A stretch of DNA of 64,000 nucleotides from Elusimicrobiaceae bacterium (lineage in GTDB: Bacteria; Elusimicrobiota; Elusimicrobia; Elusimicrobiales; Elusimicrobiaceae). How positions within the stretch are numbered: the stretch's first letter is position 1; each line of letters begins with the position of its first letter. The notes beneath the pieces were generated by a model. That model searched no databases, had not been told where the DNA came from, and saw only the letters and a program-made list of their open reading frames with translations. This document shows, in pieces, positions 1-64,000 of this stretch. The stretch is from NCBI GenBank assembly GCA_017618215.1, contig JAFZUQ010000004.1, forward strand, positions 1 through 64,000, read 5' to 3'. Position numbers and translations under genes: made by a program.

Positions 1-3000
1 ACCTTCGTTTATCTCTTGGTAAGCACCTGAAGTTAATATTGAACTTATCGCTGAGCCTCCATTATTTATTACTTGACTGCCTCCATCATTTACAGACGTA
101 TATAGCGCCGATCCGCTGTTTATCACTTGGCTGCCACCTTCGTTTACAATAGTATTGCTCACCGTTCCCCCTGCAACCACTTGACTGCCACCATTGTTTA
201 CTGTTGTACCAGACGCTGTACCTCCTTCATTAACAATTTGGTTCCCCCCATTGCTTATCGTCGTATTTGATGCTATACCACCATTATTTATTACTTGACT
301 ACCACCATTACTTATGTGGGTATTACTCGCCAATCCACCCTCTAACACTTGGCTGCCGTTTGCATTTATCGTCGTATTCCATGCTTTTCCACCAGTACTA
401 ATTACTTGCGAACCGTTTTCATTTATGGCAGTAGAATTGGCCGTTCCACCATTACTCACTATTTGCGTCCCGCCGGCATTTATTACCGCGTTAGATGCCG
501 AGCCACCATTTATAAGTACTTGCGTCCCACCTTCATTTATCGAAGTAAATCTCGCTACGGTATTATGAGCCGCCGCACCGCTTCCACTTACTAATTGGCT
601 GCCACCTGCATTGATTATTGTATGCCATGTCTTTCCACCATCAGTTACTACTTGTAAACCACCTTCATATATGCTTGTGTACCAGCCTTGGCCATCCCTA
701 GAAATCGTTTGTACCCCGTTATTTTGTATCGTAGTACTTATCGCACTTCCACCAATGCTAACTACTTGTGTTCCACCTGTGCTTATAGTAGTACTATTTG
801 CTGTACCACTGCTGTAAATTATCTGTAATCCACCATTACTAATATCTGTTTCATTCGCTGTCCCACTTGTATTGATTATTTGGCTACCACCATTATTAAT
901 TTGTGTACCATTCGCTGTTCCGCTTGCGTTTATTACTTGGCTGCCACCATTACTTATTATCGTTACACTCGCTATACCGCCATTGCTCAGTGTTTGGATA
1001 CCACCTTCACTTATCGTTGTAGCTGACGCAAATCCACCTTTAACTATTTGATTACCACCAGTATATATCGTAGTACTAATCGCACTTCCTATATTCGTCC
1101 CAGCACCAGATACCATCTGCGTACCGTTTTCATATATCTCTGTATTACTTGCTACAGCCCTGTTGCTGATTGTTTGTGTCCCACCATTAATCGTCGTGCT
1201 CGTCGCAACAGCTCCGTTTATGCCTAAAGATTGTGACCCGCCACTTATATGTGTGTTCGTTACTGTTCCTTTTACTATCTGCGTACCGTTTGTGTATATG
1301 TATGTGTTATCTGCACTTCCATTTGCACTTACTACTTGACTTCCACCTGCATTAACTGATGTCGCACTTGCTGTACCACCGCTACTTATTATTTGTTTAC
1401 CTAAATTGTTAATAATAGTGCTGGTCGCTAATCCACCCGAAAGTATATACTGACTTCCACCACTTATCGTCGTATTACTTGCTAAACCACTATTATATAC
1501 ACTTTGTATACCACCATTGTTTATCGTAGTTTCCGTAGCCGATCCATGATCATATACACTTTGTACCCCGCCATTAGACATCGTTATATCATGCGCCCAA
1601 CCAGAATTGAATACTGACATCGTATCGCCTTGGCCCAAATCTATATGATCCATTGTCGCATTATTTACAACATAGTTATGTCCACCGCCGCCACCGCCTG
1701 TCATATCGGATGCAAAACTATACTGCCCACCATTTAAAACATAAATATCTGTAAGACCACCATAATAACTTGTATGTTCTGCACTTCCACCGTCAATTAT
1801 TTGGCTTCCGCCTGACATCAATATCGTATGGCTTGCAAGACCACCTGTATATATCACTTGGCTGCCGCCTGTGTTTATCGTAGTATCTGACGCTACACCA
1901 CCTTCACTAACAACTTGACTGCCGCCTGCGTTTATCGTAGTATCCAATGCTACACCGTCAGGCCGAACTATTTGTAAACCGCCATTGGAAATAGTAGTAT
2001 TACTGGCTACACCGCCGTTCCAAATTGCTTGGCTACCACCACTGCTTACTTTTGCATTAAAGGCTACCGCATTGCGAATAAACTGTAGACCGCTTTGGTA
2101 AATAATTGTATCGTATGCTGATGCACCGCTTTCAACATTTTGTGTTGCACCGCTATACACTACGGTACTATTGGCTACACCACCGTGCATTTCTTGCACA
2201 CCGGCACTTAAAACTGTGTTATTGGTAACCCCCCCATCATACACATATTGTCTTGCTGCACCGTAACGAATTACTGTATTATTAGCAGTACCGCCCGAAC
2301 TTACATGCTGATAAGCGGCATTAGTTGTGGTAGTGCTGGTAGCATCAGCTATACCACCGTCGCTAATAACTTGAGAGCCAAGCCACTGTAACAAAGTTCC
2401 GCTGGCATATCCGCCATCAGATATTATTTGGGTACCGCCGTTATGCATTATTGCATCATAAGCAGTACCACCTGCACTTACATGTTGATAAGCGCTGGAT
2501 ATTGTACTCATACCACTAGCTATACCGCCGTTTCGGATATGTTGTTCCCCATAAAAAAGTGAACCACCGGCAGCATAACCACCGGATATAATTTGTACGC
2601 CATTTGTTAGAATAGTCGGGTTATAAGCAGTCCCACCGGCATAAACTACTTGTGAACCACCGGAAAGTGTTGTGTTGCTTGCAGCACCACCATTATAGAC
2701 AAATTGGGACCCCCCTCTAACAATAGTACCAGATGCAGTACCACCACTTACATATTGATATCCACTGTTAGATATTATTGTATTATAGGCTATAGCGTCA
2801 GCGTAAACATATTGGACACCGCGACTCACAATTGTATCACTGGCAACACCGCCGGAATAAATATATTGACGCGCTGTAGAATTAAGGAGTTCCGTACCAA
2901 TTGCAGTGCCACCGCTTGAAACACATTGACTACCCGTAGAAGAGACCTTCGTACCAGCAGCCACACCGCTATCTAAAACATATTGTTTACCATTCCACCT

Positions 3001-3880
3001 CACTTGAGTACCACTAGCATATCCGCCGGAATATACAAATTGACCACCGGAATTGTCACCTTCGGACCAGTTCTCAGATAGTACTGTACCAAATGCAGAA
3101 CCACCGTTACTTAAAATTTGCTTACCGTAAGAGTTAACGGTCACATCGCTGGCTATACCGCCGTCAATAGTCTGAATAGCATTATTACCTACTCTACCGC
3201 CACTGGTATATCCGCCGGTAGATACCATTTGCACAGCTCCGCCGTGAAGAATTGTACCATAAGCACTGGCATTAGAAAGGACTTGTAAGCCGCCGGCACT
3301 AACCGTCGTATTGTTTACAACACCACCGTCTGAAACAATTTGGGTACCAGAAATCTGAACAACTGTACTATTTGCAGTACCACCCATGACTACTTGTGAG
3401 GCATAGCTATTAACATTTGTGTTATTTGCAATACCGTCGGCATAAACATGCTGACGAGCGCCAGAAGCACTAATGAATGTACCGTTTGCTGTACCGCCGG
3501 CAGAAATAGATTGAGTAGCGGAAGCATGAACGAGAGATGTATTTATTGCAAGCCCGCCGTTTTTTATATATTGGTGGCCGCTGGCTACTGTATTACTCGC
3601 CGTACCGCCGCTTAGGACCTGCGATCCCGTCGCTGCAATTCTAGTACTTGTGGTTACACCGCCGTTATACACGACTTCGTGGGAATCAGCTCCGACATAA
3701 GTACTTAATGCACTACCGCCGTTTGAAATATATTGCCATCCCCTAGTATGAATTGTTGTATGACTTGCAAAACCGCCCTGCTTTACATGTACTTCCCCGG
3801 CTGCCTCAACTACGGTATCTATTATAGTTCCATAATTTGTAAGAATGCTGGTTACATCAAGCCCCCCGTCCGAGCCGACT
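1..3880 (-). repeat. Degenerate tandem AIDA strand-loop-strand repeat array
   Basis: Some sixty or more degenerate units of about 54-63 bp encode repeats of the form GGxQxVxxGGxAxxTxI. Copies nearer the left edge (C-terminal side) are more uniform, often NNGGSQVINNGGIASNTTIS. Copies near the N-terminus are more diverged, with variants such as QHVSAGGTA and QYVYDGG. A gradient of this kind fits more recent amplification toward the C-terminal side, but that is inference by eye. Confidence 0.85.
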
Positions 3881-4158
3881 GTTAAACCTGTTGAAGTTTG
3901 ACCGGCACTTACCGTTAAATTCCCGGCATAAGCAGGCAACGCCATATTATTAGCCAACATCGCACCCATGGTGGCTGTATATATCACCTGACGACCGCCA
4001 TTATACACATGGGACATCAAACGGGCCCCTAATCCATGGCTGGACACTAAACAACACGAACTTACTATTACCGCACTGCGGCTACAACAATATTCTTGCT
4101 CTAAAGCTTGAATCGTTGCACTTGAGTAAATGTTTTCAGGTTGATGACGTTTTGCCAT
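1..4158 (-). CDS. AIDA-type autotransporter passenger, C-terminus beyond window
   Basis: The frame is open from ATG 4158 to the left edge (1,386 codons, no stop), so the gene is partial and its C-terminal beta-barrel is not visible. A GAGGGG ribosome site lies 8 nt before the ATG. After about 90 residues the protein is an almost unbroken array of roughly 18-20-residue units of the type NGGSQVVNxGGTASNTTI. This is the strand-loop-strand AIDA repeat, which folds as a beta-helix on the cell surface. An AYA/G signal-peptidase-like site lies near residue 78, preceded by an unusually long leader with Cys pairs (CCSRS, SSCC). Around residues 810-855 a Gly-rich break (six Gly, then a non-repeat segment with LGQGDTMSVF) interrupts the array. 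The upstream gene, 4 bp away, is a heptosyltransferase known to modify such repeats on Ser. Adhesin function is inferred. Confidence 0.9.
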   Translation of the reverse strand, partial: MAKRHQPENIYSSATIQALEQEYCCSRSAVIVSSCCLVSSHGLGARLMSHVYNGGRQVIYTATMGAMLANNMALPAYAGNLTVSAGQTSTGLTVGSDGGLDVTSILTNYGTIIDTVVEAAGEVHVKQGGFASHTTIHTRGWQYISNGGSALSTYVGADSHEVVYNGGVTTSTRIAATGSQVLSGGTASNTVASGHQYIKNGGLAINTSLVHASATQSISAGGTANGTFISASGARQHVYADGIANNTNVNSYASQVVMGGTANSTVVQISGTQIVSDGGVVNNTTVSAGGLQVLSNASAYGTILHGGAVQMVSTGGYTSGGRVGNNAIQTIDGGIASDVTVNSYGKQILSNGGSAFGTVLSENWSEGDNSGGQFVYSGGYASGTQVRWNGKQYVLDSGVAAGTKVSSTGSQCVSSGGTAIGTELLNSTARQYIYSGGVASDTIVSRGVQYVYADAIAYNTIISNSGYQYVSGGTASGTIVRGGSQFVYNGGAASNTTLSGGSQVVYAGGTAYNPTILTNGVQIISGGYAAGGSLFYGEQHIRNGGIASGMSTISSAYQHVSAGGTAYDAIMHNGGTQIISDGGYASGTLLQWLGSQVISDGGIADATSTTTTNAAYQHVSSGGTANNTVIRYGAARQYVYDGGVTNNTVLSAGVQEMHGGVANSTVVYSGATQNVESGASAYDTIIYQSGLQFIRNAVAFNAKVSSGGSQAIWNGGVASNTTISNGGLQIVRPDGVALDTTINAGGSQVVSEGGVASDTTINTGGSQVIYTGGLASHTILMSGGSQIIDGGSAEHTSYYGGLTDIYVLNGGQYSFASDMTGGGGGGHNYVVNNATMDHIDLGQGDTMSVFNSGWAHDITMSNGGVQSVYDHGSATETTINNGGIQSVYNSGLASNTTISGGSQYILSGGLATSTIINNLGKQIISSGGTASATSVNAGGSQVVSANGSADNTYIYTNGTQIVKGTVTNTHISGGSQSLGINGAVATSTTINGGTQTISNRAVASNTEIYENGTQMVSGAGTNIGSAISTTIYTGGNQIVKGGFASATTISEGGIQTLSNGGIASVTIISNGGSQVINASGTANGTQINNGGSQIINTSGTANETDISNGGLQIIYSSGTANSTTISTGGTQVVSIGGSAISTTIQNNGVQTISRDGQGWYTSIYEGGLQVVTDGGKTWHTIINAGGSQLVSGSGAAAHNTVARFTSINEGGTQVLINGGSASNAVINAGGTQIVSNGGTANSTAINENGSQVISTGGKAWNTTINANGSQVLEGGLASNTHISNGGSQVINNGGIASNTTISNGGNQIVNEGGTASGTTVNNGGSQVVAGGTVSNTIVNEGGSQVINSGSALYTSVNDGGSQVINNGGSAISSILTSGAYQEINEG

Positions 4159-4162
4159 ATTT

Positions 4163-5521
4163 TTATTTCCCCTCTTTTTCGTTTGATTTTTTGTCGTCTT
4201 TTGGTGCTGTTATATTATGGTCTTTCATAAGTTGCTTAATATGCCCGATTACTTGTTTACCGGTTATAAGACGGGTGCATTCAAATTGCCTTGGTGTATT
4301 TTTAAATTTAGGACACCAAAAATAATCATAATGATCAAAATTGCAATTGACATCATCCCAACATCCGTTACAACCGTGCGAATTAAATACCCTATACGGT
4401 GTATAAAATTCACATATCGGTAAAGTAAAACCGCTAATTAATACTATTGGTATATGCGTGCACCAGGCAAGCCATGTTAACCCTGAAGACAGACCTATAA
4501 AAAAGTCCGCGTGTTCAAGTAATTCCACACGTTCTTGTAAAGGTTTAGCACCTGTAAAATCTTCCGCATCATGCGGTATTCTGTTCCATGTATATTGGAA
4601 CCCGGTTACCGGTTCTTTATCTATGCAAATTACACGATAACCCAAATCTTTCAAGTAAGCTATAACTTGTTCCCAACCAAAACCATTATTCCATAACTTG
4701 GCCTGAGAACTTGCTTTTGTTGCTATACATACATATCTTTCTTTTATTTTGCGTTCGCTGCCTAATTTTACTTTCGGGGCTTCTTCGCGTGGATCTACAC
4801 CTAAAATATATCCTGCTGTACGATGTAAACCTACCCTGCGGAAATCTATCGGCTGATGTGTTTCGTTACCTCTAAAAAATAACCCCATCATATAACTTGC
4901 ATAAGGTTTTTCAAAACGCGGTTTGCCGGGCAATGCAGTAAAAAATAAATTCGGATATTGTGATTCAAATACTTCCGCCAAAGGTTTGCCCATCGTAAGT
5001 TCTGCAACACATTGATGTTGACGTTGGAATCTATCTGCATAAGTCATCCATCCTATCGTATCACCTAACGTACCTACCGGGAATTTGATTTGTACTTCTT
5101 TGCCTTTTAAATCTAATGTGTGGTTTAAAACCGGTTCTTTTTCCCCACGGACCCAAACACGAATCCTAAAGGGAATATAATATTTTTTTGTGCTTGTTAC
5201 CCAACCCTCGTCGGGATCGCAAGCGAAAATGATATTGTCAGTTTCGTCATCTTCTATTTGAACATGCCATTTGCCTTTTGGGAGTAATATGCGCACACCG
5301 TCGTTAAAATCATATTTAATACCCATCGGTCCTTCTTGTGTAGGCTCTGCAGGTGCATTTATTATAAACGGATTTGGAGGTATCTGCGGTTGTTTTGTGT
5401 TCACAGATGCCGTCACATCTTGCGGCATTGTTTGCGTTGAATTAGCTGCGGCTAAACCTTGTTTTTCCGTCGGTTCTTCCGCGGATTTTACTACCATTGA
5501 TTCTTTATTTTCTGTTGACAT
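4163..5521 (-). CDS. Autotransporter O-heptosyltransferase (TibC/Aah/BAHT family)
   Basis: This 452-aa enzyme is predicted to move heptose from ADP-heptose onto Ser residues of the adjacent AIDA-repeat autotransporter, in the cytoplasm before export. The first 60 residues are low-complexity (Pro/Thr/Gln). A beta-rich N-domain follows (about 65-150). An LGDTIGWM motif at 152-159 contains Asp154, the likely counterpart of the catalytic Asp described for TibC. The C-terminal half is GT9-like, with LSSGLTWLAW near 345-354. A Cys cluster (C384-x2-C387, C403, C415, plus C393) matches the iron-finger that defines the BAHT family. The order transferase then autotransporter copies aah-aidA and tibC-tibA. 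The start has an AAAGGGG ribosome site 5-7 nt upstream. The N-terminal extension is longer than in TibC. Confidence 0.9.
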   Translation of the reverse strand: MSTENKESMVVKSAEEPTEKQGLAAANSTQTMPQDVTASVNTKQPQIPPNPFIINAPAEPTQEGPMGIKYDFNDGVRILLPKGKWHVQIEDDETDNIIFACDPDEGWVTSTKKYYIPFRIRVWVRGEKEPVLNHTLDLKGKEVQIKFPVGTLGDTIGWMTYADRFQRQHQCVAELTMGKPLAEVFESQYPNLFFTALPGKPRFEKPYASYMMGLFFRGNETHQPIDFRRVGLHRTAGYILGVDPREEAPKVKLGSERKIKERYVCIATKASSQAKLWNNGFGWEQVIAYLKDLGYRVICIDKEPVTGFQYTWNRIPHDAEDFTGAKPLQERVELLEHADFFIGLSSGLTWLAWCTHIPIVLISGFTLPICEFYTPYRVFNSHGCNGCWDDVNCNFDHYDYFWCPKFKNTPRQFECTRLITGKQVIGHIKQLMKDHNITAPKDDKKSNEKEGK

Positions 5522-5619
5522 AATGCCCCTTTAAAGCGTTAATTATATAAATTAAATCATAAATAAACCGTCCACACTTTGCTCCTTTTGTACACAGTCT
5601 ATTATGAAACTTCTCTTTT

Positions 5620-5650
5620 ATTATAACATATTTATTTCATTTTTTTACAA
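5620..5650 (-). promoter_or_regulatory. Likely promoter of the heptosyltransferase-autotransporter operon
   Basis: On the minus strand, TATAAT (5625-5620) is preceded by TTGTAA (5650-5645) with a 19-bp spacer. Transcription would begin near 5613 and leave a leader of about 90 nt before ATG 5521. The rest of the 5522-5680 gap shows no ORF or clear structure. The spacer is longer than ideal. Confidence 0.35.
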
Positions 5651-5680
5651 AAACTTTTTATATCTTAAAATTCAAAAAAA

Positions 5681-5701
5681 CCACGGGTTTTTAGCCCGTG
5701 G
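5681..5701 (-). terminator. Rho-independent terminator downstream of asnS
   Basis: A perfect 7-bp stem (CCACGGG/CCCGTGG) with a 7-nt loop is flanked by seven A on the left and five T on the right. Read on the minus strand it follows the asnS stop by about 34 nt and ends in a T7 run. It could also stop plus-strand transcription. Confidence 0.85.
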
Positions 5702-5734
5702 TTTTTATTTTAATAATCGTTTATGGCTTTTAGA

Positions 5735-7027
5735 TTATGGTTTCAAGCGGTCCATTAAACGCGGGAAAGGTATCGTTTCGCGTAAATGGTGCAAGCCGCA
5801 CATCCAGGAAACAAATCTCTCAATACCCATCCCAAAACCACTGTGCGGAACGGAGCCGTATTTCCTTAGGTCCAAGTACCAGTCAAATGCTTCAACCGGC
5901 AAACCTTGTTCTTTGATGCGGGAAACTAAAGTGTCATAATCTTCTTCGCGTTGGCTGCCGCCGATAATTTCCCCATAACCTTCGGGGCCGATCATATCAA
6001 CTGCCAAAACAACGCGCGGATCTTTAGGATCGCGTTTCATATAAAAGGCTTTAATGGCAGTCGGGTAGCGGTGTATCATAACAGGGCGGTCAAAGTTTTC
6101 GGAAATTATTGTTTCTTCGTCGCCGCCGATATCGCCGCCCCATTCTGTCGGATTGCCTTTTTTGTTTAAAATTTCAATGGCTTCCGTATAACTTATGCGC
6201 GGGAAAGGTTTTTTGATATTTTCAAGTTTTGAAATATCACGCCCCAAAATTTCAAGTTCTTTGCGGCGGTTCTTTAAAACTTGTTCAACTAAGTAGCAGA
6301 CAAAATCTTCGGCAAGGTCCATATTGTCATCTAAATCGTTAAAAGCGACTTCAGGCTCAACCATCCAAAATTCAGTTAAATGGCGGCGTGTTTTTGATTT
6401 TTCGGCCCTAAATGTCGGCCCGAAACAATAGATTTTGCCAAGTGCCATTGCGCTTGCTTCACCATATAATTGGCCACTTTGGGATAAATACGCCTTTTCA
6501 CCGAAATAATCTGTTTCAAAAAGTGTTGATGTGCCTTCGCAAGCAGCAGGGGTTAAAATCGGGGAATCAACTAAAGTAAAACCGTTTTTCCTAAAATACT
6601 CGCGAATAGCAAAAATAACTTCATCACGAATTTTTAAAATCGCAACTTGCCTGCTGGAACGCAACCACAAGTGGCGGTTATCCATCAAAAATGCGGTGCC
6701 GTGTTCCTTGTTGGAAATAGGATAATCTTTTGCCATTTGCAAAAGTTTAATATCTTTTACACCGAGTTCAAAACCAAGCGGGGAGCGTTTATCTTCCCTA
6801 ACTGTTCCGGTAATTTCAACGGAACTTTCCTGTGCAAGTTTATCACCGAGTTCAAAAACTTCGGGGGTAACATCCCCTTTAAAAACTACACATTGAATAA
6901 TTGCGCTGCCATCGCGCAACTGTAAAAAATGTAATTTGCCGCTTGAGCGTTTGTTATAAAGCCAACCTTTTAAGGTAATTTCTTTACCAACATATTGGGC
7001 TACATCTGAAATTCTGATTTTTTGCAT
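5735..7027 (-). CDS. asnS: Asparaginyl-tRNA synthetase
   Basis: This class II synthetase (430 aa) charges tRNA-Asn with asparagine in the cytosol. An N-terminal OB-fold (about 10-100) binds the anticodon. Motif 2 ([11 protein letters not shown], about 206-216) and motif 3 (GFGMGIERF, near 403) are intact, and the length is normal. I chose ATG 7027 (MQKIRIS) because GAGG lies just upstream. An in-frame ATG six codons earlier (7045) sits 8 nt after a TATAAT box and could be used only if the transcript is leaderless. gatB elsewhere in the window shows that the amidotransferase route is also encoded. Confidence 0.97.
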
Positions 7028-7053
7028 AAAGACCTCGTATACCATTTGTATAT

Positions 7054-7059
7054 ATTATA
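7054..7059 (-). promoter_or_regulatory. -10 box for asnS
   Basis: TATAAT on the minus strand lies 26 nt upstream of ATG 7027. The region 17 bp further upstream has no convincing -35. The implied leader is about 19 nt and carries GAGG. Confidence 0.4.
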
Positions 7060-7190
7060 GCTTTTTTGAAAGAGTTTGGGTATATTGCAATAACTGAGAC
7101 AAAGCAATCTGGTAAAATAAGCATTTGCAATAATTTATGCCTATCATCCGTTATGTAAATAAAGGTAGCATATAAATCTGCTTATACTTC

Positions 7191-7220
7191 TTGACATATT
7201 TCTATGTTAAATGGTAAAAA
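7191..7220 (+). promoter_or_regulatory. Likely promoter of the lipoprotein operon
   Basis: A perfect TTGACA (7191-7196) is followed after 18 bp by TAAAAA (7215-7220), a weak -10. The leader carries a strong AAGGAGG ribosome site (7235-7241) before ATG 7246. Apart from this and the asnS promoter, I see nothing in the 7028-7245 gap. Confidence 0.45.
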
Positions 7221-7245
7221 TATATTATAAGCACAAGGAGGAACT

Positions 7246-7839
7246 ATGAAGAAGTTACTTATCGCTTTACTTGTTTGCCCGTTTCTTTTAGCTTGCGGAA
7301 CAAAAGTTAAGCGTATGGAAGTTGAACAAGTTAAAGATGTAAGCGGAAATTGGAATGATACCGATTCCCGCGAAGTCGCCAAAACCATGATTGACGAATG
7401 CTTAAATGGTGCCTGGTATGCCAAAGCTTTAAAGGAAAAAGGCGGTAATGAACCGGTGGTAATCGTCGGTACAGTTAAAAATGATTCCATGGAACATATA
7501 AACACCAATACTTTTATTGAAGAACTCCAAAGAGCTTTAATAAACAGCGGCAAAGTGGAATTTGTAGCCTCTAAAAATGAAAGAGGGGAACTCCGCGAAG
7601 AACGTTTAGATCAAGATGAATATTCTTCTGAAGCTACACGTAAAGCATTCGGTAAAGAAGTCGGCGCTGATTATATGTTAAGCGGCGTATTAAGCGATAT
7701 TAAAGATGAATTGCACGGCAAAAGTGTTATGTTTTATCAAGTTAATTTAAAACTCATTAATATTGAAACGAACAAAATACTTTGGAACGGCCAAAAACAA
7801 ATCAAAAAATACGTCAATAAAAAAGCATTTAAACTATAA
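7246..7839 (+). CDS. LpoB-like penicillin-binding protein activator lipoprotein
   Basis: This 197-aa outer-membrane lipoprotein candidate has a short signal peptide and lipobox (FLLAC, Cys17). The mature part resembles the LpoB family (COG3417): VIVGTVKNDSMEHI, then a mixed alpha/beta domain containing GADYMLSGVL and a C-terminal KILWNGQKQIKKY strand. In E. coli LpoB reaches through the periplasm to stimulate PBP1b. Here the Pro-rich N-terminal linker of enterobacterial LpoB is missing, as is common outside that group. It is first in an operon with two more lipoproteins (gaps 3 and 9 bp), suggesting a shared envelope role. Confidence 0.8.
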   Translation: MKKLLIALLVCPFLLACGTKVKRMEVEQVKDVSGNWNDTDSREVAKTMIDECLNGAWYAKALKEKGGNEPVVIVGTVKNDSMEHINTNTFIEELQRALINSGKVEFVASKNERGELREERLDQDEYSSEATRKAFGKEVGADYMLSGVLSDIKDELHGKSVMFYQVNLKLINIETNKILWNGQKQIKKYVNKKAFKL

Positions 7840-7842
7840 TTT

Positions 7843-9141
7843 ATGCGAAGTATGAAGGCCCTGTCTGCGGTGTGTTGCATTGTTTTGCTCTGCGCTTGTA
7901 CAGGGCCTTCCATACGTTATAAAACCAAAGTTATAGGTGATATGCAAAACCATAACTTTGAAGCCTCCCAAGCGAGAGTTAAAAACAATCAAAAAAATTA
8001 CGGCAAACGTGATACCAGTTTATATTATTTGGATTTAAGTACACAACAAGATTCAACAAATTATTCCGCAAATACTTTGGAAATTTTAACAAAGGCACAA
8101 AATATTCAATCCGAACTTTATGCTAAAAGTATATCTCAAAAATTTACAAGTTATATAGTTAATTCTTATTCCGAACCTTATCGCCTTAAATATTTTGAAC
8201 TCGGTTATTTATTTTTCTATAAAATACTTGCTTATTTGCAAGAAAAAAATTTACAAGATGCAGTAGTTGAAACACGCGCTATGGTGTTTTACTTAGATAA
8301 ACTTCGCGAAGATACCGGCAAAGATGATCCTTTCTTGCAATATTTTGCAAGCCAAATATTTTTGATGTGGGGTGAATATTCCGATGCGCGCATTTCCCTT
8401 GAAAATGCAAAAAATGCTTACTCAAAGTTTGCAGATTCCTATGCCACAATGCCTAATGTTCCTAAGATAACAAAAGAAGATTCCGCAAAAGGTTTGCTTA
8501 CGATTCAACATCTAAACGGAAATGTGCCGCTTTTAATTTCACACAGAACTATGGTAGCCTGGAACGAATTTGGCTTTGCATTAGGCAGTGACAGTAGTTA
8601 TCAAAGTGTAAGTGAAAACACAATAAATTCCGCACTGGCTGGGGTTTACGGTAATGCTATTTCCGTCGCTTTACCGGTTGTGCAGGAAGTACCTTACAGG
8701 ATTCATGGCTCACGCATTATTGTTGACGGTAAAGTAGTAGGCCAAACAAATTTAGCGAGTAATTTAAGCTATTATTTTAAGAAAAATTTTGATGAGGAAT
8801 ATAACAAAATTTTTATAAGTTCCGCAGTAAGAGCTGCAATAAAATTTTTAGTTACAAAGGAAGTTCAAAGACAAGTAAGTAAAAAAGATGACAGGGTCGG
8901 TACCATAGTTGATATGCTTTTAACAGGGCTATTTACTGCTGCTGAAAGTGCCGATACACGCTCCTGGTTTACTTTACCTGCACAGATCAGGGAAGCAAAT
9001 GTTCTATTAGAGGAGGGAAAGCACGAAATCAGGGTTCAATTACTTGACAAAAATGAAAAAGTACTTGACGAACACGCCTTTAAAGATGTACAAATTAATA
9101 GAGGGCGCCATACATACTTGTATTTAAGAAGCGCTAAATAA
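7843..9141 (+). CDS. COG3014-like lipoprotein of unknown function
   Basis: This 432-aa protein has a lipoprotein signal (VLLCAC, Cys19). The N-terminal half is helical and TPR-like, with Tyr/Leu-rich helices. The C-terminal part has a beta domain (YRIHGSRIIVDGKVVGQ) and a SWFTLPAQI segment followed by KHEIRVQLLD. This pattern recalls the COG3014 family, which has no established function and is often next to LpoB-like genes. The start may instead be ATG 7852, three codons in; no good ribosome site separates the two, and translation may be coupled to the previous gene 3 bp upstream. Confidence 0.7.
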   Translation: MRSMKALSAVCCIVLLCACTGPSIRYKTKVIGDMQNHNFEASQARVKNNQKNYGKRDTSLYYLDLSTQQDSTNYSANTLEILTKAQNIQSELYAKSISQKFTSYIVNSYSEPYRLKYFELGYLFFYKILAYLQEKNLQDAVVETRAMVFYLDKLREDTGKDDPFLQYFASQIFLMWGEYSDARISLENAKNAYSKFADSYATMPNVPKITKEDSAKGLLTIQHLNGNVPLLISHRTMVAWNEFGFALGSDSSYQSVSENTINSALAGVYGNAISVALPVVQEVPYRIHGSRIIVDGKVVGQTNLASNLSYYFKKNFDEEYNKIFISSAVRAAIKFLVTKEVQRQVSKKDDRVGTIVDMLLTGLFTAAESADTRSWFTLPAQIREANVLLEEGKHEIRVQLLDKNEKVLDEHAFKDVQINRGRHTYLYLRSAK

Positions 9142-9150
9142 AGGAGAATT

Positions 9151-10086
9151 ATGAAATTAAAAAAATTATTAGTTATCCTGCCAATATTGGCTTTAATGTG
9201 TGCCTGCGGCAATAAAAATGTCTTACGGGAGAATTTAAAAGATTATCCTTATGATAAATATCTCTCAAAGGTAGCAAGTGCCGATACTAAGAAGGAAGCA
9301 AAAGAAGCCGCTTTGACAGAAATTAAAAATATTTTTGCCACATTGCCTGCGGACCGACAAAGCCAGGCAAGGCGCGATAATATACTTTCCTTAGCAAAAA
9401 TTGCAAAAATATGGAAAGTAAAACAAGACGATAAAAAACGCTATTATGCAATGGCAATACTTGAACGCAAACCTGCCATGGAAGCTTTACAACCGTATTA
9501 TACCGGCTATGATGCGAAAATACAAAGTTTAACAGGGAAATTAAATGAAGAACCAGATAAATTTGTCCGCATCAAATATGCTTTGCAGATGGAAGAACTT
9601 TTAAAAGACAGAAACCCGCTTGATGAAGAATATAAAATCTTATCTTATGATGCAACACCATACAATGAAGAACTTTTATATAATGCACGCGCTGCATATA
9701 ACAGGGCTTTCTACGAAGTAAAAATTTCTTCAAAAATAACAGGTGATGATCAGGAAACTATTAAAACCCCTATTATTGAAAGTTTAAATACTTTGGGTTT
9801 CCAAGTCGGTGAAAATTTACCCAATGCCGATATTGAACTTGTAATGAAAGTTTATGTCGATAAATATGAATCTAAAACAACACAGGGTTTGAATTGGTGC
9901 ACATCAACCGCAACAGTCAATTTAAAAGACCTTGCTACTGGCGGTATTTTTGCAACATATTCAAAAACCGAACGTGAAGGTTCTATTAGAAAAGAAACTG
10001 CCCAGTTAAGAAGTTTAGTTGCAGCCGGCCAAGATGCGGCACTGGCAGTAAAACAAAAAGTTTTGGATTATTTGGAACGTAAATAA
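9151..10086 (+). CDS. LPP20-like lipoprotein
   Basis: This 311-aa predicted lipoprotein has lipobox LMCAC (Cys19) and a good ribosome site (AAAGGAG). An early segment (DYPYDKYLSKVASADTKKEA) and a later alpha/beta stretch (TPIIESLNTLGFQVGENL) resemble LPP20-type lipoproteins, which share the LpoB/TolB-N-like fold. The middle is Lys-rich and helical. It closes the lipoprotein trio. Function is unknown; a role at the outer membrane or peptidoglycan is inferred from its partners. Confidence 0.6.
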   Translation: MKLKKLLVILPILALMCACGNKNVLRENLKDYPYDKYLSKVASADTKKEAKEAALTEIKNIFATLPADRQSQARRDNILSLAKIAKIWKVKQDDKKRYYAMAILERKPAMEALQPYYTGYDAKIQSLTGKLNEEPDKFVRIKYALQMEELLKDRNPLDEEYKILSYDATPYNEELLYNARAAYNRAFYEVKISSKITGDDQETIKTPIIESLNTLGFQVGENLPNADIELVMKVYVDKYESKTTQGLNWCTSTATVNLKDLATGGIFATYSKTEREGSIRKETAQLRSLVAAGQDAALAVKQKVLDYLERK

Positions 10087-10098
10087 AAGGAGATAAAA

Positions 10099-10773
10099 AT
10101 GAAAAGATACTTGAGTTTAATTATTTGTTGTTTATTCTCATCAGTTTTGCTTGCGCAAGCAGAACAAACAAAAACTGATCAATCTGATGAAAAAGTTATG
10201 TATTCACTCGGATATTTACTTGGAAACAACGTAAAAAAGCAACTTATTTTGGAAGATGAAGATTCTTATAAATCTTTCTCCCAGGGCATGCGCGATTCTT
10301 TACTTAACCGCAAATCTCAAACCAACTTAGAGGAATATAAACCACTAATTGCTAAAAAATACGAAGAAGATAAAGCAACTTTAAGCGCAAAACGCAAAGT
10401 GGCACAAGATGATTATTTAAAAAATGTGAAAAAAGATAAAAAATCAAAAGTGCTTTCAAACGGTGCAGTTATCCAAATAGAAAAGAAAGGCAAAGGCAAA
10501 AATCCAAAAGCGGCAGATACCGTAAAAGTGCATTATACCGGAAAATTATTAGACGGTACTGTGTTTGACAGTTCTGTCGCGCGCGGTGTACCGGCTGAAT
10601 TCCCGTTAAGCGGTGTTATTTCTTGCTGGACAATTGGTTTACAAGAAATGAAACCCGGTGCAAAAGCAACTTTGTATTGTCCGCCGGAAACAGCTTACGG
10701 TAACATGCAAGCTGGCCCGATTGAACCAAATTCCTTACTTATTTTTGACGTAGAACTATTGGAAGTTAAATGA
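10099..10773 (+). CDS. Secreted FKBP-type peptidyl-prolyl isomerase (FkpA/Mip-like)
   Basis: This 224-aa enzyme isomerises X-Pro bonds in periplasmic proteins. A signal peptide (about 1-20) is followed by a helical dimerisation arm with MYSLGYLLG (about 34-42). A Lys-rich linker leads to the FKBP domain (about 120-224), which has VKVHYTGKLLDGTVFDSS and a YG...PIEPNSLLIFDVELLE ending. The usual GW before the active-site helix is CW here (SCWTIGL). The AAAGGAG ribosome site is strong. It overlaps the next gene by 4 bp. Confidence 0.93.
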   Translation: MKRYLSLIICCLFSSVLLAQAEQTKTDQSDEKVMYSLGYLLGNNVKKQLILEDEDSYKSFSQGMRDSLLNRKSQTNLEEYKPLIAKKYEEDKATLSAKRKVAQDDYLKNVKKDKKSKVLSNGAVIQIEKKGKGKNPKAADTVKVHYTGKLLDGTVFDSSVARGVPAEFPLSGVISCWTIGLQEMKPGAKATLYCPPETAYGNMQAGPIEPNSLLIFDVELLEVK

Positions 10774-11291
10774 AGAAAAAATTATCCATAGCGTTGCTTG
10801 CGTTTTCGCTTGCAATGATATGTGCCAATTTCCTTGTGAGGAGGATCGGAAAATTTTTACCGCCTCCTCAACAAGAAATGGAGGAAGAAAAGGAATTTTC
10901 CCCTTTCGCGCAGATTAAAGAAGATAATGGCGAAACAATAAAAGGAAATCTTTTAGTTACTCAAACTCAAGAAAATTTTGAACAAGAAAAAGATATAATA
11001 AAACCGATTTTAAAAACTGAATTAACGGAAGAAGAAAAACAAACTGTTGAAAATTATAGCAAAAACCCTAAAATGCAAGAATTTATTAAGGAAATTTCTG
11101 CAGCAATCCCAGCGGAAGAATTAAATGAGGAAAATTATTTACAAATAGTTTATAAACCGGAAGTAAGAAATATATTTGAAAAATATTCACAAGATGAAGA
11201 TTTTCGCAAAATGGCAACAGAAATTATGAGAAACAAAGATTTTCTACAATTTGCAGAAAAATTAGTTAATAACAGTGAGGTAAAAAAATGA
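10770..11291 (+). CDS. Single-pass membrane protein, unknown
   Basis: Not recognised. The 173-aa protein has one membrane segment (about 5-23) that may act as an anchor, then a highly charged Glu/Lys-rich periplasmic or cytoplasmic tail predicted to be helical. Overlaps of 4 bp with the genes on both sides (ATGA) suggest translational coupling. Confidence 0.6.
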   Translation: MKKKLSIALLAFSLAMICANFLVRRIGKFLPPPQQEMEEEKEFSPFAQIKEDNGETIKGNLLVTQTQENFEQEKDIIKPILKTELTEEEKQTVENYSKNPKMQEFIKEISAAIPAEELNEENYLQIVYKPEVRNIFEKYSQDEDFRKMATEIMRNKDFLQFAEKLVNNSEVKK

Positions 11292-11800
11292 TAGGTCTAT
11301 TCTTAGCAGTGCTTTTAATTATACTCTTAATTTTATTTGTTTTGAGAATTATTTATAATCATACTGATTTTCAAACTTGGCTTAATATTTTAATTGTAAC
11401 GGTAATTTTATTTACGGTAGTACTGTCTATATACATAATTTTAAGCAAGGTTAATACCACCAACACCCCGGTAAAGACACAAATTACAAAAGAAGAATCT
11501 TTAGACAAAAAATCTAAAAAACCAACCGCAGTAAAAACACAAAAAGATGTGTCGGAAATGTCTGATGAAGAATTATCTATCATGATAGCTGAAAAATATT
11601 TAACCCTTAAAACAGACTATGAAAAACAACATAATGGTGAAGACGGCACAGACTATGCAAAACAACAAATCATGAAAGAATATGATTTAACTGAAGAAGA
11701 ATGGAACGCTTTGTATGAAAAATTTGTACAAAACGGTTATTTAGATAAAGCCGCACAAAACCTAAACCTTGATATAAATTATTTAATAAAAGCTAAATAA
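11288..11800 (+). CDS. Two-TM membrane protein with acidic tail, unknown
   Basis: Not recognised. The 170-aa protein has two hydrophobic segments (about 2-21 and 32-54), then a Lys-rich linker. A charged helical domain (about 85-170) follows, with DLTEEEWNALYEKFVQNGY. The domain looks soluble and compact. It starts inside the stop of the preceding gene, and gpmA follows after 18 bp. Confidence 0.6.
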   Translation: MIGLFLAVLLIILLILFVLRIIYNHTDFQTWLNILIVTVILFTVVLSIYIILSKVNTTNTPVKTQITKEESLDKKSKKPTAVKTQKDVSEMSDEELSIMIAEKYLTLKTDYEKQHNGEDGTDYAKQQIMKEYDLTEEEWNALYEKFVQNGYLDKAAQNLNLDINYLIKAK

Positions 11801-11818
11801 GTAGCTTTTGGGGGTATT

Positions 11819-12571
11819 ATGAAGAGGATTGTCTTGCTTAGGCATGGGCAAAGCCTGTGGAATAAAGAAAACAAATTCACGGGCTGGACTGATGTCATAT
11901 TAACACCCGAAGGTTTACAGGAAGCGAAAAAGGCTGCCATTTTACTTAGAGAAAACAATTTTAGTTTTGATTACTGTTTTACATCTTATTTAAGCCGTGC
12001 AATTGATACTTTAAATGTCATTTTAAAGGGTTTAAACCAGGAATATTTACCTGTGGAAAAATCTTGGCGTTTAAATGAAAAACATTATGGCGTTTTACAA
12101 GGTTTAAATAAAACAGAAACTGCCGAAAAATACGGAAATAAACAAGTACAACTTTGGCGCAGAAGTTTTGATATAGCACCAGCACCACTTGACGAAGAAG
12201 ATCCAAGAAACCCGGCTTTAGACCCCATGTACAAAAAAGTTCCTAAGGAACTATTGCCGCGCACAGAATCTTTAAAAGATGCAATAAATCGTACTTTACC
12301 ATATTGGCAAGAAACAATTTTCCCAAAACTTAAAGATAATGACACTTTGCTTGTTGTTGCACACGGAAATTCCTTGCGCGGGATAATAAAATACTTAAAA
12401 AATATCAGTAATGATGATATTGTTAATTTGAATCTGCCTACTGCAGTACCTTATGTTTTTGAATTTGATGGCAATTTAAACTTAACTAAAGATTATTTTT
12501 TAGGCAATCCCGAAGAAATAAAGAAACTAATGGAACAAGTTGCTAATCAAGCCAATAAAAAACCCCGCTAG
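11819..12571 (+). CDS. gpmA: 2,3-bisphosphoglycerate-dependent phosphoglycerate mutase
   Basis: This 250-aa cytosolic glycolytic enzyme interconverts 3- and 2-phosphoglycerate. The phospho-histidine motif LRHGQSLWN (7-15) and the second active-site His in [10 protein letters not shown] (near 182) are present. The KFTGWTDV segment and the length fit the dPGM family exactly. A GGGGG ribosome site precedes the ATG. The last codons run into the hairpin that terminates convergent pyrR. Confidence 0.96.
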
Positions 12572-12599
12572 ATCGAAATATTTCAAAATAACGGGGGTT
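12561..12599 (-). terminator. pyrR terminator overlapping the 3' end of gpmA
   Basis: AACCCCG (12561-12567) pairs with CGGGGGTT (12592-12599). On the minus strand the hairpin is followed by TTTTTTATT, a standard terminator. It also contains the gpmA stop codon (12569-12571). On the plus strand the following T run is poor, so its effect on gpmA transcripts is less certain. Confidence 0.75.
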
Positions 12600-12613
12600 A
12601 AATAATTGTTAAA

Positions 12614-13168
12614 CTATTTACTCTCGCGTTCTAACTGCCCGCCAATATTATGTACTATACAGTCATCGCCATCTTTTTCAATTAAATGAACATGTATAAT
12701 ATCATCATCTGCGGTAACTACTTCCCTACCGATATAATCTGCTTTAACAGGAATTTCACGGTGGCCCCTATCTACCATAACTAAAAGTTCAACTTTACGC
12801 GGGCGCCCCAAATCAGTTATTGCATCTAAAGCGGAGCGTACTGTGCGGCCTGTGTATAAGACATCATCAACAACGATTAAATTTTTATCTTTAATATCAA
12901 AACCGACACTTGAAGGCTTAATTTGAGGGTCTTCAGCAACTTTTGATAGGTCATCACGGTACCATGTTATATCCAAAACACCGACAGGTAAAGTTATGCC
13001 GGTAAACTTTTTAATACGTTCCTGTAAACGGTTCGCTAAATATACCCCACGTGTTTTTATACCTATTAAGCATAAATTGGAAGTATCACTGTAATTTTCC
13101 AAAATCTGATGGGCCATACGATCCAAAGACCTTAGCATATCTGCTTGGTTTGCAATTATCTTTTTCAT
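12614..13168 (-). CDS. pyrR: PyrR: pyrimidine regulator / uracil phosphoribosyltransferase
   Basis: This 184-aa type I phosphoribosyltransferase has the PRPP loop VVDDVLYTGRT (about 98-108) and a PyrR-like DxTWYRDDL segment. Family members bind pyr mRNA leaders and/or make UMP from uracil. No pyrimidine genes are in the window, so here it is a single-gene unit and any regulatory targets lie elsewhere. A GGAG ribosome site precedes the ATG. Confidence 0.93.
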   Translation of the reverse strand: MKKIIANQADMLRSLDRMAHQILENYSDTSNLCLIGIKTRGVYLANRLQERIKKFTGITLPVGVLDITWYRDDLSKVAEDPQIKPSSVGFDIKDKNLIVVDDVLYTGRTVRSALDAITDLGRPRKVELLVMVDRGHREIPVKADYIGREVVTADDDIIHVHLIEKDGDDCIVHNIGGQLERESK

Positions 13169-13194
13169 AAACTCTCCTAAGGGTAACTTTTTAA

Positions 13195-13223
13195 ATTATA
13201 GAAAAATTAAGTATAGATTTCAA
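13195..13223 (-). promoter_or_regulatory. pyrR promoter
   Basis: On the minus strand TTGAAA (13223-13218), a 17-bp spacer and TATAAT (13200-13195) form a near-consensus promoter. The leader of about 25 nt carries TAGGAG. The -35 sits inside the 3' end of the upstream TPR gene. Confidence 0.65.
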
Positions 13224-14259
13224 GGTAGGTATGCAAGTTTTCTTTTTGTGCACGATTAACTGCTGCAAAATAAATTTTATCCGCTTTATCCTTATCGCCC
13301 AAAGCATAAATAACTTGCGCCAAGGAAATTTCTGTTAAAAGCTGGCCACGTATTTCATCTGAATTGGCAAATAATTTTTTAGCTTCTTCCAAAACTGTCA
13401 AAGCTTGCGTGAGCTTATTTTGGCGTTTTAAAACATCAGCCTGCCCCCATTTAACAAAACCGAGGTCAACAGTATCATTTATCGCTGTATAAAGCAAGGC
13501 GGCACGTTTATAATGATTGGCAGCTTTATCTAAAAATCCAGCTTGCCTAAGCCCGTTTGCCATACCGCAATTTGTATAGGCTTTTCCGAAAATATCTTGG
13601 GTTTTAGCAAATAACTTTTCGGCCTTTTCATAATTTAAGACACAATTTTTTGCATCCCCGCTTACACGTAAAATACCGGCAAGCCCGCATAAGGCATAAG
13701 CCATGGAAATTTTATCTTTAATACGCAAAGCATATTTATAACTTTGTTTAAATAAATTTATACCTTCTTTGAATTCCCCTTCAAGGCGGCAAATACCACC
13801 CAAAGCCCAAGAGATGAAGGAAAGGCCCTCATAATCTTTTTCACTTTGATAATACTCCTGTACTTCCTTCAGCAAAATTTTTGCTTCTTTTAATTTACCT
13901 TCAGCGCGAAGTGCCAAAGCAAGCTCCTGCAACGCTAAAATAGCCGCATCAAGCAACTGTTCTCTACGGGCAATTTCCCCGGCACTAGTAGCAAATTTTT
14001 GAGCTTCTTTTGCTTTACCTAGCGTGCGGTAACATTTTGATAAAGCAAGTAATATTTCTACTTTTTCCTCAGCAATTTTAGCAAATTTCTGTGCTCTTTT
14101 TGCCTCTGTTATTGCTTCTTCAAATTTACCGAGCAGGCGATAAGCTTCACTCTTAATAAAATAAAGATAACTATCTTTGCCTTTATAGGAAATTAACATT
14201 TCCAAGACTTCAGCCGGTTTATTTTCATTTAATAAATTTTCAAGTTGAATTTTATCCAT
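13207..14259 (-). CDS. TPR-repeat protein, last gene of the pilus operon
   Basis: This 350-aa soluble protein is built of about eight TPR-like helical pairs (for example GKFEEAITEAKRAQ, GKAKEAQKF, GNFxxA variants). There is no signal peptide from ATG 14259, which has AAAGG nine nt upstream and begins 1 bp after the previous stop. Longer in-frame starts (14277, 14343) overlap the upstream gene and are less likely. A scaffolding role beside the secretion machine is inferred. Confidence 0.75.
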   Translation of the reverse strand: MDKIQLENLLNENKPAEVLEMLISYKGKDSYLYFIKSEAYRLLGKFEEAITEAKRAQKFAKIAEEKVEILLALSKCYRTLGKAKEAQKFATSAGEIARREQLLDAAILALQELALALRAEGKLKEAKILLKEVQEYYQSEKDYEGLSFISWALGGICRLEGEFKEGINLFKQSYKYALRIKDKISMAYALCGLAGILRVSGDAKNCVLNYEKAEKLFAKTQDIFGKAYTNCGMANGLRQAGFLDKAANHYKRAALLYTAINDTVDLGFVKWGQADVLKRQNKLTQALTVLEEAKKLFANSDEIRGQLLTEISLAQVIYALGDKDKADKIYFAAVNRAQKENLHTYLEIYT

Positions 14260-14260
14260 C

Positions 14261-15313
14261 TTATTTACCTTTGACATGATTTCTAATTTTCTTTCGGCCA
14301 ATTGCTTGGTAAGTAGTAAGCCAATGCCAAAAATCTTCTTCAAAAGCTAAAATATTTTGGTATTTATAAGTCAGTTTTAAAGCTTCTTCTTCAGTAGGGC
14401 GCACCATAATTTTTTTACCATCTGCAGATAAAACAGGCTTGCCGGATTCATCTTTTTTAGGGCTGTATTTGGTAAGTGTTTCAATTAATTGTTTAAACTG
14501 CATACGTTTACTTGGGGCTGTAGAATTACCCGGCCTAAATAGAAAACGCACCATGGCATAAGCCTGCAAATACCAATCATCAACTTTACCGTCCGCAAGA
14601 GCTTTATCATAAGAATCAGGCTCTATAAAATCAACAAAATTTTGGAAAAATACAATTTTATCTGAAACTGCAAATTTACGTAAACCCTCTTTTTCCTTTT
14701 CCGTTAGACCGCCTGCTTGTTTGCGGGCTTTTAGTGTTTCATGTTCACCACCGGAAAAAATATTTATTACCACCAAATCTCTATTCCAAATGCCGCCATT
14801 TGGGGTTTGGGCTAAATCTTCCATATTAACCGCAAGGCCTTCGTTTAACCATACAGGAGGTTCTTTTTTAGGGGCTTTAGAATTAGGGGAATTAAAAGTA
14901 TTTTCAACAAATAAATGTGTAAGTTCATGAGCGAATTTTTTCATCATATGTTTTTGGTGATCAGGTTCATCATACATGACGATAATATTCCGCTCAGGAT
15001 CAAATAAAGCCCCGGACCAATCTTCTGCGATTTCACTGTTATGCTTTAAGAAACTTTTTTTATCTTGGTATACTTCTACGTTAACTTTACCTGGGATCAT
15101 CCAATCAATATTTTGGCGTAGCATTTGAAATACGCCGTTAAATTGCATAGCAAGATTTGAAGACATCATCCCCCTTGTATGGGGTTCAATTTTGATTTGA
15201 AAACCGCCTAAATTACTGTTTATCCATTTAATATCACTTGCTTTATCTTGAGCCGGGCAAAAAGTAGCCGGTAGAAACAAGAAGGCAAAAAGCAATATCT
15301 TTTTGTTTAGCAT
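14261..15313 (-). CDS. Secreted gluzincin metallopeptidase (peptidase MA-like)
   Basis: This 350-aa protein has a signal peptide (about 1-21, ending near CPAQ). The zinc site HELTHLF (about 129-135) and a downstream WLNEGLAV (third-ligand Glu, about 155-162) are the signature of the peptidase MA/gluzincin clan. A Lys-rich C-terminal region follows. It sits just after six prepilin genes, so it may process exported or pilus-associated substrates; that is inference. Confidence 0.82.
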   Translation of the reverse strand: MLNKKILLFAFLFLPATFCPAQDKASDIKWINSNLGGFQIKIEPHTRGMMSSNLAMQFNGVFQMLRQNIDWMIPGKVNVEVYQDKKSFLKHNSEIAEDWSGALFDPERNIIVMYDEPDHQKHMMKKFAHELTHLFVENTFNSPNSKAPKKEPPVWLNEGLAVNMEDLAQTPNGGIWNRDLVVINIFSGGEHETLKARKQAGGLTEKEKEGLRKFAVSDKIVFFQNFVDFIEPDSYDKALADGKVDDWYLQAYAMVRFLFRPGNSTAPSKRMQFKQLIETLTKYSPKKDESGKPVLSADGKKIMVRPTEEEALKLTYKYQNILAFEEDFWHWLTTYQAIGRKKIRNHVKGK

Positions 15314-15318
15314 TTTTG

Positions 15319-15684
15319 TTATAGCCCGGGATTTGAAGTATCTATGGAAAAACTAGTAACCAACATATGAGATTCATCAATATCAGTACCTGAAGTGCTT
15401 GTCATTGCTATATTACCAATTGAATCATCTACACCCGGATTTGTATAGAAACGACAATTCATATCCATACCCGTGGGTGGCATACCGGATAAATCAGCCG
15501 CAGCCAAGAAAGACATATACTGCTCCAAACAACTGTCTGCAACTATATCAGCTTCCAAAACACGTGCAGTTCTGGAAATATTGGCACTTCTGGTCACTGC
15601 ATATCTGAGTATCAAAATAGCAAAAGTGGCAATAATAAGCCCTATTACTAAAACCTGCATTAAAGCCGAACCTTTTTTTGACAT
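15319..15684 (-). CDS. PilX/GspK-like minor prepilin lacking Glu5
   Basis: This 121-aa protein begins KKGSALMQVLVIGLII: a type III signal-like positive end and hydrophobic helix, but Gln replaces the conserved Glu at +5. That absence is typical of tip pseudopilins of the PilX/GspK kind. Two Cys (about 52 and 77) may form a disulfide. It is last in the run of six prepilin genes and begins 2 bp after the one before. Confidence 0.72.
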   Translation of the reverse strand: MSKKGSALMQVLVIGLIIATFAILILRYAVTRSANISRTARVLEADIVADSCLEQYMSFLAAADLSGMPPTGMDMNCRFYTNPGVDDSIGNIAMTSTSGTDIDESHMLVTSFSIDTSNPGL

Positions 15685-15685
15685 A

Positions 15686-16426
15686 TTATATTCCTCTTTT
15701 TATAGTTAAAAGATGTGTAAATCTAAAATAAACCGGGGGTACATCCATACCTTCAAAATCCCGTTTAATAGTATAATTTATTAAGAACTGGGGAGTTGAT
15801 AAATCCGTTGGATGCGGTGATAAATTAAAACTCTCGACATAGGGCAATACTGTTTCCTTATGGCCGGTTTCACTGCAATAATCAATTGCTGTCTTTATAA
15901 AACTGCCTTCTGTATTAATATCTCCTATCTCTATGGTTTCATCATCAGTATTAAGGAATGTACCATCACACCTATAAACTTTATTACCCTCATAAGTGTA
16001 AACGACATAAGACGGTGTAATACAACGTCGGGTAATTGCATCATTACTTAAACTAGTAGCCCAAATATTGTTACTAGATCCGCACACTGGGCCTGTAATT
16101 CGTTTAAGACGAAGGCTGTCAGTATCAATGCTATCAGGATCTATAACAGCTTCCTTTACCGCAATATACATATTACTATCTGAACAATAGGGCCCCCCAC
16201 CAAAGCCACTGTAAAACCACGGGCAAATAATTTCGCTTGCGGAAACAAAGTCAGAATAAATTCTTCTTAAGAAAAGCGTGCTCTCATTCCTAATAATTGA
16301 TTGCCTTTGTGCTTGTGCGGTATGGTTTGAGGAACTCCTCCACATCGCAACCAAGGAAAGCATTACCATCCCCGTAATAAAGATGGAAACCAACAATTCC
16401 ATTAAAGTAAAACCTTTTTTTGTCAT
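15686..16426 (-). CDS. PilW/GspJ-like minor prepilin
   Basis: This 246-aa prepilin starts at ATG 16426 (MTKKGFTLMELLVSIF), with GGAG upstream and a 4-bp overlap with the previous gene. An ATG five codons earlier is less likely. Cleavage before the Phe would leave Glu5 in the hydrophobic helix. The long Cys-containing globular domain fits the larger minor pilins (PilW/GspJ). Confidence 0.8.
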   Translation of the reverse strand: MTKKGFTLMELLVSIFITGMVMLSLVAMWRSSSNHTAQAQRQSIIRNESTLFLRRIYSDFVSASEIICPWFYSGFGGGPYCSDSNMYIAVKEAVIDPDSIDTDSLRLKRITGPVCGSSNNIWATSLSNDAITRRCITPSYVVYTYEGNKVYRCDGTFLNTDDETIEIGDINTEGSFIKTAIDYCSETGHKETVLPYVESFNLSPHPTDLSTPQFLINYTIKRDFEGMDVPPVYFRFTHLLTIKRGI

Positions 16427-16899
16427 AACGGCTCCGAACAATTTGTTGTTATTTCTAAATCAAAAAAATTAGCTAACATTGGACTTGGGGCGCTACCAAC
16501 ACTATTTGTCACAGGAAGAGAAACATTCACCCCGTTACTATTAGTAAGAACTCTATATTTATAGAAGGCGTTAGGATCATCTTTACACAAATTATTAAAA
16601 TTGAAAGTAAATAAGTCTCCACAGGTTTTTAAATCATGATACCCGTCCGCATCAGTGGTACCCCCCCCGCTGTACAAATGCTCACAACCTGAAACGCCTA
16701 ATTGACAATTATCATTATTCCGGCAATCCTTTAGCATGCCATAGGCACTTTGTATACTGTAAAGAACTTCTTCCCTCTCCGAAGAAGTTACTATTGCCCT
16801 GCGCCCTGACATTAAGGCAGAAAATACAGCCCCGACCATAACAACAATCAAAAACATGGCCACGACTGCTTCCATTATTGTATATCCTTTATTATTCAT
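16423..16899 (-). CDS. PilV/GspI-like minor prepilin
   Basis: This 158-aa prepilin has KGYTIMEAVVAMFLIVV at its N-terminus (cleavage before Tyr, Glu at +5). The short, Cys-rich globular domain (at least five Cys) and its place before the PilW-like gene fit PilV/GspI. The stop overlaps the next start as ATGA. Confidence 0.78.
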   Translation of the reverse strand: MNNKGYTIMEAVVAMFLIVVMVGAVFSALMSGRRAIVTSSEREEVLYSIQSAYGMLKDCRNNDNCQLGVSGCEHLYSGGGTTDADGYHDLKTCGDLFTFNFNNLCKDDPNAFYKYRVLTNSNGVNVSLPVTNSVGSAPSPMLANFFDLEITTNCSEPL

Positions 16900-16932
16900 A
16901 AGTTTTCTCTTTCCTTTAAAGTATATTTGTGT

Positions 16933-17415
16933 TTATAATGCTTGCTTTTGAACTCTACCTAAAGAATCTATACATGCACATTTATTGTAATATGTCCCAG
17001 CATCCTGTTTACCTGTTATGGAAACTACAGGAGACGAACAAGCATCACACGAAGCTGCTGTACCTGCCGCAAAAGTATATCGGTCCAGAATATCTGGGGG
17101 AATAGTTAAATATTTACAATTCCTCAACATTGAGACATCTTGTATCAGAGTACCGTTTCCATACATTGTCTCTATCTTACACTCGGCAATGGGCGATGCC
17201 GGATTTATAGTCCCTATTACCGTAGTACCGGGATAATCTTTTTCAAAATTTAAACGCGCTTCATTAAGCTGCTCCATATAAATTATTGCTTTTCCATTAT
17301 AAGAATCATCCATATACCCTTTTATATACGGGGTACTGAAAAAAGCCATAATCATTAAAATAACTATTACTGCAACCATCTCCGCCAAGCTAAAACCTTT
17401 GTTTGTTTTCATCAT
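16933..17415 (-). CDS. Type IV prepilin-like protein
   Basis: This 160-aa prepilin has KGFSLAEMVAVIVILMIM at its N-terminus, with the cleavage site and Glu5 intact. Paired Cys near the C-terminus (CDAC and CAC) suggest a disulfide-rich end. A GGTGG ribosome site precedes the two possible ATG codons. Role: major or minor pilin cannot be decided. Confidence 0.8.
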   Translation of the reverse strand: MMKTNKGFSLAEMVAVIVILMIMAFFSTPYIKGYMDDSYNGKAIIYMEQLNEARLNFEKDYPGTTVIGTINPASPIAECKIETMYGNGTLIQDVSMLRNCKYLTIPPDILDRYTFAAGTAASCDACSSPVVSITGKQDAGTYYNKCACIDSLGRVQKQAL

Positions 17416-17417
17416 TA

Positions 17418-17927
17418 TTATTCCACCACCTTATCCTGATTAGGATCGAAATAAGCACAAGCTGGATATGCGGCAGAAGTTTCACCTGCTTTGGGCTTCA
17501 TAACAACCGTAAGCGAATTCAATGTAGCTCCACCTGCACATGGTGTGTTGGCAGTAGAAAAATAAAAATCAAAATGTTCATCAAAACCCAAACTTCTTTC
17601 CGCATACCCGCAACGAAAAACATTGCTTGCTTTATCTGCATCACTTGTCTCACTTGAAATCGGTATACAAACACCCGGTGCAACAATCGAATCTGTAATT
17701 GCAATTTCCCCGTCGGCATTAGTTAAGGAAAATGTACCTCTTTCCAAAACATACCTGGTAGTAGCACCGCCCAAAGCAGCTAATCTGCCTTTTGCTGCAT
17801 TAACTTCACTCTCCCTCATAATATCACTATAATAGTAAACTGCATAACTTGCAAGTATTGCTACCAAAATTATGGTTACGAGTAACTCCATTAAAGTAAA
17901 CCCTTTTTTATTATTTCTATAATCCAT
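17418..17927 (-). CDS. Type IV prepilin-like protein
   Basis: This 169-aa prepilin has KKGFTLMELLVTIILVAIL (Glu5 present) and a long N-terminal helix with a YYYSDIMRE stretch. The globular domain has three Cys. It overlaps the previous gene by 11 bp, pointing to coupled translation. Confidence 0.8.
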   Translation of the reverse strand: MDYRNNKKGFTLMELLVTIILVAILASYAVYYYSDIMRESEVNAAKGRLAALGGATTRYVLERGTFSLTNADGEIAITDSIVAPGVCIPISSETSDADKASNVFRCGYAERSLGFDEHFDFYFSTANTPCAGGATLNSLTVVMKPKAGETSAAYPACAYFDPNQDKVVE

Positions 17928-18438
17928 AGCAACTAACTCCTTCAGTCTTTTTTATAACAGCCGGGTCATCCCTTCCTATATAAAACCCGTAACATTCGGT
18001 TTCAGCACCCGCATCTACCTTTGCCAATTTACATATTACTTCACACGCTTTACTGCTAGCAACCTTTTTTATGATATATTTACAATTTAAAACTCCGGCA
18101 TTTGCATCATTCAAAGAATAAGTATTGGTATTTGGATTTAATGCCCATCTTGCCGGGTTCGCCAAATACCGATAACCTTGTGATTCATCTATCAAAGTAT
18201 TAAAAGTATTGGTGTCCAACGGTTTATCTGCAGTCGTAACTAATTGTTGCGCCGGATTAGCGTCACGATACAACTTTACTGCCATATTTAATTCAACCAA
18301 TCCAACTTTTACCTTTTCTATTTGACTAGTTAAAGCAGAATTTTTGAAAGACGGAACCACCAACAAAGCCAACACTGCAATAATTAATGTAACTGCTATA
18401 ATCTCAATCAAAGTAAAGCCTTTTTTACTTTTCATCAT
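17917..18438 (-). CDS. Type IV prepilin-like protein
   Basis: This 173-aa prepilin has KKGFTLIEIIAVTLIIAVLA (Glu5 present). It is the first prepilin after the machine genes, so it is a reasonable candidate for the most abundant subunit of this group, but that is inference. The C-terminal third has four to five Cys. Its start shares one base with the PilC stop (TAATG). Confidence 0.82.
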   Translation of the reverse strand: MMKSKKGFTLIEIIAVTLIIAVLALLVVPSFKNSALTSQIEKVKVGLVELNMAVKLYRDANPAQQLVTTADKPLDTNTFNTLIDESQGYRYLANPARWALNPNTNTYSLNDANAGVLNCKYIIKKVASSKACEVICKLAKVDAGAETECYGFYIGRDDPAVIKKTEGVSCYGL

Positions 18439-19664
18439 TAACCTCCGATCTGCGACATTTTAAATATCGGCAAGAATATAGATAGAACAATAACACCGAT
18501 TATTGAACCAATACCTACAATCAAAATAGGGTCTATTAATGCAGAGAAACGTGCCAAAAATTGGTTAACTTGTTCTTGATAAAATTGTGCTAAAGTTTCC
18601 ATAATACTGGGTAAACGGCCTGATTCTTCACCCATAAGCATCATTTCAGTCATTAATCCCGGGAAAACTTTTGTTTTTCTAAAAGATTCTGATAAACTTT
18701 TACCTGATGCAACTTCATTTTTAGAATAAACAATAGCTTCTCTTATAATAACATTGCCGGAAAAAGATTCTTCCATAACCGTTAAAACATTAATGATACT
18801 TACACCGCTGTTCAACAAAGTTGACATACTGTTAAGTAACTTCTCAAAGTAGATGTTAGAAATAAAGTTACCGAATATAGGCATAGTTAAATGAAATTTA
18901 TGCCAAACCTTTTTACCGGACGGTGTAGAAATAAGCATACGGAATATAACAATTATGCTAATAATTATCACGAGTATCAGAAGCCAATGATCTGCTACTG
19001 CATGGGAAATCGCTACAATAGCCTTAGTTAATGGAGGAAGATCTATATCAAAATCTCTAAAAATTTCATCAAAAGTAGGAACTATACCTACTACGAAATA
19101 ACCCAAAACACAAATAGACATCAAAAAAAGCACTGCAGGGTAAGTAACCGCAGTAATAATCTTACTTCTTAAAGCTTCTTTTGATTTGACATGCTTTGCC
19201 ACCTGCATTAAGGCATCCGCTAAATGGCCGCCGACTTCACCGGCTTCAATCATAGAAACCCATGTATGGTCAAACACTATAGGAAATTTCGCGAGGGCTT
19301 CATGCATGGAGCTACCACCTGCAATATCACGGGCTACAGCCACCAGTACAGGCCCGAATTTTCTATCTGTAGAATATTCACCTAATAGGGAAATAGCTCT
19401 AATCAACGGAACACCACCGCTTAATAATGTTGAAAGTTGTTCCGCAAAGAAAGCCATGACATGCCCTTTTATTTTTTTAGAACCAATACGGGCAGCACTA
19501 AATACGGATGCGAAAGAATTCTTAGCCCTCTCCGGTTTTATTTCCAGGATAATAAGGCCTTTACTTTGCAGTGCAAAAATAGCTTTTTCCATATTATCGG
19601 CAGTTATAGAACTTTTAATATAACTGCCATTGGGATCTTGAACAGTACAATTAAATTTCGGCAT
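18438..19664 (-). CDS. pilC: Inner-membrane platform protein PilC/GspF
   Basis: This 408-aa polytopic protein is the membrane platform on which the ATPase acts. Two T2SSF domains are visible: LSTLLSGGVPLIRAI (about 75-90) with GGHLADAL (about 150), and the second copy LNSGVSIINVL (about 285) with MGEESGRLPSIM (about 350). Three hydrophobic segments are seen near 170, 225 and 380. Length is normal for the family. Confidence 0.93.
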   Translation of the reverse strand: MPKFNCTVQDPNGSYIKSSITADNMEKAIFALQSKGLIILEIKPERAKNSFASVFSAARIGSKKIKGHVMAFFAEQLSTLLSGGVPLIRAISLLGEYSTDRKFGPVLVAVARDIAGGSSMHEALAKFPIVFDHTWVSMIEAGEVGGHLADALMQVAKHVKSKEALRSKIITAVTYPAVLFLMSICVLGYFVVGIVPTFDEIFRDFDIDLPPLTKAIVAISHAVADHWLLILVIIISIIVIFRMLISTPSGKKVWHKFHLTMPIFGNFISNIYFEKLLNSMSTLLNSGVSIINVLTVMEESFSGNVIIREAIVYSKNEVASGKSLSESFRKTKVFPGLMTEMMLMGEESGRLPSIMETLAQFYQEQVNQFLARFSALIDPILIVGIGSIIGVIVLSIFLPIFKMSQIGG

Positions 19665-19675
19665 AATTTCTCCTC

Positions 19676-21415
19676 TTATTCATTTGCCAAAGTAACAGCG
19701 AGGACTTCCTCGACCGTAGTAATACCGGTTACAGCTTTCCTCCAGCCACTTGCACGTAAATTCCATGCCCCTGTACTGCTGGCGGCTTTCTTAAGCTCAA
19801 TCAAATCTTTAGTTTGATAAATCGTATTACGCATACTTTCATTTATTTTAAATACTTCGTAAATTGCTTTTCTGCCCAAATAACCCGTTCCGGAACATTT
19901 GGGGCAACCTACCGCTCTAAAAAATGTCCATGTCGCCTTATCTTTAGAAGGTAATGCTGATTCCTTTACAACTTGCTCTATAACACTTGGCCCCGGTACA
20001 TAAGGAGTTTTACAATAAGGGCAAAGAACCCTTACCAAACGCTGGGCCGCCACTAATGCTAAAGAACTTGCAAGTAAAAAAGGTTCTATACCCATATCTA
20101 TTAAACGGGGAACAGCACCTATTGCTTCATTTGTGTGCAAAGTGGAAAACACCAAATGGCCTGTCAAAGCAGCTTTTAAACAAGCTTCTGCAGTTTCCGA
20201 GTCCCTGACTTCACCGACCAGTATAACATCAGGGTCTTGACGCAAGAAAGAACGCAAACCTGCTGCAAATGTTAGCCCTATTTGTGGTTTTACTTGAACC
20301 TGACTGATACCTGATAGTTTGTATTCTACCGGATCTTCCAAGGTCATAAAATTAAATTCAGAACTTTTTATTGAAGTTAAAACAGCATTTAATGTAGTGG
20401 TTTTACCGGAACCGGTAGGACCGGTCAAAAAAATCAAACCGTGAGGTAAAGCTGCAGCTTCCAAGAAGTCCCTTTTTTGTTTCGGTTCAAAACCCAATTT
20501 ATCAAGATTTAATTCACTGCTACCTTTATCCAAAATACGAATAACCAATTTTTCACCGAAAACGGTAGGACACACTGACACACGGAATTCAACCGTCCTG
20601 TTTTGGAATTTTGCTGCGAAACTCCCATCCTGCGGTAAACGTTTTTCAGCAATATCTAGTTTTGATAAAATTTTAATACGTGAAATAATAGCACCGACGT
20701 CTTCTTTTGCCGGTGATGTTCTTTCATACAAAGAGCCGTCTATCCTAAAACGTAAACTAACCCTTTCATCAAATATTTCCAAGTGGATATCAGAAACCCT
20801 TTCATTTAAAGCCTGACGTATAATGGCGTTAACCATCTTAACATAATGCGAGCCTGTGCCACCTGTGTCTTTATCCAAGTCAATTTTGGCACCCGGAGCA
20901 GAAAGATCCTCCAAATTCTCATTGGAGCCTGAATCAACATCCACTTTAGTTTCAGATATAACTTCGGCAAGTAAATCTTTCTTAGAATAAAAAGCATCCA
21001 AAGCTTGAAACAGTTGCGATTTACTCGCGATGAACGGTTGTATTTCAAGCCCGCTCATCATTCTAAGATTGTCCAACAAAAATACGTTGGAAGGATCGCT
21101 TAAAGCAACGGCTAAAGTATTATTCTCCACGAACAAAGGTAAAATTATATTTTCACGAGCGAACTTCTCAGGTATATACTTACTAAGATTCTGGTCCTTT
21201 TCAGGATTCAGAATACCGTTTTGCTTACTGGCATAAGGCACTGAAAGTTGTTTAGATATTGCTTGAGTAATTTCATCTTCTTTAACTATATCCAAAGCAA
21301 TTAAAGCATCATTTAAAGATACTTCATTTTGCTTGGCATGAAGCTCAGCCTTTTTGAGGCCATCTTGTGTTAACTTACCGCTTTCTATCAAAATATCTAT
21401 CAACTGTTTTGCCAT
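19676..21415 (-). CDS. pilB: Extension ATPase PilB/GspE
   Basis: This 579-aa hexameric ATPase powers pilus or pseudopilus assembly. It has an N-terminal MshEN/GspE-N domain (about 1-150), Walker A GPTGSGKT (332-339), an Asp box (LEDPVEY), Walker B DPDVILVGEVRD (395-405) and the His box TGHLVFSTLHTN. The zinc tetracysteine is CPYC (465/468) and CPKC (504/507). No second ATPase (PilT) is in the window. Confidence 0.95.
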   Translation of the reverse strand: MAKQLIDILIESGKLTQDGLKKAELHAKQNEVSLNDALIALDIVKEDEITQAISKQLSVPYASKQNGILNPEKDQNLSKYIPEKFARENIILPLFVENNTLAVALSDPSNVFLLDNLRMMSGLEIQPFIASKSQLFQALDAFYSKKDLLAEVISETKVDVDSGSNENLEDLSAPGAKIDLDKDTGGTGSHYVKMVNAIIRQALNERVSDIHLEIFDERVSLRFRIDGSLYERTSPAKEDVGAIISRIKILSKLDIAEKRLPQDGSFAAKFQNRTVEFRVSVCPTVFGEKLVIRILDKGSSELNLDKLGFEPKQKRDFLEAAALPHGLIFLTGPTGSGKTTTLNAVLTSIKSSEFNFMTLEDPVEYKLSGISQVQVKPQIGLTFAAGLRSFLRQDPDVILVGEVRDSETAEACLKAALTGHLVFSTLHTNEAIGAVPRLIDMGIEPFLLASSLALVAAQRLVRVLCPYCKTPYVPGPSVIEQVVKESALPSKDKATWTFFRAVGCPKCSGTGYLGRKAIYEVFKINESMRNTIYQTKDLIELKKAASSTGAWNLRASGWRKAVTGITTVEEVLAVTLANE

Positions 21416-21443
21416 ACTAACGATCCTTCCAATTTAAAACTAC

Positions 21444-23021
21444 CTATTCAGATAATACAGTAGGTGTTATGAAAATGACTAAATCTGTAGTACTCTTAGT
21501 CTTCTGCTTAGATGTAAATAACCAACCAAGCACAGGTATTTGACCAAGTAAAGGTACTTTATAAACTGTCTCTTTTTCAGTAGATTGCAACAAACCGCCT
21601 AACACTACAGTTTGACCGCTTTTAACACGAACTTGGGTTGTAACGGCACGGGTAACTGTATCATAGGTTTCACCGGTTTCAGAGGCAATAAGGTCCGAAT
21701 AAGAAGGTAAAACTGTTAATGTAACATAACCTTCTTTATTAACTTGAGGTGTTACAATTAACGTTAAACCGACTCTTTTCCTTTCAGTACCACTGGTTGT
21801 AGTCGTACCGCTAGAACCGCTGCCTGTATCTCTGGTTATTGTACCGATTGAAGCATCCCTTGAAGATGTAACCATTGCTTGGTTATTGTTCATTGTAATA
21901 ACTTTCGGTTTACCCAAAGAACGAGCTTCCTGATTTTGCATCAAAGCTTTAAAGATAACTGTGAAATTCCCCCAGTCTAAGGTAGGCGGAGTAGTCTTAG
22001 GACCTCCCTCACTAGCAACGACCGTACCTAAGTATCTTAGAATCTTATTACCGTTTCTGGCCCCGAAATAATTCCAAGGCATTTCTGTGGAACCACCGGT
22101 AAATGTTCCTTCAAGATTCCAATTGAACCCAACATCATAACCGCTACCTTTTGAAACTTCAATAACTTGGGCTTCAATTAAAATTTGAGGTGCCTTAACA
22201 TCAAGTTCATCAAGAATACTTTCTATTTGCGGGAAAACTTCCGGAACATCAGTGATGATCAGTTTATTTGTTCTGGAATCAATAGCAATTTTCCCTTGCT
22301 TGGTAAGCACGCTTTTGATAACACCCAAAATAGCGCTGCTTCCATTACCGGAAATAGTTTGTGAATTAGAATTATTTAATGAAAACCCCGGGCCACCGGT
22401 ACCACCACCAAGAGAGGAGCTATCAAAAACGTTTAAAGAAGTTCCTGAGCCGCTATTAAAACTGCTGCTTGTAACATCAGCCGGCATTACCGAACTTAAG
22501 TCATTTGACAAAGAAGTATTTGGCTGTAAAGATACATAATTTAAAGTGTAAACTTTTGTTATTGTATTAGGGGCTTCTTCAGAGCGATTTGTGATGACAT
22601 AAGAATCACTTTTACCAACCCTTTGATATGTCAATCCTTGCACTCTTAGAAGAGTGTCCAATGCTTCCCGAACAGTAACATTTGTCAATGAGGCAGAAAT
22701 TTTCTTACCTGAAAATTCTTCCCCCATGATAAAATTAATTTTTGATTGAGCAGAGATACTGTTCAAGAAAGTACCTATTGGAACCTGGTTAACCCTAATA
22801 GTTACTTTTCTATCTAATGGAGAGTACGATTCCCCACGTTTGTATAAAGAGGATTCTGCAGATTGCTCATTCTTGGCTTTTACAGACTCCCCGTAGTTCT
22901 CATTTACTACGTCAATCTTCGGCCCTGTTGATGAGTTCCTCGTTCCTTGTGCTAAAGCAACTTGCGCACACAGAAACGATGCAAACACCAGTGCCAAAGT
23001 GAATGCTATATTTTTTTTCAT
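21444..23021 (-). CDS. pilQ: Outer-membrane secretin PilQ/GspD
   Basis: This 525-aa secretin has a signal peptide ending ALAQ. One STN/N0-like domain (about 65-150) is followed by a Ser/Gly-rich linker, an N1-like domain (about 225-275) and a full secretin core. The core ends VRVKSGQTVVLGGLLQS ... VPLLGQIPVLGWLFTS near the C-terminus. The N-terminal part is short for PilQ. The upstream gene supplies two more STN domains and an almost identical signal peptide. Confidence 0.92.
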   Translation of the reverse strand: MKKNIAFTLALVFASFLCAQVALAQGTRNSSTGPKIDVVNENYGESVKAKNEQSAESSLYKRGESYSPLDRKVTIRVNQVPIGTFLNSISAQSKINFIMGEEFSGKKISASLTNVTVREALDTLLRVQGLTYQRVGKSDSYVITNRSEEAPNTITKVYTLNYVSLQPNTSLSNDLSSVMPADVTSSSFNSGSGTSLNVFDSSSLGGGTGGPGFSLNNSNSQTISGNGSSAILGVIKSVLTKQGKIAIDSRTNKLIITDVPEVFPQIESILDELDVKAPQILIEAQVIEVSKGSGYDVGFNWNLEGTFTGGSTEMPWNYFGARNGNKILRYLGTVVASEGGPKTTPPTLDWGNFTVIFKALMQNQEARSLGKPKVITMNNNQAMVTSSRDASIGTITRDTGSGSSGTTTTSGTERKRVGLTLIVTPQVNKEGYVTLTVLPSYSDLIASETGETYDTVTRAVTTQVRVKSGQTVVLGGLLQSTEKETVYKVPLLGQIPVLGWLFTSKQKTKSTTDLVIFITPTVLSE

Positions 23022-23050
23022 TACTTCCTCCTAATTTTTAAACTACAAAT

Positions 23051-23746
23051 TTATCTAGTAAAGACATAACTATTGTCATTACTTGTATAATACCTTAAAT
23101 TATACTGTTTTGAAATAAGTTCCAATGCATCCCTGCAAGTAATATTACTTGCTTTAAGGGTTACCCTCATCTCGGAAACTGACGAATCAGCAACTAAATT
23201 AATTTTTCCTCTCATCTGAGCTGTCAAGCTATTTAATAATACTCTGAATGGGACATTGGCTACTCTTATACTTACTCTACGATCCAAAAGAGATACCTCT
23301 TCTGTCCCTTGAGTACTTGTTCCGGTTTGCCCATAATTCACGACATTTCCTCTTTGAGTTGTAGTTCGTCCGTAAGTCCCGGCGTTTCCTCTTCTAACAA
23401 TAACGATAGTATTTGTGCCATCGACTGTTTCATAACTAAGCCCCTGAATAGGCAAAACTATATCTAAAACTTCTTTAATCGTTTTATTTGTTAAATAAGC
23501 AGTTACCTTTTTTGCGCCAAAATCTCCCCCTAACAAAAATTTTACTTTGGTTTGAGAAGAAATGACATCCAAAAACGTAGATAATGGAACGTTCTCTACT
23601 TTTACACTGATTTTTCTATTTAAAGGAGTAACACTCACCGCATTATTTCTGCTATCAGCCGACTTCGTATTCTGTGCTAAAGCGACTTGTGTGCACAAAA
23701 ACGATGCGAATACCAGTACCGAAGTGAATGCTATATTTTTTTTCAT
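23051..23746 (-). CDS. Pore-less tandem STN-domain protein (secretin N-domain paralog)
   Basis: This 231-aa secreted protein has a signal peptide nearly identical to that of the adjacent secretin, at both protein and DNA level, so a local duplication is likely. It contains two STN-like domains (about 40-118 and 150-231), each starting with a DRR/NRK-x-S-V/I-x-V strand and a later LxSLTAQ-type helix. There is no secretin pore. It may bind the secretin vestibule or peptidoglycan. Function inferred. Confidence 0.75.
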   Translation of the reverse strand: MKKNIAFTSVLVFASFLCTQVALAQNTKSADSRNNAVSVTPLNRKISVKVENVPLSTFLDVISSQTKVKFLLGGDFGAKKVTAYLTNKTIKEVLDIVLPIQGLSYETVDGTNTIVIVRRGNAGTYGRTTTQRGNVVNYGQTGTSTQGTEEVSLLDRRVSIRVANVPFRVLLNSLTAQMRGKINLVADSSVSEMRVTLKASNITCRDALELISKQYNLRYYTSNDNSYVFTR

Positions 23747-23775
23747 TATTTTCTCCCAATTGAATAATTCAAATT

Positions 23776-24282
23776 TTACAGTAAAGGCAATTTTCGTTCA
23801 AACCTCTGCCCTTTATATGTAAACCAAACGGAATCATCTGTTATGGAAACGACTTTTGCCCCCAAAACTTTTGATCCTACACTCACAACTTCACCATTAA
23901 CAATAGCTTCCCTGCCTAAAATGCCGTCTATCTTAATTTTATTCATAATTGCCCTGGCCGGATAACGCTTCATTTCTTCTTCTAGAATTTTTTGTTGTAA
24001 AATGCGCTTTCTCTCTTCTTCCGCTTTACGTTTCCGTTCTGCCTCTTCTTCAGCTAAACGGCGCAATTCCGCTTTCTTCATTTGATCTATTTTAATAACT
24101 TCTTCTTTAGATAAGAACGGATTTCTTTTTACCGGATTAAATGAGACCTTTTTTATCATGGAAGTTTTATTAGAAGATTCTTCGGCATCCTCTTTTATTC
24201 TTTGCCCGCTTACTAAAGCCGAGGCGAAAAAAACAAAAGATAGAGTTAAACATATAAAGTTATATGGTAATCTGTTTCTCAT
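23776..24282 (-). CDS. PilP/GspC-like periplasmic component
   Basis: This 168-aa protein has an N-terminal signal or anchor (about 8-27), a KRNPF motif, a long Glu/Arg/Lys coiled-coil (about 68-108) and a small beta domain. The beta domain (KIDGILGREAIVNGEVVSVG) has the HR/PilP-like pattern found in proteins that link the inner-membrane complex to the secretin. Gene order M-N, O, P, secretin supports this. Confidence 0.72.
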   Translation of the reverse strand: MRNRLPYNFICLTLSFVFFASALVSGQRIKEDAEESSNKTSMIKKVSFNPVKRNPFLSKEEVIKIDQMKKAELRRLAEEEAERKRKAEEERKRILQQKILEEEMKRYPARAIMNKIKIDGILGREAIVNGEVVSVGSKVLGAKVVSITDDSVWFTYKGQRFERKLPLL

Positions 24283-24875
24283 TTTTTACCTCCAATAAAA
24301 CTAGGGAAATCTTTATCCTGAACAAATACTGTATTGGTATTAAAAGTAACACTTAATTTTTCCAATTCTCCCGGTTTACGATTTACTTTTAAATCGGAAA
24401 CACGCAAAAAAACAGGATTATTTTCTATGGCTTCAAGTACACGACCGAGTTGTTCAAAAGTAAGATCTCCTTTAACAGGAATAGAAGATATAGTAAATAC
24501 CCCTTCAGTAGTTTGTACTTCATTTCCGTTACTCAAAGCCCCGTTGGGCAACTCAAGACGCTCTTTGATTGAAATAAGTTGAGAAGCATGCCAAAGCGAT
24601 TTCTGAGTATTGGAAGGCAATTCTTCTATCAACTTAGCATATTTAGATTTATTTCTTAAAAATTCTTCTCTATTATCGGCTTCTGCCGCTTGCGCTTCCG
24701 CTTTTTTACGCATATCGGATATTTGCTTGGATGTTCCTTTATGCAAGAACCAAGCAGCAATCATTATCACAATCAGTATTAATAACGGCCTTAAAAATGG
24801 TTGAAAATTGCGATCTCTTACCATCGAGACAATATCACTCATTCCATGCTTTAATTCTTTTAATTTTTTTATCAT
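24279..24875 (-). CDS. PilO-like inner-membrane protein
   Basis: This 198-aa bitopic protein has a cytoplasmic N-terminus, a TM helix (about 27-43), a coiled-coil and a ferredoxin-like periplasmic domain (IPVKGDLTFEQLGRVLEAIE). It overlaps the PilM-N fusion and the PilP-like gene by 4 bp each. PilO/GspM family by position and architecture. Confidence 0.75.
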   Translation of the reverse strand: MIKKLKELKHGMSDIVSMVRDRNFQPFLRPLLILIVIMIAAWFLHKGTSKQISDMRKKAEAQAAEADNREEFLRNKSKYAKLIEELPSNTQKSLWHASQLISIKERLELPNGALSNGNEVQTTEGVFTISSIPVKGDLTFEQLGRVLEAIENNPVFLRVSDLKVNRKPGELEKLSVTFNTNTVFVQDKDFPSFIGGKK

Positions 24876-26455
24876 TTACCTACCCCACATTTAACAGTAA
24901 ACCTTGTACCCAAAACAAATACATTTCCTTTATTCTGTAAAGAGTTATCAATATCATAATTAATCGTAGTCGAATTTTTACATATATCAGAAAAATCCGG
25001 ATCGGAAGCAATATCCGATTTAAATTTATCACCTAAAGCTAATTCCTCTTTACTACCGGATATACTACTTGCTACACCTTCTATAATCATGTTTGTCTTT
25101 TTCTTTTTATCCTCAAAGTTAAAAGAATTATTTATAGCTAAAGATGAAATCCAAATTTCTTCGGGCAAAGTTCTGGGCAAAGCAGAAAGTTTTTTTGTAA
25201 AATACGGTTCTACCAATAGGTTCTCCAATTTCTTCTGATTAGATTTCAAATTAGCAACTTTCGTCTTAATCTGGTCGGCATATAAACCTTGGAAATCCGG
25301 TACTTCCTTTTTATCTCTCTTACTTGATTTTAGTTGAGCTGCCGTAATAACAGAAGTTATTTGCATAAGCAAAGCATAAACTATTATAATACAGGCTATA
25401 ATACCCGTAATCAACCAAGCACATGTAGTGGCCCTAATTTCTTCATCACTAGAACGATTCTTTTTATAAAAATCTATATCAGGCACTTTCTTGTTTACAA
25501 ATTTTAAGCAGGCCCCTAAAACAGCCATTTCCGCAAAACCTTCAACACGGAATCCAAAAACTTCACTTATTTTACTTATCCTAACGTGCTGCTTAACTTC
25601 CCCTTCAACAATATATACCCAAAATTCCCCATCATCTGAGACAACAGCGGCGTCTTCAAAAGGATTCTTTTCAAGTTGTTTCGATATAAAGTCCATACAA
25701 TTAGTAATTTCTAATCTGTTTCTCGCACCTAAGGCTTTTTGGACTTCTACTTCCCTAAACATTAACGGAACTCCGTTTAAAGCAAATAAGAATTGGCCTT
25801 GATTGGATGTAAAATTCGAGTAAATAATACCTTTATTTTCAGAATTTTCTTTATCTATTTGAGTTAATAAACGGTAGGTAGACAAAACAGAACATTCTAC
25901 AGAAACAAGATTGAGACCTATCTTCTTCATACCTGCTTCCAAAGCCGATACTATCTTTGAAGAAGTCATACAAAACACAACACCGAGTTTCTGCGTTTTA
26001 CTTAAAGGAGCATTAAAAGGATATACATAAAAATCATAAACACCCTTTTCAAAGGGATAATGTATATACTTTCTTGCTTGAAGAGGTATTGTTTGTTTCC
26101 AATAAGAACGTGCAATGTTTTGAACCACAAAATGTCTATGAATACAGAAAGCAGGATCCAAAGAAACAACAACATTTTTTGTATTAAATTCTCTATTTTC
26201 TATAATTTTTTGTATAGGATCAAGCCAATGTTTTGTCGTAGCAAAAAATTCATCATTTAAATCAGCCGGTTTCAAAACATCCTGAGGAACTTCAGTCATT
26301 GGCAATTTAATAAGAGAGTTTACTTCCATCCCCCCGGCAACAGTTGTAACCTGAGCGACATAAACATCCGTCAAGGATATATGTATACCTATGCATTCCA
26401 CAAAATCGGAACGTTTAATCCCTGAGAATTTGTCAAAAATATTAGTTATATCCAT
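24872..26455 (-). CDS. PilM-PilN fusion protein
   Basis: This 527-aa protein joins an actin-like PilM domain (about 15-325; IGIHISLTDVYVAQV at the start) to a PilN-like part. The latter has one TM helix (about 346-368) and a periplasmic tail. In most systems these are two proteins that bind through the PilN N-terminus; GspL is a natural fusion of the same design. Separate pilM and pilN genes are absent. Confidence 0.8.
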   Translation of the reverse strand: MDITNIFDKFSGIKRSDFVECIGIHISLTDVYVAQVTTVAGGMEVNSLIKLPMTEVPQDVLKPADLNDEFFATTKHWLDPIQKIIENREFNTKNVVVSLDPAFCIHRHFVVQNIARSYWKQTIPLQARKYIHYPFEKGVYDFYVYPFNAPLSKTQKLGVVFCMTSSKIVSALEAGMKKIGLNLVSVECSVLSTYRLLTQIDKENSENKGIIYSNFTSNQGQFLFALNGVPLMFREVEVQKALGARNRLEITNCMDFISKQLEKNPFEDAAVVSDDGEFWVYIVEGEVKQHVRISKISEVFGFRVEGFAEMAVLGACLKFVNKKVPDIDFYKKNRSSDEEIRATTCAWLITGIIACIIIVYALLMQITSVITAAQLKSSKRDKKEVPDFQGLYADQIKTKVANLKSNQKKLENLLVEPYFTKKLSALPRTLPEEIWISSLAINNSFNFEDKKKKTNMIIEGVASSISGSKEELALGDKFKSDIASDPDFSDICKNSTTINYDIDNSLQNKGNVFVLGTRFTVKCGVGK

Positions 26456-26469
26456 ACATTCCCCTGCTA

Positions 26470-28599
26470 CTAAATTTCATAGGGATTAGATTCTTCCTCG
26501 GAACTAATTTCCATATAGGAATCACTTATCGTGTCCTGTGAATTAGATTCTTCGGTTGTTTCTTGTCCCTGAGTAATATTAGAAGAACTACTCATCTCGG
26601 ATGACTGATATACTGTATTCTGTGATTGAGTAGTAATAACTGAAGAGCTTTGGACTGTTTCTTCTTCTATATTCCCCACTTGTCTTTTGGAAGGTTTATT
26701 CCAAAGCCTTTTTTGTGAATAATCCAAATTACTCTTTCGCTCATCACTAGTTCCCCAATAACCATCCTGTAACTGAGCTTCTTGTTCTTCTTTTATCTTT
26801 TTAAATTCTTCCTCTCTTACTACTTCGGACTCTGTTTTAATAACGATATCATCCTCATTAGTAGGACCTTCTTTCAATATAACTTGACGCTTTAAAATAC
26901 GCTCACGTCCTGATGCATCTCTAGCCTTAAGAACAATAGTATATTTACCGGAAGGTAATAAATGACCGAAATAACGCTTACGTCCATTCCAAAAAGTTTG
27001 ATAATTTAATGGATTATTTCCGGAAAGTTGTTTCACCACATAATAATGTTTATCAGCGGCATGACTAACAATTTGTAATACCCATTCCTTTACCGGAGAA
27101 GATGCTTCCATTACAGAGAAATCTATCACAAAAACTTCTCCAAGAGACGGAGTAATCTCATTAAAAGGGTAAACTGCTAAACTTAACACAGGCGGTAAAT
27201 CTTTCTCCTGTAACTTAGACTTTAAATGAGATTTACCATCATAATCAAATACTACTGAAATACCGGCTAAATCACTGAATTTCTCAGGAGGTTCCTGAGT
27301 AGTTAAACCCATATTTAAAGTCATCTTAGACGGAGATATACCGCGATTTATGAGATAAGTATTAAGTGCCACAGCTTGGCGGACACCATGCAATGTGACA
27401 TCATCAGTATAACTACCCTCAGGCAAAATAACGTATGAAGGGGAATTTTCCAAAATCATCAAAGCATATACATCATCTAAAATCGGTGATGAAACTTTGT
27501 CCATTATTCTGCCTAAGAATAACGCAGAAGAATTAATATCTATTGCATCTACGTGTCCGTTCCGCATGTAAACTTGGACATCTTCATCAGCATTTAATTT
27601 GGTAACCAAATAATCTATCAATTCTTGTCTTTTTTGTTGTTCTTCCTTTCTTTGTAAAGAACGAATCTTAGATTCACTTCCTTTAGGGAAAGATGAATCA
27701 GTTTCATTGGAAATTATATTTCTTCCGCGTTCTACTTCTGCACTACCTTCAAGAACAATAAACTCTTCCTCTTCCGGTGATACGGCACCTGCAGGGATTC
27801 CTTCACTCGTATCAGCTATATCTTCAAACATTTCATCAGGCATTTCGTCCAAAGCTTCATTATATCTTTCCCCAATCATTTCGTTAGGCATTTCATCCAA
27901 GGTTTCATTATATCTTTCCCCAACCATTTCGTTAGGCATTTCGTCTAAAGCTTCATCATATCCTTCCTCAAGCATTTCACCGGGCATTTCTTCCAAAGCT
28001 TCATTGCGCCTTTCTTTAAATACTTTACTGGGTAATCTTCCTTCATATTCATCAAACATTTCTTCAGATATTTCACTGGATGTTTCTCTAAATATTTCAT
28101 CTTCAGGTTCTGGTTGAGAATATGAATTTCTCACATTTTTTTGTGAACCAAATGGGTCAGCTTCCGGCACAGAACTAGGAGGTTCTGCTATCGTTTCTTT
28201 TTCTTCTTTGATAAAAACTTCTTTCAAAGGCTCTCCATTACCACTTTGGACTGTTACTTGTTTTTGGGAAGATTTACTTTGCAGTACTTTACCTCTTGTA
28301 CCGAGATTTTGGCGTTTATCTATTTCTTCATCATAAGGAACTTGTTTTGGGGCCACCACACCGCCTCTATCGAAGTGAATCAAATTTACATACTCATTAG
28401 CTTCAGCAATCTGATCGGTATTGCCGCTCACAAACACATTTATAAAATTATCCATTGCCTCTTCATAGCGACCATCGGCAAAAAGCCTTTTACCTCTGGC
28501 TAAAGATTCTTCTGCGTTATTATCGAGTGCGAAAAGAGAACCGGAGAGCATAACGGAAGAAATGATTAACATTACAAAAAAGTAAAATTTTAATTTCAT
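26470..28599 (-). CDS. TPR/acidic-repeat protein with OmpA-like domain, head of pilus operon
   Basis: This 709-aa protein has a signal peptide (1-25, SLFALD) and a TPR-like unit (about 29-75). A Glu-rich region with four 16-residue repeats (198-261) follows. Next is a domain resembling OmpA C-terminal peptidoglycan-binding modules (about 325-445; VRQAVALNTYLINRGISP), then a FlgD-like Ig strand set (about 465-580). The tail is Ser/Thr/Gln-rich. It may fix the machine to the cell wall. The key Asp and Arg of OmpA are not obvious, so the match is partial. Confidence 0.65.
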   Translation of the reverse strand: MKLKFYFFVMLIISSVMLSGSLFALDNNAEESLARGKRLFADGRYEEAMDNFINVFVSGNTDQIAEANEYVNLIHFDRGGVVAPKQVPYDEEIDKRQNLGTRGKVLQSKSSQKQVTVQSGNGEPLKEVFIKEEKETIAEPPSSVPEADPFGSQKNVRNSYSQPEPEDEIFRETSSEISEEMFDEYEGRLPSKVFKERRNEALEEMPGEMLEEGYDEALDEMPNEMVGERYNETLDEMPNEMIGERYNEALDEMPDEMFEDIADTSEGIPAGAVSPEEEEFIVLEGSAEVERGRNIISNETDSSFPKGSESKIRSLQRKEEQQKRQELIDYLVTKLNADEDVQVYMRNGHVDAIDINSSALFLGRIMDKVSSPILDDVYALMILENSPSYVILPEGSYTDDVTLHGVRQAVALNTYLINRGISPSKMTLNMGLTTQEPPEKFSDLAGISVVFDYDGKSHLKSKLQEKDLPPVLSLAVYPFNEITPSLGEVFVIDFSVMEASSPVKEWVLQIVSHAADKHYYVVKQLSGNNPLNYQTFWNGRKRYFGHLLPSGKYTIVLKARDASGRERILKRQVILKEGPTNEDDIVIKTESEVVREEEFKKIKEEQEAQLQDGYWGTSDERKSNLDYSQKRLWNKPSKRQVGNIEEETVQSSSVITTQSQNTVYQSSEMSSSSNITQGQETTEESNSQDTISDSYMEISSEEESNPYEI
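27817..28008 (-). repeat. Four 48-bp in-frame repeats
   Basis: Four consecutive 16-residue units with consensus YNEALDEMPNEMIGER (the first is RNEALEEMPGEMLEEG) lie within the acidic part of the OmpA-like protein. The two central copies are closest. Such units change number easily and the region is probably unstructured or helical. Confidence 0.85.
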
Positions 28600-28641
28600 A
28601 AAATGCCTCTTTTAGAAAATCCCCTAAAGTCCATATAAATA

Positions 28642-28669
28642 ATTATATCAATTTAATAGCTTTTGTAAA
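28642..28669 (-). promoter_or_regulatory. Promoter of the pilus/secretion operon
   Basis: On the minus strand TTTACA (28669-28664), a 16-bp spacer and TATAAT (28647-28642) lie upstream of ATG 28599. The predicted leader is about 36 nt and includes AGAGG. Sixteen genes down to 13207 follow without a visible terminator, so this may drive the whole cluster. Confidence 0.65.
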
Positions 28670-28683
28670 GCCCTTTTTATTAC

Positions 28684-31218
28684 TCACATTAATATATTAA
28701 CATTTTTTAACCTATTTTTGGCAAGTTCATCATAAGGATCTATATACAATATTTCTTCAAGCATATCCTTACTTACTTGCTTATCACCACATTTTTGTGC
28801 AGATAATGATAGTGAAAAATTATAAGATTTATTCCAAAAATTATTTCCTTTATAGTGTTTCAAAGCATTCATCGCTTCACAAAACTTACCTCGCTTAAAG
28901 TCAAACTCTGCTAATAAAGAAACTGCCTCAGGCTCATCAGGATATGCCACTTGCAATTTTTTAATATCATTGAGTAAAGCCCCTGTCTGCTGCGTTTTTA
29001 TTTCGTCTTTTAAACTGTTAAATATTTTTACTTTCTCCAGGAATTTATCATCGGTATTATCAGTTTCGCAATCAATAATAATTTTTAATGCTGCTTTATC
29101 AAAAATATTTTTTCTTAAGGCCTTTAGTGCAAAAACAGTAGCATTTTCGAAATCTTTTTCTTTAAAATATATTTCCGCCAAATACGATGGTAAATTAGGT
29201 TCATAAGGCAAAATTTCAATTAAATTCTCAAGTAATTTTTTATCCTCTTTTGAAACAGAATCTTGGCCTGATAAAATATTGGCAAAAAGTTCTGCCGCAG
29301 GAGTATATGTCGGCAATAAGGATAAAGTTTTTCGCAAATTTTCTAAGGCTTCTTCCCGTTTATTTCGCGTATAGTTCAAAGCAGCAAGACGATAATTAAA
29401 TTCATAATACGCCGGGTAAAATTTTAGGACTTTTTCAGTAATATTTTGTGCTTTTTTAAATTCATTAATAGCAACATAATTATTAATAAGCACGTAATAA
29501 GATTCGGGCCTAAATGAAGAAATTTCTATCGCTTTTTCCATATCATCAATGGTAGCTTGATAATTTCCCTTTACTAAATTTTTATAACCTTTAAGTTCAT
29601 AAGTTTGAGCAATAAAATATTTTGTTTGAAAACTGATTAAACCATAAATAATAAAGCAGATTAAAATAGAAATTACCCAACAAATACTCTTTCTTAAACT
29701 CACTCTTTTACTCTTAGTATTTAAGTTATTAAGAGATGAGGAAATAAACCAGAACGCAAAACCTACTAGTAAAGTACGCAAGGTTATATTAAATAAATTA
29801 TCAATCAATACGCTTATTAAACCAAAAATTAAGGCAAAATAAAAATATTTTTCTTCATTACTGAGAGTCTTAATTTTTTTATTAAACATAGCAAACAATA
29901 AAATCCAAAAACACACATAAACCGCAACCGATATAAATCCACCATCTGATAATATTTCCAAATACTCATTATGTGCATCATTCGCCTGCATGTTCATTTT
30001 ATCTAAAGTAGGATTTTTTGCAATTAATTTACCTTGGCAATACGGAAAATTAAGTTGAAAAGAATTTACACCTTTGCCAAAAATCGGAGAATTTTTAAAA
30101 TTATTCAAAGCACAATGCCACATCATTAAACGCTGGTGTAAAGGTTGAATTAAATACTTACTTTGCAAAGAAAATGTTTTTAAACTGAAAACTTGTTTTA
30201 CTTCTGAGATTCTTGCGCCCGGGGTAGAAATGCCTTTATTTTTTAAACCGGATATTATAGCAACAGAACAAACACAAAATATCAAAAATAAAACAAATAT
30301 TTTTGCAAATTTATTCAGAAATATTTTTCTAAGTTCTTTACATAAAAACAAAAATCCAACTGTACAAAACAATAAACCAAGCCACGCAGAGCGTGTGCCG
30401 GATATTATTAAAAACAAAGCCAAAACCAAAGTTATAAAACCGCTTATTAAATTTCCTTTTTTATTTTTTGCTTGCAAAAATAGGAGCAACGAATAAGGCA
30501 AAAAAAGCAAAACAAAAGAAGCCAAAAAGTTGGGATTACCGAAAGTCGATACGGAACGCGCGCCGAATTCCTTTGAAATATCTAGAACCCAAAACAGTTC
30601 AAAACCTAGTGCTTGCATTAAACCATATAAACAAGCACAAAAACAAGTGGCGAGCATAACATCTAAAATCTCTTTTATCCCATATTGCTTTATATAGACA
30701 AAACACAAATAAGTGCCACTACCGAATATTAAAATAGCAACCAAAAAACTTGCCTGAATTTTCCACAAAAGCCAAGCTAAACACCATAGAAAAATATTTT
30801 TAAAAAATTTATAAGATTGGTCACCAAAACTTATTTTTGAAACTGTTATCTTAGCAAATAAAAAACCAAATATTAAACCAAAAAACAAATAATCAGATTT
30901 TCGCAAAAATTCATTTATTAAAGCTAGCTGATGATTATCAAAGAAATAATTAAAAATCAAAGAAAGCAATAGAGAAAATAAAAAAACAATAAAAATAAAA
31001 TCTAATTTAGAGTAGCGAAAATTTATTTCTCTTTTAAGCAGGATTTCACCCCCCCAACACAAAACAAAACCACTGCCGAAAATGCTTAGAAACAGAGGTT
31101 GTATCGCAAAAGGATTTTGTGTAGTATCAGTCAAAAACAGTAACGGGCATACAAATAGACAAACGGTAAAACAAAACCCCTTAAATATTTCAGTAAAATT
31201 CAAAATTTTATTTTGCAT
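28684..31218 (-). CDS. O-antigen ligase-like polytopic protein with C-terminal TPRs
   Basis: This 844-aa protein has an N-terminal part with about a dozen TM helices. The Wzy/WaaL signature pieces are TFGNPNFLASF, SGTRSAWLGL and a large periplasmic loop with GKGVNSFQLNFPYC and NDAHNEYLEIL. A TPR tail (about 545-840) follows. Such proteins join lipid-linked glycans to lipid A or to proteins (PglL/PilO-type O-oligosaccharyltransferases). Its place beside the prepilin operon makes protein glycosylation possible. It overlaps the upstream paralog by 11 bp. Confidence 0.8.
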   Translation of the reverse strand: MQNKILNFTEIFKGFCFTVCLFVCPLLFLTDTTQNPFAIQPLFLSIFGSGFVLCWGGEILLKREINFRYSKLDFIFIVFLFSLLLSLIFNYFFDNHQLALINEFLRKSDYLFFGLIFGFLFAKITVSKISFGDQSYKFFKNIFLWCLAWLLWKIQASFLVAILIFGSGTYLCFVYIKQYGIKEILDVMLATCFCACLYGLMQALGFELFWVLDISKEFGARSVSTFGNPNFLASFVLLFLPYSLLLFLQAKNKKGNLISGFITLVLALFLIISGTRSAWLGLLFCTVGFLFLCKELRKIFLNKFAKIFVLFLIFCVCSVAIISGLKNKGISTPGARISEVKQVFSLKTFSLQSKYLIQPLHQRLMMWHCALNNFKNSPIFGKGVNSFQLNFPYCQGKLIAKNPTLDKMNMQANDAHNEYLEILSDGGFISVAVYVCFWILLFAMFNKKIKTLSNEEKYFYFALIFGLISVLIDNLFNITLRTLLVGFAFWFISSSLNNLNTKSKRVSLRKSICWVISILICFIIYGLISFQTKYFIAQTYELKGYKNLVKGNYQATIDDMEKAIEISSFRPESYYVLINNYVAINEFKKAQNITEKVLKFYPAYYEFNYRLAALNYTRNKREEALENLRKTLSLLPTYTPAAELFANILSGQDSVSKEDKKLLENLIEILPYEPNLPSYLAEIYFKEKDFENATVFALKALRKNIFDKAALKIIIDCETDNTDDKFLEKVKIFNSLKDEIKTQQTGALLNDIKKLQVAYPDEPEAVSLLAEFDFKRGKFCEAMNALKHYKGNNFWNKSYNFSLSLSAQKCGDKQVSKDMLEEILYIDPYDELAKNRLKNVNILM

Positions 31219-33382
31219 TTTGTTCGTTTAACTTTTTCTCTTCTTCCTCAAAAATTTTATCAAATTTCTGTGCTGTCGCATTATTTTTATGCTGTGCTAA
31301 ATATTCTTCATTTACAATATCTTCAGGCCCGCGCATATACATATTAAGCCAAATTCTTGCTGTTTTAAAATCTCTATGTTTTGCTGCAATATCAGCAAGC
31401 TGAAAATAAGTATTATCATAAACAGGATCCAAATGTAAAGAGCGTTTGAAATAAGCCTCTGATTGTTTATAATACTTTTCCCCTTCATAAAAATCTTTTT
31501 GGCCAACGTATGCAGCCATTTTTTTATAGAGCAAACCACGGTTATGCCAAACAAGAGCATTGTTCGGACTTAATGAAATTTCTTTATTATAATATTTATC
31601 GGCACGTTCAAAATCTGTCATTGGATCGGTGTCACCTTCTTGCTGCAGATACTTTCTTCTCATATCGAATCTATTGACAAAGAATGAAGCTTTAAATTGA
31701 TTAACACTCGTTCTAAACGGATTTAAACTAATAGCCTTCGTATAAACAAGCCCGGAGGAAGGATTCCCTTGCACCATCATTGACGAAGCCATATTTAAAT
31801 AATGGTCAGCAAGTAAAGTACCGAAGGCCTTAAACATTAAAAATGCCGTGAACGTTAAAAAAATTGCTACAAATATTTTTTTAGATTTCCATATAAAGTA
31901 ACCAAAAGAATATATCACGCTAACCAAAGCCACCAACAAAAACGACCAATACAACCCAAGCAGTAAGATATTATTTGACAATGCGATCTTAACAAATTGA
32001 TATCCGGTAAATACAGCAAAAAATAAAATAAAAGCACTCGCTAAAAAACATATGATTACAGAAAATACACCTGCCCTTTTGCTTTGATTATTTTCCGGTT
32101 TTTTCTTTTCAAGCCCACCGCAAGCCAGATTGAATAATACGCCGTTAAACAAGGCCAGAAAGTACATCGTAGAAACAAAATAAATACTTACGTCCACCAA
32201 GTTATGCAAATATATTGACGTACTTGCCATCAAAGCGGCAAACAAATTATAAGAGGTTTCCCTATCATCTGTATACTCAAAATATCTAAATGCCTTAAAA
32301 GCATTTTTCAATTGATAAAAAACTAAGTATAAAAATAACCCTAACCCCAAAATACCCAAAGTCGCCCACTGTTCAAGGAAAAAGTTTTCAGCATGCTGGG
32401 TTTCGGCATTATGTAAATTTTCCATATAGAATATATCGGGCCTTTTATATGCCTGATATATTACTTGAAATGAACCGAGTCCTGTTCCCGTAAGCGGTGT
32501 AGCCTGCACCATATCCCAAGTTGCACGCCAAGTAGATAAACGGAAGTTTACAGACTGCATACGCTGCGCCCCGAAATGCACAACCAAAGCACCTATTGCC
32601 AAAAATAACATCAAAGCGGAAATATTTATTATCTTTTTATGTTTACTTAATTTAGTTTTAAAAAAATTCAAATAAACACCTGCAAAAATAACCAAACTTA
32701 CACCAAGCCCCATCCACGCACCTTTACTTTCTGTGAAAAATATATCAGTGAGCAAAATGGCAGCAAGCAAAATATATCTTTTGTAATGTGTGTGACAAAA
32801 ACGTGCCAAAACCAACATTAAAGAAAATAAACAATAATTGCCCAAAAAGTTGGGGTTTGCAATAGTAGAAAATATACGTTTTTGGAAAGCCGAAGTCCAA
32901 TAAAGGAGGTCCACACCTTTATATATATATATATCCATTACCTGAATTAAACCGTAAATACCTACGATCCAAGCACAAGCCACTATGGCCTTAAAAAGCA
33001 AATTTATATCATCTTTATCAAATTCAAAAGTAACAATGGAAAAGAAAATACAAATACCTAAAAATTTAAATAAACTTTCCGCGCGCCCAATAATATACGG
33101 ATGAAAAAAATAGCCAATAATTACATAACCTACATATAGGATAAAAGGCAAAAGTTTAATTAAATTTTGACGCGTGAAAATATTTTCTTTATAAAAATAA
33201 AGTTTGGAAATCCAAAGCCCCAAAGCACCTAGCGCACCCATATAATAGAGAGTAATTTTAATTTGTGCGCTGTCTAGGGAATTTAAAAAGAGTGGCAGGG
33301 AAATAAAAAAACATAAGGCAGAAAGCCAATAAGTTAAAAGCCGGCTTTTTTCGGCCTTAACGGGTGATTGCTCGGTTTGCAT
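31208..33382 (-). CDS. O-antigen ligase-like polytopic protein with C-terminal TPRs (second copy)
   Basis: This 724-aa protein shares the plan of the downstream gene: multiple TM helices, TIANPNFLGNYCLF, ESKGAWMGLGVS, TGTGLGSFQVIYQ with HNAETQHAENFFLE, then TPR units (about 590-700). The two proteins are clearly diverged, so the duplication is old. A GGAGG ribosome site lies upstream, 19 bp after a tRNA gene, so it may be co-transcribed with the tRNA. Confidence 0.8.
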   Translation of the reverse strand: MQTEQSPVKAEKSRLLTYWLSALCFFISLPLFLNSLDSAQIKITLYYMGALGALGLWISKLYFYKENIFTRQNLIKLLPFILYVGYVIIGYFFHPYIIGRAESLFKFLGICIFFSIVTFEFDKDDINLLFKAIVACAWIVGIYGLIQVMDIYIYKGVDLLYWTSAFQKRIFSTIANPNFLGNYCLFSLMLVLARFCHTHYKRYILLAAILLTDIFFTESKGAWMGLGVSLVIFAGVYLNFFKTKLSKHKKIINISALMLFLAIGALVVHFGAQRMQSVNFRLSTWRATWDMVQATPLTGTGLGSFQVIYQAYKRPDIFYMENLHNAETQHAENFFLEQWATLGILGLGLFLYLVFYQLKNAFKAFRYFEYTDDRETSYNLFAALMASTSIYLHNLVDVSIYFVSTMYFLALFNGVLFNLACGGLEKKKPENNQSKRAGVFSVIICFLASAFILFFAVFTGYQFVKIALSNNILLLGLYWSFLLVALVSVIYSFGYFIWKSKKIFVAIFLTFTAFLMFKAFGTLLADHYLNMASSMMVQGNPSSGLVYTKAISLNPFRTSVNQFKASFFVNRFDMRRKYLQQEGDTDPMTDFERADKYYNKEISLSPNNALVWHNRGLLYKKMAAYVGQKDFYEGEKYYKQSEAYFKRSLHLDPVYDNTYFQLADIAAKHRDFKTARIWLNMYMRGPEDIVNEEYLAQHKNNATAQKFDKIFEEEEKKLNEQNAK

Positions 33383-33400
33383 TTTCCCTCCAAATGAATA

Positions 33401-33473
33401 AGCCGAGAATGGGGTTCGAACCCACGACCTGCCGCTTACGAAGCGGCTGCTCTACCAGCTGAGCTATCTCGGC
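33401..33473 (-). tRNA. tRNA-Thr(CGU)
   Basis: On the minus strand a full cloverleaf is seen. The acceptor GCCGAGA pairs with TCTCGGC, the D-arm is GCTC..GAGC, the anticodon stem GCCGC/GCGGC closes the loop TTCGTAA (anticodon CGT), and the T-arm is GTGGG TTCGAAC CCCAT. The discriminator is U. CCA is not encoded. It reads ACG codons. Confidence 0.95.
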
Positions 33474-33481
33474 ATATACAC

Positions 33482-33510
33482 ATTTTACCAATTTTGCACT
33501 CAAAGCGCAA
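33482..33510 (-). promoter_or_regulatory. Likely tRNA-Thr promoter
   Basis: On the minus strand TTGCGC (33510-33505), a 17-bp spacer and TAAAAT (33487-33482) end 8 nt before the tRNA 5' end. Confidence 0.45.
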
Positions 33511-33539
33511 AATACACCACAATGTAATTTAAATATTGT

Positions 33540-34973
33540 TTACCCCTTAATTAAACGGTTGAGTATCTTGTTAAGCAAAGCCGGGTTAGCCTTACCCTTG
33601 GACACCTTCATTACCGGGCCAACAAGAGCACCAATGGCCTTAGCATTTCCTGCTTTGACTTCGGAGGCCGCTTTAGGGTTTGCGGCAATTGCGGCTTTGG
33701 CCCAAACTTCAAGTTGTGCTTCATCATTAACTTGGCTGGCACCGGAACTTTCAAGCAATTTTTTAATGCTTTCTTTGGTGTCAAAGGCTTTGGCAAAAAC
33801 TTCTTTTGCAATTTTGGAAGATATTTTTCCGCCTTCAATTTGTTTGATTAGAAAAGCCAAATCTTTAGCAGACACAGGGCTTTGCAAAATTTCCAAATTG
33901 GCGGCTTTTAATTTGCCAGCTAAGTCAGAAAATATCCAATTTACCGCCGCTTTTGCTTGCACACCTTCTTTGAGGACTGTTTCAAAATAATCTTTTATGG
34001 CGCGCTCTTGCGTTACAAGGCCGGCATCATAAGCATTTAAGCCAAGTGTGTCCATATAAACTTTTTTCTGTTCATTAGGTAGTAGCGGCATGGCATTTTT
34101 AACTTCCTCAATTTCCGCTTGGGTTACTTGTAAAGGTGGGAGGTCTGGCTCCGGGAAATAACGATATTCCTGCGCGGTTTCTTTTGAGCGCATTACAAGT
34201 GTTTGGCCTTTTGCATCATCCCAAAGCATTGTTTGCTGAAGGACTTTGCCCCCCTCATTTAAGAGTTTGGTTTGGCGTTCAATTTCATAAGTAAGAGCAT
34301 CTTTGACGGCTTTAAAAGAATTTAAATTTTTAATTTCAATGCGCGTACCAAACTTTTCCGTACCGACGGGGCGAAGGGACAAATTAACATCCACACGGAG
34401 TTCACCCTTTTCCATATCGCAATTTGAAATATCAAGCCAAGCCATCATTTTTTTGAGATTGGTTAAATAGTTATATGCCTCTTGTGGGGAACGCATATCA
34501 GGCTCAGATACAATTTCAAGCAAAGGCACCCCGGAACGGTTAAAGTCAATTAAAGAACAGTCCCCACCGTGCATACTTTTGCCGGCATCCTCCTCAAGAT
34601 GCGCGCGCGTTATACCGATTTTTTTGGTATTTCCAGCCTTATCTTCCACCTCAATATATCCATGAGAAATTATAGGGTGCAAATCTTGTGAAATTTGATA
34701 GCCTTTCGGCAAATCAGGGTAAAAATAATTCTTGCGTGCAAATACGGAAATCTCATTTATATTTGCTTTCAAGGCAAGCCCTGCTTTTATACCAAGTTTA
34801 ACTGCCTCTTTATTCAATGTGGGCAAAACGCCGAGTTGCCCGGTACAAAGAGGGCAAATATTTGTATTTGGCGTACTGCCTGCCGCATTTTTACAACTAC
34901 AAAACATTTTGCTTGCGGTGTTCAACTGTAAATGTATTTCAAGACCGATAACCGGTTCAAAAGTCTGTTCCAT
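33540..34973 (-). CDS. gatB: Asp/Glu-tRNA(Asn/Gln) amidotransferase subunit B
   Basis: This 477-aa subunit of GatCAB recognises mischarged tRNA and forms the amide. Start chosen at ATG 34973 (MEQTFEPVIGLEIHLQL, the usual GatB beginning). Zinc Cys motifs CSCK and CPLC (about 38-60) and the C-terminal GatB/YqeY domain (about 330-477) are present. There is no Shine-Dalgarno; a TATAAT box ends 7 nt before the ATG. gatA and gatC are not in the window. Confidence 0.95.
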   Translation of the reverse strand: MEQTFEPVIGLEIHLQLNTASKMFCSCKNAAGSTPNTNICPLCTGQLGVLPTLNKEAVKLGIKAGLALKANINEISVFARKNYFYPDLPKGYQISQDLHPIISHGYIEVEDKAGNTKKIGITRAHLEEDAGKSMHGGDCSLIDFNRSGVPLLEIVSEPDMRSPQEAYNYLTNLKKMMAWLDISNCDMEKGELRVDVNLSLRPVGTEKFGTRIEIKNLNSFKAVKDALTYEIERQTKLLNEGGKVLQQTMLWDDAKGQTLVMRSKETAQEYRYFPEPDLPPLQVTQAEIEEVKNAMPLLPNEQKKVYMDTLGLNAYDAGLVTQERAIKDYFETVLKEGVQAKAAVNWIFSDLAGKLKAANLEILQSPVSAKDLAFLIKQIEGGKISSKIAKEVFAKAFDTKESIKKLLESSGASQVNDEAQLEVWAKAAIAANPKAASEVKAGNAKAIGALVGPVMKVSKGKANPALLNKILNRLIKG

Positions 34974-34979
34974 ATATGA

Positions 34980-34986
34980 TATTATA
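34980..34986. promoter_or_regulatory. Shared bidirectional -10 between gatB and a glycosyltransferase
   Basis: Only 19 bp separate two divergent ATGs (34973 minus, 34993 plus). TATAAT read on minus (34986-34981) and TATTAT read on plus (34980-34985) overlap, each ending 7 nt before its own ATG. Neither gene has a ribosome site. Leaderless, bidirectional initiation is the simplest reading. Confidence 0.5.
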
Positions 34987-34992
34987 TTAAAT

Positions 34993-35730
34993 ATGGAGAT
35001 AAATAGCATACCCAAAGTGATTCATTATTGTTGGGTCGGCGGAAAACCTTTAACCCCTCTTGCTGAGAAATGTATTGCAAGTTGGCAACGGGTTATGCCT
35101 GACTATGAAATAAAACGTTGGGATGAAAGTAATTATGATTTCAAAAAAAATAAATTTATGGCTAATGCATATAAACAAAAAAAATGGGGGTTTGTTCCTG
35201 ACTATGCACGCCTCGATATCATATATAACTACGGTGGTATTTATTTCGATACCGATGTTGAAACCTTAAAATCTTTTGATGAATTTTTAAAATATCCTGC
35301 TTTTTGCGGTTTTGAGTCAGAGCACTTTGTTGCACTCGGCCTTGTTTTTGGCGCCCAAAAAGGTAATAAAATAATAAAAAGATTAATGCAACCCTATGAG
35401 AATATGGATTTTAAAATAAGTGATAATATTTTAAAACAAGTATCACTTTATACAAAAATCAAAGCAGACAAATGGCAAAAAGAGGGCTTTATTCCTTCCC
35501 CCTTATTACAAACACAATTTTTGACGGAAAATTATGGGCTTAAACAAAATAATACACGTCAAAGTTTAGGTGATATTGAAATTTTCCCAAGTTCATATTT
35601 TGCGCCAAAAAATAATGCTAATTTACCGATAAAAACCGACAGCGCTTACAGCGTACATTGGTATGCATCTTCTTGGCTGCCGTGGTACTATAAGATTTAT
35701 TTAAAAGTTAAAAGGAAACTGTTTAAATGA
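34993..35730 (+). CDS. GT32-like glycosyltransferase (copy 1)
   Basis: This 245-aa protein resembles sugar transferases of the DXD (Gly_transf_sug/GT32) type: IPKVIHYCWVGG at the start, a WDESNYDF segment, and YGGIYFDTDVE with the DXD metal/nucleotide-sugar site. The start at 34993 is inferred; ORF sequence further upstream lies antisense inside gatB. The donor and acceptor are unknown. It is tandem with a close paralog through a 4-bp overlap. Confidence 0.82.
   Translation: MEINSIPKVIHYCWVGGKPLTPLAEKCIASWQRVMPDYEIKRWDESNYDFKKNKFMANAYKQKKWGFVPDYARLDIIYNYGGIYFDTDVETLKSFDEFLKYPAFCGFESEHFVALGLVFGAQKGNKIIKRLMQPYENMDFKISDNILKQVSLYTKIKADKWQKEGFIPSPLLQTQFLTENYGLKQNNTRQSLGDIEIFPSSYFAPKNNANLPIKTDSAYSVHWYASSWLPWYYKIYLKVKRKLFK
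35041..35328 (+). repeat. Direct repeat shared by tandem glycosyltransferases, copy 1
   Basis: These 288 bp align without gaps to 35763-36050 with about 10 differences by eye. They encode the catalytic half including the DXD motif. Confidence 0.9.
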
Positions 35731-36506
35731 TACCAAAAATTATTCATTACTGCTGGTTGGGTGGTAAACCTTTAACACCGCTTGCTGAGAAATGTATTGC
35801 AAGTTGGCAACGGGTTATGCCTGATTATGAAATTAAACGTTGGGATGAAAGTAATTACGATTTCAAAAAAAATAAATTTATGGCTAATGCATATAAACAA
35901 AAAAAATGGGGGTTTGTTCCTGACTATGCACGCCTTGATATCATATATAACTACGGTGGTATTTATTTCGATACCGATGTTGAAACCTTAAAACCTTTTG
36001 ATGAATTTTTAAAATATCCTGCTTTTTGCGGTTTTGAATCAGAACACTTTATTAATTTTGGGCATGGATTTGGCGCAGAAAAGGGCAATAAAATCATAAA
36101 GCAATTAATGGAACCTTATGAAAACATGAATTTTAATTTAGACGATAATATAATAAAATTAGGAGCTCTTTATACTAAAAAAGATATTAAAGATTGGTGC
36201 AACAGAGGTCTTGCCTTATCCCCATTTGTACAAAGCCACTGGTTAGTAAATAAATTTGGTTTAAAACAAAATAATACACACCAAAATTTACATGGTATAG
36301 AAGTCTTTCCAAGTTCCTATTTTTGCCCTAAAGATAAAGACAATTTACCTTCAAAAACAAATAGGGCATATAGCGTTCATTGGTTTGCCGGCTCTTGGTT
36401 ACCATGGTATGATAAGGTATATAATAGGTTAAAAGGAATTTTACGTAAAATACTCGGCGACAAATATGCTTCTTTGGTTACAGTAAAGAAAAAACTATTT
36501 AAATAA
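35727..36506 (+). CDS. GT32-like glycosyltransferase (copy 2)
   Basis: This 259-aa paralog of the preceding gene has the same first 110 residues apart from about three changes, including the DTDVE metal site. The second half then diverges sharply except for FGLKQNNT and an AYSVHW end motif. The C-terminus has an extra basic tail. Divergence in the acceptor half suggests the two add sugar to different acceptors. The 3' end overlaps the convergent flippase gene by 8 bp. Confidence 0.85.
   Translation: MIPKIIHYCWLGGKPLTPLAEKCIASWQRVMPDYEIKRWDESNYDFKKNKFMANAYKQKKWGFVPDYARLDIIYNYGGIYFDTDVETLKPFDEFLKYPAFCGFESEHFINFGHGFGAEKGNKIIKQLMEPYENMNFNLDDNIIKLGALYTKKDIKDWCNRGLALSPFVQSHWLVNKFGLKQNNTHQNLHGIEVFPSSYFCPKDKDNLPSKTNRAYSVHWFAGSWLPWYDKVYNRLKGILRKILGDKYASLVTVKKKLFK
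35763..36050 (+). repeat. Direct repeat shared by tandem glycosyltransferases, copy 2
   Basis: Second copy of the 35041-35328 segment, offset 722 bp. Similarity drops abruptly after the codons for SEHF. Confidence 0.9.
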
Positions 36507-38058
36507 AAAACTTTTTTAGAGGTTGGGGAAGTTTAGCGCAAAAATTCTGATACTGCATCCCTAAAACAAAACTCAAGATTTTTTTGAGTTGCCCCGTAGG
36601 TAAATAAAGCAAAGCCAAAGTAAATAAAAACAGTAAACCGCAAAGAAATATTCTTATAAACACCGCTTGTCCCGTCAATACTTGCGCTAAAAATGCGGAA
36701 GGAATTAAAGCAAGTAAATTCAAAAAGACTAAAAGACCGGCATCTTTAAGCGGTTGCCAAAATTTAATTTGCGGTATATGATTTTTAAAAAACAAAGCTA
36801 CAATAAAGTAACCAAAAATTGAACAGCCAAGTTGCGTATACGGGTAAGCGAAAGGCCCAAAGCGCGAGATAAAAAAGTATAGTGCGCCAACAATTATAAT
36901 ATCCCTAAAAATCATGTATTTAAAACTTTCTTTAATTTTGCGAGTGCTTGCAATAATACTGCCGGCAAAAGGCGTGAGGACCGTCGTAATTAAAAGTATC
37001 ATCATAGGGCGCAAAAATTTGACAACATTTGTTGATGACTGTGCATTAAATTCCCCTCGTTTAAAAAATAAATTAACGATATCGGGTGCGAAATAACAAG
37101 TAAAAATTGCCAAAGGCACCATAATAAATAAAATCAAATAATTTGCTTTTAAGTAATTATGGTTTAAATCTTCAAAATTTTGGGCGGCGGCATTTTCATT
37201 TAATTGTATATGAAAAACACTTGTGATTTTGTTCGTTAAAATTTCACTTGGAGCATCTGTTAATTGTTTAGCATAAGAGTGCGCACTTATCATACCACCA
37301 AAACCGCTTATCAAAGCCATCGGAACCATTCCTATCGCAAAATTGCCAATCACTAAAAGTTGATTAGTTAAAATATTATAATTGAAGCGTTTTTCAAAAG
37401 AAATTTTAAAACTTGAAAAGGACCAATTTAATTTTTTCTTCATCAAGTAAAAATAAACACAAACTTGCAAAATATAAGAACCTATAAAACCACATAACAT
37501 TGTTTTAATACCTAAAGTATTATGGAATAAAACTAAAGCTATCATCGGAACAACGGCATTTAAAGGTAAAAGAAAATTGACTGAAAATATGCGGTACATA
37601 TACATTATGTCTAACAAAAAATAGCAAAAAACATGTAAACAAAAGTATAAAAAGGCAAGTTGTAAAATTAAAATATCTTTAGTAAGTATCTCTTGTGAAA
37701 ATTTAGAAAATAAACCGAAAATATTTACAGGAAATAAAAATCCGACCGCTAAAATTATAGCAATTAAAATAATATATGAAAGTAAAAAGAAATTTATAAA
37801 ACTTCTTGCGCTTTCTTCGTTTTGCTTACTTAAAAACATAGCTTGCGGGATTAAAACATTACCGTTTAGAGAAGTAAAAAATACCGCACCTATGCCTGCT
37901 ATCTGAATAATATAAAAATAAATATCGGCCCTTGCTTGCGTACCGAAATAAAAGGCAATTAAAATGCTGTTTATAAAGGAGAGAAGTTTCCAAACAAAAG
38001 TTGAACCGACTGAAACCAATGCCCCTTTTTTATAAGAATATTCCTTAAATAATGCCAT
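36499..38058 (-). CDS. MurJ/Wzx-like lipid-linked glycan flippase
   Basis: This 519-aa integral membrane protein has about 13-14 TM helices. The segment LFFKRGEFNAQSS (about 340) and ITSVFHIQL recall the MurJ/MviN family, which moves lipid II across the inner membrane. Its position beside two glycosyltransferases and near two ligase-like genes also allows a role in exporting another lipid-linked glycan. The basic residues needed for MurJ activity could not be judged. There is no ribosome site; TATAAT ends 6 nt before the ATG. Confidence 0.75.
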   Translation of the reverse strand: MALFKEYSYKKGALVSVGSTFVWKLLSFINSILIAFYFGTQARADIYFYIIQIAGIGAVFFTSLNGNVLIPQAMFLSKQNEESARSFINFFLLSYIILIAIILAVGFLFPVNIFGLFSKFSQEILTKDILILQLAFLYFCLHVFCYFLLDIMYMYRIFSVNFLLPLNAVVPMIALVLFHNTLGIKTMLCGFIGSYILQVCVYFYLMKKKLNWSFSSFKISFEKRFNYNILTNQLLVIGNFAIGMVPMALISGFGGMISAHSYAKQLTDAPSEILTNKITSVFHIQLNENAAAQNFEDLNHNYLKANYLILFIMVPLAIFTCYFAPDIVNLFFKRGEFNAQSSTNVVKFLRPMMILLITTVLTPFAGSIIASTRKIKESFKYMIFRDIIIVGALYFFISRFGPFAYPYTQLGCSIFGYFIVALFFKNHIPQIKFWQPLKDAGLLVFLNLLALIPSAFLAQVLTGQAVFIRIFLCGLLFLFTLALLYLPTGQLKKILSFVLGMQYQNFCAKLPQPLKKFFI

Positions 38059-38064
38059 ATATTT

Positions 38065-38070
38065 ATTATA
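38065..38070 (-). promoter_or_regulatory. -10 box 6 nt before the flippase ATG
   Basis: TATAAT on the minus strand lies within the 12-bp gap after dus. The short distance to ATG 38058 and the lack of a Shine-Dalgarno suggest a leaderless mRNA. Confidence 0.4.
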
Positions 38071-39039
38071 TTATTTTAAATTTAGTAGCGAAAGCGCTTT
38101 GCTTGCCTCTTGGCACAATACAAAAGCCGCCCTTATTTTTGCCGCACCTGCAAAATTATTTATCCAAAACCCAGATGTTTTTTTACTGCGGTTTAAGCCA
38201 ACGCGTTCCCCATAAAAATCAATATTTTGCTGAACTAAAAATTTGTATTTTTTAATGCGTTCCTGCGGTGTTGGCTCGGTGTAAGTACCGGTATTTAAAA
38301 AATCTTCAATCTGTTTAAAAATAAAAGGGTTGCCTATTGCGCCGCGGCCAATCATAATACCGTCCGCCCCTATTTCAAGCAAAGTTTTTGCTTCTTCCGG
38401 TTTTGTTATACCGCCGTTGACTATCAAAGTAATTTTACCTTTTGTAAGTTCGGCCGCTTTGCTAAGTTCCGCTAAATTAACAGGGCCGTTGTGCATTTTA
38501 GATGCCACGCGCCCGTGTAAAACCAAAGCAGACACGCCGGAATTTATTGCCAAATTAACAATATCTTTAGTTAAAAAATTATTTTCGGTTAAGCCGATAC
38601 GTGTCTTTAAAGTAACAGGAATTTTTACACTTTTTACTACCGCAGAAACCATATTTTCAAGTTTATTTAAATCTTTTAAAAGCACGCAACCGGCACCGGC
38701 TTTATTAACTTTTTTGACGGGGCAACCGGCATTTATGTCAACGACATCAGCCCCTGCTTCCTCGGCAAGTTTTGCGGCAATAACCAAAGCCGAAACGTCC
38801 CCGCCGAAAATTTGCATTGAAAGCGGATGTTCTTTAGCTGAAATTTTAAGCATATTTTGGCTTCTTTCATTACCGTATTTTAACGCGGAAGATGACACCA
38901 TTTCCGCACATACCAGCCCAGCGCCACCTTCTAAACAAAGCAATCTAAATGGCGTATCGGTTATGCCTGCCATTGGGGCAAGTACTAAATTATTTTTACA
39001 AGTTAATTTCCCGATTTTAAGGGGTTTAAGTAAGCTCAT
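38071..39039 (-). CDS. dus: tRNA-dihydrouridine synthase
   Basis: This 322-aa FMN enzyme reduces uridines in tRNA D-loops. It has a TIM barrel beginning LAPMAGITDTPFR, the catalytic Cys motif INAGCPVKKV (about 95-105), TRIGL and GADGIMIGRGAIGNPF (FMN phosphate site). ATG 39039 lies 1 bp after the preceding stop; the GTG seven codons upstream lies inside that gene. The subfamily (DusB-like) is probable. Confidence 0.93.
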   Translation of the reverse strand: MSLLKPLKIGKLTCKNNLVLAPMAGITDTPFRLLCLEGGAGLVCAEMVSSSALKYGNERSQNMLKISAKEHPLSMQIFGGDVSALVIAAKLAEEAGADVVDINAGCPVKKVNKAGAGCVLLKDLNKLENMVSAVVKSVKIPVTLKTRIGLTENNFLTKDIVNLAINSGVSALVLHGRVASKMHNGPVNLAELSKAAELTKGKITLIVNGGITKPEEAKTLLEIGADGIMIGRGAIGNPFIFKQIEDFLNTGTYTEPTPQERIKKYKFLVQQNIDFYGERVGLNRSKKTSGFWINNFAGAAKIRAAFVLCQEASKALSLLNLK

Positions 39040-39040
39040 T

Positions 39041-40480
39041 TTAAATTTGCTGCCAAGCACTTTTATTTTTGAAATCTGTATTTTTGCGGTTCAAGCACCA
39101 AGTTACTATGTCGCGGACGGTCCTATCGGTGTTTTTAAATTCGTACATATTTAAAAATTCTTCATAACCTGGGGCATTGCTTATAAGATGGTCTGGCATG
39201 GCAATATCATAAAGTTGCTTTCTTTGCAATTCCTGCCCATTGATAATAATTTTTTTCATCTTATTTTCTTTATCGTAAGAAATTTTTATACCGCTCAAAG
39301 CGGCCTGATGCCCAGATATCAAATTATTTTCCAAAGCACGCTGCAAATTAGCCCCGTACATCTTAACGAACATAACCCTATCATCAAAAGGGAAAGCTTT
39401 GTACATATCTTCTTCGGTAACGTCACCTTGCGGTAAGCCCTCACCTAAAGCCTCAAGGTTCATTAAGCCGATAGTGGTTTTACCCCATTTTTTAAGGCAG
39501 GCGGCGGTATATAAACCTAGGGCGGAATCTTGCCCGTCACTTCCTAAATAAGTATCAATTTTAGCTATGTGCCTTGTACGCGTTTTTGCAACTTGTTGTT
39601 TTAAAATATTAACTTCCCTTAATAAATCTTCATCTTCACCAATAGTAGAAATATCAAGTAAAATATCTTCACTGTTATGTGAAGATATTTGTTTGTTTTT
39701 ATTTAAAATTAAATTTATTAATGAAACCTGCTGCAAATTCTCTTGTGAATGATTTATGATTATTTTTGAATTTTCAGTATTTTCTTTACCTATTCCTAAA
39801 AGGATATCTATATCAGTAAGTTCATCAAGCAAAGTTTTATCACTTGCGGCTTTATCTTGCCTCTCAAACCCTAGTGAACTGAGCAAAATTATTATATTAA
39901 CTTCTTCCTTTTTTAGGCTTTCTATCAACGGTTTTAAAGATTCAATTTCGTCATAAGCTTTAAATCCGCTTGAGCGCACTAAATTATCGAAATCACCTTT
40001 TGAAAGTACACCCAAAACACCTAGTTTCACACCTTCAAAATCAATTATCATACTATTTTGAATACTCTTTGGTGTACTACCATCAGAATTTTTTAAATTG
40101 GAGATAACTATAGGTATTTTGTTATTCTTTAAAGCATTTCTTATATCTTCCGCCCCAAATTTAAAATCCTCCGCACTCAAAGTAATAGCCGTATATGGTA
40201 ATTTAGATAATAAATTTAAAGTTCCGGACATCTTAGCGATTTGCCCTTCACGCGTAACAGAAAATAAGTTACCGCTATCAAAGAGTAAAAACGGTTCTTG
40301 ATTGCCTGATAATAATTTTTTAAGGGCCGGTAAACCGCCTAAACTTTTATGTTCTTCACCGAAAGTTTGCGCATAAAAATAGCCCGAAATTGCGCCTGTG
40401 TGATAAATTTCCAAAGCGGTTTTATTATCACTGCAGGCACAAAAAAATACGCATAAAAGTATTAAAAGACGAAGTTTCAT
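39041..40480 (-). CDS. Degenerate 5'-nucleotidase-like lipoprotein
   Basis: This 479-aa lipoprotein (CAC lipobox, Cys16) has the UshA/5'-nucleotidase fold but has lost the metal ligands. The first motif is HTGAISG instead of HTSDVHG, the second is DSGNLF instead of DSGDYTSG, and GNHE is replaced by SAEDF. The GGHAH motif is missing too. The C-terminal substrate domain is present but altered. It is therefore a probable pseudoenzyme, 4 bp overlapped with the intact paralog upstream. Confidence 0.8.
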   Translation of the reverse strand: MKLRLLILLCVFFCACSDNKTALEIYHTGAISGYFYAQTFGEEHKSLGGLPALKKLLSGNQEPFLLFDSGNLFSVTREGQIAKMSGTLNLLSKLPYTAITLSAEDFKFGAEDIRNALKNNKIPIVISNLKNSDGSTPKSIQNSMIIDFEGVKLGVLGVLSKGDFDNLVRSSGFKAYDEIESLKPLIESLKKEEVNIIILLSSLGFERQDKAASDKTLLDELTDIDILLGIGKENTENSKIIINHSQENLQQVSLINLILNKNKQISSHNSEDILLDISTIGEDEDLLREVNILKQQVAKTRTRHIAKIDTYLGSDGQDSALGLYTAACLKKWGKTTIGLMNLEALGEGLPQGDVTEEDMYKAFPFDDRVMFVKMYGANLQRALENNLISGHQAALSGIKISYDKENKMKKIIINGQELQRKQLYDIAMPDHLISNAPGYEEFLNMYEFKNTDRTVRDIVTWCLNRKNTDFKNKSAWQQI

Positions 40481-41955
40481 TTTACTACTTTAATTATACG
40501 CCCCGTTTCAAGCGGCGCTTTTATACCGTCCTTATGATTTTTAATATATTCAATAAAATAGTCTGCCAAATAAGTGTCGGAATAAACTGTTTTATCTTCA
40601 ACTTTTTTAAACAAATACCCTTCACTGTTGCCGTTAGCAATAAAGTCAGGCACGGCTAAAGTGTAAATTTGTGCATGGTTTAAAGGCTTACTGTTTACTA
40701 AAATCTCAATAATTTTCGCACGGCCATTTTTAAAGGAATATTTAACTTTTAATCCGGCATATTGAAATAAACTTGAATTTTCTTTTAAACTTTTTCTGAC
40801 AAATTTTTCCAGAAATTTACCATCGACTTTAACCTTCATAATTTTATTTTGGAAAGGTAAAATTTCTTCAATAACCCTGTTTGTAATATCGCCGGCTTGC
40901 AGGCTTGTTCTTATAGCGCCGCTGTTTATAACGGCAATTTCAGTGCCGGTTGCATTTTTGACGATATCACAAAATAAATCACCTAGGTAACTATCCACCC
41001 CTCCGTTTATTGTGCCGGGCTTATTGAAAATATCTTCCTGCGCTTTACCGATAACAATTTCCATATTTTTATCAAGTTTTTCTTCGGCAAAAGCAAGCAT
41101 GGTTTTTGAAGGTTTAATTTTTGCATTATCCATTAAAACATATTCTGTTTTAATATCGGTTAATTTTTTTGTTTTATCATCAAAAGTTAATGTAGCTTCG
41201 GTAATACCCATCAAAGCAGTACCGGATTCCACAAACACAGTATTGCCTGCTTTTTTATTTTGAATAATTTGGTGGGCATGGCCGCCTAAAACCAAATCAA
41301 TACCCAAACCTTGCGTTAATTTAACGGTGGTATAGGCGGTTTCATGTTTATCGTCTTGCGCGCTATCGTGGATTAACAAAATTATTGCATCAGGGTTTTG
41401 GGCCTTAACTTCCGCTACTGCTTTTTTAAGCAATTTGCGCGGCTTGTTTATTTTAATGTATTTTGATGTTGAGGAAAATTCTTTACCAACACCGATAACC
41501 GCAATTTTATAACCGTTTACGTCATAAAAGGCATAGGGTTTGATATGGGCGGGATATTTTTTTGTCTGCCTGTCTTCGGCATTTAAGACCAAAAGGTCTG
41601 CCTTTAAAGCGGCATTGTTTTTTAAAAGAGCATCGTCTTTAAAATCATTTTCGTGATTACCTAAAGTAACCGCATTGTAGCCAAGTTCATTTATAAAATC
41701 TACGGAATAAGCGCCTTTACTTTTTTTGGCCTCATAAGTACCGGAGGTATAATCACCTGAATCTAAAAGTAAATAAGGCTTTTTTTGATTTTCCAAATAA
41801 CCGGCAAAAGTTGCAAAACCACCGAGAGTTTGCCCTTTAACGGTTGTAGGAAAGTAAAAGCCATGAACATCAGAAGTGTGGAAAACTTTTACTTCCCCTG
41901 CACACAAGGCTAGAGCCAAGTATAAAAACGAAATGAAAATAGTGATTTTCTTCAT
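40477..41955 (-). CDS. Secreted 5'-nucleotidase / UDP-sugar hydrolase (UshA-like)
   Basis: This 492-aa periplasmic enzyme removes phosphate from nucleotides. It has a signal peptide (about 1-19), metallophosphatase motifs HTSDVHG (26-32), DSGDYTSG (66-73), GNHEND (about 98) and GGHAHQ (about 224), and a 5'-nucleotidase C-terminal domain with VINSGAIR. All metal ligands are in place, unlike the paralog downstream. Confidence 0.9.
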   Translation of the reverse strand: MKKITIFISFLYLALALCAGEVKVFHTSDVHGFYFPTTVKGQTLGGFATFAGYLENQKKPYLLLDSGDYTSGTYEAKKSKGAYSVDFINELGYNAVTLGNHENDFKDDALLKNNAALKADLLVLNAEDRQTKKYPAHIKPYAFYDVNGYKIAVIGVGKEFSSTSKYIKINKPRKLLKKAVAEVKAQNPDAIILLIHDSAQDDKHETAYTTVKLTQGLGIDLVLGGHAHQIIQNKKAGNTVFVESGTALMGITEATLTFDDKTKKLTDIKTEYVLMDNAKIKPSKTMLAFAEEKLDKNMEIVIGKAQEDIFNKPGTINGGVDSYLGDLFCDIVKNATGTEIAVINSGAIRTSLQAGDITNRVIEEILPFQNKIMKVKVDGKFLEKFVRKSLKENSSLFQYAGLKVKYSFKNGRAKIIEILVNSKPLNHAQIYTLAVPDFIANGNSEGYLFKKVEDKTVYSDTYLADYFIEYIKNHKDGIKAPLETGRIIKVVK

Positions 41956-41985
41956 ACTTTTATCTTATCAAATTTTGAAATGTTT

Positions 41986-42780
41986 TTATATATTATAAAA
42001 TGCTTTGGCGTTTTGGGTAGTGATATCTGCTACCTCATTTATACTTTTGCCTAAAATATCTGCAAGATTTTGTGCAATTTCGGGGATATTTACAGGGGAA
42101 TTTCTCTGCCCGCGCTTACTTTGCGGCGGCAGGTATGGGCAATCTGTTTCAAGCATCAAATATTTTAGACCAACTTGCTTTATAATTTGCCTTACATCAT
42201 CGTTTTTCTTATAGCCGATTATGCCGTTTATGCCCAAATAAAACCCCATATCAAGCGCCCTAAAGGCATCCTCTTTGCGACCGCTAAAACAATGCAAAAT
42301 ACCACCGCTTAAATTATATTTTTTAAGTGCAAAAAACATATCTTCATAAGCGGAATAATCTTGTACATCTTTGCCCTTTCTGCAATGCAAAATTATAGGT
42401 TTTTTAATATCTTGCGCTAAATCTAACTGTTTTTCAAAAATTTCTTGTTGTAAAGCGCGCGGAGAAGAATCTTCATAAAAATAATCAAGCCCGATTTCCC
42501 CCACCGCTTTAAAATTATCAGCAGTTAAATACTGTTTTAATTCTTCAAAACTACTATCCGTAAATTGTTCTGCATTTATCGGGTGTATAGCGGCGGCAGC
42601 GTAAATTTGCCCTTTGTACTTTTCGCAAAGTTGAGCAGCCGGTTTCCACTCATTAGTTTCACAGGCTATTTCAATAATTTGCTTAACACCGACCTCAAAG
42701 CAAGAGTTTATAATTTGCTCTCTGTCTTCGTTAAAAGCATCGTCATTTAAATGAGCGTGAGAATCTATAAAAGTAATCAT
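41986..42780 (-). CDS. TatD-family metal-dependent deoxyribonuclease
   Basis: This 264-aa TIM-barrel hydrolase has DSHAHL (6-11, metal ligands), AVGEIGLDYF, ILHCRKG, GGILHCFSG and LETDCPYL. Family members act as 3'-5' nucleases in DNA repair. It overlaps the upstream TPR gene by 4 bp. Confidence 0.93.
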   Translation of the reverse strand: MITFIDSHAHLNDDAFNEDREQIINSCFEVGVKQIIEIACETNEWKPAAQLCEKYKGQIYAAAAIHPINAEQFTDSSFEELKQYLTADNFKAVGEIGLDYFYEDSSPRALQQEIFEKQLDLAQDIKKPIILHCRKGKDVQDYSAYEDMFFALKKYNLSGGILHCFSGRKEDAFRALDMGFYLGINGIIGYKKNDDVRQIIKQVGLKYLMLETDCPYLPPQSKRGQRNSPVNIPEIAQNLADILGKSINEVADITTQNAKAFYNI

Positions 42781-44096
42781 CGTAAAGTTTCCATTTCCCC
42801 TTTTTCATTACACAAAGTTAACGGCCCTCTCTGTTTTTCACCGAAAGTTTCTTTATATATAGGGGCCTCATTTTGATTGTGTTTGCCATACAATTCTCTG
42901 TATTCTTCAACAAACATATATGGGATACTAAACGGAATACTCGTATCCTCTTTACTTAGCACGAAATAGCGCCTATCACGGCCTTCCCCAATAGTACGAC
43001 ATTTTAAATTTTTAACCAAAGTTTCTTCGGAGCAATTAGTCCCTTCTTCCACATATTGGAATTCCAAACGGGATACTTCAGAATACCCTTGTGCCATATA
43101 TTGCTTGGCAAGTTCATCTTCTTTTTCTTTAATTAGCGGAGTTTTTTCTCCTGGTAACAGATAAGTTTTTTTACCCTTTAAACTTTTATTGTAAGCAATT
43201 AATCCCTCATCAGTTAAAAGTCCGTTTTCATTAAAAATAGGCTTTCCATTTAAGTCTGTTAACGAAAATATATCTGAAACAACAATTCCCTTAGAGCGGA
43301 AAAAATCTTTTGCCTCACTTGATAATTTATCTATGAGTAAATTATAACCGCTTAAAGTCAGCATCTTACGGGCATAAAAGGTATTTGGGTTTTGCTCAAA
43401 AATGACGCCTTCAGGAAGAGTAGCACCAAATTTTAAAGACAGATAGTCTATAGAACTGCCTCTTTCTGCCTTTAAAATTTTCTTAAGCATTATAATGTCC
43501 TCATCATTAAAATTTTCTGATTCAGGAGCAATAATATTCCGGAATTTCAAGGCTTCAAGTTTTTCTTTATATGTAAGCGATTCCGGTTCTAAACGGATTA
43601 AATTTTTCCTGGCTATTAAATTAGAAAAATCTATATCCAAAGCTTTTTTATAATATTTTATTGCCAAATCTTTTTTATCCATTTTTTCCAAAGCATATCC
43701 GTAACCTATTAAAGAATTAATATCTTCGGGCTGATATTTCAACGATTTTTGATAATAATCCATCGCCTTTTGAATTCGCTTTTTTCGCATTGCAAGATCA
43801 CCCAAATTCGAATATACATACGCAAAATAAGGGGAATTTTTTGGCATTATTTTTAAAACATTATTAAAATATTTTTCAGCTTCGTCATATTTACCAAGCA
43901 GTAATTTTATACCACCCATGCTAATTTGGACATTGGGGCTCGCTTTTTCTTTTTGGGAACATTTTTCCAATGCATGTTCCGCAGATATATAATCCTTTGA
44001 ATTAAAAAATTTATGGCTTGTATCCAAGCAAGTTTGAGAATTAACCAAAGTATTTATGAAAATTATAAAAAATGTAAAAACTAAGATATTTTTCAT
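42777..44096 (-). CDS. Secreted TPR protein with unknown C-terminal domain
   Basis: This 439-aa protein has a signal peptide (MKNILVFTFF..., ending near NSQ) and three to four TPR units (about 30-170; GKYDEAEKYFNNVL, KKRIQKAMDYYQKSL). A C-terminal half follows that I do not recognise, with two Cys pairs. Start at ATG 44096 has GGAGGG eight nt upstream and overlaps the previous stop (ATGA). Confidence 0.75.
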   Translation of the reverse strand: MKNILVFTFFIIFINTLVNSQTCLDTSHKFFNSKDYISAEHALEKCSQKEKASPNVQISMGGIKLLLGKYDEAEKYFNNVLKIMPKNSPYFAYVYSNLGDLAMRKKRIQKAMDYYQKSLKYQPEDINSLIGYGYALEKMDKKDLAIKYYKKALDIDFSNLIARKNLIRLEPESLTYKEKLEALKFRNIIAPESENFNDEDIIMLKKILKAERGSSIDYLSLKFGATLPEGVIFEQNPNTFYARKMLTLSGYNLLIDKLSSEAKDFFRSKGIVVSDIFSLTDLNGKPIFNENGLLTDEGLIAYNKSLKGKKTYLLPGEKTPLIKEKEDELAKQYMAQGYSEVSRLEFQYVEEGTNCSEETLVKNLKCRTIGEGRDRRYFVLSKEDTSIPFSIPYMFVEEYRELYGKHNQNEAPIYKETFGEKQRGPLTLCNEKGEMETLR

Positions 44097-44902
44097 CTCG
44101 TTTCCCTCCAAGTTTTAAATAAAATCAATAATTTCCGTAATTTACTTAACTTTATCTTTTTTTTACGGGGTAAGCAAGGTTCCTGTTTTAATTTAACCAA
44201 AATTCCCTCATAAATTGCGCCCATAGCACGGGCGGCAAGCAAAGTTTTAAAATCTTCTTTGGGCAAGATTTCGCGCGCTTCATCATATAATTTTTGGGCC
44301 TTATCTATTTCAAAGACAAATAATTTTTCAACATTTTCTGTAAATTTAAAACTCAACAAATCTTCTTCACGAACATTAAATTTTTGCAAATCTTCTAATG
44401 GTAAATATATGCGGTTTATTTTCGCATCTTCATAGATATCTCTTAAAATATTTGTAAGTTGTACTGCATAGCCTAAAGTTTCGGCATATTTTTGTGAAAT
44501 TTTATTTTTATAACCGAAAATTTCAATACATATAAGCCCAACAACACTTGCTACCCTGTACATATACCAATTTAGGTCCTCTTGCGTTTTGAAGCGAACC
44601 GGCATTTTTAAATCACTTCTTACACCTTCAATTAAATCACGAAAATATACTTTAGGTATAGGAAATTTTTGAATAACCTTTTGTAAATCTTTGCCAAGTT
44701 CGGTTTTAGGTGTTCCGCCGTAAACTTGTTTAAGTTCTAAAGTTAAATCAGCAAGCTGGGCAAGGGCTGTTTTGGGGGTATCATCAACGATATCATCAGC
44801 TAAACGGCAAAAAGAATAAACAATACCTAGCGCATCCTTTTGCTCATTAGATAAAAAGAAAAATGCCGCCCCAAAATTGGACTTTTTATAACTATTTTGC
44901 AT
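44093..44902 (-). CDS. Squalene/phytoene synthase family protein
   Basis: This 269-aa prenyl-condensing enzyme has two Asp-rich motifs: FCRLADDIVDD (about 32-42) and QLTNILRDIYEDA (about 148-160), plus RIYLP. It joins two prenyl diphosphates head to head. Whether it makes squalene (HpnC/HpnD-like) or phytoene cannot be told; no hpn or crt genes adjoin it. It overlaps the tlyA gene by 11 bp. Confidence 0.88.
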   Translation of the reverse strand: MQNSYKKSNFGAAFFFLSNEQKDALGIVYSFCRLADDIVDDTPKTALAQLADLTLELKQVYGGTPKTELGKDLQKVIQKFPIPKVYFRDLIEGVRSDLKMPVRFKTQEDLNWYMYRVASVVGLICIEIFGYKNKISQKYAETLGYAVQLTNILRDIYEDAKINRIYLPLEDLQKFNVREEDLLSFKFTENVEKLFVFEIDKAQKLYDEAREILPKEDFKTLLAARAMGAIYEGILVKLKQEPCLPRKKKIKLSKLRKLLILFKTWRETR

Positions 44903-45647
44903 TTACGCTAACACTCCATAAAAATTCAATATTACCGTGCATGCCAACTGTTTTAGATTGCACTAACCCCACACTTTTTGCCATATACTTTGCTGCAATA
45001 GTTTCAAAAAAATCTTGCACCTTTTTAATAGCTTTTTGGCGGTTTTCCTCAGTTTGGACTATACCATGCGGTACTTCTTTTGGGCTAAGTTCGAATTGCG
45101 GCTTAATTAAAAAAACTACCAGTGCATTTTTAGCCATACATTTAAAAAGCGGCTCCATAATCTTTGTTAGAGAGATAAAAGACACATCTACTGCCGCTAC
45201 ATCAAATTTAAACGGAAACATTCCAGAATCCATAAACCTTGCATTTGTATTTGGGCAAAAATGATAATTACTAAAAGCCAAGACTTCACTTGCAAGCTGC
45301 CCTTTACCGACATCCACCCCATAAACTTCTTTAGCACCTTCAAGCAAAAAACAATGGGAAAACCCTCCTGTCGCTACTCCTATATCAATACAAAATTTAT
45401 TTTTTACATCAATTTTAAAATCTACCAACGCCTGTTTTAATTTTAAACCACCCCTTGAAACATAAGGGCAAGGATTTTGTTTTAAAGTTATAATGTCTTC
45501 TTCCTTGACAGTTCTATCCGCCCTGGTATCCGGTTCTCCGTTAACAAGCACAACACCGGCCATAATCAAAGCCTGCGCTTTATTGCGGCTTTGAGCAAAG
45601 CCGAGTGTTACCAAGGCATTATCAAGACGCGTTTTATTTTGTTTCAT
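44892..45647 (-). CDS. tlyA: TlyA-family rRNA 2'-O-methyltransferase
   Basis: This 251-aa protein has an S4 RNA-binding domain (about 4-60) and an FtsJ-like methyltransferase domain with the SAM site CIDIGVATGGFSHC (about 86-99) and IKPQFE. In other bacteria TlyA methylates 16S and 23S rRNA; the old name hemolysin is misleading. ATG 45647 was chosen, overlapping the xseB stop; a TTG further upstream is possible. Confidence 0.9.
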   Translation of the reverse strand: MKQNKTRLDNALVTLGFAQSRNKAQALIMAGVVLVNGEPDTRADRTVKEEDIITLKQNPCPYVSRGGLKLKQALVDFKIDVKNKFCIDIGVATGGFSHCFLLEGAKEVYGVDVGKGQLASEVLAFSNYHFCPNTNARFMDSGMFPFKFDVAAVDVSFISLTKIMEPLFKCMAKNALVVFLIKPQFELSPKEVPHGIVQTEENRQKAIKKVQDFFETIAAKYMAKSVGLVQSKTVGMHGNIEFLWSVSVNAK

Positions 45648-45873
45648 CTGCTTTTTCGTCAAAAGGCTCAAGCACTAAATTACCTGCTTTGTTTTTTAAT
45701 TCTTCCACTTTAAACTTAACTTCTTTTAATTTACCGGAAAGTTCTTGGGTTAATATAGAGCCTTCCTCAAAAAGTTTTGCGGCCTCATCTAAGTTTAAAG
45801 TAGGATTTTCCAAAGAAGAAACGATTTCTTCCAAACGGTTTAATTTATCTTCAAAAGATTTTTCTTTTTTCAT
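45634..45873 (-). CDS. xseB: Exodeoxyribonuclease VII small subunit
   Basis: This 79-aa protein has the typical FEDKLNRLEEIVSSLENPTLNLDEAAKLFEEG pattern in pieces and a helical hairpin. It overlaps xseA by 4 bp, the usual arrangement. Confidence 0.93.
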   Translation of the reverse strand: MKKEKSFEDKLNRLEEIVSSLENPTLNLDEAAKLFEEGSILTQELSGKLKEVKFKVEELKNKAGNLVLEPFDEKADETK

Positions 45874-47060
45874 ATAGTTTTTACCTCAAAAGTTGAAAGT
45901 TCGGTTTGCACTTTCAGATGTTCGCCGGTAATAGATTGTTTAACAATTTGCCCGTCACTTACACGCCTAACTATTGCATAACCGCGCTTTAAAACACCTT
46001 GTGGGCTCAAAGTAAAAAGTACATTTTTTAAAAGCTCCAAACTGTGTTCTTTTTTGTTTAATAAATTACTAAAATTAGTAGATAATTTTTCCCATAAATC
46101 ATCAAGTTCCTGAATTTTCGGTAACAAAATTGTCGCCGGTTCTTTAAATATTTTACTTTTTATGACTACATTTAGACGCGTCTGCAAATTAGTATATTTT
46201 GCATCTAAAGATACTGCTAAAAGCCTTTTCAAATTATCCAAATGTTTTAGCATGTCTTGCGCATTTTGCACCACAAGTTCAGCAGCGGCTGAAGGCGTTG
46301 GTGCACGCAAACTAGCAGCGAAATCTGTCAAAGTAAAATCAGTTTCATGCCCCACGCAAGAAATAACAGGTATTTTACTTTTGACAACTGCGCGGACGAC
46401 TTCCTCCTCATTAAAACACCATAAATCTTCAATACTTCCGCCGCCGCGCCCAAGTAAAATTACATCGGGTTTAGGGGTAATTTTATTTAAATCTTTTAAC
46501 GCTTGAACAATATTTTCTTTCGCACCGTCACCTTGTACCAAAGACGGTGATAAAATAACTTGCACATGTTTTGCACGGCGGCTTAAAACAGATAAAATAT
46601 CCCTAATAGCCGCACCTGTGGGGGATGTTATTACCCCGATAACGGACGGGAATTTCGGTAAAGGCAATTTGTTTTCCGTGTCAAATAAACCTTCTTCGGT
46701 TAATTTCGCTTTTAAAGCTTCAAAGCGTGCATATAAATCGCCGATGGTTTTTACTTCCACAGAACGTACAATTATCTGGTAGCGCCCTGCTTTTATATAA
46801 CAAGAAATATCACCGTGCACGCAAACTTTATCGCCTTCCTTTAATTTAATTCCTCGTGCATAACCTTTAAATAAAACTGCGCTTATTAAAGCGTTTTCAT
46901 CCTTTAAATCAAAATAAATATGGCCGCTGGTGGCTGTTTTTAAATTGGAAATTTCCCCCTCCACTTTTACATTGGCAAGCACGCCCTCAAGCATTTCTTT
47001 AATTATGCCGGAAATTTCGCAAACGGAAAATATTTTATTTTCGTCAAAAATAATGCTCAT
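45870..47060 (-). CDS. xseA: Exodeoxyribonuclease VII large subunit
   Basis: This 396-aa catalytic subunit degrades single-stranded DNA to oligonucleotides. It has an OB-fold N-domain (VKVEGEISNLK, SGHIYFDLKDE), the core GVITSPTGAAIRDI and RGGGSIEDLW, and the catalytic VGHETDFTL. A coiled-coil follows. Confidence 0.96.
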   Translation of the reverse strand: MSIIFDENKIFSVCEISGIIKEMLEGVLANVKVEGEISNLKTATSGHIYFDLKDENALISAVLFKGYARGIKLKEGDKVCVHGDISCYIKAGRYQIIVRSVEVKTIGDLYARFEALKAKLTEEGLFDTENKLPLPKFPSVIGVITSPTGAAIRDILSVLSRRAKHVQVILSPSLVQGDGAKENIVQALKDLNKITPKPDVILLGRGGGSIEDLWCFNEEEVVRAVVKSKIPVISCVGHETDFTLTDFAASLRAPTPSAAAELVVQNAQDMLKHLDNLKRLLAVSLDAKYTNLQTRLNVVIKSKIFKEPATILLPKIQELDDLWEKLSTNFSNLLNKKEHSLELLKNVLFTLSPQGVLKRGYAIVRRVSDGQIVKQSITGEHLKVQTELSTFEVKTI

Positions 47061-48325
47061 TTCTTTTTAAGTGCCGCTTGGCGTTCCTTGATAGTTTTTT
47101 CTTTACCCATCTCGGTAGGTTTATAAAACTTTTTTGGATTTGGCATATATTCCTGCTTTACATAGTGGTTTGGGAAATCATGCGCATATTTATAACCCTC
47201 ATTTTTCATACCGCTTTGTAAGTGTTTCGGTACATCACGGCGCGGGCCGTTATTTACTTCCTCTAAAGCACCATCTATCGCTAGATAAGAAGCATTGGAC
47301 TTAGGTGCACAAGCAACATAAATAGCCGCCTCCGCTAATGGTATGCGGACTTCGGGCATACCCAAAACTTCGGCGCTTTTAAAGGCAGCTTCCGCAACAA
47401 CTAAAGCGGTAGGTTCGGCTAGCCCTACATCTTCTGCCGCACAAATTAAAATACGGCGTGCAATAAAACGTGGATCCTCTCCGCTTGCCAACATGCGCGC
47501 GAGCCAATAAACCGCGGCATCAGGATCAGAACCGCGCATAGATTTAATGAAGGCTGAAATAATATCATAATGCGAATCGCCTTTTTTATCATAATTTAAA
47601 TGACGCATTTGTATACACTCTTTGGCAATTTCAAGCGTAATTTCTTTTTTGTCACCGTTATAAGGGGTTGTAATTAAAGCAAGTTCCACCGCATTTAAAA
47701 AGCGGCGCGCGTCCCCGTTTGCTTGCGTTATTAAATAATCAGCGGCATCAGGTGTGGTAGTAAAATTTTGTAAAGCCTCAGCATTTTTTAAAATTTTGCT
47801 TAAATCTTTCGGCTTCAGCGGTTTAAATTCAAAGACGGAAAAACGAGAAAGCAAAGCATTATTAATATAAAAATAAGGGTTTTCGGTTGTTAAACCGATT
47901 AGAATAATTTGTCCACTTTCCACTGATGGCAAAAGAACATCTTGTTGGGTCTTATTAAAATGATGTATCTCATCCAAAATTACCAAAGTGCGGGAAGAAC
48001 TTTGGTTTTCTTGCCTGTATTTAGCCTCAGTCAAGACTTGTTTTAATTCCGCTACACCGACAGCCGCAGCATTAAGTTCAAAAACTTTTGCTTTTGTCTG
48101 TTTTGCAATAAACCTTGCAAGCCCGGTTTTACCAACACCCGGCGGCCCGAAAAAAACAGCAGATGTAACCTTATCGGCTTCAATCAAACGCCTAAGCATT
48201 TTACCTTTGCCCAAAATATCTTGCTGGCCGGCAAAATCATCTAATTTCTGCGGTGCCATTTTAGCAGCAAGCGGCATGCTTTGGGCTTTAAACTCTTCTT
48301 GTTCTTTGGTAAAGAAATCTTCCAT
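47057..48325 (-). CDS. rarA: Replication-associated recombination AAA ATPase RarA
   Basis: This 422-aa protein has Walker A GPPGVGKT (about 60-67), Walker B LVILDEIHHF (about 112-121), sensor TTENPYF and a C-terminal tetramerisation domain with GSDPDAAVYWLARML. Family members act at stalled forks. It overlaps xseA by 4 bp. Full family length. Confidence 0.96.
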   Translation of the reverse strand: MEDFFTKEQEEFKAQSMPLAAKMAPQKLDDFAGQQDILGKGKMLRRLIEADKVTSAVFFGPPGVGKTGLARFIAKQTKAKVFELNAAAVGVAELKQVLTEAKYRQENQSSSRTLVILDEIHHFNKTQQDVLLPSVESGQIILIGLTTENPYFYINNALLSRFSVFEFKPLKPKDLSKILKNAEALQNFTTTPDAADYLITQANGDARRFLNAVELALITTPYNGDKKEITLEIAKECIQMRHLNYDKKGDSHYDIISAFIKSMRGSDPDAAVYWLARMLASGEDPRFIARRILICAAEDVGLAEPTALVVAEAAFKSAEVLGMPEVRIPLAEAAIYVACAPKSNASYLAIDGALEEVNNGPRRDVPKHLQSGMKNEGYKYAHDFPNHYVKQEYMPNPKKFYKPTEMGKEKTIKERQAALKKK

Positions 48326-48331
48326 AGGGCC

Positions 48332-48628
48332 TCAAGGATTTTTTAAGAAATTTTCAAGACGTTTTAGAGTTTCATCCAAACGTTTTTCGTCTACTTTTTG
48401 GGCGGCTTTTTCAAAGTGTTTAATTCTATATAACTGCATAGCGTAATCTAAAAGCAGGTAACCGAACAACTGAATACTGCTCAAAATTTTCTTTTCGCTG
48501 GATATTTCTTCCAGTTCAACTTCAAGTTTATCAATGATATCTTGCAGTTCTCCGTCTGTTAAGTCTTCTACAGGAACTTCACCGAATTTAATCCTTCTTA
48601 GTACTATATCACGCTTATCAGTTTTCAT
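48332..48628 (-). CDS. Small helical protein, unknown
   Basis: This 98-aa acidic helical protein has no signal peptide; an internal helix (LFGYLLLDYAMQLYRI) is amphipathic. It overlaps the next small gene by 4 bp and sits between it and rarA. Not recognised; a ZapA-like partner role is possible by position only. Confidence 0.55.
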   Translation of the reverse strand: MKTDKRDIVLRRIKFGEVPVEDLTDGELQDIIDKLEVELEEISSEKKILSSIQLFGYLLLDYAMQLYRIKHFEKAAQKVDEKRLDETLKRLENFLKNP

Positions 48629-48900
48629 TTATCAATTTTTGGTGTTGCAACTTGTGCCTCTATACGCATTATTTCCTTATCAATCTTTAGATACAACCTT
48701 TTCAACAAAATGGTGGTAACCTCTTTCCATTCCATTAAAGCATTAACTGTTTCCTGTGTGCTTTTATTTACGCGATTTTCAGATTCAAGCAATTTAATTC
48801 TGGCTGAAAGGGCAAGTATCTCCTTCTCCTTTTCCTGCATACGTGCAAGGAGCTGGTCCACCAAAAGCTCAAGTTTTTTGTACTTATCCCTACTATCCAT
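48625..48900 (-). CDS. Small coiled-coil protein (ZapB-like?)
   Basis: This 91-aa protein is almost all coiled-coil (heptads in LELLVDQLLARMQEKEKEIL). It begins 2 bp after pheT ends. In many bacteria pheT is followed by small division genes of the zapB/zapA kind, so that role is suggested by position, not by sequence identity. Confidence 0.55.
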   Translation of the reverse strand: MDSRDKYKKLELLVDQLLARMQEKEKEILALSARIKLLESENRVNKSTQETVNALMEWKEVTTILLKRLYLKIDKEIMRIEAQVATPKIDK

Positions 48901-48901
48901 T

Positions 48902-51271
48902 TTACCTTAATGTCGCGCCAAAAGAATTTTGCAAAGTCTTAAAGATATTATCTACATGACCGTTAACTTCTTTATCGGTCAAAGTTTTCTCCTGTGCGGA
49001 AAATTCAAAACGTAAAGTTAAGCTTTTTTTACCTTCCGGTAAGTTTTTGCCTTCGTATAAGTCAATTAAATTGATTTTTGCAGGCGTATCCTTCAAAGCG
49101 CTCAAAATATCTGAGTATTGTGTTTTTTCATCTATAATAAAAGACAAATCACGCCATGCACTTGGCAAGTTAGGAACATCTTTTGCCTTCTTAAATTCAG
49201 CAGCTGAAAATTGTTTTTCCAAATTTTTAACGCTAAACTCAAAAGCATATACTTGCTGTTTTAAATCATACTTTTTTAAAGTTAATGGGTGCAATTCACC
49301 AAAATAACCTATAACTTTTTTGTCAACAATAATTTCCATGCAAATTTTGGGATGCATATATTTGGGGGCTTGTTTTGCAGATTGCAAAGTATAAGTAAAA
49401 TCCCCCAAAAGTTTAGTTATAATACCTTTTAATCCGTAAAAACCAACTTGGCATTGGGGGCTTAAAAAGAATTTTTCACGAGGGGTTTTCCCTGTCATTA
49501 CACCGGCTAGACTAAACCCTTCAGCTGGATAACCTTTTTGCAAGGAGAAAGTTTTATCATATTCAAACAAGCACAAATCATTATTTGAAAATCTTTGGTT
49601 ATATTCTAAATTTTTCAACAAACTTGCAAGTAGTGACGGGCGCAAATACTCAAGGCCTTCGGCTAAAGGATTGGCAATTTCCGGCACTTGTGCGGTAGTG
49701 TAGCCAAAATTTTCCACATCTTTTTTGGAAGTAAGTGCAATATTTTTGCACTCAAAAAAACCAAGGCCGACTAATGTCTGAGAAAACTTTTCACCTATAT
49801 CAATAGTTTTGGGGTGTTCGGCAAAATACAAAGTTGCATGCGTTGAAGTTATTTGCGGTGCCAAATTTTCAAGCCCATAGTAACGGGCAAGTTCCTCGGC
49901 AATATCCCAACGATGTTTTAAATCGCGCCTGTAAGAATTGGCTTTAAAAGTCCACTTCTCATCGATAGTTAAAGTTCCCAAACTGCGTAAAATTTGTTCA
50001 GCCTTTTCTTGCAGAATTTTCATACCCAAAATATCTTCAATTTGTTTTAAAGTAAAAGTTACTTCAGGTGTTTCAATTTTTTGCGGATAAACATCGTTTA
50101 TCTCACTTGGTTTACCGCCGCAAATTTCAAGTATCAAAGCAGTTGCGGCTTGCATGGCAAGGGCAGGCCCGTTAATATCAAGCCCGCGTTCAAACCTTTG
50201 TGAAGATTCTGAACTTAAACCCAATTTTTTTGAAGTTTTATTTATGCAAACCGGGTTAAAATTAGCAGCTTCAAGGAAAATATCTTTAGTGGTATCCAAA
50301 ATACTGTCATGCTTGCCACCCAAAATACCGGCAAGGCACAAAGGCTTTCTATCGTCACAAATTACAAGCATTTGCGGGGTTAAAGTGCGTTCAATATCGT
50401 CAAGGCCCAAAAACTTTTCCCCTTCTTCGGCAAAGCGGACATTTATTTTGCCGTCTTCAATATGGCTTAAATCAAAAGCGTGCAAAGGCTGCCCAAGTTC
50501 AAACATAACATAATTTGTAATATCAACCAAAGCACTTTTAGGGTTTACACCAAGTGCAAGTAATCTGTCTTGCAACCATTGCGGGGAAGGAACATTTTTG
50601 ACATCCTTGATAATACGCCCCATATATCTTTGGCAACCGTCTGCGCCACAGGATAAATTAATTTCTAAACTTTTACCTTTGCCGTTAACTGCTTTGTAGG
50701 TTTTGTTTTTAAGCGGCAAATTAAGCAAAGTGGAAAGTTCACGTGCAATACCCAAAATACTCATTAAATCAGGGCGATTAGGAGTAAGTTCAAGGTCAAA
50801 AATATAATCGGCTTCACCGCCGTATAGTTGTTTAATATCAGCACCTACTTGTACGGAATTATCCAAAACTAAAATACCTTTTTGACGTGTACTTGCAAGG
50901 CCAAGTTCATCAGCGGAACAAAGCATTCCCTCAGAACTAACACCGCGGATAACAGCCGGTTTCAAAACAATTTTTCCAAGACGTGAGCCGACTTTAGCAA
51001 GCGGCACAATTTGACCGACTGCTATATTTTGCGCACCACAAACAACGCGCTGCGGACCGTCTTTAGTCATCAAATCTACCAAATGCAAATGGTCTGAATT
51101 CGGATGATTTTCGATACGCTCGATTTTTGCGGCGTAAACGCCATCAAAATCAGCGCCGGTTTTTTTAAGGTCTGCCACTTCCATACCCAAGGAGGTAAAA
51201 TGTTTAGTCAACTCCTCCGGGGTTAAATTAATATCAATAAAATCTTTAAGCCAAGAATATAAAAGTTTCAT
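48902..51271 (-). CDS. pheT: Phenylalanyl-tRNA synthetase beta subunit
   Basis: This 789-aa subunit has a tRNA-binding EMAP/OB domain (about 40-150; HPNSDHLHLV), B3/B4 editing (about 205-370), B5 (about 400-470), the catalytic-like core and a C-terminal ferredoxin-fold anticodon domain. Full bacterial length. It begins directly after pheS ends. Confidence 0.97.
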   Translation of the reverse strand: MKLLYSWLKDFIDINLTPEELTKHFTSLGMEVADLKKTGADFDGVYAAKIERIENHPNSDHLHLVDLMTKDGPQRVVCGAQNIAVGQIVPLAKVGSRLGKIVLKPAVIRGVSSEGMLCSADELGLASTRQKGILVLDNSVQVGADIKQLYGGEADYIFDLELTPNRPDLMSILGIARELSTLLNLPLKNKTYKAVNGKGKSLEINLSCGADGCQRYMGRIIKDVKNVPSPQWLQDRLLALGVNPKSALVDITNYVMFELGQPLHAFDLSHIEDGKINVRFAEEGEKFLGLDDIERTLTPQMLVICDDRKPLCLAGILGGKHDSILDTTKDIFLEAANFNPVCINKTSKKLGLSSESSQRFERGLDINGPALAMQAATALILEICGGKPSEINDVYPQKIETPEVTFTLKQIEDILGMKILQEKAEQILRSLGTLTIDEKWTFKANSYRRDLKHRWDIAEELARYYGLENLAPQITSTHATLYFAEHPKTIDIGEKFSQTLVGLGFFECKNIALTSKKDVENFGYTTAQVPEIANPLAEGLEYLRPSLLASLLKNLEYNQRFSNNDLCLFEYDKTFSLQKGYPAEGFSLAGVMTGKTPREKFFLSPQCQVGFYGLKGIITKLLGDFTYTLQSAKQAPKYMHPKICMEIIVDKKVIGYFGELHPLTLKKYDLKQQVYAFEFSVKNLEKQFSAAEFKKAKDVPNLPSAWRDLSFIIDEKTQYSDILSALKDTPAKINLIDLYEGKNLPEGKKSLTLRFEFSAQEKTLTDKEVNGHVDNIFKTLQNSFGATLR

Positions 51272-52324
51272 TTAAAATTGCTCCAAAATTCTAATATCGT
51301 TCTCGTAAAATGCACGAATGTCTTTAATGTTTAAACTAAACATAGCCAGACGTTCAACACCCATACCGAAGGCATAGCCACTATAAACTTCAGGATCAAT
51401 ACCGCAGTTTTTTAATACGTTCGGGTGCACAACACCGGCCCCGAGCATTTCCTTCCAACCGCTGCCGCGGCAGACGGGGCAATTGGCATCTTTACCTTCA
51501 CAAAACACACATTTGACATCAACTTCTACACTGGGTTCTGTAAACGGGAAGAAAGAAGAACGGAATCTAACTTCCGCTTTTTGCCCAAATAAACCGCGCA
51601 TAAAAACAGTTAAATCGCGCTTTAAATCTGCAAGGGAAACATTTTTATCCACATACAAACCTTCAATTTGGTTAAAGACGGGGTAATGAGTTGCGTCAAT
51701 AGCGTCTTTCCTAAACACTCTGCCGGGTGCCATAATACGAATTGGCGGTTTTTGTTTTTGCATAGTGCGGATTTGCACACCGGATGTATGTGTTCTTAAA
51801 ACAAAATCTTTGCGCGTAGTATTTTTGATAAAAAATGTGTCCTGCATATCGCGCGCAGGGTGATTTTTGGGGATATTTAAAGCATCGAAATTATGCAATT
51901 CATCCTCAATAAGAGGGCCTTCCGCCCACACGAAACCGAGGCGGGACAAAATGTCTGTCATCCTCTTTTGCGCTATAGCAAGCGGATGCCTTTTGCCTTG
52001 ATTAAAAGGAAAAGCAGGCAAAGTTAAATCAATTTTAGTTTTATTTAAATTTTCATTGATTTCCTTTAAAGAAAGTTCGGCGAGTTTCGCTTCGAAAGCA
52101 GTGGTTAAAGATTGTTTTAAGGCATTGCTTTTGGGGCCAAACAACTTTTTATCTTCTAAAGAAAGGTCCTTTAAATTTTTAAGGAGTTCAGTTAAAGCGC
52201 CCTTCCTGCCAAGGGCGGAAATTTGCAAGTCTTGCAATTCTTTTGTATTCTGGCAAGATTGCAGTTTGGAGTTAATTGATGTTTCAATTTCTGAAAGTTT
52301 TGTTAAAAGTTCGTTAATTGTCAT
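51272..52324 (-). CDS. pheS: Phenylalanyl-tRNA synthetase alpha subunit
   Basis: This 350-aa catalytic subunit has a coiled-coil arm (about 1-85), motif 2 (GRVFRKDAIDATHYPVF) and motif 3 (GFAMGVERLAM equivalent: YAFGMGVERLAMF). A Cys set CVFC...CPVCRGSGW may bind zinc, as in many bacterial PheS. ATG 52324 was chosen; the ATG six codons upstream is less like the family. No ribosome site: TATAAT ends 6 nt before the ATG. Confidence 0.96.
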   Translation of the reverse strand: MTINELLTKLSEIETSINSKLQSCQNTKELQDLQISALGRKGALTELLKNLKDLSLEDKKLFGPKSNALKQSLTTAFEAKLAELSLKEINENLNKTKIDLTLPAFPFNQGKRHPLAIAQKRMTDILSRLGFVWAEGPLIEDELHNFDALNIPKNHPARDMQDTFFIKNTTRKDFVLRTHTSGVQIRTMQKQKPPIRIMAPGRVFRKDAIDATHYPVFNQIEGLYVDKNVSLADLKRDLTVFMRGLFGQKAEVRFRSSFFPFTEPSVEVDVKCVFCEGKDANCPVCRGSGWKEMLGAGVVHPNVLKNCGIDPEVYSGYAFGMGVERLAMFSLNIKDIRAFYENDIRILEQF

Positions 52325-52330
52325 ATATAT

Positions 52331-52336
52331 ATTATA
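52331..52336 (-). promoter_or_regulatory. -10 box 6 nt before the pheS ATG
   Basis: The minus strand reads TATAAT, six bases (ATATAT), then ATG. The -35 region is weak. A leaderless pheST transcript is implied. Confidence 0.4.
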
Positions 52337-52358
52337 CAACATTACGCGCGTATAGAGA

Positions 52359-52401
52359 AAAATACCCCTTTTTTCGTTATAAACAGAAAGAGGGGTATTT
52401 T
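52359..52401 (-). terminator. Terminator of the ispA-dxs-LOG operon
   Basis: AAAATACCCCT pairs with AGGGGTATTTT around an A/T-rich loop. On the minus strand it lies about 40 nt after the LOG stop and about 35 nt before pheS. Symmetric arms allow use on both strands. Confidence 0.75.
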
Positions 52402-52439
52402 AAATACAGTTGAATAAAGATTACAAAAACATTAGTCCG

Positions 52440-53252
52440 TCATTTCTTTTTTGCTTTTTTGTTTTTGTAAAACTTTTCAATTATGGCCCAGGCTTCCTCA
52501 GCACTATCTACCAAAACATATTTGTCTGTATGGGAAATAACACCATAACCTAATAGCGTATCGAATTTAAAAATACTGTTCCAAAATTCTTTACCGACCA
52601 AAACTATTGGTATTTCGGAATGTTTACCGGTCTGTACTAAAGTTAAAATTTCAAACATTTCATCAAAAGTTCCGTAACCGCCGGGGAAAACTACCACCGC
52701 TTCAGCATAAGTTACCAAATTCATCTTGCGAACAGCAAAATAATGGAAACAAAATGACAGATTTTCACTCAAATAAGGATTGGGATCCTGTTCATGCGGA
52801 AGGGTGATATTAAAACCGATACTTTTACCTCCGGCTTCCACCGCACCGCGGTTTGCCGCTTCCATGATACCGGGCCCACCACCTGTAATAATAGCAAGGC
52901 GTTTTTTACTCTTTTCAACTACTATACGGCCGAATTTACGGGCTTCATCATAATATTTTGAAAGTTTAAGCAATCCTTTTGCTTCTGCTAAGGCTTGTTT
53001 TAAGGAAACATTTTTAGGTTCTTGTTTCAATTTCCTTTCCAACTCTTTAACACGGGCCATAGAGGGTGCTTTTTCCTGAATACGCGCGCTTCCAAAACAA
53101 ACAACGCCGTCTTTTACATCACTGTTATGGAGCATATATTGCGGTTTAAGCATTTCAAGTAAAAGGCGAACAGGGCGAGCCACATCACTTTTCAGAAAAT
53201 TAAGGTCCTGATAGGCCTTAGTATAAGAATCATAAGGTAATTGTTTTTTCAT
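52440..53252 (-). CDS. LOG-family nucleotide phosphoribohydrolase
   Basis: This 270-aa protein has the LOG/lysine-decarboxylase-like signature: TGGGPGIMEAANRGA (about 120-134) and PGGYGTFDEMFE (about 189-200). Related enzymes split ribose-5-phosphate from nucleoside monophosphates. An N-terminal extension of about 60 residues with VVCFGSARI precedes the Rossmann core. It ends the ispA-dxs operon. Confidence 0.88.
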   Translation of the reverse strand: MKKQLPYDSYTKAYQDLNFLKSDVARPVRLLLEMLKPQYMLHNSDVKDGVVCFGSARIQEKAPSMARVKELERKLKQEPKNVSLKQALAEAKGLLKLSKYYDEARKFGRIVVEKSKKRLAIITGGGPGIMEAANRGAVEAGGKSIGFNITLPHEQDPNPYLSENLSFCFHYFAVRKMNLVTYAEAVVVFPGGYGTFDEMFEILTLVQTGKHSEIPIVLVGKEFWNSIFKFDTLLGYGVISHTDKYVLVDSAEEAWAIIEKFYKNKKAKKK

Positions 53253-53261
53253 AATAAACCT

Positions 53262-55124
53262 CTACTTTAATTTAAAATGTTTTTGAATTTTGGCAGCAAT
53301 TTTCGGTGCTGTTAAACCTATCTGGTCAAACAATTCCTTTTGCGTACCATGTTCAATAAATTCATCGGGGATACCAAGCCTTAAAAGGTTTGAATCCAAA
53401 TTTTCATCACTGACAAATTCCGCTACCGCGCTTCCAAAACCGCCAGCCAAAACATTATCTTCCAATGTCACAATATTGGGGCTGGTTTTGAGTGCATCTT
53501 TAATAATTTTTGTATCAAGCGGTTTTAAAAAACGCATATTTATAACACCGGCTTTAATGCCTTTATCTGCCAAAATTTTTGCGGCTTCAAGCCCGATATG
53601 TACGGTTTTGCCTATTGCTAAAATCGTCAAATTCTTGCCCTTTTCCAGCCAAACACCTTTGCCGATAGGAAGTGCTTTTAAAGTATCGTCCATTTTAACA
53701 CCCAAGCCGCTGCCGCGAGGGTAGCGCAGCATAAACGGGCAATTTGCTTCAAAAGCGGTTTTAACAAGATGCTGCAATTCATTTTCATCAGAAGGGGCTG
53801 CCATAATTAAATTGGGAATATTTCTAAATAGACTTAAATCAAAAACACCATGGTGCGTAGGGCCGTCTTCACCTACTAAACCGGCTCTGTCCAACGCAAA
53901 AACAACCGGTAGTTTTTGAAGGCAAATATCTTGCTGTATTTGGTCATAACATCTTTGGGAAAATGAAGAATATAAAGCGACTATCGGCTTCAAACCTTGC
54001 GAGGCAAGGCCGCCCGCAAAAGTTACTGCATGTTCTTCTGCAATACCTACATCATAAAACCTGCTTGGATATTTTTCCCTAAAAACACTTAGGCCCGTAC
54101 CTTCAGGCATAGCGGCAGTAATTGCTGTAATTTTATCATCTTTACTTGCCAGTTTATCAAGTGCTTGGGAAAATGCTTTTGTATAAGTAATTTTATCACT
54201 GGTGCCAATAGTTTCACCGGTATCCGGATCAAAAATACCAAGGCCATGGAATTTTGTGGGCTTTTCTTCCGCCGGCAAATAACCTTTCCCTTTTTTGGTA
54301 ACGATATGCAAAAATACAGGGCCTTGAATATCTTTAATTCTCTGTAGCATATCAACAACACCCAAAACATCATTACCATCAATAGGCCCAAAATATTTAA
54401 AGCCAAGTTCGGAAAATAATAATCCCGAAAATAAAATTGAGCGCGCACGTTTTGCAAGTTTAAGTGCATTATTTACAAATTCTATATTAGCATTTTCGGC
54501 CAACTTTTCTGCGCCGGATTCTGCTGCCTGTACATATTTCGCAGAAAGTAATTTTGTTAAAAAATTTCCTAAAGCACCAACCCGTTTTGAAATAAACATC
54601 TGGTTATCATTTAAAATAACGAGCAAATTAGATTTTAATTGCCCGGCATTTTGCAAAGCCTCATAAGTTAAACCGCCGGTCATGGAGCCATCTGCAATAA
54701 CTGCAACTACTTTATTATGTTCCTTTTTTTGGTCGCGTGCTGCTGCCATACCCAGTGCAGCGGAAAGTGCTGTTGAAGCATGCCCCGCACCAAAGGTATC
54801 ATATTCTGATTCATAAATTTTTAAGAAGCCGCTTAAACCGCCTTTTTTGCGAATGGTGTGAAAAACATCCTTTCTGCCTGTCAATAATTTATGTGCGTAT
54901 GTTTGATGGCCTGTATCAAAAACGAGCTTATCTGAAGGTGTATTAAAAACATAATGCAAAGCAACAATTAAATCCGTAGCACCCAAACTTGAGCCCAAAT
55001 GTCCGCCGTTTTTTGCGATAGTAGAAATAATTTGATGTCTTAACTCTTTACAAAGTTCAGGCAAAAGGTTTTTGTCTATTAAACGAAGTTGGGCCGGGGT
55101 ATTAATTTTATCTAAAATTTTCAT
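53262..55124 (-). CDS. dxs: 1-deoxy-D-xylulose-5-phosphate synthase
   Basis: This 620-aa thiamine-diphosphate enzyme makes DXP from pyruvate and glyceraldehyde-3-phosphate, the first step of the MEP isoprenoid route. It has GHQTYAHKLLTGR, the ThDP motif IADGSMTGG...LNDNQM and DRAGLVGEDGPTHHG. Full length. It follows ispA by 7 bp. Confidence 0.96.
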   Translation of the reverse strand: MKILDKINTPAQLRLIDKNLLPELCKELRHQIISTIAKNGGHLGSSLGATDLIVALHYVFNTPSDKLVFDTGHQTYAHKLLTGRKDVFHTIRKKGGLSGFLKIYESEYDTFGAGHASTALSAALGMAAARDQKKEHNKVVAVIADGSMTGGLTYEALQNAGQLKSNLLVILNDNQMFISKRVGALGNFLTKLLSAKYVQAAESGAEKLAENANIEFVNNALKLAKRARSILFSGLLFSELGFKYFGPIDGNDVLGVVDMLQRIKDIQGPVFLHIVTKKGKGYLPAEEKPTKFHGLGIFDPDTGETIGTSDKITYTKAFSQALDKLASKDDKITAITAAMPEGTGLSVFREKYPSRFYDVGIAEEHAVTFAGGLASQGLKPIVALYSSFSQRCYDQIQQDICLQKLPVVFALDRAGLVGEDGPTHHGVFDLSLFRNIPNLIMAAPSDENELQHLVKTAFEANCPFMLRYPRGSGLGVKMDDTLKALPIGKGVWLEKGKNLTILAIGKTVHIGLEAAKILADKGIKAGVINMRFLKPLDTKIIKDALKTSPNIVTLEDNVLAGGFGSAVAEFVSDENLDSNLLRLGIPDEFIEHGTQKELFDQIGLTAPKIAAKIQKHFKLK

Positions 55125-55131
55125 ATAACCT

Positions 55132-56133
55132 CTAGTAAGAACGGCTTAGAAAGAAATTTGCCGAATCATAAAGGGGGGCAAGTTTTTCTTTATTTATGCC
55201 TTTTAAATTATTTAGTGCTTTTGTAGCATCTTTTACTGCTTTCTGTGCGGCAAGTTTGGCCTCATCAAGCCCATATAAAGTAACGAAAGTTAATTTTTTA
55301 TTTTCCGCGTCGCTGTTTGATTTGCCGAGTTGTTTTGCGGTTGCGGTGGCATCCAAAATATCATCTACCACTTGGAAGGCAAAACCGATTTTTGAGGCAT
55401 AAGTTTTAATATTCTTTAAATTATTCCCTGTTGCGCCGGCAAGCAAAGCACCGATTTCAACCGCAGTTGTTATTAAAGCACCTGTTTTGTTTGCGTGAAT
55501 ATAGCTAAGCAAAGCGGATGCTGAAACTTCTTTGCTTTCTTTCGGGAGTAAAAAATATTGCGGCGTTTTGCTACCTTTAAAAAGTTTATTTTTAAGGAGT
55601 ATTTGCGCGCGCTTGCTTTTGCCTTCTAAAATACCTTCGGCAAAGATATCGGCAACCTGGCCGCCGATCATACCGCTAACGCCACCAAAGTTTGATAAAG
55701 ATTTAATTGCTAGCGCCAAATTTTGCGGTTTAATTTTTTTGTTACTGCCTAAATTTGAAAGGGTTTCAAAGGCATAAGTTAAAAGGCCATCACCTGCCAA
55801 AATGGCAAGGTCCTCGCCGTATACTTTATGGTTTGTTGGGCGGCCGCGCCTAAGTGAATCATTATCCATAGCGGGCAAATCATCATGTATTAAAGAATAA
55901 GTATGCAGCATTTCCACAGCACATGCTGCCGGCAAAATATCTTTTTTATCTGCACCAAAAACTTCTGCGGTCGCCAAAGTTAAAATCGGCCTTAAACGTT
56001 TACCTCCGGCCTGTAAAGAATAAGCCATTGCATCAATAATAATTTGCGGAGCATTTTTGATTTTTTTGATTTCAGCAGAAAGCCCCTTTTCAATGTAAGC
56101 GGCACGGTTCCTAAGATAAGTTTCAAATTCCAT
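55132..56133 (-). CDS. ispA: Farnesyl/geranyl diphosphate synthase with an insertion
   Basis: This 333-aa prenyl elongation enzyme has the first Asp-rich motif HDDLPAMDNDSLRRG (about 78-92), the second FQVVDDILD (about 253-261), and GGQVADIFAEG. Between the GGQ motif and the HANKTGAL motif it carries about 40 extra Lys-rich residues (GKSKRAQILLKNKLF...) not found in standard IspA. It supplies substrate for the squalene/phytoene synthase elsewhere in the window. A GGAG ribosome site is present. Confidence 0.92.
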   Translation of the reverse strand: MEFETYLRNRAAYIEKGLSAEIKKIKNAPQIIIDAMAYSLQAGGKRLRPILTLATAEVFGADKKDILPAACAVEMLHTYSLIHDDLPAMDNDSLRRGRPTNHKVYGEDLAILAGDGLLTYAFETLSNLGSNKKIKPQNLALAIKSLSNFGGVSGMIGGQVADIFAEGILEGKSKRAQILLKNKLFKGSKTPQYFLLPKESKEVSASALLSYIHANKTGALITTAVEIGALLAGATGNNLKNIKTYASKIGFAFQVVDDILDATATAKQLGKSNSDAENKKLTFVTLYGLDEAKLAAQKAVKDATKALNNLKGINKEKLAPLYDSANFFLSRSY

Positions 56134-56200
56134 AAAACTCCTACATAATGTTATATATTATCATTATACAATATATTGACTGAAAAACCATAAAAAAACC

Positions 56201-56218
56201 GCCCTTAAAAATAAGGGC
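56201..56218 (-). terminator. Terminator after the slyD-like gene
   Basis: GCCCTTAAAAATAAGGGC forms a hairpin flanked by A and T tracts, giving a run of T on the minus strand. It lies about 18 nt after the stop of the FKBP gene. Confidence 0.85.
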
Positions 56219-56235
56219 AGTTTTTTATACAAAAC

Positions 56236-56652
56236 CTATTTTACGGAAACAATTTCCACATCAAAATGCAAGGTCTTACCTGCAAGCGGATGGTTAAAAT
56301 TAAGTACTACATCATTATCCGTAATCTCGGCAATTTGGGCCCTAAAAGTATGCCCGTTTGCACTTGCACCTACAATATCTCCGACATGCATCTTTTCGAT
56401 ATTTTGTATGGCGGTTTTAGGTACACGGCGGAAGGCCTCTTTATTAACTTCACCATAGGCTTCTTTGGCAGGGATATCTACGGAAATCTTATCCCCTGCT
56501 TTTTTGCCTTCTAATGCACGTTCAAGGCCAATAATTATTTGGCCTGCACCTTGCGTATACTCCAAAGGGCCGCGGCCTTTTGAAGTGTCCGCCACTTTAC
56601 CGTCAACGGTCAAAGTATAATCTATAGCAACTTTTGAATCCTTTTGAATCAT
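56236..56652 (-). CDS. SlyD-like FKBP peptidyl-prolyl isomerase
   Basis: This 138-aa cytosolic FKBP has an insert-in-flap chaperone domain (about 70-125), an FKBP core with IDYTLTVDGKVADTS and FNHPLAGKTLHF near the end. The Cys/His-rich metal tail of E. coli SlyD is absent. It is the last gene of the operon with the two unknown secreted proteins. Confidence 0.9.
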   Translation of the reverse strand: MIQKDSKVAIDYTLTVDGKVADTSKGRGPLEYTQGAGQIIIGLERALEGKKAGDKISVDIPAKEAYGEVNKEAFRRVPKTAIQNIEKMHVGDIVGASANGHTFRAQIAEITDNDVVLNFNHPLAGKTLHFDVEIVSVK

Positions 56653-56660
56653 ATTATCTC

Positions 56661-57341
56661 CTATGATGGTTCATTACAGTTATCTTCCGGGGCTGTACCA
56701 TTAATAGCATATCTTACTAAATAAAGGCGGCAAGCTTCTTCTCCGTCAAGCCTCAATTTAACCCATTTCACTTTATAAGGAGTGCCGTCACCGGACGGAA
56801 GTATATGCTTTGCTACTTTAGCAACCCCGGACGAATAAACATTACCTATAAATCCATTGTGACCTTGCTTATTTTGAGGGGTTAATATAACTTTACCTGA
56901 AGATATAAAAATTCTTTCGCAATTACTTGAATCATCTTCCCCGCAAGTTGCACCTATTGCTATATGATCAACAGAACCGCTACCGGCAACATTTCCTTTC
57001 AACTCTAATAAATTCTCAGCAGTAATATTATTTATAAAATCAACAAGATCGTTTGAATTTTCCGGCAAGGTAATTGTATTTATATTAACAACGGCATCTC
57101 GTGCTGCACCCAAAATTAACCCACCATGTTGGGCTAAATAAATGTTGGGATCAACTGTACTTTGAGTACTATAGCCGGTAGTAGTATCATCGGGATCAAA
57201 AGAACTGCTATTTTGAGTTAAACTTATGGTACTATGGGCTACATGGGCAGAAGGGAAAAACGTTATATATTGAACAGACTGCTGGGCATAAACCACAGTG
57301 CCTAAAATTAATAAAATAAAACTGCAAATAAATGTTTTCAT
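56661..57341 (-). CDS. Secreted protein of unknown function
   Basis: This 226-aa protein has a signal peptide (ending VVYAQ). The mature N-terminus reads YITFFPSAHVAHSTI. Two Cys pairs lie in a beta-rich body (CGEDDSSNC; C206 and C220 region). Not recognised. It sits 8 bp after its larger partner, so the two probably act together at the surface or periplasm. Confidence 0.6.
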   Translation of the reverse strand: MKTFICSFILLILGTVVYAQQSVQYITFFPSAHVAHSTISLTQNSSSFDPDDTTTGYSTQSTVDPNIYLAQHGGLILGAARDAVVNINTITLPENSNDLVDFINNITAENLLELKGNVAGSGSVDHIAIGATCGEDDSSNCERIFISSGKVILTPQNKQGHNGFIGNVYSSGVAKVAKHILPSGDGTPYKVKWVKLRLDGEEACRLYLVRYAINGTAPEDNCNEPS

Positions 57342-57349
57342 AAATTCTC

Positions 57350-59005
57350 CTAACGATTGGTAGTTACAGGTTTATAAGTACGCTTGAAATGATGTTGCTC
57401 CAAGCCGCTAACATTACATCTAACCTTTCTTTTCATACAAACTTTCGGATCTTTCGCATTAGACCAATCACTACCGCTTGGTAAAATCTTTAAACCATCT
57501 ATCAACTGCACATATGGGGTATCCGGCTTAAAATTCTGTTCATAATCTCCATAATTATTATTATATTTACTGGGGCAATGATCAATGGTATGGGTCATAA
57601 TTATTAAATCTTGTTTGTGACCTTCCCCATCCGGCCAAGTACTAGCTACGGAATTTGCACCGTTTGCCAATTCCCTTACTGAATATCTAATAGACAGTTG
57701 AGCTTTAGAACACAATTTACCTTGACATTTTACAAAACAGTCAAAAATTTCACTGCTACTTTCCGGTTTAAAACTTATGTTACCGGTTTTAACCATAAGT
57801 TGTGTACCATCAACATAGAAACTTTGAGATATGGTTACATCATCATCATTAACATTTTCAAGAATAAAGTTTCCATCCTCAACAGTGGCAATAGGAATAT
57901 TCGTTGTTTCTCCCGATACATGTTTGAACCTAACCTTAGGATTTTGTGAAATCATCTCAATTTCAAGAATTTTATTGCTCGAATCACGCTTCGTTACTTG
58001 ATAAACTTCCTGAACTTTAAATGCATAAGAACCACTATTATTATTTATCATATCATTTTGAAAATGACTTCTTATATACTCAATTTGAAAATCATAACAT
58101 GAATTACTACTACTTCCATTACTACATTCAAATACGTGGTCATAAGCATCACCGATGCACTGATTGCCTATGTTTGTATCATTCAGACAAATGTTTGTAG
58201 TCTCAGTATCGGCGTATACACGCCCTTCATTAGCAAGTTCCCAAGGCCCATAATAATGTTTGGGGTTTGTAGTCCTGCTAATACTTGGGGTTTCAAATCT
58301 CAGTGCTGTTCCTTCAGCCCGGAAGTCGGAACCACCGCCATGTTGATATATCATCATTCTTGGGGACACAAATTTTACTATTTCATTTCCACCACTAGTT
58401 ATTAACTGTGCATCTCTGAAATACTTACTTCCCTCTATACCTTCGCCGGTACCATACGCAAGTTCAATCGACCTTGCGTATATATCATAGTTCAGAACAC
58501 TTATGTTACTGTTTATATATGCATTTAATGGATCGGCATAGTCTAAAAGTAAAGTAGAAGTGTTCTGTACAGAAACATTAGGATTTACTACAATATAATC
58601 TGCATCAGTAGTACCCCAATCATGCGAAATAGATAATCCGCTTGATAAAAAACTCCCTCTATTTACATTGATATTGTCTATTTCAAATATTTGAGAGTTT
58701 GGGGTAGCATTAAGAGTCGTTATGTTATTTATATTAAGTGTCTGGTTTTGGAGAAGGTGGAACATATAAGCTGTATTCCAAAAATAGCTGGGCCTTTTAC
58801 CTAATTCCAGCAAAAATACTCTGTTATTTTGCGTATTTAAATTCATCTCCCCCACTAACAGATCTTTATAAACAGCATTAATATCTTGTGGGAGTATAAC
58901 CCTACGGTGTTCACCGAAATTGGCTGCAAACAATGGCATAGCCATTGCGGAAAATAATAGTAGAACTAATATTTTATAGATATGTTTATAAAAGCAATTT
59001 TTCAT
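57350..59005 (-). CDS. Large secreted beta-rich protein of unknown function
   Basis: This 551-aa protein has a signal peptide (about 1-28, PLFAA). The body is Asn/Thr/Ser-rich and beta-rich, recalling surface adhesins. The C-terminal third has paired Cys (CFVKCQGKLC, CMKRKVRC). Not recognised. A strong promoter lies upstream and a smaller secreted gene follows in the operon. Confidence 0.6.
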   Translation of the reverse strand: MKNCFYKHIYKILVLLLFSAMAMPLFAANFGEHRRVILPQDINAVYKDLLVGEMNLNTQNNRVFLLELGKRPSYFWNTAYMFHLLQNQTLNINNITTLNATPNSQIFEIDNINVNRGSFLSSGLSISHDWGTTDADYIVVNPNVSVQNTSTLLLDYADPLNAYINSNISVLNYDIYARSIELAYGTGEGIEGSKYFRDAQLITSGGNEIVKFVSPRMMIYQHGGGSDFRAEGTALRFETPSISRTTNPKHYYGPWELANEGRVYADTETTNICLNDTNIGNQCIGDAYDHVFECSNGSSSNSCYDFQIEYIRSHFQNDMINNNSGSYAFKVQEVYQVTKRDSSNKILEIEMISQNPKVRFKHVSGETTNIPIATVEDGNFILENVNDDDVTISQSFYVDGTQLMVKTGNISFKPESSSEIFDCFVKCQGKLCSKAQLSIRYSVRELANGANSVASTWPDGEGHKQDLIIMTHTIDHCPSKYNNNYGDYEQNFKPDTPYVQLIDGLKILPSGSDWSNAKDPKVCMKRKVRCNVSGLEQHHFKRTYKPVTTNR

Positions 59006-59022
59006 ATTATACCCTCACAGAA

Positions 59023-59051
59023 ATAATAACAGTAATAAAGCTCTTTGTCAA
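59023..59051 (-). promoter_or_regulatory. Near-consensus promoter of the secreted-protein operon
   Basis: On the minus strand TTGACA (59051-59046), a 17-bp spacer and TATTAT (59028-59023) lie in the 63-bp gap after metK. The short leader carries GAGGG before ATG 59005. This is the best sigma70-type match in the window. Confidence 0.75.
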
Positions 59052-59068
59052 GCATAACTTAAACTGTT

Positions 59069-60229
59069 TTAAATTTTTGCGAATTTTTTAAGCTGCCCGG
59101 CTTTATCCGTTTTCTCCCACGGAAAGCCCTCCCTTCCAAAATGCCCGTATGCCGCTGTTTGCAAATAAATAGGGCGGCGCAAATCAAATTGCTCTATTAT
59201 TGCTTTTGGTGTCATCTTAAAAACCTGCAAACAAATTTTTGTAAGTTCATCATCACTTATTTTACCTGTGCCGAAAGTATCCAAATAAAACCCAACAGGT
59301 TCCGCTTTACCGATAGCGTATGCAATATGAACGGTAACTTCTTTTGCAAGGCCGGCTGCAACAATATTCTTTGCAATATAGCGTGCCATATAAGATGCGG
59401 AACGATCAACTTTTGTCGGATCTTTACCGCTAAAAGCACCGCCGCCGTGTGCACAACGCCCGCCGTAAGTATCAACAATAATTTTACGGCCCGTTACACC
59501 GCTGTCGCTTTGCGGCCCACCGATAACAAATTTGCCCGTAGGGTTAATTAAATATTTTGTATTTTTATCAACCCAATTTTTTAATACGGGTTTTATTGCT
59601 TTTTCAATAAGTTCTTTTTTAGATTTTTCCGTAATTTTTGTGCCGGTTTTATCTAAAATATCTTCGGTATGTTGGGTTGATAAAACAACCGTTTCCACAC
59701 GCAAAGGTTTACCGTCTTTATATTCAACAGTTACTTGGCTTTTGCTATCCGGGCCAACGTAAGGTAAAGTTTTATTACGTCTGAGTTTCGCCAAATTTGT
59801 TAAGATTTTTTCAGAAAGTTGCAAAGGTAAAGGCATAAGTTCTTTTGTCTCATCACAAGCATAACCGACCATAAAGCCCTGGTCCCCTGCACCGCCGACA
59901 TCCACCCCTTGGCTAATATCAGGTGATTGTTTACCGATAATATTTATAACCGAACAAGTGGAATAATTGAAACCATATTTCGGATCTGTATATCCGATTT
60001 TTTTGACAACGTTCCTTGCAATTTCATCTACATCAACCCAAGTTTTTGTAGTTATTTCCCCGCCTACAATTATAAGCCCGCGGGTAATAAAAGTTTCACA
60101 AGCGACACGTGCAATTTTATCTTTTGCTAAAATTGCATCTAAAACTGCATCGGAAATTTGGTCACAAACTTTGTCCGGGTGGCCTTCGGAAACTGCTTCT
60201 GAAGTTAAGAAATAATGTCCTTTACGCAT
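59069..60229 (-). CDS. metK: S-adenosylmethionine synthetase
   Basis: This 386-aa enzyme makes SAM from methionine and ATP. It has the family motifs [15 protein letters not shown] (11-25), [12 protein letters not shown] (about 114-125), [17 protein letters not shown] (about 262-278) and FDTFGT-like LDTFGTG. Full length. TAGGAG ribosome site; no terminator is visible before the next promoter. Confidence 0.97.
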
Positions 60230-60241
60230 AAAGTCTCCTAA

Positions 60242-60258
60242 AATGATATTATATCATT
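60242..60258. promoter_or_regulatory. Palindromic bidirectional -10 between metK and xthA
   Basis: AATGATA-TTA-TATCATT is a perfect inverted repeat in the 29-bp gap. It contains TATAAT read toward metK and TATTAT (60247-60252) read toward xthA, ending 6 nt before its ATG. It shares the 12-mer ATGATATTATAT with the gatB/glycosyltransferase gap. Confidence 0.5.
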
Positions 60259-61026
60259 ATGAGAAAGATTTTTCTATCTTGGAATGTAAACGGCCTCAGA
60301 GCTGTCGAGAAAAAGGGCTTTAAAAATTGGCTTCTTTCGACGAAAGCTGATATCGTTGCCCTGCAAGAAACAAAATGTTTACCGGAACAATTACCCGAAA
60401 GTTTAAAAAATGTTCCGGATTATAATTTGTATTTATCAAGCCCACAAAGAAAGGGCTATTCCGGTGTCGGTGTCTTTTGCAAAGAAAAACCTTTGCAAGT
60501 AACTTATGATTTAGGTATAGAAGAATTTGACGTCGAAGGCCGTTTTATAATGCTTGAATATGAAAATTTTTATTTTATAAATTGTTATTTCCCAAACGGT
60601 GGCAGGGGCGAAGACAGAATTGCCTACAAACTCCGTTTTTACGACGCTTTTTTAAAACTCGTAAAAGAACTTTCTAAACAAAAATTTGTTATAACTTGCG
60701 GTGATGTGAACACCGCCCATAAAGAAATTGACCTTGAACATCCAAAAGAAAATCAAGACGTAACAGGTTTTTTACCTGAAGAACGAGCATGGCTTGACAA
60801 ATTTTTTAATGAAGCCCTTGTTGACACTTTCCGAATGTTTAACAAAGAACCTAAACAGTATACTTGGTGGGACTATAAAACTGCGGCCCGCTCAAGAAAT
60901 GTAGGCTGGCGACTTGATTACTTTATGGTTGATTTTAACACCGCAAAAAATGTTAAAGATGCCGGAATTTTAAGTGATGTTATGGGCTCAGACCATGCAC
61001 CAATTTCTTTAGTTATTGATTTATGA
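60259..61026 (+). CDS. xthA: Exodeoxyribonuclease III / AP endonuclease
   Basis: This 255-aa base-excision-repair nuclease has LSWNVNGLRA (6-15), LQETKC (about 36-41), CGDVNTAH (about 149-156), RLDYFMV and the catalytic GSDHAPI (about 244-250). No ribosome site precedes the ATG. It overlaps the transporter gene by 4 bp. Confidence 0.95.
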   Translation: MRKIFLSWNVNGLRAVEKKGFKNWLLSTKADIVALQETKCLPEQLPESLKNVPDYNLYLSSPQRKGYSGVGVFCKEKPLQVTYDLGIEEFDVEGRFIMLEYENFYFINCYFPNGGRGEDRIAYKLRFYDAFLKLVKELSKQKFVITCGDVNTAHKEIDLEHPKENQDVTGFLPEERAWLDKFFNEALVDTFRMFNKEPKQYTWWDYKTAARSRNVGWRLDYFMVDFNTAKNVKDAGILSDVMGSDHAPISLVIDL

Positions 61027-61904
61027 TTCGGGGATATTCTTCCTTATTTTTCTTTTGGCTGATTATAGGGTTTGCACCGATTGTAGGCGGGATTTCAATT
61101 AAAATAATTGATAATATCCTCCTTGTTTTCCTTGCAAGTTTGATAGGATTTTTATATTTTTTGCCATACCTTATAAAAAATAAGGAATTTACCACACTTT
61201 TCAATAAAAATAATTTTATCCCTTTTTTGGTAATTGCGAATTTCGGTTCTGCTTTACCTTTTTGCTGTTTGCTTTATGCTCTTAATTTTACTACGCCGGC
61301 AAATACTGCCATCTTAAACCAATTTGAACTTTTGTATTCTTTTATTTTCAGTATAATATTTTTAAAAGAAAAAGTTACTTTTAAACAAATTTTAGCTTCA
61401 CTTTTAATAGTTCTTGGCGGTGTAATTTTAATGTCCGGTTCTTTTAAAAATATAAATCTAAAAGGGGATTTAATTGTAATTTTTAGTGTCTGGATGTTTC
61501 AAGTTTCACATATCGCAGCGAAAAAATTATCCGCAAATATTCCTTGCCAAGTGCTTGCTGCAGCAAAAAATTTATATGCTTTACCATTAATGTTTGTTTT
61601 GCTCATAATATATTCCAACGCAACTTTTATTAAACCCGGTGCAACACTTTACGGCATAATTTTTTATATGGGTGTTATTCGCTATGGTTTATCTTATTTA
61701 CTTTGGTTTTGGACAATACAAAAATTATCTTTACCTAAAGTTACCGCTATTGCTTTATCTTACCCGGCCTTAACGTTAATTTTATCTTGTTTATTTGGTT
61801 ATGACAAATTAACTTTGTATAATGTTATGGGGCTAATATTATCAATGCTTGGGGCAACAATGTTAAGTAAAATGTTAAGTAAGGAGATAAAAAATGCGAA
61901 ATAA
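61023..61904 (+). CDS. EamA/DMT-family transporter
   Basis: This 293-aa protein has about ten TM helices as two EamA repeats (about 5-135 and 150-288; ITGLILSMLGA-like end LILSMLGATML). The substrate is unknown. Lys-rich C-terminus; the last 11 bp overlap the prepilin gene. Confidence 0.85.
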   Translation: MIRGYSSLFFFWLIIGFAPIVGGISIKIIDNILLVFLASLIGFLYFLPYLIKNKEFTTLFNKNNFIPFLVIANFGSALPFCCLLYALNFTTPANTAILNQFELLYSFIFSIIFLKEKVTFKQILASLLIVLGGVILMSGSFKNINLKGDLIVIFSVWMFQVSHIAAKKLSANIPCQVLAAAKNLYALPLMFVLLIIYSNATFIKPGATLYGIIFYMGVIRYGLSYLLWFWTIQKLSLPKVTAIALSYPALTLILSCLFGYDKLTLYNVMGLILSMLGATMLSKMLSKEIKNAK

Positions 61905-62373
61905 AGGATTTTCTTTAATTGAACTTTTGGTTGTGGTTTTAATTATAGGTGTTTTGGCTACTATTGCTTTGCCATCTTATCAGAATATTGTTGAAAAAGC
62001 ACGTAATACAGAAGCACAGATAATTTTAAAACCGCTTTCACATTTAATAAGTTATAAGCCCAAAACCGAATATAGAACGGATTTAGGTCCTAGAGATTTA
62101 ATTACTATGAATTTTGATGGCGCTTCATGGAATGAAGATAATACTCGCTATCAAACGAGTATGCACGCAGTAACTGCAAGTTGTACGGTTTCACCTAGGG
62201 AATGTGTAGGGGAAATATTTTACCCGGCAACCGGTACGGCAAAATATAGCTTAAGATTGTCTGCTACCGATGACACACCATTAGTAAAAACATGTATCTA
62301 CAATGTCCCTAAATTTGAAAAAATCTGTGATTATATGACTACTTTTGGCTTTATAAAACAGGCCGGAGAATAA
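61894..62373 (+). CDS. Orphan type IV prepilin
   Basis: This 159-aa PilE-like prepilin has KGFSLIELLVVVLIIGVLATIALPSYQNI with Glu5, the classical type IVa N-terminus. Four Cys lie in the C-terminal half (CTVSPREC, CIYNVPKFEKIC). It has GGAG upstream and lies 33 kb from the machine genes, so it is a separate pilin or pseudopilin. Confidence 0.88.
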   Translation: MRNKGFSLIELLVVVLIIGVLATIALPSYQNIVEKARNTEAQIILKPLSHLISYKPKTEYRTDLGPRDLITMNFDGASWNEDNTRYQTSMHAVTASCTVSPRECVGEIFYPATGTAKYSLRLSATDDTPLVKTCIYNVPKFEKICDYMTTFGFIKQAGE

Positions 62374-62375
62374 AA

Positions 62376-62400
62376 AACCCTACTTTTAATAGTAGGGTTT
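62376..62400 (+). terminator. Bidirectional terminator after the orphan prepilin
   Basis: AAACCCTACT pairs with AGTAGGGTTT around a short loop. A and T tracts flank it on both sides, serving the convergent genes at 61894-62373 and 62421-62900. Confidence 0.8.
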
Positions 62401-62420
62401 TAGTTTAAAAAATTTATAAT

Positions 62421-62900
62421 TTATCTTGCTGCAGTCCTGAAGAAATTATTTTTATTTCTCCCTCCTGATAAAGTTGGTTTACCAATCATTTTATCTGCAA
62501 CAATCAAAATATCCTGGCTGCCGGAAGAATATTCCTGCACACCTGAACCGAAAATATCACCGCTCTTTAAAACGCCTAAAGAACCATGTGAATTTATTTG
62601 AACTTCCATCTTGATTTTGCCTTCATAAGAATCAATAAGCAAATCATCTTTTGTTACTTCAAAATCTAATGGGAATGTCGGGTTTATAATGCGTTTGATT
62701 GCAATTGGTACATCCGCCTCATTCTTAGCAATGATTGAACAAGTTACATTATTTGCCTCAGCATTTTTTTGCAATCTGCTAATGACCTCAACATGCCCCG
62801 CAAGTACAAATTTTTTAGGCGGAACAACACCGGTATGCTTATAAAAATAGATACCAAGCCCCAAAGTCGCGAGTAAAAAGGCTGTTACAAAATACTTCAT
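62421..62900 (-). CDS. Membrane-anchored protein with a CcmI C-terminal-like domain
   Basis: This 159-aa protein has one N-terminal TM (about 4-20). The beta domain (NVTCSIIAKNEADVPIAIKRI, GDLxGS-like GDIFGSGV) resembles the C-terminal domain of cytochrome c maturation protein CcmI/NrfG-type proteins, without the TPR part. No ccm genes are near, so a haem role is not claimed. Confidence 0.55.
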   Translation of the reverse strand: MKYFVTAFLLATLGLGIYFYKHTGVVPPKKFVLAGHVEVISRLQKNAEANNVTCSIIAKNEADVPIAIKRIINPTFPLDFEVTKDDLLIDSYEGKIKMEVQINSHGSLGVLKSGDIFGSGVQEYSSGSQDILIVADKMIGKPTLSGGRNKNNFFRTAAR

Positions 62901-62902
62901 AA

Positions 62903-63358
62903 TTATTTTCTATATTGCAAGAAGCCCCATACAACTGAAGAATGTACCCAGCCTTTCAAACCGGCATCATCAGCTACTTGAAGCCAAGAACCTTGTTTTT
63001 TAATAAATTTTAGAGGATAACCCTTTTCAACAATCCACACCACTTCTGAAGATGCACTAGGTTGTTTGCGAACATTAATATCAGTTTTTGCAACTAACGC
63101 AGGCGTTTCACCAAGCAAATCACTGTGAATCCAACCGGCATAACCCTCAAAATCTTTTACTTGAACCCATTGGCGGTTCTTGCTTACCCCAAACATCTCA
63201 AGCGGAGTATATTTCCAAACCAAAAACTTCTTTGAGCATTTTGTGCTTGGGCAACTGCGGATTTTACCCTCTTTTACTACGACGCTCGCATAACGCGCAA
63301 CTGCAAATGCATTGCAGGATAAGAATAAAGTTAAAGAAATAAGAAATAATTTTTTCAT
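62903..63358 (-). CDS. Secreted double SH3-domain protein
   Basis: This 151-aa protein starts at ATG 63358 (AAGGAG upstream). A signal peptide (ending AFA) is followed by two bacterial SH3 domains (about 22-85 and 88-150; DINVRKQPSASSEVV, GWVHSS). Such domains bind peptidoglycan. It lies 2 bp from the next gene. Confidence 0.82.
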   Translation of the reverse strand: MKKLFLISLTLFLSCNAFAVARYASVVVKEGKIRSCPSTKCSKKFLVWKYTPLEMFGVSKNRQWVQVKDFEGYAGWIHSDLLGETPALVAKTDINVRKQPSASSEVVWIVEKGYPLKFIKKQGSWLQVADDAGLKGWVHSSVVWGFLQYRK

Positions 63359-63376
63359 AGCATCTCCTTTATATTT

Positions 63377-63385
63377 AGTATAGCA
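63377..63385 (-). promoter_or_regulatory. Extended -10 of the SH3 protein gene
   Basis: On the minus strand TGC-TATACT is an extended -10, 19 nt before ATG 63358; a weak TTTCAT lies 17 bp upstream of it. Confidence 0.45.
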
Positions 63386-63414
63386 TATTTGAATAAAAAA
63401 TGAAACACACAAAT

Positions 63415-64000
63415 TTATTTTAGCAAATTTTTTATTAAAAAGGGCATTTTATGTATAACATCAGTTGCAAGTAAAGAGGTTTTGCCTGTTTCTTTTGCAG
63501 CTAAATCTGCTGCCGTACCATGCAAATAACAACCCAAAGCCGCTGCTGTAAATGCCGCTTGTTTTTTGTCTTTATTTTGCGTGAGCAAGCGCGCATATAA
63601 AGCAGCAATTATTCCGCCTAAAACATCACCGCTGCCGGCTTTGGCTAGGCCGCAATTTCCGGCATGGCTTTCATAAATTTTTGTACCGTTACTTATATAA
63701 GTGATAGGCCCTTTAAGCAAACAAATTGCACCTGTTTTTTGCGCTAAATTTTTTGCGGCGGTTTTTGTGTTTATTGTTTTTTGCTTGAGCAACTTTTTCA
63801 TTTCCCCAACATGCGGTGTTAAAATATAAGGCCCGCCGGCCTTTGGCAGTTTTGTATTTTTGCTTGCCAAAAAAGTTAAGGAACTTGCATCAATTACCGC
63901 CGGGAGTTTGGCAAAATCTAAAATTTCCAAAGTATGTTTTGCCAACTCCGCAAGGCCGCTGCCGATAAGTAAAACATCAGGTTTAAAAGTTTTAATATAT
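63415..64000 (-). CDS. ADP/ATP-dependent NAD(P)H-hydrate dehydratase, N-terminus beyond window
   Basis: The frame is open to the right edge, giving about 195 C-terminal residues. It has DVLLIGSGL, VIDASSL, LTPHVGEM, LLKGPITYI and the ribokinase-like AKAGSGDVLGGIIAAL. The enzyme repairs damaged hydrated NAD(P)H. Whether an epimerase domain (as in fused Nnr) lies upstream cannot be seen. Confidence 0.9.
   Translation of the reverse strand, partial: YIKTFKPDVLLIGSGLAELAKHTLEILDFAKLPAVIDASSLTFLASKNTKLPKAGGPYILTPHVGEMKKLLKQKTINTKTAAKNLAQKTGAICLLKGPITYISNGTKIYESHAGNCGLAKAGSGDVLGGIIAALYARLLTQNKDKKQAAFTAAALGCYLHGTAADLAAKETGKTSLLATDVIHKMPFLIKNLLK

Follow-up and report, generated by a model that had tools for sequence, protein, structure and literature searches.

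A putative autotransporter O-heptosylation cassette of the Aah/TibC type in the phylum Elusimicrobiota

The genome of an Elusimicrobiaceae bacterium carries, at the very end of one contig, a gene for an Aah/TibC-family autotransporter O-heptosyltransferase (BAHT) placed directly upstream of an AIDA-type autotransporter passenger. Judged from sequence, this pair very probably constitutes a protein O-heptosylation cassette, and the strong homology to characterized systems suggests that it is active. BAHT homologues have been listed for pathogens of Proteobacteria (PMC4358343). Among 5.4 million open-access papers we found no paper that mentions both Elusimicrobiota and heptosyltransferase; Elusimicrobiota and autotransporters occur together in two, in neither case in the title or abstract. 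The known BAHT-autotransporter system is thus extended to a new phylum, with no earlier report found for Elusimicrobiota. The initial annotation had raised the possibility of such a pair outside Proteobacteria and suggested an Elusimicrobiota host, and both suggestions are borne out, as the two reading frames lie where they were placed and the host belongs to the family Elusimicrobiaceae.

The enzyme gene and the passenger at the contig end

The window, which is the whole stretch of 64,000 nucleotides analysed here, has a G+C content of 36% and comes from an assembly of 1.34 Mb in 19 contigs with 93% completeness. The features that concern us are the following.

1..4158, minus strand: AIDA-type autotransporter passenger, 1386 amino acids visible, with 39 TIGR04415 and 27 PF16168 stretches, reaching the contig end
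4163..5521, minus strand: Aah/TibC-family autotransporter O-heptosyltransferase (BAHT), 452 amino acids, assigned from TIGR04414, the PDB entries of TibC and a residue alignment
5676..5706, minus strand: intrinsic-terminator-like stem of 12 pairs, 6 of them GC, between asnS and the enzyme gene
5735..7045, minus strand: asparaginyl-tRNA synthetase gene (asnS, NF003037), a flanking gene outside the system that marks the insertion site

The enzyme matches TIGR04414, the specific Aah/TibC equivalog family, with 580.4 bits against a curated cut-off of 200 (E=1.4e-174), and its N-terminal beta-barrel domain covers the full length of the PF21129 (TibC_1st) model (E=2.5e-33). Crystallised TibC (4RB4, 4RAP) is matched at E values of ~1e-166 to 5e-166 with an identity of ~59%, and the earlier designation of this frame as a BAHT-type enzyme is thus upheld. 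Weak matches are also seen to PF01075 (28 bits) and to RfaQ, where 21 bits against a cut-off of 467 led us to drop an identity as LPS heptosyltransferase. AlphaFold2 modelled the enzyme with low confidence (mean pLDDT 61), and the model was left out as evidence.

Four bases separate the stop codon of the enzyme from the ATG of the passenger. The passenger begins with a conserved and extended N-terminus, in which a signal region ending in ...NNMALPAYA is followed by ~39 strand-loop-strand repeats. TIGR04415, the family of strand-loop-strand repeats targeted by BAHT enzymes, is found in 39 stretches (E=1.8e-179) and PF16168 (AIDA) in 27 (E=3.2e-102); the scores of enzyme and passenger are far above chance level. 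An AIDA-repeat passenger directly after the enzyme, in the aah-aidA/tibC-tibA arrangement, is what had been proposed from the sequence and what these matches confirm. Between asnS and the enzyme gene lies the terminator-like stem, and therefore the pair is probably a transcription unit of its own; terminator-like matches in the region numbered 6 against 3.6 expected, hence the stem is supportive only. Sigma-70-like sites near the operon showed no excess over shuffled sequence.

The passenger frame meets no stop before base 1 of the window, which is also base 1 of its contig (C2), and the passenger is thus incomplete; the PF03797 barrel is absent within the window, as the contig ends first. Three repeat reading frames exist in this genome, namely that of the window, a complete one of 1024 aa near 101,000-104,200 of the same contig with no enzyme adjoining, and one running off the end of contig C18. 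Two near-identical barrel C-termini, reading ...GLNAGIRLGFGG(S)KKK-stop, are located at the end of contig C15 and the start of contig C5. The truncated passengers and the detached barrel ends, two of each, are what a collapse of the assembly within a common barrel would leave. The window passenger thus most likely terminates in a barrel bearing a short tail of lysines. It probably carries no OmpA-like domain. A direct join of C15 to C2 was considered and set aside: its orientation fits, but the second barrel end at the start of C5 and the second cut passenger at the end of C18 compete. Gene order was likewise rejected as a guide to the partner of C2, since close relatives have infC-rplT beside asnS and here infC-rplT is on contig C12.

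One could argue that here the pair is in decay or has lost its function, the locus being a recent acquisition with a cut passenger: the passenger frame is not closed within the contig, that of one relative (G051, locus L034) is shortened to 321 aa, and the cassette is patchy, with the enzyme above cut-off in 24 of the 341 Elusimicrobiota genomes scanned. However, both frames are open across 5.5 kb, and the break coincides with a contig end, the near-identical barrel ends on C15 and C5 pointing to the assembly collapse described above. We regard decay as unlikely and a functional cassette as the preferred reading.

Catalytic residues and the supply of heptose

In an alignment of 20 sequences, comprising the window enzyme, TibC and 18 other enzymes from Elusimicrobiota, Asp154 coincides with the catalytic Asp110 of TibC, and Lys275, Arg331 and Trp350 with the donor-site residues Lys230, Arg286 and Trp305; all of these are invariant in the 20 sequences. 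The four iron-finger cysteines, Cys384, 387, 403 and 415, align with Cys339, 342, 358 and 370 of TibC and are likewise kept in 20 of 20. The roles of these residues are those described for TibC, in which the Asp and the four Cys were shown to be essential (Yao et al., 2014; PMC4358343). A comparison of Asp154 and the four cysteines with TibC had been proposed as a check on the annotation, and all five positions fall on essential TibC residues. One donor-site residue differs, as Thr226 of TibC is replaced by Ser271 in the window enzyme, a conservative change common to all 19 Elusimicrobiota sequences aligned. The hydrophobic thumb tip of TibC, Phe265-Val266, is required for the dodecamer (PMC4358343); the corresponding residues are Tyr310-Thr311 in the window enzyme, while Phe-Val or Phe-Ile is retained in some relatives.

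The position of TibC Pro300 is occupied by Ser345 in the window enzyme and by Ser294 in Aah. Pro300 limits TibC to ADP-D,D-heptose and Ser294 lets Aah take both epimers, and the swaps TibC P300S and Aah S294P exchange the donor preference (PMC4358343). Because Ser345 corresponds to the residue of Aah and because of these swap results, the window enzyme is predicted to accept both ADP-D,D- and ADP-L,D-heptose.

The genome also encodes a pathway for the donor. HldA (TIGR02198, 382 bits against a cut-off of 345), HldC, a stand-alone protein of 155 aa (TIGR02199, 189 bits against 181.5), and HldD (TIGR02197, 310 bits against 274.6) are all above cut-off, and homologues of GmhA (203 bits, below the curated equivalog cut-off of 209.5) and GmhB (TIGR00213, 111 bits, and NF006506, 146 bits, below the curated cut-offs of 149.6 and 178) are present, so that a search of the genome for the ADP-heptose pathway, another check suggested earlier, returned GmhA, HldA, GmhB, HldC and HldD. 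The GmhA and GmhB scores below cut-off, like the Tyr310-Thr311 tip and Ser271, weigh against the heptosylation reading. Close to hldA and gmhB are kdsB and a gene resembling those for lipid A acyltransferases. All 60 relatives tested have homologues of HldC and GmhA, and the majority of these relatives have no transferase; therefore the heptose donor is borrowed from general, LPS-type metabolism, and the pathway is not tied to the transferase. The initial annotation had spoken of a dedicated O-heptosylation system, which needs correcting as regards the ADP-heptose genes, since these are general, and the system is not unique to this genome.

An enzyme of the same fold and with the same substrate could in principle use some other ADP- or NDP-sugar, and the replacement of TibC Thr226 by Ser, together with the universal presence in the clade of HldC and GmhA that serve other needs, would be compatible with this. 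The invariance of the Lys, Arg and Trp donor contacts and of the catalytic Asp, and the presence of the whole ADP-heptose pathway in the genome, make a different donor very unlikely. Under the preferred reading of ADP-heptose as donor, the sugar would come from the general GmhA-HldA-GmhB-HldC(-HldD) pathway of the cell, and the enzyme, perhaps assembled as a dodecamer, would add heptose to numerous serines of the passenger repeats while the protein is still in the cytoplasm. Export of the modified passenger would then follow, first via Sec and next via a C-terminal beta-barrel of its own, a barrel that is expected for the window passenger, and the result would be an exposed adhesin with dense glycosylation, probably serving gut attachment.

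Distribution and mobility of the pair

Close relatives of the enzyme occur in 18 named genomes, of which 17 belong to Elusimicrobiota and one is labelled Selenomonas ruminantium; many of the 17 are rumen or gut metagenome assemblies of Elusimicrobiaceae, in line with the placement of the host. A single-contig Elusimicrobiota genome of 1,588,979 bases holds two enzyme-passenger pairs, and we infer that it is the cultured Endomicrobium proavitum, whose chromosome has 1,588,979 bases (PMC4505116). A strand-loop-strand repeat frame adjoins the enzyme, usually directly downstream, in 24 of the 25 loci inspected; in G066 this neighbour has 525 aa, and beside the enzyme of G096, the remaining locus, a repeat frame was sought and not found. 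The genes flanking the pair are mostly different from species to species. A chance neighbourhood of the repeat protein and a paralogous GT9-type heptosyltransferase acting on LPS or some other glycan, as the weak PF01075 and RfaQ matches of the enzyme might suggest, is extremely improbable in view of the far stronger TIGR04414 match, the TibC-only PF21129 domain and the iron finger, and a pairing that recurs beyond chance among mostly differing flanks.

The surroundings of the O-heptosyltransferase pair bear on its movement. Species G010 has the asnS-lpoB neighbourhood in common with the window, with AsnS 98% identical and an enzyme at the same place, but its enzyme is only 75% identical to that of the window, whereas enzymes from another genus reach up to 83%. 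In the tree, the window enzyme falls into a clade of 12 rows (support 100/97) with ten sequences from genus g6 and one from genus g1, and G010 stands apart. In G014, G002 and G003, whose AsnS is 97-99% identical, asnS lies beside rplT or one small reading frame away and the enzyme is absent. As the enzyme groups with another genus while AsnS is 98% identical to that of G010, the best interpretation is a mobile cassette, passed from species to species and exchanged at a given locus. The deep branching order is unreliable because of long branches, and therefore we claim no direction of transfer between phyla.

Passenger tails in relatives and comparison with known systems

In classical autotransporters the barrel forms the C-terminal end. 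Complete homologous passengers of the relatives consist of the repeats, an autochaperone (PF03212/PF18883) and a PF03797 barrel, and most of them continue after the barrel with tails of 12 to 430 residues; the L149 passenger has the canonical ending. A PF00691 OmpA-like domain is above cut-off in the tails of G006, G039 (two passengers) and G075, and in both passengers of the 1,588,979-base genome, and in profile comparison the aligned tails match solved OmpA-like domains. Other tails have a linker rich in Pro/Thr or in charges and then a conserved terminal motif, for example DYSLMEEIERGW or DFSYMQQLEQQW. A model of the C-terminus of one relative has a mean pLDDT of 74, with the barrel region mostly at 80-94, and matches the solved autotransporter barrels of AIDA-I (4mee, E=1.4e-14) and BrkA (3qq2, E=2.9e-16). 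The OmpA-like tails of these relatives may anchor the passengers to the cell wall in cis. Our search of the mainly open-access literature found no autotransporter fusions of this OmpA-tailed kind.

The closest known systems are TibC-TibA of ETEC and Aah-AIDA-I of DAEC, which the window pair resembles in that the enzyme is ~59% identical to TibC and keeps every catalytic and iron-site residue, the substrate consists of repeats, the passenger gene follows directly downstream of the enzyme gene, and the ADP-heptose pathway is encoded in the genome. It differs from them in that their hosts are Proteobacteria and that of the window is an Elusimicrobiota member; in the enzyme, TibC residue 300 is Pro where the window enzyme has Ser as in Aah, the Phe-Val thumb tip of TibC is Tyr-Thr, and an N-terminal extension of ~50 residues sets it apart from TibC and Aah. 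Unlike TibA and AIDA-I, the passenger shows at its N-terminus (ENIYSS...LEQEYCSSCSA...) a conserved form peculiar to its family, and passengers of window relatives also differ from these two in carrying tails after the barrel.

With regard to the tails, AtaA is a trimeric autotransporter whose peptidoglycan-binding partner, TpgA, is a distinct protein (PMC13082670). As proposed for the OmpA-tailed relatives, the adhesin barrel is tied to the wall by a domain that binds peptidoglycan in the periplasm; in the AtaA system this domain belongs to another protein and the barrel is trimeric, whereas in the relatives it follows, in cis on the same polypeptide, a barrel that is monomeric and AIDA-type, and it is seen in passengers of relatives and not in the window itself. 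In the inverse autotransporter YeeJ the module is N-terminal and the topology inverse, in contrast to the C-terminal OmpA-like module and classical topology of the relatives. The two have in common a peptidoglycan-binding module fused to an autotransporter barrel, the YeeJ module, which binds peptidoglycan (PMC5595812), being periplasmic.

We give roughly even weight to the view that Elusimicrobiota possess a distinct adhesin class, in which a heptosylated AIDA passenger with autochaperone and barrel ends in a periplasmic tail, often OmpA-like and peptidoglycan-binding, and would thus be wall-anchored, its cassette spreading between species and genera. The presence of BAHT machinery in a commensal phylum suggests that autotransporter heptosylation is a tool of gut colonisation rather than a speciality of virulence, and with two pairs in the presumed Endomicrobium proavitum the system is open to testing in a cultured isolate.

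C-terminal tails of the passengers and related autotransporters

An OmpA-like domain of the peptidoglycan-binding type (PF00691) is fused C-terminally to the autotransporter barrel in two classes of Elusimicrobiota. The literature searched, which was short of subscription journals, reported no such fusions.

Autotransporters with a barrel and OmpA-like tail in loci of relatives
L033, 6919-10560
L033, 10586-13771
L035, 11677-14925
L039, 3-4010
L147, 14025-19625
L148 (presumed Endomicrobium proavitum), 5220-10850

In the L148 passenger (stretch 5223-8222, minus strand), an ART-PolyVal match (PF18760, E=1.9e-12) also lies between barrel and tail. In the relative G006, the BAHT-passenger pair is followed by a second autotransporter (L035, 7528-11634), which lacks AIDA repeats and has a PF03797 barrel and an OmpA-like tail. 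In passengers of four other loci (L028, L037, L038, and L151), a low-complexity linker follows the barrel, and a conserved motif, D(Y/F)(S/T)xM(Q/E)xxExxW, closes this linker.

BAHT in more distant genomes and pilin-like genes

A Selenomonas ruminantium metagenome assembly (L082, 9001-10188) has a BAHT that shares about 60% identity with the window copy and has a repeat protein upstream; it is possibly a BAHT in Negativicutes. G066, a more distant relative within the same order, has up to three copies (L041, 4043-5620; contigs C55 and C7), one adjoining a 525-aa repeat ORF whose repeats run to its end, with no apparent barrel. In the window itself (15319-18438 and 61894-62373), several proteins resemble pilins and have N-termini like those of type IV prepilins; in one cluster, secretion-type genes follow them.

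The extended passenger N-terminus

The passenger of the window begins with an extended N-terminus (3900-4158, minus strand) that is conserved in all homologous passengers. It reads ENIYSSxxxQxLEQxYCxSCSAAVVSS...SRIYNGGRxAxYTATxGAML, is rich in Cys and Ser, and lies before the signal cleavage site; it may be a counterpart of the extended signal peptide region.
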